Source: Deltaproteobacteria bacterium (GTDB taxonomy: Bacteria > Bdellovibrionota_B > Oligoflexia > Oligoflexales > Bog-1112). Taken from it: a DNA stretch of 34,271 bases. The DNA is taken from the NCBI GenBank assembly GCA_003136475.1, contig PLEQ01000232.1:1-34271 (forward strand), given 5' to 3'. How positions within the stretch are numbered: position 1 is the first letter of the stretch; each line of letters starts with the position of its first letter. The notes below the pieces were generated by a model. It saw only the letters and a list, made by a program, of their open reading frames with translations, did not search any database and was not told the origin of the DNA. The translations under genes were made by a program, and so were the position numbers. This document shows, one piece after another, positions 1 through 34,271 of the stretch.

Positions 1-530
1 TTTGAGATGGAGGGGGCTTTAAGTACAGTGGTGTTGCCAGGTACAGTTGCCCAGCTTTCAGCCGAAGTGCCACCATTTGCTATAAGAACTTGTCCCGAAG
101 TACCATTAGCCAATCTCGTGGGGGTTCCACCAGCGCCAGCGTAAATAAGGTCTCCACCAGTAGTCATAGGGTTAGATAGTCCGTTATTACCAGATGTAGA
201 AACAGACCAAGTTCCGGAAGAGGTTCCATTAGTTTGGAGTTTAACCGTTATCGCCCCTTTAGATACGAGAGTTCCATAAGAAGTACCAGCAGCATCAGTA
301 AAAGCTGCACCGCCATTAAATTGTAAGGTAAGGGAACCAGAGGACTGGTTATAAATTTCAAAAAATTGACCAACCGACATTGTAGTAGCACTTGGAAAAA
401 CTACTGTTTGTGTAGATGAACCAGTAAAAGTTTGAATTTGCTTTGACGTATTGACTAAAGTAGTGGTACCAGCCGCTGTTGCGGTAGTTGCTACCTGAAA
501 AACATTCATCCCATACTGAAAACTTCCCAC
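1..530 (-). CDS. tail fibre-like protein (C-terminus truncated by window edge)
   Basis: Not in the ORF track. Reverse strand reads AAAGGAG-TTTTCT-GTG at 528-530, then GSFQYGMNVFQVATTATAAGTTTLVNTSKQIQTFTGSSTQTVVFPSATTMSVGQFFEIYNQSSGSLTLQFNGG...NPMTTGGDLIYAGAGGTPTRLANGTSGQVLIANGG, open to position 1. Fibre-type composition; the MTTxGDL module is shared with the 870-aa fibre. Confidence 0.8.
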   Translation of the reverse strand, partial: MGSFQYGMNVFQVATTATAAGTTTLVNTSKQIQTFTGSSTQTVVFPSATTMSVGQFFEIYNQSSGSLTLQFNGGAAFTDAAGTSYGTLVSKGAITVKLQTNGTSSGTWSVSTSGNNGLSNPMTTGGDLIYAGAGGTPTRLANGTSGQVLIANGGTSAESWATVPGNTTVLKAPSIS

Positions 531-545
531 AGAAAACTCCTTTGA

Positions 546-1268
546 TTACAAATATTTAAATTGATAACCATTCATTTGTTTTAATTCGCCTCTGGCAACC
601 ATGGCAATACCGCTTCTACTTACTGGCAAGTTAAGAGAAGCAATTTTTACTGAATCGTAAATTTGATTGTTGTTTAAACAAAAAATCTTTTTTCTTTTAG
701 AAAGGCCTAAATTAGGATTCTTTTTACCCTTCTTAGATTTTGAAATTTTCTCACAAGTTTCTTTAGAACTTTTGCGCCCAAAGTTTGGATTATTTTCTCC
801 AATTTTTCCGAACATATGATTCTTTTCACCAATCTGGGCTTCAGAAATTTTTTTATTGTGACTTTCTGAATTTTTCTTGCCTATTCTAGAAGAAATAAAT
901 TTTAAGAGTGTCTCTTTTGACATAGCAGGCTTATTTTTAGCCGATTCTGACATTTTTTTACGAGTTTCTTCGGATGGTGACTTGTTTCCACCGCCTAAAT
1001 TCAAATTATATCCATTAGGCTTTAGGGTATTAAAATATTCTATATAATACTGTTCTAAATCATTAAGGCTGTTTACGTCCTTAGCGATATCTATCTTCTC
1101 AAAAACAAAATTATTGAATCCATATTTGCGAATAGCATTGTACAATGGATAGTTAGTTCCAACACTGGATTCGTATTTGTGTTCGTTAATACGGACAGAT
1201 AGAGTCCTAAGGGTTTGCCCTATGTACTGATTTCCGTTTGTTTTATTTGTAATTCTATAAATAATCAT
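546..1268 (-). CDS. GIY-YIG homing endonuclease with NUMOD3-like repeats and C-terminal NUMOD1-like motif (free-standing)
   Basis: IIYRITNKTNGNQYIGQT (GIY-YIG core), conserved R and E (YYIEYFNT), SEETRKKMSES, NUMOD3-like GEKNHMFGKIGENNPNFGRK, C-terminal GIAMVARGELKQMNGYQF. Confidence 0.9.
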   Translation of the reverse strand: MIIYRITNKTNGNQYIGQTLRTLSVRINEHKYESSVGTNYPLYNAIRKYGFNNFVFEKIDIAKDVNSLNDLEQYYIEYFNTLKPNGYNLNLGGGNKSPSEETRKKMSESAKNKPAMSKETLLKFISSRIGKKNSESHNKKISEAQIGEKNHMFGKIGENNPNFGRKSSKETCEKISKSKKGKKNPNLGLSKRKKIFCLNNNQIYDSVKIASLNLPVSRSGIAMVARGELKQMNGYQFKYL

Positions 1269-1287
1269 CTTAATCTCTATATATCAT

Positions 1288-1296
1288 ATAAGATTG
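1288..1296 (-). promoter_or_regulatory. conserved CAATCTTAT element upstream of GIY-YIG gene (candidate promoter)
   Basis: Exact 9-mer on the reverse strand, intergenic, 19 nt from the ATG at 1268. Confidence 0.45.
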
Positions 1297-1300
1297 ATGC

Positions 1301-2158
1301 TTATGCCGTTAGGGATACCGTATAGCAATTAATGGCATAATTGCCCGAAAGAGTGTCCACGTTCCAACTAAAAGTAACGGTTGTATCAGTTTTACCTGTA
1401 ATTACAATAGGTTGAAATTGTGGATTAGCGTCTGTCAGATTTTGCATAGTGGCGATTACCCCATAACCCGTAGTTCCATAATTAATGGGTAAAGTGGCAG
1501 TGGCCGTAAGGGCCCCATTTCCAACGATAGCCTGGGAATTTGCTCCAATAAAATATGGCTGAATATAGTTAACACTAGAAGTAGGCACATTTACGGAAGT
1601 AGTCTCTGCAGTTGTAGACGATGCGGTAATAACTACAGTTTGAAATTGTGGATTAGAATCGACAATGTTTTGCATCCCAGTAACAACGCCGAAACCAGAT
1701 TCTTGGGAGAACGTATAGGTGGTAGTTGAACTAGTAGATGCGTTCCCAAATGACGTTTCGCCTTCCACAAATGGTTTAGGGACAATTATATAAGAAATTA
1801 TGTAATTATTTGTATCTAAAGGAGAATTCCATTCAACGACGAATCCCGTTGTGGTCTTACTGGTAACTTCTGCCATTTGAAATTGAGGATTAGGATCTAC
1901 TAAATTCTCAAACATGGCGAATACTACGTAAGAAATGTCTGGTTGAGAACTAATAGTAGCTGTATATGAGGTAGTCCCCAACCCACTAGTCAAAGATACT
2001 TGTTTGGCAACGTATCCAGCACTGCCGGTAATACCAGAAAGAGCGGCATTGATTAAAGATAGAATGTCGGCCAAATTGTCTCCTGCAGGGGATCCAATAT
2101 TGGAAAGTGCCGCTCTGTTAATTACCTGTCTACTGTCTAATGGTTTATAGCTACTCAT
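1301..2158 (-). CDS. tail fibre / receptor-binding-like protein with three tandem ~75-aa repeats
   Basis: Three repeats containing (V/I)x(A/G)M(Q/F)N(L/I)xDxNPQFQ. Located in the fibre cluster. Confidence 0.7.
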   Translation of the reverse strand: MSSYKPLDSRQVINRAALSNIGSPAGDNLADILSLINAALSGITGSAGYVAKQVSLTSGLGTTSYTATISSQPDISYVVFAMFENLVDPNPQFQMAEVTSKTTTGFVVEWNSPLDTNNYIISYIIVPKPFVEGETSFGNASTSSTTTYTFSQESGFGVVTGMQNIVDSNPQFQTVVITASSTTAETTSVNVPTSSVNYIQPYFIGANSQAIVGNGALTATATLPINYGTTGYGVIATMQNLTDANPQFQPIVITGKTDTTVTFSWNVDTLSGNYAINCYTVSLTA

Positions 2159-2167
2159 AAATTCTCA

Positions 2168-3112
2168 TTAATTATTGGCAATAGCCTGCCAGTGCAATAC
2201 GTAGTTGGCAGTAGCAGTTCCAACGTTCCAGGATGCCGTAAAGCCTGTAGTGGCCTGAGCTGTTATTGTAACTGATTGGTATTGTGGGTTGGTATCGGTA
2301 GTGTTTAGTAGATTTGCTACAACTGAATAGTTCGTACTACCAAATGCCGTACTGAACGTAATTGCTTTTGATGTTGCAGCACTGCTAAGAGTGGCAGATC
2401 CTGAAAAAATTCCCAACATTGTTAGGACTTGGGCCGTCGTCAAGTCGCTTGGTGTAGCTGGTGAACCAGTATTGTTCCCTTTTACGGTATTTGCTGCCAT
2501 GCTATTTAGGTTAGCGTTTGTAATAGCAGCAGAACCGGAAAGATTTGTATTTGTAAGCCCAGTAATAGTATTGCTACCAGCAGCAATGGTTTTATTTGTG
2601 AGAGTTTGAGCCAAAGACAAAACTGCTACAGTATCGGTACCAGTTATATTGGGAAAATTTAAATTTTGGGAAGTACTTTGGTTGGCAGATAAGGTAAGTT
2701 GGGTCCCAGTGGTACTTCCACTTGTACTAATTTGCAGTTTCTTAGTCGCATCAGTAACGTCTTCAAATAATGCGAATGTCTGAATTGTTGTTCCAGAACC
2801 ATTAATTGCGGCTCCATTAATGATAGGGGATGTTTGAAAAACAACTTTTCCGGTACCAGTAGTTCCAGTTACGGCAGTACCTGTAATAGCAGCAACAGTG
2901 GTAGATATTGATCCACTACTACCCGTTCCGGTTACATCGGAAGTAAGAGTAATAGTCGGCAAATCACTAGCAGCTAATGACCTAAAAGCTGCTCCGCCAC
3001 TGCCAGTAGCGGCTAGAACCTGAACGGAAGTAGCGGCACCGGACCCAATGTCCGTTCCTTGGACTTGGGTAGCCGTAGGTTTTCCGGTGACTAGTTTTTG
3101 AAAATTACTCAT
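2168..3112 (-). CDS. tail fibre-like protein
   Basis: Low-complexity S/T/G/A/N composition, fibre-type motif MAANTVKGNNTGSPATPSDLTTAQVLTMLGI, C-terminal repeat NYSVVANLLNTTDTNPQYQ shared with the 285-aa neighbour. Confidence 0.75.
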   Translation of the reverse strand: MSNFQKLVTGKPTATQVQGTDIGSGAATSVQVLAATGSGGAAFRSLAASDLPTITLTSDVTGTGSSGSISTTVAAITGTAVTGTTGTGKVVFQTSPIINGAAINGSGTTIQTFALFEDVTDATKKLQISTSGSTTGTQLTLSANQSTSQNLNFPNITGTDTVAVLSLAQTLTNKTIAAGSNTITGLTNTNLSGSAAITNANLNSMAANTVKGNNTGSPATPSDLTTAQVLTMLGIFSGSATLSSAATSKAITFSTAFGSTNYSVVANLLNTTDTNPQYQSVTITAQATTGFTASWNVGTATANYVLHWQAIANN

Positions 3113-3132
3113 ATCCGCCTTATATCATAGAT

Positions 3133-5745
3133 TTACGCAACGCCAACGAATACTGGCCAGACATCGATAACGTTAGAAGTCACAGTTGCACTTCGAGTCT
3201 GAACGATACCAATCCTAGTAACGGCTTGGCCACTCGAAGAAGGAGCGGTTGTAGAAAAGGTTCCGCTTGCAGTCAAGAAAACTGCCAATCCGTCTGTAGT
3301 TGCACCGAATGCGCTATCAGAAGAGCTTAGAGCAAACGATCCCGCAGTCGTTACCGTAATATTTTGACCAGCGGATACTGCCGTACCAGAAGAGGCCATA
3401 CCTATCACGTACATAAGGTCGTGTGAGCTTGTCGTAATGTCCGCAGCATACACTCTGGTTGACGTTTCGCTATTAGCAGTAATGCCCCAACGAACCGCAT
3501 ATGAGGTGTTAGCACTGAATGATTGACCAGCAACTAAGGTCCTCTTCAACGAAGGAGCATTTAAAACCTCAATAGTACTACCAGAACCGTTTTGATCGGT
3601 AGTAATGCCATCCGTTACGGCTCCTAGTTTTGCTGCAGTGACTGCACCAGCTTGAATAGTGGTTGCTCCAGAAGCAACAATCGCCACATCGCCAGACATA
3701 GCAACATCAGCTGCGACATTTGATCCATTACCAACCAAGATGTGATTAGTGGTTAGGGCAATAGAACCTGGAGTTACTGATGGAGCAGCCCAAACAGGAA
3801 CACCACCCGCGACCGTTAATACATTTCCAGTACTACCAATAGCAAGATTTGCATAGGTGTTAGTTCCATTACCATAGATTAATCCGCCGGTAGAAGTAGC
3901 TGGAGCAAGAGCGTTAAAGGCAGTTGCTGCGCTAGTTTGTCCCGTACCACCATGAGCGATATCGATAGCCGTACCATTCCAAACACCAGTAGCAATAGTT
4001 CCAAGGCTAGTTAGGCTAGAATTTACTACGGTGCTGTTTAGGGTAGTTCCTGAAAGGGTTCCCGCAGGAGCAACTACAGCATTACCACTGGCAGCTGTAA
4101 TCAAACCCTTAGCATTTACCGTGAAAGAAGGAATCGACGTAGAAGATCCAAAAGATCCGACGTTTGAGTTAACAGTAGCAAGAGTGGCGGCTGAACTACC
4201 AGGACCAGAGGCAGTTACGTCTCCAGTCAATGCAGTGATATAGCTACCCGCAGGTTGTTTATTTTTAAAGGTATTCCAATCAACTGAACTCAAATAACCA
4301 TCTGTAGAAGTAGTTGATTGAGTAATGCTTACCGTGCGACCGGTTAATACGAGCGGTGCGCTAAAAGTATAAGCAGTAGGACCCGCAAACTCAGTAAATG
4401 TAGCCGTTGGAACTGCTGAATTTGCAACGAATGCGCTATCAGCATAAACTGTACCGTTTAATACTAACCAAGCATCGCCAGCCGCATTTGGTAAGCCATT
4501 AGCGGTCAATACATAAGCGGTACCAATTCCAGTCACGGCATATTCACCATTTTGAGAAGCCGTGGTTTGGTTGCCGAGAATTACTAGATCGCCATTCTGA
4601 ACAGAATAACCATCAATAGTTAGGGTAGCAGCGCCAGTTAGTGGAACATTGGAGTTGGCATACGCCTGAGCTGGACCTTTCCAAGTTAATCCACTAATCG
4701 CGGCTTGCAATTGTCCTAGATTGACTGCATCGCCCGAAGACGTACCGTTAGCAACGTTATTGATCTGATTGCTATTCATATTAACGGTGCTAGAGAACGA
4801 TCCAGCTGCCGCATTTAGAGTTCCAGTGAAAGTTGGAGATGCGCTTAGAGCAACCGTGGAACCAGTACCAGTGGTAGTAGCTGCGATAAGGGCCGTACCA
4901 TTGCCAGCTAGAACTGGTGTATTAAGAGTCGTTTCAATAGTAATAGCAGGAGTGGAAGTAGCAGTTGCAACGGTTCCAGCGAAACCATTTGTAGATACTA
5001 CGGAAACAGAAGTAACCGTTCCACCAGTAGCTGGAGCAGCCCAAACAGGTAGGCCACCAGAAACAGTTAGTACTTGTCCGGTAGAACCGATTGGCAATCT
5101 GTCTGGAGCAGGAGTCGAATTTTCAAAAGTCAAGTCGCCAGCAGTAGTCATTGGAGACATGTTGACTTGGGCAGCAGCTTTAGAGGCAGCGTTTGTACCA
5201 CCATTGGCATAAGGAAGGACGCCAGTTACACCACTAGTTAGTGGTAGACCAGTAGCGTTAGTGAGTACTAACGCAGTAGGAGTTCCCAAAGCCGGGGTAA
5301 CCAAGGTTGGTGATGTAGCTAATACAACCGATCCAGAACCAGTCGTAGAAGCTGCAGAAATAGCTGTACCATTACCTTGTAGAATGCCCGTAATGGTCGT
5401 AGAAAGAGTCAATGCTGGGGTTGTTCCGCCCGATGACGTGCCAGCAAAACCGTTCGTTGAATTAACGGATATTGACGTTACCGCTCCAGTAGAAAGAGGA
5501 ACCCAAGTTAAAACGCCGGTACCGTCATTAGAAAGAGTATAGCTTGAAGAAGCTGCTTGAGCCGCAGGCCAAACAATCGAGTATGTGGAAGTCGTAGCAG
5601 AAGCGGAAATTACGATGTGGCCAGACGTAGAACCGTCCATTTGAAGGCCAGAACCTCCTAATTCCAGTATGTTACCGGCTGTTGAGAGGTTTACACTACG
5701 CTGTGCGCCATTAACTAATGCGCTAAATGTTGAGTAATTGGCCAT
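3133..5745 (-). CDS. large tail fibre protein
   Basis: 870 aa; repeated SVNSTNGFAGTSSGGTTPALTLSTTITGILQGNGTAISAA units and the fibre motif GVWNGTAIDIAHGGTGQTSAATAFNALAP. Confidence 0.85.
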   Translation of the reverse strand: MANYSTFSALVNGAQRSVNLSTAGNILELGGSGLQMDGSTSGHIVISASATTSTYSIVWPAAQAASSSYTLSNDGTGVLTWVPLSTGAVTSISVNSTNGFAGTSSGGTTPALTLSTTITGILQGNGTAISAASTTGSGSVVLATSPTLVTPALGTPTALVLTNATGLPLTSGVTGVLPYANGGTNAASKAAAQVNMSPMTTAGDLTFENSTPAPDRLPIGSTGQVLTVSGGLPVWAAPATGGTVTSVSVVSTNGFAGTVATATSTPAITIETTLNTPVLAGNGTALIAATTTGTGSTVALSASPTFTGTLNAAAGSFSSTVNMNSNQINNVANGTSSGDAVNLGQLQAAISGLTWKGPAQAYANSNVPLTGAATLTIDGYSVQNGDLVILGNQTTASQNGEYAVTGIGTAYVLTANGLPNAAGDAWLVLNGTVYADSAFVANSAVPTATFTEFAGPTAYTFSAPLVLTGRTVSITQSTTSTDGYLSSVDWNTFKNKQPAGSYITALTGDVTASGPGSSAATLATVNSNVGSFGSSTSIPSFTVNAKGLITAASGNAVVAPAGTLSGTTLNSTVVNSSLTSLGTIATGVWNGTAIDIAHGGTGQTSAATAFNALAPATSTGGLIYGNGTNTYANLAIGSTGNVLTVAGGVPVWAAPSVTPGSIALTTNHILVGNGSNVAADVAMSGDVAIVASGATTIQAGAVTAAKLGAVTDGITTDQNGSGSTIEVLNAPSLKRTLVAGQSFSANTSYAVRWGITANSETSTRVYAADITTSSHDLMYVIGMASSGTAVSAGQNITVTTAGSFALSSSDSAFGATTDGLAVFLTASGTFSTTAPSSSGQAVTRIGIVQTRSATVTSNVIDVWPVFVGVA

Positions 5746-5788
5746 TTTAAATTTCCCTTATAAGTATTTCGGAGGACTTGTTATAGAG

Positions 5789-5797
5789 TAAAGATTG
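5789..5797 (-). promoter_or_regulatory. degenerate CAATCTTAT-like element (CAATCTTTA)
   Basis: 7/9 match to the conserved intergenic motif, 43 nt upstream of the ATG at 5745, same orientation. Confidence 0.2.
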
Positions 5798-5841
5798 CTT
5801 TCATTAGTTTTAACCATTCTTTAATCAATTAAAACCATGGG

Positions 5842-6297
5842 TTATAGTACGCCAACAATTTGGGTGAAGAGAGAAATATCGAATTCGGAAGGGTTAGCTT
5901 CATTAGGAACTAAAACGCCCATAAAAATAGCGGCATATCCAGATAGAAACCCATTTACTCCAACAGAGGGAACTATATTAGTTGGATTAGCGTCTATACC
6001 AATATATAGGGGGGTTCCTAAGGGATACGAATTAGTATTTGTGTATAATTTTAATCTACCGTTGGAGATGACTCCGCCCAAAGCTGAGGCCGGAATACGA
6101 AATTGTGCATATCCTACCCAATTATCCCAACTGGCTTGATTTGATACATCTAACGGAACAATTAAGCCTGAGGAATTAACGGAACATGCCATAGCTTGGG
6201 GAATGGCCGTGATGGCAGAGGCATTGGTGTAAGTAGTTAATAGGCCTTCTGAAGTTCCTGTAGATTGTGGATTGAACGATACTGGACTATATGACAT
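5842..6297 (-). CDS. hypothetical virion-associated protein
   Basis: 151-aa ORF, co-directional within the fibre cluster. Its ATG directly abuts the GIY-YIG stop codon. Confidence 0.65.
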   Translation of the reverse strand: MSYSPVSFNPQSTGTSEGLLTTYTNASAITAIPQAMACSVNSSGLIVPLDVSNQASWDNWVGYAQFRIPASALGGVISNGRLKLYTNTNSYPLGTPLYIGIDANPTNIVPSVGVNGFLSGYAAIFMGVLVPNEANPSEFDISLFTQIVGVL

Positions 6298-6990
6298 TTA
6301 ATTGTTCTCCACTTTTATGAAAGTATACCCATTTACTTGTTTGTATTTTCCATTAGTTACTGAGGAAATATTACCTTTGCTTATTTTTAATCTTCGAGAG
6401 GCGTCACCTATAGAGTTAAAACTAATACTGAGTTCAGGACAAAATATTTTTATTTTTCTTTTTTCATTACAATTTTTAAATATAGTTTTTGAAGCTTCAG
6501 ATGGGAATTTACCAAAACTATGGTGTTTTTGTCCCTTTACAGATTCTGAATGCTTCGTTCTAGATTCTAAGGATCTTTTTTTGCCCTTATTAGCCATAGA
6601 TATTTTAAGTTTAGATTCCGAAGTGTGTTTTTTACCAAACCAGTAGGATTTTTCTCTTTTTTTAGATTCGGACATCTTCCGTTTTGTCTCTTCGGAAACT
6701 ACGTGATTGTTTCCTCCTGTATGCAAATTATATCCATTAGGAGACAAGGTATTATGGTATTCTATAAAATACTCTTCTGCATTATTGAGATCCTGAATAT
6801 TATTGTAGATACCAATAATCTCTTTATAAAAAGAATTTATGCCATTCTTTTTAATGGCATTATAAATATAAATTGAATGTCTTTTATCTTGGCAATGCTC
6901 TTTCCACCTAATCTCAAAATCTCTTATAGTTTGTCCTATATAGGATTTTCCGCTGATCTTATCGGTTATTTTATAAATAACGCCAAACAT
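6298..6990 (-). CDS. GIY-YIG homing endonuclease with NUMOD-type repeats (free-standing)
   Basis: GVIYKITDKISGKSYIGQT, EEYFIEYHNTLSPNGYNLHTGG, SEETKRKMSES, C-terminal RRLKISKGNISSVTNGKYKQVNGYTF. Clearly related to the 546..1268 product. Confidence 0.92.
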   Translation of the reverse strand: MFGVIYKITDKISGKSYIGQTIRDFEIRWKEHCQDKRHSIYIYNAIKKNGINSFYKEIIGIYNNIQDLNNAEEYFIEYHNTLSPNGYNLHTGGNNHVVSEETKRKMSESKKREKSYWFGKKHTSESKLKISMANKGKKRSLESRTKHSESVKGQKHHSFGKFPSEASKTIFKNCNEKRKIKIFCPELSISFNSIGDASRRLKISKGNISSVTNGKYKQVNGYTFIKVENN

Positions 6991-6991
6991 A

Positions 6992-9943
6992 TTAAAATAC
7001 CCACCAGCCTGAAGATCCGTTAGCTATAAAGGAAGCTGATTGATATTGCACACTTTGAATAAAAGAGCTATTGCCATCTATAGTATCAGATCCTGAAGTT
7101 ATAATAGTTAAAGTGTTGGGGGTACTGTCTATTTTTTTACAGTATATGATTCTTCCAATATTTGGGGAAGACAAAAATAAAGTAAAAGTAATCGGCCCAG
7201 AAGTACAATCTGCTGCCAAGAAACAATCGGTATTTAAAATAGTATAATTACCAGTCTTAATACTAATAGCAACCGGACCCGTTGCACTATTTGCTCCAGG
7301 AGGACCTTGTGGACCAGTTGGGCCAGCTGGACCTGGGGGTCCTTCTCCGCCACCGCCGCCACCGCCACCGCCAGCACCGATTCGGAATTCTACTTCATCT
7401 CCTATAACTAAACCACCGCCGGGAAGGGTAAGGATTTGAATTTGATTGGATGGAGACCCAGTAGCACCAACTTCGGAATACGCTCCGGACTCGATGTCCA
7501 TGAATTGGCCATTTAAATATACCTGTAGGGTTCCTTTTCCTACAGTATATTGAGCTAGAGTATCGCCCTCTCTAGAATTTAGAGGTATGGTTATAATAGT
7601 ACCGTTAGCTACTGGACCATTTAAGGAGGATGGCGGCGTAGCACCGGAGGCAACAATTTCAATTACCTCATCGTAGGTCGGAGAATCCAGAGATGCGAAA
7701 AGATTTCCTAGAGCTTGATCAAGTTCTTTAATAGCGAGAGTTAAATTATCGCCATCCTTAATAACATAATTGCCAACACCAGTTCCAGATTGTGCTGTTG
7801 ATATAGTAAATGGGGCGCCAACATTACCATTAGAAGCATTGTTGCTAGTTCCAGCAGAAGTATTGGTTACAACTACTGTACCTACTCCGGCGACAGCGCT
7901 AAAATCATAAGGAGGAAATGTATTAAAAGCATTTGCTAATTTAGTAGCTACAGCTGTAGCAGTATCTGAGCTTAGAATGTCTACTTCAATAGCGTCATTG
8001 GTATTTGGTACAGTAGGAGCAGTTCCTGAACCACTGACTTTAAACCAGACTATATATTGTCTAGCATCAGCAGATGAATTAATCAAAAAGTATTGACTTG
8101 GACTAATAGTAGAGCCAGAACCGATAGTAATGTCTGTAATTTGAGGTACTGAGCCAGGATCTAAAGCGGAAACATATTTAGGACTAGCTGAAGCCGCAGA
8201 TGGAGATCCAATGTATTGGAGGAGTTCAAGAGAAGTAGTACCAGAAACTTCCACGGATTCGCCGTTATCCAATTCATGAGATAAAAATCTAATGTAAACT
8301 CGTGGTGCGCCACCATTATCTTCGCGCATAAATAACCAGAAAACATTCCCGCCAGCTGGAACAGTCGCTCTAGAAGAAATGTAAATGTCTCTGGTTGTGG
8401 TAGGAGTTGGAACAGCCAGATAGCTGCCAAAGGCGTACTGTGCTGGTGCGCCAACCGCTCCCGTGTTATCCCCAGAAGAAACATTCGAAGTCAATGTTAC
8501 TTGAGAAACTGAATCTACAGTTAAGATCTGATAATATCCAGCAATGGGATCAGAACTAAGCTTAATGTAGTCACCGGCTAGTAAGCCTGGAGTCCAACTA
8601 GCAGAGCCTACTGAAGTTACAGTTGGAGAACCTGCAACAAAAATAAGTTTTGGAATAATTGGTTGATCACGAATCAATGTAATATATGCAACTTGATCAT
8701 CAGAAAGAGTGATGTCTGAAGATGAGGGGTTGGCTGCTAGTACATAGGAAAGTTCAGATCCAACTACACGGATATCGATAGGATCATCCCAGTTAATTTG
8801 GCCAGGAACAGTGATGACGCTTGGACTATAAAAAGTAATTCCAATGCCAGTCCCATTAAGGGTAGCGGTCTGAGACATTGTAATAGTAGAGCCAGAAATA
8901 CTGATGATGGTAGTTTGGCTGGGAATACCGGTGCCAAAAATATAGTCTCCGTTTGATAAGCCCGCAGTTGAGGCTAGAGACGTAAGTTGATTACTTCCCG
9001 ACGTAATGTTTCCAGTAGTAACTAGAAGAGGATCTGAATTAGGCAAAATACCATTTGAGATCTCGCCTGGTCCAGTAATTACAGTGTTGCCAAGATCTTG
9101 GTATAGAGATAATAATGTAGGAAGTGAAGGAGATGGAGGGGTTGGTGTAGGTCCACTAAACCAGAAAGGAGTTCCTTTAATCTCCAGAAGGGTAGACATG
9201 ATAGCATTCATCCAATCCTTCATGGATGCTAGCTGTTTGTCGCCACCTACGAATGGATCTACTGAATTAGAAGTAGTTGTAACTGGAGACTGAGTCCTAC
9301 CTTCGCTCCACGGATACACGAAATTGGGATTAGGGTTCAATCCACCAGTCTCTAAACTGCAGAGCATCCAGCGACAATCGCTTATAGATACTACATTTCC
9401 ATTTCCATCAGTAACGACTTCAGCTATTGGAAGAACGTTTACGGCCCACACACTAGTTGTAATGTATATTTTAAATGTTAGAGTTTGTGCCGCTGGAGCA
9501 ATTACTGGAGTTTCATCATTAGCGGCAGCGTTCCAAATGTATTTAGTTACGTCGGTTGAAGAATCTGCAAACCTTACATAGTCGATTCCAACGTAGTTGG
9601 TGCTATTGGCAGTAAAAGATCCTGAAATATTGGTATTTGTGGCCGCATTGAGGGTTTGATTGGGTGTTCCCTCTGGAACCTGAAAAATCGTACCGGAAAC
9701 ACTGGCATTAATATTTAAAACAGCACCTGGATCTACTTGTAATTGTAGGCCATTTGCTGGGGAACCGATAGCTCCAGACGTAACTATACCAAAACCACGG
9801 ACAATATATCCCTGACTAGTTCCTGTCCAGATACCAGTTACTAACTCGTCGAAATCATTACGAACGCCAGATTCGATGCGCCTTGCATCAGAAATATCGT
9901 ATCTTTGTTCTGACAAAAGGTTAGAAGTAGTTAAAATAGCCAT
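6992..9943 (-). CDS. large virion/baseplate-associated protein with collagen-like GXY tract
   Basis: 983 aa; GAGGGGGGGGGEGPPGPAGPTGPQGPPGANS. Contains a module shared with the baseplate proteins (IVWFKVSGSG...IEVDILSSDTATAVATKLANAF). Confidence 0.75.
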   Translation of the reverse strand: MAILTTSNLLSEQRYDISDARRIESGVRNDFDELVTGIWTGTSQGYIVRGFGIVTSGAIGSPANGLQLQVDPGAVLNINASVSGTIFQVPEGTPNQTLNAATNTNISGSFTANSTNYVGIDYVRFADSSTDVTKYIWNAAANDETPVIAPAAQTLTFKIYITTSVWAVNVLPIAEVVTDGNGNVVSISDCRWMLCSLETGGLNPNPNFVYPWSEGRTQSPVTTTSNSVDPFVGGDKQLASMKDWMNAIMSTLLEIKGTPFWFSGPTPTPPSPSLPTLLSLYQDLGNTVITGPGEISNGILPNSDPLLVTTGNITSGSNQLTSLASTAGLSNGDYIFGTGIPSQTTIISISGSTITMSQTATLNGTGIGITFYSPSVITVPGQINWDDPIDIRVVGSELSYVLAANPSSSDITLSDDQVAYITLIRDQPIIPKLIFVAGSPTVTSVGSASWTPGLLAGDYIKLSSDPIAGYYQILTVDSVSQVTLTSNVSSGDNTGAVGAPAQYAFGSYLAVPTPTTTRDIYISSRATVPAGGNVFWLFMREDNGGAPRVYIRFLSHELDNGESVEVSGTTSLELLQYIGSPSAASASPKYVSALDPGSVPQITDITIGSGSTISPSQYFLINSSADARQYIVWFKVSGSGTAPTVPNTNDAIEVDILSSDTATAVATKLANAFNTFPPYDFSAVAGVGTVVVTNTSAGTSNNASNGNVGAPFTISTAQSGTGVGNYVIKDGDNLTLAIKELDQALGNLFASLDSPTYDEVIEIVASGATPPSSLNGPVANGTIITIPLNSREGDTLAQYTVGKGTLQVYLNGQFMDIESGAYSEVGATGSPSNQIQILTLPGGGLVIGDEVEFRIGAGGGGGGGGGEGPPGPAGPTGPQGPPGANSATGPVAISIKTGNYTILNTDCFLAADCTSGPITFTLFLSSPNIGRIIYCKKIDSTPNTLTIITSGSDTIDGNSSFIQSVQYQSASFIANGSSGWWVF

Positions 9944-9962
9944 CGATAAAGCCCCTTACTCA

Positions 9963-9971
9963 ATAAGATTG
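9963..9971 (-). promoter_or_regulatory. conserved CAATCTTAT element upstream of the 983-aa gene
   Basis: Exact 9-mer on the reverse strand (TGACAATCTTATTG), 19 nt upstream of the ATG at 9943. Confidence 0.5.
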
Positions 9972-10009
9972 TCACCTATCCTATATCGTATTTAGCATTT
10001 CATTGGCTT

Positions 10010-10018
10010 CAATCTTAT
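10010..10018 (+). promoter_or_regulatory. conserved CAATCTTAT element upstream of plus-strand zinc-ribbon gene
   Basis: Exact 9-mer on the plus strand, 25 nt upstream of the GTG at 10044. Mirror image of the copy at 9963-9971. Confidence 0.5.
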
Positions 10019-10043
10019 GATAGGATATCTACAGGAGACTGTT

Positions 10044-10427
10044 GTGGCCAAAAATACCCGTGGAAGCAAAGAATTCACCCGTGAACAACGCCTCATAAAG
10101 GAAAATCGGCAATTAAAACGAGAGCTTGCTCATCTTCGCAAACAAATAACTAGAATAGACGTAGACCGATTTGAAACCATCAAAGAAATGGTTACGGACT
10201 ACCAAGAGGCTGAGAGGCTTCAGGAAAATCTAGGAAATCCCAATTCCAATATAGAGGCCTTGAAGAAACAATGGGAGTGTAGGGATTGTGGTACCGGAAC
10301 ATTGGAAATAAGTCTTTATTCAAAGATGGGGCAAACTTTTTATTATAGGAAGTGCAACAATTGTCCCAAGAGAACCAAAGGTCAGCGTTACGATAGCAAT
10401 TCAGTTAAGGGAATTATTAAGAAATGA
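10044..10427 (+). CDS. coiled-coil / zinc-ribbon protein (ORF-track start at 10017)
   Basis: Basic coiled-coil N-terminus, then WECRDCGTGTLEI...YYRKCNNCPK (two CxxC knuckles). In-frame GTG at 10044 has AGGAG at 10033-10037; the ATG at 10017 has no clear SD. Confidence 0.7.
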   Translation: MAKNTRGSKEFTREQRLIKENRQLKRELAHLRKQITRIDVDRFETIKEMVTDYQEAERLQENLGNPNSNIEALKKQWECRDCGTGTLEISLYSKMGQTFYYRKCNNCPKRTKGQRYDSNSVKGIIKK

Positions 10428-10624
10428 TGTTTGAAGAAGGTTCGGTTATTATTTTGGCACACACTCTACAACTCGGCACAATTATTCATATGGGACAAGA
10501 CGTGTGGGTGCTCCTAACTTGTGGAGATATTTGGGTTGGAAATCAAAGAGAAATTCGATTTCCCCAGGATCAAGCCGATTTAGATGCTTGCGTACTTAAC
10601 GTAGATAAGTTTAAAGGACGTTAA
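10424..10624 (+). CDS. hypothetical small phage protein
   Basis: 66-aa ORF overlapping the previous stop codon (ATGATG/TGA), co-directional. Confidence 0.55.
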   Translation: MMFEEGSVIILAHTLQLGTIIHMGQDVWVLLTCGDIWVGNQREIRFPQDQADLDACVLNVDKFKGR

Positions 10625-10834
10625 ATGGCTATTACAATACATTTTGCTGGGATGATCCTTAAATATCCAAGTGGGAGTGGTCCAAGAACTTGCCAGGGAT
10701 GTGGAGGATCGGCTTATGCGCATTATGGAGAAGATAGGGACGGCGGATTTTTCTATCTAGAAACTTGTTTCGAAGGTTGGAATCCCAAAGAACCCGAAAA
10801 AAGTATTCCGTGTACAAAAGTTTTAGTTAAGTAA
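10625..10834 (+). CDS. hypothetical Cys-containing small protein
   Basis: 69 aa, CQGCGG...C...C pattern; starts immediately after the preceding TAA. Confidence 0.55.
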   Translation: MAITIHFAGMILKYPSGSGPRTCQGCGGSAYAHYGEDRDGGFFYLETCFEGWNPKEPEKSIPCTKVLVK

Positions 10835-11573
10835 TCCAATATTTTTGATAGGGATTGTTGCCATTGGGCTGATAATATAGAGCAGCAACGCCTTGCATCA
10901 GGGTTCCAGGATAGTCTTTAGCCAATCTCTTCATCCAAAAATAGCTGGCAATCCAGCACATCACACTGTTTTTCTTCATGTTGTTCATGAGATGCCAAGA
11001 AAGCCTACGTCCATCCGTGTCTGAAGTTGGATCATTCCAGCAACTAACGAAAATAGAAATAGCCGCACAAAAATAAAAGAAAAAAGCCCAATGCCTCATT
11101 AAGTAGTGGAAGGGATTCCACATGGACGGAAATGAAGCGTTAACCATAGCGGCAATGATTTGGGGTTGACGGGCTAAAAAACTATCTTCAGTGAACTTCC
11201 CAGGATCCGGATTATTCATAAAGCCTAGATATCTGATCATGCCCCATAACAAGTCTCTAGGTAAATCTGTTATTCCAAGCTCTCTACAGGCATTAAGTAC
11301 GCCTAAATAATCGTCCGGACCTTCTAGGCCGTCAGATTGGCCTGCCGGAACACGATTGAGCATATGGCTACTAATACAACAATCAATATGGCCATGAAAA
11401 TAATCTATATCGGCTTGAGTAAGCTCTCCAGATTTCTTAAGTATGGTTATATATTCGCTCAAAAACATCACGCCATTATCAGATGCACTTAATGTGCCAG
11501 GTCCTACGGGACCAGGAGCTAATAGTCCGTTGCCGTCAAAATATCCTTTAAAATCATCACGTATATTGTTCAT
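10827..11573 (-). CDS. hypothetical phage protein with one hydrophobic segment
   Basis: 248 aa; long ORF with hydrophobic stretch WAFFFYFCAAISIFVSC; preceded by the conserved CAATCTTAT element. Confidence 0.75.
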   Translation of the reverse strand: MNNIRDDFKGYFDGNGLLAPGPVGPGTLSASDNGVMFLSEYITILKKSGELTQADIDYFHGHIDCCISSHMLNRVPAGQSDGLEGPDDYLGVLNACRELGITDLPRDLLWGMIRYLGFMNNPDPGKFTEDSFLARQPQIIAAMVNASFPSMWNPFHYLMRHWAFFFYFCAAISIFVSCWNDPTSDTDGRRLSWHLMNNMKKNSVMCWIASYFWMKRLAKDYPGTLMQGVAALYYQPNGNNPYQKYWIT

Positions 11574-11577
11574 ATAT

Positions 11578-11586
11578 ATAAGATTG
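11578..11586 (-). promoter_or_regulatory. conserved CAATCTTAT element upstream of the 248-aa gene
   Basis: Exact 9-mer on the reverse strand, 4 nt upstream of the ATG at 11573. Confidence 0.4.
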
Positions 11587-11612
11587 ACTTCGTAATAAAA
11601 TCAGGATATAGT
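11584..11612 (+). promoter_or_regulatory. sigma70-like promoter TTGACT-N17-TATAGT
   Basis: -35 TTGACT 11584-11589, 17-nt spacer, -10 TATAGT 11607-11612, directly before the ATG at 11620. Confidence 0.6.
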
Positions 11613-11619
11613 TAAGAAT

Positions 11620-12051
11620 ATGGATATAGCTTCTATTATTTTAAATGCGGCTAAAGCAGTAAAAGTATCTGGAACTCTTCTTTTGGCAATTTGTAACCAT
11701 GAAAGCAATGGTTTTACTTTAAATTATACTCCTCATGATAAGGGAAGTCCTTCATTTGGATCGTGTCAAATTAAAGAAAGTACTGCAAAAATGTTGGGCT
11801 TTAAAGGTAATGTAAAAAAGCTCAATGATCCTAAAATAAATGCCAAGTATGCAGCACTATATCTACAATATCAAGAACGTCGTTACGGAAAAGATAATTG
11901 GATAGCAATCACCTCCAGTTATAATGCTGGATCTTATGTTTTAAGTAAGAAAAACCCAAAATGTCCTAAAAACATTAAATATGTTAATTTAGTAAGAACA
12001 AAACTTCCTGAATTCTTAAAAAATAAATTAGAATGTCAATTAAATAAATAA
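11620..12051 (+). CDS. lytic transglycosylase (SLT / lysozyme-like fold), candidate endolysin
   Basis: ICNHESNGF (catalytic E in an ES context), SFGSCQIKESTAKMLG, DPKINAKYAALYLQYQ, ITSSYNAGS: the SLT domain motif order. Confidence 0.85.
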   Translation: MDIASIILNAAKAVKVSGTLLLAICNHESNGFTLNYTPHDKGSPSFGSCQIKESTAKMLGFKGNVKKLNDPKINAKYAALYLQYQERRYGKDNWIAITSSYNAGSYVLSKKNPKCPKNIKYVNLVRTKLPEFLKNKLECQLNK

Positions 12052-12062
12052 AAAAGAATATC

Positions 12063-12782
12063 GTGCACATACAACATAATAATTTAATAGATCAAAAATT
12101 TGGAAAATTAACAGTTATAAAAAAAGATAGTCCAAATAAAGATGGCAAAGCTGTATGGTTGTGTAAATGTGAATGTGGAACCATAAAAAGATTTAGATTA
12201 AGGAGCCTTCTTAGTGGCGACACTAAAAGTTGTTTGCGCGGCTCATGTCGTCCGAATTTTACCGATCTTACGCAAAAACGATTTGGAAAATTAGTTGTAT
12301 TGGCGCTATCTCATAAAAAAGGAGAGGCTACTACTGCCCACTGGGAATGTAAGTGCGATTGTGGGATCTTAGTCACAGTAGCATCTGGTAGTTTAGTTAG
12401 CGGTGGCACTAAATCCTGTGGATGTATGAAAAGAGACAGTCAATATGAAACAATAAAAAATGATGCATATTCAAATCATCGAAAGGGCGCCACGGCACGG
12501 GGCATAGTAACTCATCTATCTAAGAAGGAATATATCGATATAGCTTCAATGAATTGTTATTATTGCGGACGAATAGATATTAAAAAGAACAGACTTACAA
12601 AAGTTACCATTAATTTAAATGGTATTGATAGAAAAAACAATGAATCTTATTATGAAATAGATAATTCCATACCTTGTTGTAAATTATGCAATATGATGAA
12701 AAGAAAAATACCTCATGATGATTTTATCACAATTATAAGATATATATATGGGCATACTGAAAATATAAACTTAGATAAGTGA
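12063..12782 (+). CDS. HNH endonuclease with two N-terminal CxCxCG...KSCxxxxC/KSCGC zinc-type repeats
   Basis: Repeats FGKLTVIKKDSPNKDGKAVWLCKCECGTIKRF...KSC and FGKLVVLALSHKKGEATTAHWECKCDCG...KSCGC, then CYYCG...NGIDRKNNESYYEIDNSIPCCKLCNMMK (HNH-type core). GTG start. Confidence 0.85.
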   Translation: MHIQHNNLIDQKFGKLTVIKKDSPNKDGKAVWLCKCECGTIKRFRLRSLLSGDTKSCLRGSCRPNFTDLTQKRFGKLVVLALSHKKGEATTAHWECKCDCGILVTVASGSLVSGGTKSCGCMKRDSQYETIKNDAYSNHRKGATARGIVTHLSKKEYIDIASMNCYYCGRIDIKKNRLTKVTINLNGIDRKNNESYYEIDNSIPCCKLCNMMKRKIPHDDFITIIRYIYGHTENINLDK

Positions 12783-12988
12783 ACTTTATGATAACCAAAC
12801 ACTATTTGTGTGGAATAGACTTTCAGCACGAAATGGACGAAGGTCTAGCCGATTTCTATGATTCTGTGGAAGAATTAAAAGAGAAAAAGAAGTGTTGGAA
12901 ACAATGCGGAATCGTAGAAATCTTTCTAGATGAAAGCGCAGAAATGATTAGTTACAAATGGATAGAGAAACAAGCTTTATGGCCATAA
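12779..12988 (+). CDS. hypothetical small protein
   Basis: 69-aa ORF overlapping the preceding stop, co-directional. Confidence 0.5.
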   Translation: MNFMITKHYLCGIDFQHEMDEGLADFYDSVEELKEKKKCWKQCGIVEIFLDESAEMISYKWIEKQALWP

Positions 12989-13191
12989 GAAATGTTCGTT
13001 TTTGTTGGTCATGTGGGAAAAAACTTTGGGGAAATCATAAAGAAGAGTTGACTATCGACGGATATTCTAAAATCCTTCACAAAGATTGCGCCAAAAAAAT
13101 AAAGAATGGATATAATTTCAAAAAAGATGAAAGCGGATCTTATCATTCTATGATGTGGACAACAGGGGAGCCTTGGGATGAGGAAGATTAG
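12979..13191 (+). CDS. small CxxC...HxxC putative zinc-binding protein (ORF-track start at 12958)
   Basis: FCWSCGKKLWGN...HKDCAKKI. In-frame ATG at 12979 overlaps the previous gene's stop; start choice uncertain. Confidence 0.55.
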   Translation: MAIRNVRFCWSCGKKLWGNHKEELTIDGYSKILHKDCAKKIKNGYNFKKDESGSYHSMMWTTGEPWDEED

Positions 13192-13622
13192 CTCAAATCT
13201 AGTGGATAGTAGAGAATCTGTCCGATGAAATCGAAACTAATATTATACAGCCCCTTTTTGGAAACAGTCTCTCTAATATTAGAGATCTGCGCCTTAGGTA
13301 TACTCCAAAGCGTCTCGCCAGTTGAACGATCTTCTAGACGAAGTGCGGTATAGTTCGTAGCACCAAGATTTGAAAATAATTGGACAGCATTTGTGGCTTG
13401 TAATCCACCGGAATTCTTTGTCCTAATTACCCCAGCAGACCCCCTGACAACAGTCTGACCACCAGTAGCTATTTCTTGAGCGTATGGGCTATTAATACCG
13501 TATATCGAATACGCACCAATATCATTGGTAACACTTACATCCTGCGTAACAGCATAAATTTTATTGTTTATGTATAGTCTACATAATGCTGCTGATACTG
13601 TTAGGGTTTGTTGATTTGCCAT
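13188..13622 (-). CDS. virion protein, possible tail-tube/baseplate tube-like
   Basis: 144 aa, beta-rich, located downstream of the baseplate genes; IYAVTQDVSVTND...VVRGSAGVIRT...YNISFDFIGQILY. Tube assignment is pattern-based and weak. Confidence 0.45.
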   Translation of the reverse strand: MANQQTLTVSAALCRLYINNKIYAVTQDVSVTNDIGAYSIYGINSPYAQEIATGGQTVVRGSAGVIRTKNSGGLQATNAVQLFSNLGATNYTALRLEDRSTGETLWSIPKAQISNIRETVSKKGLYNISFDFIGQILYYPLDLS

Positions 13623-13625
13623 ATA

Positions 13626-15566
13626 TTAAGGACCGTAAATATAAGAAATTTCATTAGCGCTAGGTGACGGACTTTGCCATCCGCCTAAACCTATATCATT
13701 AGGATAAAGTATTGTAAAAATTACGGTAACGCCAGCCGCCACGATATCATCAATAAGACCTTGGGCCCACACTCTTCCCGAAGCAGTATCCGTCAAGTAT
13801 GGTTGGTAATAAGACCCATTCGTTGGCAATACGATAGGACTGTTTTGGGTTACTAATAGGACAGATTCTCCAATTGGATGATCTTGTTGTATGAAATATG
13901 CTGGAGAAATAAGAATTGTTCCAGAACTTGGTACCGCAATATATGGAATTGGACCTTCCTGATTTTGAGTTCCGTAACCAAGTACGATAAACCCGGACTC
14001 ATTGGGAAAACCATTTGAGCTAGCTACCGTAATTACCCTGCTAGTTTCTCCATTAACTTCTTCTGTCAAAGTAGTGCTTGTTCCACCGACAACGAATCCC
14101 TGTTGAGTGTCAAAAATATAGGGTCCTAATGTAGTAGGTAAGCTTGGGCCAGCGTCGGTTTCTGTGGATACCGTAACGTTTTCTAAAATAAGTACATTGT
14201 CTACAGTAGACAAAGTCAGCAGTGGATATGCTGCAGCTATAGCGGCCATAGCTTTAGTGGCCACAGTTGCAGCAGAATCGCTACTATTTATAGTTACTTC
14301 AATGCCGGTAAACCCCGCAGGAGCTGGATTCGTATTGCTGCCACCAAAGACATTCAACCAAACATAAAATAAGTAGGAAGTTCCAAGATCATCCATTATA
14401 AAATATGCAGCTTGTCCTGTGGAAGAATACGTACTTCCTTCCGAAAATACGAATTGTGCTACTGGATATTCCGTAACTCCGTGCAAATGTGCAGACCCTA
14501 TTCTAGAACGTTTGATAACTTGGGTAACGGCAGGCATGAATATCTGGAGTATATTTTTTTGAGTTTGATATACTGCAGCATAATATTGTTTACTTAATAT
14601 GGTTTCCCTAATCGGTACATAAAATAATATTGCAGAATCTGTTCCTTGAACCACAATTCCTGGGCTTCCGGTAGGATTATTTATTTCAAAATAGGCAATT
14701 CCAACTGCACCATCTTGTGCTGATACTACCGTAAAAGTGCCTTGATTTGGGGAAGACGTAAATCCTCCTCCATAAATATTTACATATTGCATTGGCTGAA
14801 CATCGCCAATTCCAGGATTCGCCCCACCAGTCCAAGTAAACCTTAAATTACCTCCAGGTTGAAGAGAAATGGTCCATTGAGTAGAAAAGTTACCAGAAGA
14901 CGGTACGGTAGAAGGGAATAGAAAAACGTTCTGGGATCTACCGCCCAAAACTGTTACTGAAGAAGATGCTCCAATAGTACTAGAAAGTAACTGCACATAA
15001 TTTCCATTACCATCATTATTAACTATGGCACTCCCAGAAACACCTAGATTACTTAAACCGATAGAAATAGCGTTGGCAACTTCTTGGGCAGTAGCTGCAG
15101 CTATTGAAGTAAATTGGGATGAAGTAAAAGTGATAGTACTAGTATTTGCGCCATCAAAATTGACGATTAGGGTATCTCCATTTTGGAGAGCATATGGCTC
15201 AAAAGTTTGAGCATTGCTGGTAGCCTTGCAAAACTCATCACCAAAAACCGCATCTAAAATATTGTTGATTAAATCCCTTACCTGTTTACGATTTTTAACC
15301 TGTATTCCTATCGTGCGAAATACGTCATCCGACAAACCAATTCTAGGGTCTCTGGTAATGCCATAATCTGCCAAAAGCAGATCTAAGTAATTTCCTTGAG
15401 CTGTAGTGATATAAAGGCTGTCATTAACCGCTTGGATAGAATTCACCAAATAGGATGAGGATGTGGCAAGAGCGTCTAGAACAGCGTCCACATTCTTACC
15501 TTTAAGATAGGGATTAAGATAGCTTCTAAGTCTAATATATTCTTGCTCTTCAGTTGTTACAGCCAT
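13626..15566 (-). CDS. baseplate protein (second baseplate wedge-like protein)
   Basis: 646 aa; N-terminus MAVTTEEQEYIRLRSYLNPYLKGKNVDAVLDALATSSSYL...GNYLDLLLADYGITRDPRIGLSDDVFR resembles baseplate-wedge N-termini; shares several modules with the adjacent J-like protein. Confidence 0.65.
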   Translation of the reverse strand: MAVTTEEQEYIRLRSYLNPYLKGKNVDAVLDALATSSSYLVNSIQAVNDSLYITTAQGNYLDLLLADYGITRDPRIGLSDDVFRTIGIQVKNRKQVRDLINNILDAVFGDEFCKATSNAQTFEPYALQNGDTLIVNFDGANTSTITFTSSQFTSIAAATAQEVANAISIGLSNLGVSGSAIVNNDGNGNYVQLLSSTIGASSSVTVLGGRSQNVFLFPSTVPSSGNFSTQWTISLQPGGNLRFTWTGGANPGIGDVQPMQYVNIYGGGFTSSPNQGTFTVVSAQDGAVGIAYFEINNPTGSPGIVVQGTDSAILFYVPIRETILSKQYYAAVYQTQKNILQIFMPAVTQVIKRSRIGSAHLHGVTEYPVAQFVFSEGSTYSSTGQAAYFIMDDLGTSYLFYVWLNVFGGSNTNPAPAGFTGIEVTINSSDSAATVATKAMAAIAAAYPLLTLSTVDNVLILENVTVSTETDAGPSLPTTLGPYIFDTQQGFVVGGTSTTLTEEVNGETSRVITVASSNGFPNESGFIVLGYGTQNQEGPIPYIAVPSSGTILISPAYFIQQDHPIGESVLLVTQNSPIVLPTNGSYYQPYLTDTASGRVWAQGLIDDIVAAGVTVIFTILYPNDIGLGGWQSPSPSANEISYIYGP

Positions 15567-15567
15567 G

Positions 15568-18500
15568 TTAAGAGCCTATCAATGAAACAGAAATATCTGT
15601 AGCGGGATTTACTATGAAAGCTTTTTCACCAGTTACTAACACGATTTCATCGTTTGTAACAGAATAAGTAGGGCTTGTAATGACCACACTAGTTATACCA
15701 GGAATTAACCTTACTGTTTCTACTATGCTGCTAAGATCCAAACTTTGACCTAGAGGGTTAGCTTGAACCAGAGCATACACTGAACTTTGAATCTGAGAAG
15801 TAATTTGGGCAAATGAAACGCCAATCGCTGTCCTAATAGCCAATGCAATCTGGATTCTCTTTAGTAATGGCTCTCTGATAAAGATGTCTGTTCCGGCAGC
15901 ATTCACACCAGGATAGGTAACAGGATCTCTTGGATCCCCATATATTACTCTATTAGCCTGTCCAATCAACCCAGTATCGTAATTATAGCTGTCTATGCCA
16001 TTCACAATAGTGGTTGGAAAATTCAACTTTCCTAGAGAGGTCATTGCCACTCCTGCTGACAAATCTATTTTGTCATATTGAGCAGAAGTATTGAATACTA
16101 TATTGTTAAAATTTGCAGTTCCGGATTGTAGGGAAACATATGACACCTGTTTATATCCAGTATATGCCTTACCTTCTTGTACAGATAACGATACGGAATT
16201 GCCGTCCAGATTAGTATTAAATTGAGTAGAAATAACACCAGCAATCACTATTGTCGTAGGGCTTAATACTTGTAGAATATTGTATGTTCCAGCGTTTCCG
16301 GCTCCCAAAACCGTTCCATTAACTAACAACTTGTCTCCTGGAACTGTAGCTTCATATGTGAAGAACTGTATTTGTGGTCGATCTATTGAAAAAGTGACCG
16401 ATGAAATTCCTGATTGTGTTACGGCTGAAGGATTTATCACGCTCAAGAAAGGTCTTTGTCCCGATTGTGTAACAATGAAACTAAAAGCAGCAGGCATTGA
16501 AACATCTACTGGAATGTTGGTTTGGGCCGCAACCGTGGCAGTAACCGTTACTATATTGGTAAGGGCTACATAAGATGCCGTCATGGCCGTCAAATGTCCA
16601 TTAATAGCAGCATATGTTGCAGAAGCAACTGTAGCAGCGGAATCGCTACTATTTATAGTTACTTCGATACCAGTAAATCCTATTGGTGCTGGATCCGTAT
16701 TGCTTCCGCCTAATACGTTGTACCAAATATAGTATTGGTTTGCATTCCCGCCATTGTAAATCTCAAAATATTCTCCAGGACCCGTTGAAGTAAAGGTAGC
16801 TCCTGAAGGTAGGATTAATTGAACAACTTGTTGCTGTGATGGTCCAGAGTTTACCACCATGAAATTGCCTACATTGCCACCAGTAAAGCCGGATCCGAAT
16901 GTAACGATATCTCCTGGAAGAGCTACGCCAAGAGAAGGTGGGGTTCCTGTTCCTGTCCAACTTAATGTTTCAGTCCCACCAGATGTGGTTACATTGAAAA
17001 CGGTAGAAGAATCGTATCCAGTAGAAATGATGTTTGCAATACAAGTTACTTCTTCTTCAACAACATTTGTGTTTTCGTACCAAACGCTATTATTAAACAT
17101 ACGAATAACTCTATATGTTCCCTGATTAAGAGGAGAGAATGGGGAAGATAGGATTAAAGTATCTCCCTCAGATACTGAAATAGTAGAGTTAAATTCACCA
17201 GCAGTAATTGCTGTTCCGGTCTCAGTAGTCGCATTTGAATTTGATACGAAAAATGACAGTCCGTTTGTTCCAATACCTTCTATAAAAAAAGCACCATTAT
17301 TCCCTGGATTGGTCATACCAGAAATGTGTATGAGGTCCCCTATGGAAAGATCGGCAAAATTTGTATTTCCAGAAGCAACAGTATAAGTAGCCGTGGTGTT
17401 GGCCACAGTGACATTTACGGTCCATCCGCCAGAATCGTTTAGATTAGCGACCGTGCTAAAATTTGGAGATGTCCCAACACCATTCCAACTTAAGCAAGCT
17501 AGAGAGCCCTGCTTCTCTATTCTGAATGTATCTCCTTCTACCCTTACAAAATTCTTAGGACTTCCAAAATAAAGTTCCCCAGATTCTTGATTTAGCAAGG
17601 TTACTGTAGATTTTCCAGAAGACGGCGTATTGCTTAATACGGTCACGCTTGTATTGGCGCTTATGCCAGTATCTTTATTTTGAGAAGTTTCTGCTTGTAG
17701 TCTAAACCATTGATCGCTAGCAACTGCTTGACTGGCTACACTATTAGCAGAAACGATCATCTCGTTATTACCGAGTAATTCTCCGGAAGTCAATATCGGA
17801 ACAACGTACTCGTTTCCACTACCGCCAATTATTTGGATAGATCCTATCGATCCAATAGTATTGGTGGCCAATTGAAGTTTGGTACCGCGTTCCACAACTT
17901 CTACGGTTCCGACCGTAGTAAATCCGGTAACAGCTAAAATATTCCAAAAATCTTTAACCTGATCTATAGTAGTTGGAATAAGCATTACGGTTTCTCCACT
18001 TGTGAAGAAACTGTATCCCGGTGCGCTAGGGTATGTTAGAGAATTTTTAAGAGTAAATTGGGGACTTCCGCTAACATTCGAACTGAAAATCCAATTAATG
18101 CCGTCCAATAAATAATATGATGTTATAGTAAAATTACTATTTTCGTAAGTACTAAGAACGATAGTTCCGGATCCATCTCCATTAACTATGGCAGACGTTA
18201 TATATTTATTCAAATTTGCATTGACATACGTATTTACTGCTGAAGCCGTTGTTGGCGTAGCAGTATAAAACTGAATGCCAGTAGGAACTGTGGTGACAAC
18301 ATTTGATTGAGCAACAGCGGTTCCAGTTGGTACTTGTACACTAAAGGAGGTAGCCGTAGGAGTAAATCCTACGGCGGTTGACACCCTAAAGGTTCCGGTA
18401 TTGGCTATATTGAATCCAGTAGATGGGGCTATAGTAACATATGAACCACCAGATACGGAGCCTAGTCCTGGAGCTACGCCTGTACCATTGTAAGTATATG

Positions 18501-21500
18501 TTACTTGATCGACGCCCGCTACAGGAGTATTCGATGTAATTGTTACGTTCCATTGCGTGCTAGAAGTAATGGTCGTAGAAATTGGATTTCCAGAAATCAA
18601 GCTTATCTTGATACTAACATTATTGTTGGGAGTTACGGTTACAACTGAATTGATTGGTTGATTGGCAGAAGTAGGATACGTGTACGATACATTGATAAAC
18701 TCCCCACTTCGACCAAACGGAGTTGATCTATAAAGCAACGATGTATTAGAAGCTGCACTACTAACCACATACTTTGCTTGCATCAATACTTTATAATTTG
18801 CAAAAAAATCTGTGGGCGTAGAAAAATTGGCAGAAAAACTGGCTGTAGTTCCAGCAGCAGTATCGTAAGCGTTGAAACTAAAATTATTGGCTGGATATGT
18901 ACTATTCACTAATGCAGCTCTAAATAGAGGCATTGTATATGTCTCACCAACTGTATTGTTATCCACGATAGCGACTAGAGTATCATTGTATCCAAAATCT
19001 AGCGGATTTGCCACGTAAAAACGATCGTTGACCCTTAATCTCCTGACATCTGGATAAACTGGTAAAATATTAACAGTATTACCACCAGAAATAGCGGACA
19101 TTTGTACAGTTTCTTTAGAAGGCTGCTCATCGTCCAAGAGAGTTCCTGGAACAACGCCGTACGGATTTAAAAACTGTATTAATTCATTTGGATCAAAACC
19201 GGAAATGGTTTGAGTAGAATTAAAAGTGGTCAAAAAAGAATCTGGTGGTTCAGCAAATGAGTCCGAACTGATGGTAGAATGGAAGAATAGGGGAAGTTCT
19301 GCCTGAGAAGCTTGTGTTTCATAATTGGCTATCAAAGCTGGCTGACTAGAACTATTGGTTCCACCAACAAATCCTATGAGCGCTCCCTGTGAATCTGCAG
19401 TAACTACAGTAATTTGACCTGTGGTGGCTTCCGTATTAGTAACTACAGTGATGTTGGTATCATCAAAAACAGCAAAAGTTAGCTCATCTGTTTGAGACTG
19501 TAACTCATCTGCGATTACATTGAGAGTGCTAGTTCCCGACAATACTTCGAATTTTTGTGGTACATTAGGAGTTCTTACAACGACGAACCCCTGAATAAAA
19601 GCAGCATTTACCACGGGCGTTACGGCAGCGGCTTCGGCTGCAGTGACCTTTACACTCAAGGTAGAACCAGTTTGGGCATACACCCTGCCTTCTAGTCTAT
19701 CCGTAGAAGGAATCTCTGTAGACCAAACAATGACATAGTCTCCAGGGATAACATTTGAAAATGAAGATGAGGAATTGCTGGTATAGGTAACAATATTTCC
19801 AGATACTGAAACTGTAAGTGTTGATCCACCAACAATAGTTGGTATAATTATCGCATCGGTGTCAATAGATATCCAAATATACGCATTCGATGTTAGTGTA
19901 ACAGATCCAGAAGACACAGTTCCAGCCTTAATATTTGCTTGAGTAATAAGGGTGCCAGCAGATAGTGAGTCGCCGGCCTTGAGAGCTGTAGCCAATTGAA
20001 TCTGCGCCGTGTTTCTATCCAAAATATATTCGGAAGCAGCACCCGTAGAGCTTAAGTCTGTATTGCTAATAAAACCTTTTGCAATGAGAGAAGTTGGATT
20101 ACCCACGGTATTGACTACTGTTACTTGGGCTCTGTCTATGGCTCCTAAATTGGAAGTCAATTCAATAGTAGATCCAACAATAGAAGCTGTAATTCCAGTA
20201 ACGACATTGTTTAAAACATTAACCCATGATTGAAGACTGTTCGAAGATGATAGGGTTGTGTATGTGCCTTCGGCAATAAAATCCGCATCTGTGAGAGTGT
20301 AAGTAATTGGAGAAGTACCGTCTACCGATAAACTGAGAGTTTCTCCGGAAGCTATTGTGGGAGACCATAAGCTTTGAGGTTGTGTAAATATAGATGCGGT
20401 AGTTCCATCTTCTATTAAGAACACGCCATTTTTATAAAGTCTTAGAGTTTCGGCTTTCTGTGATGGAAATTGCAAAATGGTATTTGCATCTACAACCAGC
20501 GAGCTGGCAGGCGTAGTGATTTGAATAACATTGGTTACTTCGTCTTCAGGACGAATAACCACAAATGTTCCACCACCTGCAGTTACAGCTTCATAATTTA
20601 ATGAAGTGTCTCCATTTAAACTTGCACAAACTTCATATGCAGTGGCAGATCCCGGATTTTGGAAATCCGATGCTTGAAATTCGTGCTCATAAGTTATATC
20701 GCCAACAATAACCGCTAGGAATTCGCCACCCTTTAAATTAAAAGGTTCTGCTTGAACAGTTTGGAGTAAGGCCTTAGTGACTGAAGTCTGTGTTCCACCA
20801 GTTTGGAGCTGAAAAAACTTTTCTCCACCCAAAGCTGAATTTACTATAGTTTCAATTGGTACGCCCTGATGTGTGGCTTCATAACCAGCGCCATTATCAA
20901 CATATACAATAGTATTGGCAGAAGAATTTAAGATATCGGTACTTACGATGGTATCTGAACTATTAGGACTCTGTACGCCCTGCAAAGAAGACTCAATGGC
21001 AGTAACGGTTCCAAGTCCAGTAGAGGCTAGTTTATTTTTAACCCTAATACGAAGTTGATTGTCTGTTTCCGTATCTGAACCAGTAGTCAAAGCTAATGGA
21101 TTAATAACGGAAGAGTTTGGTAGCCCTGGAGGATTACCAGAAAATTGTGATATGGCTCCTGCTGGAACATTTCCAGATGCACCGGGTAGTTGAGCAGTGA
21201 TGGGGATATTAGATACCGTGGTTTCTCCATCTAAAATTACACCCTGTTGAGTAACAGAATATTGTACCGTGGCTGTAGTGCCAATTCCTGGGGAGATGAC
21301 GATCGTGTTGACTGGAATAGTTCGTACTCCACCCTGAGATAGAATTACCGATTCGCCAATATTATGATATTTTGTAGTGGGCGAAGAAAGATTTATGGCG
21401 TAATAAGATCCAACAGGAGTAATGGATGAGTATGGTAGTGGGCCTTCTACGTTTACCGTCCCTCTTCCGATATAGATCGCTCCAGAAGATGGGAAGTTAG

Positions 21501-21900
21501 ACGCATTACTAACATAAATAGTAGTTGATCCGGCAATTGGTGGATTTACGCCTGCATAGATAACGGTAAATATTTTCTGAAAAGAAAGATCGGTCACAGT
21601 AACAAAACCGGTAGCAACTTTGGCTCCCAAAGGAGTAACACCGTCTTGAATGGCTAAATTTTGGAGAGCCGGTCCAGTTGCGCGATCAAGAGAGTAATCA
21701 CGAAGAATCTGAAAAATATCCCCAGAAGATCTGGCCACCATAAGGGCCACGAGCTGAAAGAAGGCAACGTTGGGCGCACCAACATTAAGATCGTCCACAC
21801 CTATTGATGCCGCATAGCTAGAAAGAGCCTGACCTAGTAGCTGTTGGTAGGAAAGTGGCTGTGGTAAACTGCTGCTAGGGGGAGTCGGGGAAGTTGCCAT
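15568..21900 (-). CDS. giant baseplate J-like protein
   Basis: 2110 aa; LTTGSDTETDNQLRIRVKNKLASTGLGTVTAIESSLQG is a Baseplate_J signature; C-terminus IREPLLKRIQIALAIRTAIGVSFAQITSQIQSSVYALVQANPLGQSLDLSSIVETVRLIPGITSVVI is a typical J-family ending. Confidence 0.88.
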   Translation of the reverse strand: MATSPTPPSSSLPQPLSYQQLLGQALSSYAASIGVDDLNVGAPNVAFFQLVALMVARSSGDIFQILRDYSLDRATGPALQNLAIQDGVTPLGAKVATGFVTVTDLSFQKIFTVIYAGVNPPIAGSTTIYVSNASNFPSSGAIYIGRGTVNVEGPLPYSSITPVGSYYAINLSSPTTKYHNIGESVILSQGGVRTIPVNTIVISPGIGTTATVQYSVTQQGVILDGETTVSNIPITAQLPGASGNVPAGAISQFSGNPPGLPNSSVINPLALTTGSDTETDNQLRIRVKNKLASTGLGTVTAIESSLQGVQSPNSSDTIVSTDILNSSANTIVYVDNGAGYEATHQGVPIETIVNSALGGEKFFQLQTGGTQTSVTKALLQTVQAEPFNLKGGEFLAVIVGDITYEHEFQASDFQNPGSATAYEVCASLNGDTSLNYEAVTAGGGTFVVIRPEDEVTNVIQITTPASSLVVDANTILQFPSQKAETLRLYKNGVFLIEDGTTASIFTQPQSLWSPTIASGETLSLSVDGTSPITYTLTDADFIAEGTYTTLSSSNSLQSWVNVLNNVVTGITASIVGSTIELTSNLGAIDRAQVTVVNTVGNPTSLIAKGFISNTDLSSTGAASEYILDRNTAQIQLATALKAGDSLSAGTLITQANIKAGTVSSGSVTLTSNAYIWISIDTDAIIIPTIVGGSTLTVSVSGNIVTYTSNSSSSFSNVIPGDYVIVWSTEIPSTDRLEGRVYAQTGSTLSVKVTAAEAAAVTPVVNAAFIQGFVVVRTPNVPQKFEVLSGTSTLNVIADELQSQTDELTFAVFDDTNITVVTNTEATTGQITVVTADSQGALIGFVGGTNSSSQPALIANYETQASQAELPLFFHSTISSDSFAEPPDSFLTTFNSTQTISGFDPNELIQFLNPYGVVPGTLLDDEQPSKETVQMSAISGGNTVNILPVYPDVRRLRVNDRFYVANPLDFGYNDTLVAIVDNNTVGETYTMPLFRAALVNSTYPANNFSFNAYDTAAGTTASFSANFSTPTDFFANYKVLMQAKYVVSSAASNTSLLYRSTPFGRSGEFINVSYTYPTSANQPINSVVTVTPNNNVSIKISLISGNPISTTITSSTQWNVTITSNTPVAGVDQVTYTYNGTGVAPGLGSVSGGSYVTIAPSTGFNIANTGTFRVSTAVGFTPTATSFSVQVPTGTAVAQSNVVTTVPTGIQFYTATPTTASAVNTYVNANLNKYITSAIVNGDGSGTIVLSTYENSNFTITSYYLLDGINWIFSSNVSGSPQFTLKNSLTYPSAPGYSFFTSGETVMLIPTTIDQVKDFWNILAVTGFTTVGTVEVVERGTKLQLATNTIGSIGSIQIIGGSGNEYVVPILTSGELLGNNEMIVSANSVASQAVASDQWFRLQAETSQNKDTGISANTSVTVLSNTPSSGKSTVTLLNQESGELYFGSPKNFVRVEGDTFRIEKQGSLACLSWNGVGTSPNFSTVANLNDSGGWTVNVTVANTTATYTVASGNTNFADLSIGDLIHISGMTNPGNNGAFFIEGIGTNGLSFFVSNSNATTETGTAITAGEFNSTISVSEGDTLILSSPFSPLNQGTYRVIRMFNNSVWYENTNVVEEEVTCIANIISTGYDSSTVFNVTTSGGTETLSWTGTGTPPSLGVALPGDIVTFGSGFTGGNVGNFMVVNSGPSQQQVVQLILPSGATFTSTGPGEYFEIYNGGNANQYYIWYNVLGGSNTDPAPIGFTGIEVTINSSDSAATVASATYAAINGHLTAMTASYVALTNIVTVTATVAAQTNIPVDVSMPAAFSFIVTQSGQRPFLSVINPSAVTQSGISSVTFSIDRPQIQFFTYEATVPGDKLLVNGTVLGAGNAGTYNILQVLSPTTIVIAGVISTQFNTNLDGNSVSLSVQEGKAYTGYKQVSYVSLQSGTANFNNIVFNTSAQYDKIDLSAGVAMTSLGKLNFPTTIVNGIDSYNYDTGLIGQANRVIYGDPRDPVTYPGVNAAGTDIFIREPLLKRIQIALAIRTAIGVSFAQITSQIQSSVYALVQANPLGQSLDLSSIVETVRLIPGITSVVITSPTYSVTNDEIVLVTGEKAFIVNPATDISVSLIGS

Positions 21901-21921
21901 ACTTTATATTAAATCTCCTAC

Positions 21922-21952
21922 AAATAAGATTGTGGGTTGCCAAATCTTATTT
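21922..21952. repeat. perfect 10-bp inverted repeat AAATAAGATT-N11-AATCTTATTT
   Basis: 21922-21931 and 21943-21952 are exact reverse complements. Lies in the gap between the J-like gene and the LysM/gp25-like gene. Confidence 0.8.
21924..21932 (-). promoter_or_regulatory. conserved CAATCTTAT element upstream of the J-like gene
   Basis: Exact 9-mer on the reverse strand, 23 nt upstream of the ATG at 21900, followed by TTGTAGGAG. Confidence 0.5.
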
Positions 21953-21993
21953 TTCTAGGTTTTTGTGTACCATAATTGTTATATATCACAGGC

Positions 21994-24630
21994 TTATAGT
22001 TGTGATGTAGGTAATTGGAATGATACCGGAAAAACTCCCTGAATGCCGCTTAGCCCCACCCCTAAATTAATTACTAGACTTGGGGGTGTAATTAGTACTT
22101 GTAATCCGGAAATATTAGAAAAACGAGGATCAGCTGTAATTAAGTTCGTGATTTCATTATATATATCAGAAGCAGATGTGTCAGAAACCATAGTTCCAGG
22201 CTTAGTCCCCAATCCAAAGCTTGGATTGGACAAATCGCTCCCAAGTGGTGTTCCAAATTTAATGGCTAAAGCCTGTATTAGATTAGGAAGTCCGGCAGCC
22301 AATTGAAAGTCTCCGGTATTGTTTACAGCTAAATCGCCTTGTGGAGTCAATAACCAAGATACTTTGGATAATCCTACCAAATCTACATTGGCAACACTGC
22401 TAGGAATTGTAATTTGGTCGTCTGCGGTAGTCTGGAGATCAGAAGGAATCCAAATTACGTTTTGGGAATTTACAGTGCCGGGTAAATAGGCCTGTAAATA
22501 CGCTTGATTAGCGGTCGTAAATGTGTCCAAATTTGGTAGTCCATCCAACGTTATAAGAAAACTAGTTTGTGACAGAGACACTATGTTTATAATAGTACGA
22601 GCAACTGGATTTTGGTTGTTTGCATAGAGATATATGGTTTGGCCAATAAAAAGATCTGTATCGGAGCCTACTACAATATTTCTGCCATCGGCATTAGATA
22701 ATAAAGAATACTGGAATCCATCCGGATCTATATATGGCTCTTGTAAGAAATTTAATGTAGCTATCTCCAACCATCTAGCAGAATCTCCTAAATATCTCTG
22801 CGCAATTTGTTCCATATTCAGTCCTGCTGGAACTGGAACCTGAATTTTGGAGTTAGAAATAGAAAATTCAATTCCAGAAGTTGCGGCTAGAGCATTGACA
22901 TATTCCATATTATTTAAAATTTGATTGTTATCAAGCTGATTGGTTGCAGTCAATATGTCATAACTTTCAACTAATTCATAAAATGATTGTAAGATATAGT
23001 ACTGATCCAGAGTCATGGTATTTTCAGTTGCAATAGGGGGAGGCGTATTGAAAAGTGTGCTATAGTACGAATCACCAGCACCAAAAGAAGTTTCTAATTG
23101 GGTGCATAGTGTAAGAATAACCCCACGCATTGTTTTCAAATTTGCAACCGTAAAATTGCTTACAGTATTTAATTCATTACTAAGAGCTGTTGATTGGGCA
23201 GTATTTAATGTTAAGCTATTTACGGGAACTTGGCTAAAAAGCATTGGATTCTGCAGAGGATTGGCAAATATCGTACTTGATGGGTTTAACGTAGAAGATG
23301 CAATTGCATTAGGTCCCAACTGACCATTTGCTACTGCGGCTGAAGAAAGGCCTTCATTTTTTTGTTGCAAGGCTTGTACGTTAGATAAATTGGTTTGCGT
23401 GGTATTGTCAGTAGCCGCTGGACCAAAGAGATTGTTTGGGTTAACAGTAGATAAAAAATTTGATATAGTGCTTTGAGCATCTTTGGTTAATTGAGCCGGC
23501 AAATCATTAACGGCTAAAGCTACTCCCGCCAATTGTTTTACAAAAATTCCGGTCTGTCGAATGATGTTTAAAATATTGTCAACATCTGACCTAACGGCCC
23601 CGATCAAATTGGTTGCAGCAGCCGCAGTATTTTGTGCAGCTTGAATTATATTTAGTATATTCTGGAGTACGCCAGGACCAAGAGGCGTTACTTGAAGTGG
23701 GACGGCGACTAGGTTATCATTTAAGTTAACCCTGCGCCATGCTTTAAATTGTAGGTTGTAGTCAATTTGCAAGGGCTTATTTGCATTTTCATTCCAAGTA
23801 AATCCTACTGGTGTGACTACGAAACTTTGATTCTGTTTGGGGATATCAAAGACCAAACGCCACCCGGCATTATCGGGATTTCTTTTGGCTTCAGCGTATT
23901 GTTCCAAAAACTGAGTTAGCATGAGAGTCTGATAATAACCAGTACCCAGACCATTTTCGGGATCTTGGGGATCTCCTGGTCTTATAGTAGTAGGTTTAGA
24001 CGCATTAGAGCCATTAGTGACGTTGTTAATAATTGATTGAAATTGAGTGGCAACGTTTTGTGCGGCCCCTATGGTACCACCAAAAACGGACTGAAGTATG
24101 TTGGGCGTTCCTGGAGGATTAACAGTTGAAGGTCTTCCGGGCCATACGCCAAAAGTTCCTTGAATAGAGATATTCTTAAAACGAACTCCGGAATGTTCTT
24201 CTAAGATACCACGTAAAGTAGCGGAAGTATTAATAGAATATGCATCTGTAATAGACAATTGTTGTGGAGTTATAGGCAAAAAGAATTCCCAGGCCGTACT
24301 CAATGGAGTAAAAGCCAAAGTACCGTTGCCAAGTGGGTTGACCGTAACTTTTGAAGGTAGGTTGCCCCCAACTACCTGATTATTGTTGGAAGTGTCTATA
24401 ACAACAAGCCTATAGGGTACTAGCTTATCCCAGAGTTCCCCTTTGGGAGACAAATATTGAAAAAATGTACTGTTTACAATAGGTTGAGCATTAGAATTGG
24501 GCGCAGTAGTAGGACCGGCATTGGGAACTACTGCCCAAGGGAGGTTACCGAACAAGGAACTGCCTCCTGGAGGCGCCGTAAGGCTTCCTAAAGCTGAACT
24601 AAGACCTAAAGAATCAAGTAAGCCTGGCAT
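21994..24630 (-). CDS. baseplate protein with LysM-like and C-terminal gp25-like segments
   Basis: 878 aa from ATG at 24630 (AGGGG SD 6 nt upstream; the track uses TTG at 24633). LysM-like VPVPAGLNMEQIAQRYLGDSARWLEIATLNFLQEPYI; gp25/GPW-like GDLAVNNTGDFQLAAGLPNLIQALAIKFGTPLGSDLSNPSFG...EITNLITADPRFSNI. Confidence 0.75.
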   Translation of the reverse strand: MPGLLDSLGLSSALGSLTAPPGGSSLFGNLPWAVVPNAGPTTAPNSNAQPIVNSTFFQYLSPKGELWDKLVPYRLVVIDTSNNNQVVGGNLPSKVTVNPLGNGTLAFTPLSTAWEFFLPITPQQLSITDAYSINTSATLRGILEEHSGVRFKNISIQGTFGVWPGRPSTVNPPGTPNILQSVFGGTIGAAQNVATQFQSIINNVTNGSNASKPTTIRPGDPQDPENGLGTGYYQTLMLTQFLEQYAEAKRNPDNAGWRLVFDIPKQNQSFVVTPVGFTWNENANKPLQIDYNLQFKAWRRVNLNDNLVAVPLQVTPLGPGVLQNILNIIQAAQNTAAAATNLIGAVRSDVDNILNIIRQTGIFVKQLAGVALAVNDLPAQLTKDAQSTISNFLSTVNPNNLFGPAATDNTTQTNLSNVQALQQKNEGLSSAAVANGQLGPNAIASSTLNPSSTIFANPLQNPMLFSQVPVNSLTLNTAQSTALSNELNTVSNFTVANLKTMRGVILTLCTQLETSFGAGDSYYSTLFNTPPPIATENTMTLDQYYILQSFYELVESYDILTATNQLDNNQILNNMEYVNALAATSGIEFSISNSKIQVPVPAGLNMEQIAQRYLGDSARWLEIATLNFLQEPYIDPDGFQYSLLSNADGRNIVVGSDTDLFIGQTIYLYANNQNPVARTIINIVSLSQTSFLITLDGLPNLDTFTTANQAYLQAYLPGTVNSQNVIWIPSDLQTTADDQITIPSSVANVDLVGLSKVSWLLTPQGDLAVNNTGDFQLAAGLPNLIQALAIKFGTPLGSDLSNPSFGLGTKPGTMVSDTSASDIYNEITNLITADPRFSNISGLQVLITPPSLVINLGVGLSGIQGVFPVSFQLPTSQL

Positions 24631-24644
24631 CAAATACCCCTACA

Positions 24645-24653
24645 ATAAGATTG
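24645..24653 (-). promoter_or_regulatory. conserved CAATCTTAT element upstream of the LysM/gp25-like gene
   Basis: Exact 9-mer on the reverse strand (TGACAATCTTATTG), 14 nt upstream of the ATG at 24630. Confidence 0.5.
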
Positions 24654-24717
24654 TCAGTTCCTTCATAATCGATATATCAGAGATAAGACCAGGGTATTTC
24701 TATGATATATAAGAAAC

Positions 24718-25257
24718 ATGAGAATTTTAAGATCTATACTAATCGGAACTCTTCTCGGACTATTATTGTCTTGTGCCATGATGTTTAGGGAAGTGAGACC
24801 TGTACCCAATTATAAGGGCGTGGATCAGGAAGCAATCCCATACGTTAATGAATGGCTTGAGCTGGCCAAATTAAATGGGATTACTTTTTACAATACGGTA
24901 ACCGTAGGATTCTCGAACATAGAGAGATCAGAGGTTATTGGCGAATGTAATTATTCTTATTTTTTTAGAGAAATCGATTTAGATCAAACTTATTGGAAAA
25001 CTTTTACTAAAATTCGGAAAACAGCATTATTGTATCACGAACTAACACATTGTTATTGTGGTAGAAAGCATGACTATGCTGTCGGTAAAGAATATGACAA
25101 CAACGAACGTCCTTGGTTTCCGTTAAAACGCGAAGGATTTTTTCTAGATGGATGTCCTCTGAGTCTTATGTATCCATACGTAGTTGAAGATTCTTGTTTT
25201 ATTTCTCACTATGCAGAATATACAAAAGAAATGTATAATCGCTGTGAGCCATTCTAA
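24718..25257 (+). CDS. predicted lipoprotein zinc metallopeptidase-like protein
   Basis: Signal MRILRSILIGTLLGLLLSC (lipobox LLSC), HELTHCYCGRKHD zincin motif (25036-25071), downstream SLMYPY resembling a Met-turn. Confidence 0.75.
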   Translation: MRILRSILIGTLLGLLLSCAMMFREVRPVPNYKGVDQEAIPYVNEWLELAKLNGITFYNTVTVGFSNIERSEVIGECNYSYFFREIDLDQTYWKTFTKIRKTALLYHELTHCYCGRKHDYAVGKEYDNNERPWFPLKREGFFLDGCPLSLMYPYVVEDSCFISHYAEYTKEMYNRCEPF

Positions 25258-25604
25258 TGATGACCAAACATGAAACAGATCTAGTCAGATTAGTGTATGC
25301 TCGATTCATGGAATCGGAAGATGATACTTGGGGAGACATAGACTGTAATCTGGAAATGTTTGATTGGCTCTCTGACAAAGAATTAATAGAAGAAACAAGA
25401 ATAAAAATTTTAGAGCATTCAAGGGGAACATTTAGGTGTGCGCAAAATCACGAGCAAGGCATTTGCTTTGCCCCTTTAGTATTAGAAGCCGTAATTGCCA
25501 TAAACAAGTTATATGAAGAGACCGGAAGATTACACGAAAAAAATAGATATATTTTGACCTATTATCTTTCAATGAGTGAATTACGTTTAATATACGTTTT
25601 TTAG
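25257..25604 (+). CDS. hypothetical protein
   Basis: 115-aa ORF overlapping the preceding TAA (TAATGATG), co-directional. Confidence 0.55.
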   Translation: MMTKHETDLVRLVYARFMESEDDTWGDIDCNLEMFDWLSDKELIEETRIKILEHSRGTFRCAQNHEQGICFAPLVLEAVIAINKLYEETGRLHEKNRYILTYYLSMSELRLIYVF

Positions 25605-25864
25605 TGAAGACGCATTTGTTGAATAGACATTCCAGCAATTAAGTCTAAGGCGTATTTGCGATCCTTTTCTGTACCATCTTTTACTATTCCAGATAGGTCT
25701 TTCAAAGCATTATTGTACACCTTAATAACTTCTAGTTTAGTGAATAGAAAAAAATTGTCTTCGCACAAAAAATCTCCACCAAATTGCACGCAATAATAAT
25801 TCCTTTCCATTCTTTCTACTTCTTGTTCTGTATATCCAATATATGCTGATTTTTTTTTGCCCAT
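25601..25864 (-). CDS. hypothetical protein
   Basis: 87-aa ORF between the plus-strand island and the 235-aa virion gene; converges with the 115-aa ORF. Confidence 0.5.
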   Translation of the reverse strand: MGKKKSAYIGYTEQEVERMERNYYCVQFGGDFLCEDNFFLFTKLEVIKVYNNALKDLSGIVKDGTEKDRKYALDLIAGMSIQQMRLH

Positions 25865-25872
25865 ATTTTACC

Positions 25873-26580
25873 TTATGCCGCCGTTCCAGTACCGGTTCCT
25901 ACTCCTGGTAGATTGCATATCTGTGCCGGACTGGTTACACAGATACCTGTAATCGTAAGAGTTCCTGTAGAATTCTGTTCTATTAATGCAACATATGATT
26001 CAGAAATTGCTTGAGCTAATCTTGGCCAAAATTTCCCCAGAAAGTTAGGGGCACCAGACATTATCTGGGTTTGAATAGTCGGAGCTACCAATCCCGTAAA
26101 ATCGCCATTATTAATGGTTCCACTCCCCGCATAAATCAAAGGATCTACTGATGTTAAAATCCATGCCGTTGGATAATATGACAAAAAAGAATCATTAATT
26201 CCTTCGCACAACGCTTTTAAATATTCTCCAGAATTTCCTGGCTCAGGAGGATATGGATCATGTTTAGTACTACCAAAGTCGGCTATTACATAGTTTCTAG
26301 TTCTTGTGTATAGATCTTCTATAAAAAAAGTTGGATCTGTAACGATACCGACTCCTGCACCCACTCCTGGAATAGGGGGAGCTGCCGTAAAACCAACATC
26401 AGAGGATGTGAATTCTACTGTAGGTGCTCCTAAGGCAATACCTAAGCCGATTGCCTGACACATCTCAATATAAAATGCAGGATTTTCCTGAGCAAGCGGA
26501 TGTCTTCCAGCTATAGCGGCCATTCTAGAATCTACATTCGTTTGAATAAGATTTGCTAAAACAGATCCTACTACTGGCAT
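25873..26580 (-). CDS. hypothetical tail/baseplate-region virion protein
   Basis: 235-aa ORF directly downstream of the spike gene (1-nt gap), co-directional. Confidence 0.65.
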   Translation of the reverse strand: MPVVGSVLANLIQTNVDSRMAAIAGRHPLAQENPAFYIEMCQAIGLGIALGAPTVEFTSSDVGFTAAPPIPGVGAGVGIVTDPTFFIEDLYTRTRNYVIADFGSTKHDPYPPEPGNSGEYLKALCEGINDSFLSYYPTAWILTSVDPLIYAGSGTINNGDFTGLVAPTIQTQIMSGAPNFLGKFWPRLAQAISESYVALIEQNSTGTLTITGICVTSPAQICNLPGVGTGTGTAA

Positions 26581-26581
26581 G

Positions 26582-27496
26582 TTATTGCCCAGCCATTACT
26601 GTAGGAACACCTATGGTAGGAACGCCTGTTATTAAATCTACAACTGGATCGGTCATATTTGTTAAGACCATTCCGGCTTGTCCATTTAGTTGAATAGTTG
26701 ATCCAGTAACAACGGCATTACCAGTGGCAGTAATATCACAATTACCTCCAGCATTTATTACGGTATCATTGCTAGAAGTTATATTTACAGCACCCGAAGC
26801 GTTAATGTTACAATCAGTTTTTGTGGTAATAGTTAGTGCTCCACTCTTATCTGCCAAAATATCAATAGTAGAGTGGTTAAACTCAAACGATCCATCAGTC
26901 TTGATTTGAAATGTGGTAGTTCCTTGTGAAGAATCGGTTGGTTCTCCTTCACTATCTGTAGCTCCATTGAATGTTAGCGCAGTGCTTCCATCTGTATTGA
27001 CCTTTATATTTACTCCATTATATTCTCCTTCTAAAAAAGGATCTGTGCTAACTAAGTTAGTTTGTCTGTCTGGATGAGTAACAGAACCAATAATTATTGC
27101 TTTCTCGCTCAGGGCATCTAAGCATAGAAGCAAAACTATGGCCCCATTTTGTCCTTTAAAATTCATTAAGCTTTCATTGACATTTAATTTAGTCCTAATT
27201 CTTAAAGCTTTTTCAAAATAATCAGCGATAGATCCCATACCTTCAGAAGCTAAACAATTTTTATAAGTATTTGACGCAACTCCCTTATTTTCGTCTTGTT
27301 GGATAGCGACAACATCGTATTCTGTAGTTAGTTTTGAAATATTGTTTGGATCGTTTACGTCATAGGCGTTAACGACCATACCCACGCGCAAAGGTGTGTT
27401 TTTATACGTCCTATTAAATCCTCTAGAAAAGTCTTCTACATTAGATCCCAAAAGACCATGGGGAAGAACGGTTCCATTCCTTAAAAAGTTGGTCAT
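26582..27496 (-). CDS. baseplate spike (gpV/gp5-like OB-fold + beta-helix)
   Basis: N-terminal OB-like segment (NTPLRVGMVVNAYDVNDPNN...GAIVLLLCLDALSEKAIIIGSVTHP) and repetitive beta-helix-like tail (ADKSGALTITTKTDCNINASGAVNITSSNDTVINAGGNCDITATGNAVV). Start overlaps the hub gene by one base. Confidence 0.75.
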   Translation of the reverse strand: MTNFLRNGTVLPHGLLGSNVEDFSRGFNRTYKNTPLRVGMVVNAYDVNDPNNISKLTTEYDVVAIQQDENKGVASNTYKNCLASEGMGSIADYFEKALRIRTKLNVNESLMNFKGQNGAIVLLLCLDALSEKAIIIGSVTHPDRQTNLVSTDPFLEGEYNGVNIKVNTDGSTALTFNGATDSEGEPTDSSQGTTTFQIKTDGSFEFNHSTIDILADKSGALTITTKTDCNINASGAVNITSSNDTVINAGGNCDITATGNAVVTGSTIQLNGQAGMVLTNMTDPVVDLITGVPTIGVPTVMAGQ

Positions 27497-29463
27497 TATT
27501 TTTTCCTACTAGGCTTTATTGGGGGTGTTTTTGTAAGTTTTATTTGAGCTGGTTGAGGAAAAGAAGTATCGGGCTTATCTAAAGGTTTTTTCTGATCTAT
27601 TCCTGGAGAACGCTGAGGAATGTCCTGACTTTCAGAAACACCTGGCAATATTTGATTATTTCTGTAATCTATTTCTCTCTCTTTATATGCATTAGTATGG
27701 TCCATACCAGGATAGATTGTCCCACCATTTTGGTTACTATTGCTTAATATAGAAAGGCCTTGACTAACACTTATAGTAGTTCTAAAGCTTTTTCTTCCAC
27801 TTTCCGTATTTATTTCACCCCTGTGGGTTACTTGTTCTATATGGTATACGATTCCATCATATTCTAAATTGTCCCCAACAGTAATAGGATCTACAATACC
27901 AACACAGTTCAGTGTTCCATTAAACTTGAGGTGTCCACCAATCAAGGCATCTCCGACTATCTTGGCCCAAAAAGGACTATTGAATGATTCTTTTGCTGCT
28001 CCAACAGGAACTACATCAAACATTCCGCTTACTACTATAGGCCTTAATCCACTTCTCTGTATGTCATTTACATCTTGAACATAATTAATTAATTGGGTTT
28101 CTATGGCATAATCATTGCCACTGTTAGTTTGACCAGTCTTACCAAAAATTTGTACGTAATTCACCCTAGCAGCTTCATCTCTGCCCAAATCTTGAGCTAT
28201 AACTATGGAAGGATCTATTTTCCATCTGGGAACCGTTAAAAATCCTGTAGTATTGGGGGCTCCACTCGCTGATTGATTGGCTACTACAAAATCTGGGGTA
28301 GTAAATGGTATTTGTCTGAAAACAACAGTGGGAACAACTCTATCTGCATTAGGTGCTATCCTAAAACAAGAATAAAATTCATTAACTGGCTTATTAACAT
28401 ATTGACTTAATATGTCCCATACTTTTACTTGATCCCAATATTCAATTTTTAGTACCGAAGTACCGGTACAATCTACAGGGGTAAACCAAAACCTAGTTGG
28501 TTTGCCTGAAATTGTATCGGCTACTTGAGATAGCCCAGAAGGATTAAATCCCTCATGAAGAGAGAGATTTGAATTCGTTCTAGTATATGATTGAAGACCA
28601 AATACGAAATTATAGATATCTGCAGCTGTTTTTACGTTAGAATTACCCAATAAATTACCGACTACCAATGGCATAAAAAGAGTTCCATTGGGAGTAGTTT
28701 GAAATAGCGGAGAGGAATTTTGATTAGTGTCTGGAGTACCTACCCCTATAAACGCTGATGCTAACTGCATTATCAATTGTCGTAAAGAAAAAGGATTTTC
28801 CGAGTTAGCCAGTGTCTCCCACCTCTGTAAAATTTGACTTGCGAATGTAAGATATCCAGGATTTTGGAGCGCCACAGCCTGATTAAAATAAATCATGTTG
28901 TTAAATTCAGTGAACGCATATCCCGTAATGCTAATAACTCTAGTGACAGCACCGGTTTGGGCATTTGTAACGGCCAATCGTTCTCTAACAGACTGTACTT
29001 TAAAAAACCCTTTAAATCCATCATCTATTTCATTAATTGGTTCCTTACCATCGTCAGCCCTGCTTGCTACGTCTTCGGCGTCACTTTCCCAATTTAACAT
29101 GTTGACAAAAACGAAGTCTCCTGGGGCTATTTCCGTCAAATAATCTACATTAGTTTGTACCAATATCGCTTCCATGCTGGGGGTATAAGAAGATTTACTG
29201 GAAGTAACAGAAATGCTAATACAATCGTTTCTAACGACCAGAGTTTCTTTTACTGATTTTAGTTGAGATAGTAAAGAAGAATTTGGGTCTCCACCATTAG
29301 TTATGGAATTGCTAATTCTTAAAGTATCTCTGTATTGCCATCTAACAAAAGTCAGCACCCAAGCTGGACTTGATTGATTAACCAAACCATCGTCTATTCC
29401 GCCATCGGATCCATAAGCCGGATCTGGACCAATATCATATGTATAGGCTCTAGAGTCAGACAT
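27496..29463 (-). CDS. tail/baseplate hub protein (gpD/gp27-like)
   Basis: 655 aa adjacent to the spike; ...GYAFTEFNNMIYFNQA...; VDPITVGDNLEYDGIVYHIEQVTHRGEINTESGRKSFRTTISVSQGL, typical of tail hub C-termini. Confidence 0.65.
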   Translation of the reverse strand: MSDSRAYTYDIGPDPAYGSDGGIDDGLVNQSSPAWVLTFVRWQYRDTLRISNSITNGGDPNSSLLSQLKSVKETLVVRNDCISISVTSSKSSYTPSMEAILVQTNVDYLTEIAPGDFVFVNMLNWESDAEDVASRADDGKEPINEIDDGFKGFFKVQSVRERLAVTNAQTGAVTRVISITGYAFTEFNNMIYFNQAVALQNPGYLTFASQILQRWETLANSENPFSLRQLIMQLASAFIGVGTPDTNQNSSPLFQTTPNGTLFMPLVVGNLLGNSNVKTAADIYNFVFGLQSYTRTNSNLSLHEGFNPSGLSQVADTISGKPTRFWFTPVDCTGTSVLKIEYWDQVKVWDILSQYVNKPVNEFYSCFRIAPNADRVVPTVVFRQIPFTTPDFVVANQSASGAPNTTGFLTVPRWKIDPSIVIAQDLGRDEAARVNYVQIFGKTGQTNSGNDYAIETQLINYVQDVNDIQRSGLRPIVVSGMFDVVPVGAAKESFNSPFWAKIVGDALIGGHLKFNGTLNCVGIVDPITVGDNLEYDGIVYHIEQVTHRGEINTESGRKSFRTTISVSQGLSILSNSNQNGGTIYPGMDHTNAYKEREIDYRNNQILPGVSESQDIPQRSPGIDQKKPLDKPDTSFPQPAQIKLTKTPPIKPSRKK

Positions 29464-29465
29464 AG

Positions 29466-31763
29466 TTATTTACCAATCGTAGCCTGTAACTGTAGATCGC
29501 CGTTATTCATAGTCATCGGTCCTGTACCCCTGTCTAATGGATATCCGGACTCAAAATTTCTTTGGGCTGGCATCACTCTTTCATTGTAATATTTTTCAGC
29601 CAATGGGTTATTTTCCGTTTTCATTTTATTGTACGTATTATAAAATTTCTGTAATTCTTCTGAATGGCCAGAGAAAGCGCCGGAAGCTTTGGCGGCATTT
29701 GTAGCTACTGTACCTAATATCTCAGATAGCGTTTTTAATGAAACTCCCGCTTCTCCTGCGGCTGCGCCGACCAACTGATCTAGGCTTCTTCCAGTTCCTT
29801 CTGCTCCAGCCCCAAGTTCTTTAGATGTCTGAGCTTCATAATCTTTTCTTAATTTGGTAGTGCCTGGCATTCCTTCCATCCCTTGTATGGCTTGCCCGAC
29901 AAGAAACTGCTGCATCTTTTGTGGACTAGCACCTTGCATTTGGGGATTAAAAGCGGATGTACTAGCGGCGAGATCTTTATATACACTCATCACTGTAGGA
30001 GAAAGAGTAGGGTTATATCCAGCAGTTGAGCCGCCGTGTTCTCCAGCGTATTTGGCAATATCTTTACCTAGAAGATCTAGTTTGCCTTGTGCCCCCGGTG
30101 CAACTAAACCAGAAGCCTGGGCTCCAGCTTTATTGATCTGACTTTGAAATTGTTCTGCTGTTAATGCGGTTTTTCTTCCTTTATTTGCGGCAAGTAATTG
30201 TGATTGAAACTCTGGACTATTAACGTCCAAATTGCCTCTGGTCTCAATCATTCTTTGAAGGACTAAGGGATTTCCTCCAGAAGCCTTCATAAGATCCGGA
30301 AAGTTTCTCATTATTACAGCCGCGTTAATTGCTCCAGTTCTGCCGGATGTTTCTGTGGTAGTACCCTTATAAGCTTCATATGCAGATCTTGCGTTTTCCA
30401 AACCCTTCATGGTATTGGCACCAGTAGCGAAATTGCCCATCTGATCTGCAATATTTGCAGCACCTGCTCTAGAAGTGACGCCAGATTGACTAACTACTTC
30501 TGCAACATTTTGTATGAATTTGCTATTTTCTGCAGCAAATTTTGATTTGTCCAATCCCATGGCTTGGGCGGTAGAAAAAATATCTATCAAGGCAGCCTTA
30601 CTAGTTTCAGCACTTCCCAAAGTACCGCTCAATGAGCCCAAAACATTTGTCGAGTTATTCAAATTCAGGCTACGCTGAGCTTGCAATGCCAGTACTGAAC
30701 CACGACCCATAGAGGTAGATCCACCGGCCCCCATAATACTGCTTGTAGCTTGCATACCTTGTTCTGGCATAAAACCAGCATTGGTGGACGACTGTAGATA
30801 TCCAAATAGGTCCTTATCATTAAGTCCCAATGTTCTTTGGGCACCTAAATATCCTGTAGCATTTCCTTGAAGTCTTTCGATAGCATCTCTCTTAAATGGA
30901 TCCTGTGCTTTTAGGCCTTCAAGAGCAGTATTTCTATTTTGGGCAAATTCTTGCCCCTGCATGGCATTATATTTTTCTGGATTAAAGGCTAGCGCTCTAC
31001 CCCTTTCGGTTAATAGGCCCACACCTAAAAAATCTTTTATGGTATCTAAGGTTTTAGTTCTATCCTGTTCTGTTTGGGCCATTTCGCCAGCCCTTTTTCT
31101 TTCTCCCCCGAATATGCTTTCGTAAACAAATTGTCCAGATTGCATTTGAGAAAGAGTTTGGCCAGTAGTCCCAGCGATTGCTGCGCCACGCATTTGGGTG
31201 GTTATTATTGGAGATCTAATCGCCTCTCCTACGACTTCCATGACCTTGTTAATCATCATGGCAGCAGAACCGCCAATAACCGCTGACATGGCGCCCTTAC
31301 TTAACATCTCTCCAAAACCACCACCGCCACCAGTTGCAGCTGGCTTAGATGGCATCACGCCTCTAGCCCTATCAAATGCTTTTTGAGACTCCTGTAATCT
31401 AGTTTGAAGAACTTGCTGGGTATTTTGTAAAGACTGGAGATCTCTCTCTGCTTTCAAACGCTTATTGGCTACTTCTAAGCCTTCTTTTTCTAACTTAGTG
31501 ATTCTTGCGATCTGAGCTTCTTTTTTTGCAAGGTCTCTGTTAATCTGTTCTAATCCAGCTTTTTCTTGTTTTATTTTTTGGTCTAAAGCCCTACTGGTCT
31601 GTGAAGCTTCTTTAATAGATTCTATGCTGGGAGCCATCTTCTGAGCAGCGGGTCCTAACTTTAGCTTTTGGGATTCCTTATCGATCTTAGATATGGCATC
31701 CTTAACCGCATTTAAGAGTTCAGTGGCATCACCTGAAATTTTGAGTTTAACGTCATTTGCCAT
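29466..31763 (-). CDS. tail tape measure-like protein
   Basis: 765 aa; VKLKISGDATELLNAVKDAISKIDKESQKL, then a long coiled coil, a Gly-rich hydrophobic segment and helical repeats. Located upstream of the hub and spike. Confidence 0.65.
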   Translation of the reverse strand: MANDVKLKISGDATELLNAVKDAISKIDKESQKLKLGPAAQKMAPSIESIKEASQTSRALDQKIKQEKAGLEQINRDLAKKEAQIARITKLEKEGLEVANKRLKAERDLQSLQNTQQVLQTRLQESQKAFDRARGVMPSKPAATGGGGGFGEMLSKGAMSAVIGGSAAMMINKVMEVVGEAIRSPIITTQMRGAAIAGTTGQTLSQMQSGQFVYESIFGGERKRAGEMAQTEQDRTKTLDTIKDFLGVGLLTERGRALAFNPEKYNAMQGQEFAQNRNTALEGLKAQDPFKRDAIERLQGNATGYLGAQRTLGLNDKDLFGYLQSSTNAGFMPEQGMQATSSIMGAGGSTSMGRGSVLALQAQRSLNLNNSTNVLGSLSGTLGSAETSKAALIDIFSTAQAMGLDKSKFAAENSKFIQNVAEVVSQSGVTSRAGAANIADQMGNFATGANTMKGLENARSAYEAYKGTTTETSGRTGAINAAVIMRNFPDLMKASGGNPLVLQRMIETRGNLDVNSPEFQSQLLAANKGRKTALTAEQFQSQINKAGAQASGLVAPGAQGKLDLLGKDIAKYAGEHGGSTAGYNPTLSPTVMSVYKDLAASTSAFNPQMQGASPQKMQQFLVGQAIQGMEGMPGTTKLRKDYEAQTSKELGAGAEGTGRSLDQLVGAAAGEAGVSLKTLSEILGTVATNAAKASGAFSGHSEELQKFYNTYNKMKTENNPLAEKYYNERVMPAQRNFESGYPLDRGTGPMTMNNGDLQLQATIGK

Positions 31764-31799
31764 TTAAATTGCCCCAGAACCGTTATAAGATACCATAAG

Positions 31800-31808
31800 A
31801 TAAGATTG
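31800..31808 (-). promoter_or_regulatory. conserved CAATCTTAT element upstream of the tape measure-like gene
   Basis: Exact 9-mer on the reverse strand (CGACAATCTTATCTTATGG), 36 nt upstream of the ATG at 31763. Confidence 0.5.
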
Positions 31809-31845
31809 TCGGTATTCCATATGCCTATATCATCCAAAATAATCA

Positions 31846-31873
31846 TTGACTGAACTGAAATTTATGGTATTCT
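31846..31873 (+). promoter_or_regulatory. sigma70-like promoter TTGACT-N16-TATTCT
   Basis: -35 TTGACT 31846-31851, 16-nt spacer, -10 TATTCT 31868-31873, 7 nt before the ATG at 31881. Confidence 0.5.
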
Positions 31874-31880
31874 GCTAAAT

Positions 31881-32072
31881 ATGGCAAAAAGTCTCAAAAA
31901 GAATCATAAAAATAAAACAAAATCAAAGTCTAAGGAGATCCGGTACTTAGAGAAGCTTATCAAATATAGTACGCAATGTATAGATGGTAAATCTCCAGAA
32001 TTAGATTCCCTTTTCAGACAACAAGCTTACCGTCTACAAGAAGAGATTAATAAACTGGTTAAAAATCAATGA
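31881..32072 (+). CDS. small basic hypothetical protein
   Basis: 63 aa, Lys-rich N-terminus; first gene after the predicted promoter; ATGA overlap with the next gene. Confidence 0.6.
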   Translation: MAKSLKKNHKNKTKSKSKEIRYLEKLIKYSTQCIDGKSPELDSLFRQQAYRLQEEINKLVKNQ

Positions 32073-32254
32073 GTTATATAAAAGAATATTTAGATTCATT
32101 TTTTATAATTATATCTCGTATATCAATGGTATTATTGGGAATTTCCGCCTATACAGGATCTACCTTAGCCGTATTTGCAATATACTTATCCTGTGTTTTT
32201 GCTATTGCTAGGCCCATTGCTCTTTTTATCAACAAAATGGAGAAAAAATCTTGA
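32069..32254 (+). CDS. small membrane protein, two predicted TM helices (holin-like topology possible)
   Basis: FFIIISRISMVLLGISAY and TLAVFAIYLSCVFAIARPIALFI with a basic C-terminus; ATGA and TTGA overlaps with its neighbours. Confidence 0.6.
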   Translation: MSYIKEYLDSFFIIISRISMVLLGISAYTGSTLAVFAIYLSCVFAIARPIALFINKMEKKS

Positions 32255-32736
32255 AAAAACTCATAGTTCTATTTTTATTTTTATCTAGTTATGCTATCGC
32301 TGATGAAGCCTTTGTTGGTTATGGTCTTGGCATCCTAAGAGGTGCAGATACTTTCTTGGGTCAAACTAAGTATCTAGATTTAGGGTACAGAGAGTTCATG
32401 TGGGATGGTCTTTATTGGCAAACCAAACTCGGTGGCATCGGGGAAGGATCTCCAGATTCTACCAGAAGTGGCGGAGCGTTCCTTTCTACAGGGATGGGAC
32501 TAGAAGTCGATCTTCATCCAATTGAATTGCGTGGAGGAGGTGCCATAGCTGGAATTACCACTCCGGATAGTCAACTAGGTGGATATTTTCAGTTCAATGA
32601 AGATATGTCTCTAGGTCTTCGTGACAAAAAAGGAGATGGTATTGCTCTACAATACAATCATATTAGTTGTGCATCTTTCTGCAATCCCAACTTAGGTCGT
32701 GACTTCGTCATTTTGGAATTAAGCCAGAAATGGTGA
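32251..32736 (+). CDS. secreted outer-membrane beta-barrel, PagL-like (lipid A 3-O-deacylase / acyloxyacyl hydrolase-like)
   Basis: Signal peptide MKKLIVLFLFLSSYAIADEA; alternating beta-barrel pattern; LQYNHISCASFCNPNLGRDF matches the PagL-type HxS active-site region with an acidic residue 12 after Ser; C-terminal aromatic (SQKW). TTG start. Confidence 0.55.
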   Translation: MKKLIVLFLFLSSYAIADEAFVGYGLGILRGADTFLGQTKYLDLGYREFMWDGLYWQTKLGGIGEGSPDSTRSGGAFLSTGMGLEVDLHPIELRGGGAIAGITTPDSQLGGYFQFNEDMSLGLRDKKGDGIALQYNHISCASFCNPNLGRDFVILELSQKW

Positions 32737-32739
32737 TAT

Positions 32740-33000
32740 ATGAAAGAAAATAAGACTACGGTGGACGAAGAGCGTAAGAAAATTAGAAAAATACTAAAAA
32801 ACACATATCCTGGATGTAAAACCTACATCCGGGCCCAAGACGACAGTATTTGGACTGTCCGTGTTATTCATGAAAAGTTCGCGAACCAGGGTGTACATAC
32901 GAGTATCACCGAATTAGTAGATTTACTTACGCCACATGTAGAAAGTTGTATGGTGGTGGAGCCCATCTGCCAAGCAACTTGGGATAGTAGGAGATGGTAA
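32740..33000 (+). CDS. hypothetical small protein
   Basis: 86-aa ORF, co-directional, tightly spaced. Confidence 0.55.
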   Translation: MKENKTTVDEERKKIRKILKNTYPGCKTYIRAQDDSIWTVRVIHEKFANQGVHTSITELVDLLTPHVESCMVVEPICQATWDSRRW

Positions 33001-33351
33001 ATGTTCATGCCTAATCAACCTCAAGTCAATAAATATTATTATCCGGATGGAACTATATCCCTAAGTGAGCCGTCAGACGGCCAAGTGTTTTTTGTTTGGG
33101 ATATGAATGCAACTCATCCCAAAGAGGTATGGCAATGGGATACCAAAAGTATGCAATGGCTAAATGTCACGGCCTCCAATGGTCCCCCTGCCCCAACTGT
33201 TATTGAACTAGACGATACCTTCAACCTTGCCGAGGAGTTTGAGCGCATGGTTAGAGAAGGTGCTAAGCAAAAGAAATGCGAATGCGGATCAGAATCTGTT
33301 GGATCTAACGTTCATAGTTCATGGTGTCAGAAGTGGAGTTCAGATTCTTAA
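33001..33351 (+). CDS. hypothetical protein with C-terminal CxCG...HSxWC putative zinc-binding motif
   Basis: 116 aa; KKCECGSESVGSNVHSSWCQKW. Confidence 0.6.
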   Translation: MFMPNQPQVNKYYYPDGTISLSEPSDGQVFFVWDMNATHPKEVWQWDTKSMQWLNVTASNGPPAPTVIELDDTFNLAEEFERMVREGAKQKKCECGSESVGSNVHSSWCQKWSSDS

Positions 33352-33604
33352 GCATTTATTGGGTGCAGTATTAGTAGGTGGAATTGTCTTTGGGCTTATA
33401 CTTATAGCTTACGAAGATGGTCTTCCAGTACTTTTCTTTAAAAGATTGAAGTGTCGTTTCGGATACCATAGCGTTTATGTTCGATTTGGAAAGACTAAAA
33501 TTAATAAATACTACTGTATAGTATGCAAAAAACCAAGAACGCATCCTGGATTGAAAATCGTTGACGGCGGCAATAAAATGGGCAATAATAGGTTTGAGTT
33601 TTAA
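33299..33604 (+). CDS. small membrane protein with zinc-ribbon-like tail (start uncertain; ORF track gives 33227)
   Basis: Hydrophobic LLGAVLVGGIVFGLILIAY then CRFGYHSVYVRFGKTKINKYYCIVCKKPRTHP. The upstream extension overlaps the 33001..33351 frame, so a later start is likely; TTG at 33299 is one candidate. Confidence 0.5.
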   Translation: MDLTFIVHGVRSGVQILKHLLGAVLVGGIVFGLILIAYEDGLPVLFFKRLKCRFGYHSVYVRFGKTKINKYYCIVCKKPRTHPGLKIVDGGNKMGNNRFEF

Positions 33605-33613
33605 GGAGATAAA

Positions 33614-34228
33614 ATGAATCCGACAGAATACGAAAAAAATGTTTTAATTACAGAATCTAATGATTTTTCAGCAATTAAAGGACGTATTGATGATCGAATG
33701 ATTCGATTACTACATGCGGGACTGGGATTAAGTTCTGAATTGGCAGAACTTACTGATGCCTATGCTAGTCCAAAAAATGTCAATATCGATTGGGTAAATA
33801 TAGCTGAAGAGAGTGCGGATTTATTGTGGTACTGTGCTGTTGCAATTAACGCTCTGGGATTTAATCATGACGAAGTATCTTCTCTTGAATCTGAAGCAAG
33901 TGAGCCTCTAGTTCAAAAACATTCCACTCTTTGTCTCAAGGCAGCTCTTCTAGCTGCCGTATGTGCTACTGGCGAATACAATGATTTGCTTAAAAAGCAT
34001 TTGTTTTATGGTCGAGAACTAAATGTAGAAAAAATGAAGAGGGTATTACAAGCACTGTGTTTGGCCGTTTCTCGACTATGTTTTATCAGTGGAACAACCA
34101 TCGGTGAGGCCCGGCAAACCAATATAAACAAACTCAAGGCCCGTTATGGAGAAAAATTTACTGAAGCCGCTGCTTTGAATCGGGATCTTGAAACGGAACG
34201 TAAAATTCTAGAGGATGGTGTAAAATGA
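33614..34228 (+). CDS. MazG-like nucleotide pyrophosphohydrolase
   Basis: LHAGLGLSSELAELTDAYA...WVNIAEESADLLWYCAVAINALG...NINKLKARYGEKFTEAAALNRDLETERKILE: MazG-like EExxD helix and RYxEKF/RDLxxER signature. AAGGAG SD upstream. Confidence 0.8.
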   Translation: MNPTEYEKNVLITESNDFSAIKGRIDDRMIRLLHAGLGLSSELAELTDAYASPKNVNIDWVNIAEESADLLWYCAVAINALGFNHDEVSSLESEASEPLVQKHSTLCLKAALLAAVCATGEYNDLLKKHLFYGRELNVEKMKRVLQALCLAVSRLCFISGTTIGEARQTNINKLKARYGEKFTEAAALNRDLETERKILEDGVK

Positions 34229-34271
34229 AATATTTAATCGTACTTGTCATTTTTTGTTTTAGTGGATGCGC
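34225..34271 (+). CDS. lipoprotein, N-terminal fragment (truncated by window edge)
   Basis: ATGA overlap with the MazG-like gene; MKYLIVLVIFCFSGCA, signal peptide with SGC lipobox. Not in the ORF track. Confidence 0.6.
   Translation, partial: MKYLIVLVIFCFSGC

Follow-up and report, generated by a model that had tools for sequence, protein, structure and literature searches.

A phage-borne PagL-family protein, putatively a lipid A 3-O-deacylase, on a contig distantly related to Myxococcus phage Mx1

A 34,271-nucleotide contig (PLEQ01000232.1) of very probable phage origin was found to carry a gene, at positions 32251-32736 of the plus strand, for a 161-aa putative outer-membrane protein predicted to belong to the PagL family and to act as a lipid A 3-O-deacylase. 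The best explanation for this gene, to which we assign a probability of roughly two in three, is that a phage-borne PagL would deacylate the lipid A of the infected cell. This reading is carried by a profile match to the PagL family, by the position of the putative catalytic residues, and by the phage genes that surround the open reading frame (ORF). The alternatives weighed below are a structural role in the outer membrane, a role in lysis, and a bacterial origin of the gene.

PagL family membership and the putative catalytic residues

The ORF list and the translation agreed with the length and coordinates first given for the ORF. It starts at 32251 with a TTG, which shares bases with the TGA stop codon of the ORF before it and has a GGAG upstream, and its own stop codon lies at 32734-32736. 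A Sec signal peptide was predicted over residues 1-17 (32251-32301, plus strand), where KK, a hydrophobic core, and a cleavage site between AIA and DE could be read by eye, and hydropathy indicated that this is the only hydrophobic stretch in the protein. The C-terminal residue is Trp, and thus both the export signal and the terminal aromatic residue of the original prediction were found in the sequence. The beta-barrel-like alternation that it also described is not telling by itself: averaged over the mature protein, it was matched by 31% of shuffles and is therefore not above chance. The case for PagL is made by the Pfam match, and alternation does not carry it.

Searched against Pfam, the protein gave one match, to PF09411 (PagL), with an E-value of 6.8e-10 and a score of 39.6 bits over residues 42-158, where the curated gathering cut-off is 23 bits. 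The mature form likewise scored over the cut-off (E 5.2e-10), the match was absent from one reversed and four shuffled versions of the protein, and NCBIfam yielded no match. The score is modest compared with the 64 bits (E 2.1e-17) of L004, a chromosomal PagL encoded near rpsI in a genome of the same family. Pairwise similarity to single PagL sequences was insignificant, and homology rests on profiles: phmmer against the PDB retrieved 2erv, the PagL of Pseudomonas aeruginosa, as its sole match at an insignificant E-value of 2.8, and a profile of the phage protein and two cellular PagL proteins of one related genome, from which 2erv was left out, retrieved 2erv alone at 2.8e-8. The latter match is not wholly independent, because L004 as a lone query finds 2erv unaided at 1.9e-6. 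AlphaFold predictions from the single sequence had mean pLDDT values of 33.3 for the full protein and 32.4 for the mature form, a confidence too low to speak for or against an 8-stranded barrel. With a Pfam score over the gathering threshold, blank controls, and His, Ser and Asp aligned with the catalytic residues of PagL, the family assignment proposed earlier was upheld, and judged from its sequence the protein is almost certainly a PagL family member.

The phmmer alignment placed H137, S139 and D151 opposite residues 126 (His), 128 (Ser) and 140 (Glu) of 2erv, which we take to be the catalytic residues of P. aeruginosa PagL, and structural work on that enzyme (Rutten and colleagues, 2006) reportedly assigned catalysis to a His, a Ser and a Glu. 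The putative catalytic His and Ser stand in an H-I-S motif (32659-32667, plus strand; H137 at 32659-32661, S139 at 32665-32667), and D151, in the place of the catalytic Glu140, follows 12 residues after the Ser (32701-32703, plus strand), just as had been noticed from the letters. The His and Ser columns were seen again in the alignment of the three-member profile, and both residues are needed in the PagL of Salmonella (PMC4958258). The cellular L004 also has an Asp 12 residues after its Ser, so the phage protein is not alone in having Asp in place of Glu. L004 thus resembles it in the PF09411 match, the H-x-S motif and the Asp at +12, and differs in its cellular location and in sequence, the two being about 25% identical in alignment. 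With P. aeruginosa PagL the phage protein shares profile-level homology, size, the His-x-Ser motif and an acidic residue 12 positions later, but it is virus-borne and has Asp for Glu140 and Cys for Asn129.

This last difference bears on function. The three cellular PagL proteins compared all have Asn directly after the catalytic Ser, whereas the phage protein has Cys140 there (32668-32670, plus strand) and a second Cys four residues beyond. The change lowers confidence in the activity of the phage protein, not in its family membership, and deacylase activity is therefore likely but not assured; on the residues present, we consider that the protein is probably an active enzyme. The two Cys residues, the first replacing Asn beside the catalytic Ser, and the modest PF09411 score would also suit a protein with the PagL fold whose activity is lost or altered and which has a structural role in the outer membrane, for example in masking receptors as other phage surface proteins do. 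We regard this as unlikely, given that the His, the Ser and the acidic residue have all been kept, which would be needless in a purely structural protein.

The gene run and its phage context

The PagL gene is one of a series of short, closely packed plus-strand genes that overlap or abut one another. The run begins with a 63-aa basic protein (31881-32072, plus strand), for which no family was found in Pfam or PHROG, followed by a 61-aa hydrophobic protein (32069-32254, plus strand) that hydropathy suggests probably has two membrane helices, and that had no match in Pfam or PHROG and none to holins. Based on the 4-base overlap of the two genes, this small membrane protein is probably translationally coupled to PagL. 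Behind PagL are an 86-aa protein with weak similarity to LPD29, below the Pfam cut-off (32740-33000, plus strand), and a phage MazG-like pyrophosphatase (33614-34228, plus strand; PHROG 229, E 3.1e-28) with matches in 319 phage records.

The overlap with a two-helix membrane protein, together with a gene for an SLT transglycosylase on the contig at 11620-12051, raises the possibility of a role in lysis, in which deacylation of lipid A would weaken the outer membrane late in infection in concert with a holin-like protein and the transglycosylase. Several observations make this less likely still than a structural role: the run includes the MazG-like gene, which is typical of nucleotide metabolism and not of lysis, the SLT gene is 20 kb from PagL, the two-helix protein does not match holins, and expression of PagL in Salmonella elicited no envelope stress response (PMC4958258).

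The window examined here is this entire contig, one of 520 in a bacterial bin of 4.0 Mb. Its minus strand carries baseplate and tail genes, including a baseplate protein of 879 aa that shares 29.5% identity with its counterpart in Myxococcus phage Mx1 and a 2110-aa J-like wedge protein, and the baseplate, J-like and tail genes match those of Mx1 in like order. These genes, their order, and the MazG-like phage gene support the earlier view that PagL is phage-encoded, and we hold the phage origin of the contig to be close to certain. The source appears to be a large phage distantly related to Mx1; PF09411 was looked for in Mx1 itself and was absent. Searches with Rfam and for tRNAs gave no match. 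It is very improbable that the PagL gene is bacterial and the contig a piece of chromosome or a chimera: although binning placed the contig in a bacterial genome, and two PagL genes occur on the chromosome of a bacterium from the same family, no cellular housekeeping gene was recognized over the 34 kb, PagL sits between tail genes and the MazG-like phage gene, and other phage contigs related to this one are present in the bin.

Three contigs of the bin (C316, C145 and C111) indicate that at least two further Mx1-like phages were binned with this genome; these sister contigs end short of the syntenic spot for PagL. The window also encodes a second envelope-directed phage protein (24718-25257, plus strand), with a lipoprotein signal, LLSC, followed by a HELTH metallopeptidase motif, and a homologue of it (38%) is present on C316. 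Directly after the MazG-like gene is the start of a further lipoprotein (34225-34271, plus strand; MKYLIVLVIFCFSGC), cut by the end of the contig. The MazG-like protein has 204 aa and its phage matches cover about 126 aa in two pieces, suggesting an internal insertion. Three ORFs among the tail genes (546-1268 and 6298-6990 on the minus strand, 12063-12782 on the plus strand) look by eye like two GIY-YIG and one HNH homing endonuclease.

Distribution of PagL among phages and bacteria

Searches by tblastn with the phage protein covered 50,697 phage and 72,556 plasmid records and found no relative, and a fragment of 2erv or L004 as query found nothing in the phage records. Scanning the genome contigs of one collection with the phage protein returned no relative, and a search with it of 59 related genomes yielded only one weak match (E 0.007), to a larger protein. 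PagL occurs once in the bin. Elsewhere, PagL was present in one of 53 related genomes, as two chromosomal copies, one near rpsI and the other near a LolA-like gene (neighbors identified by eye).

PHROG 15758, a viral or prophage family whose listed function is unknown, gives a match to P. aeruginosa PagL with an E-value of 1.7e-52 and, by this similarity, is evidently a PagL family; PagL has therefore been seen before in viral or prophage sequence. The phage PagL described here did not match PHROG 15758, and among the papers covered by a literature search none dealt with phage-encoded PagL. LpxC was detected in the bin and in 13 of 14 sampled relatives, so lipid A synthesis is expected in a host of that lineage; binning with a bacterial genome does not prove the host of the phage.

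A possible role in the infected cell

If the phage PagL behaves as its family suggests, it would be exported by Sec after infection and would form a small barrel in the outer membrane, where a triad of Ser139, His137 and Asp151 would remove the 3-O-linked acyl chain from the host cell's lipid A. The likeliest gain for the phage would be an outer leaflet remodeled during infection, and in the least certain step, later-arriving phages might adsorb less or more vesicles might be shed. As to purpose, we infer that the protein could serve to block superinfection, to promote vesiculation, or to aid lysis. In Salmonella, active PagL raises the output of outer-membrane vesicles without an envelope stress response (PMC4958258), which makes vesiculation or a change of the surface a more natural effect than rupture of the membrane. 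We propose tentatively, at somewhat less than even odds, that a large tailed phage edits the lipid A of its host during infection with its own PagL, so as to keep out competing phages or cause vesicles to be released.

Known phage effects on the cell surface include alteration of the O-antigen, as by the gtr genes of P22, and the addition of outer-membrane proteins. Lom of phage lambda, an outer-membrane moron and barrel protein of the Ail/Lom family, would be comparable in that both are phage genes for an outer-membrane barrel, a resemblance of role only; Lom is not known to have a lipid A deacylase motif. An enzyme with which a phage acts on lipid A directly would open another route for altering the outer membrane, and would offer a ready-made test of whether lipid A acylation influences phage adsorption, vesicle release or lysis.
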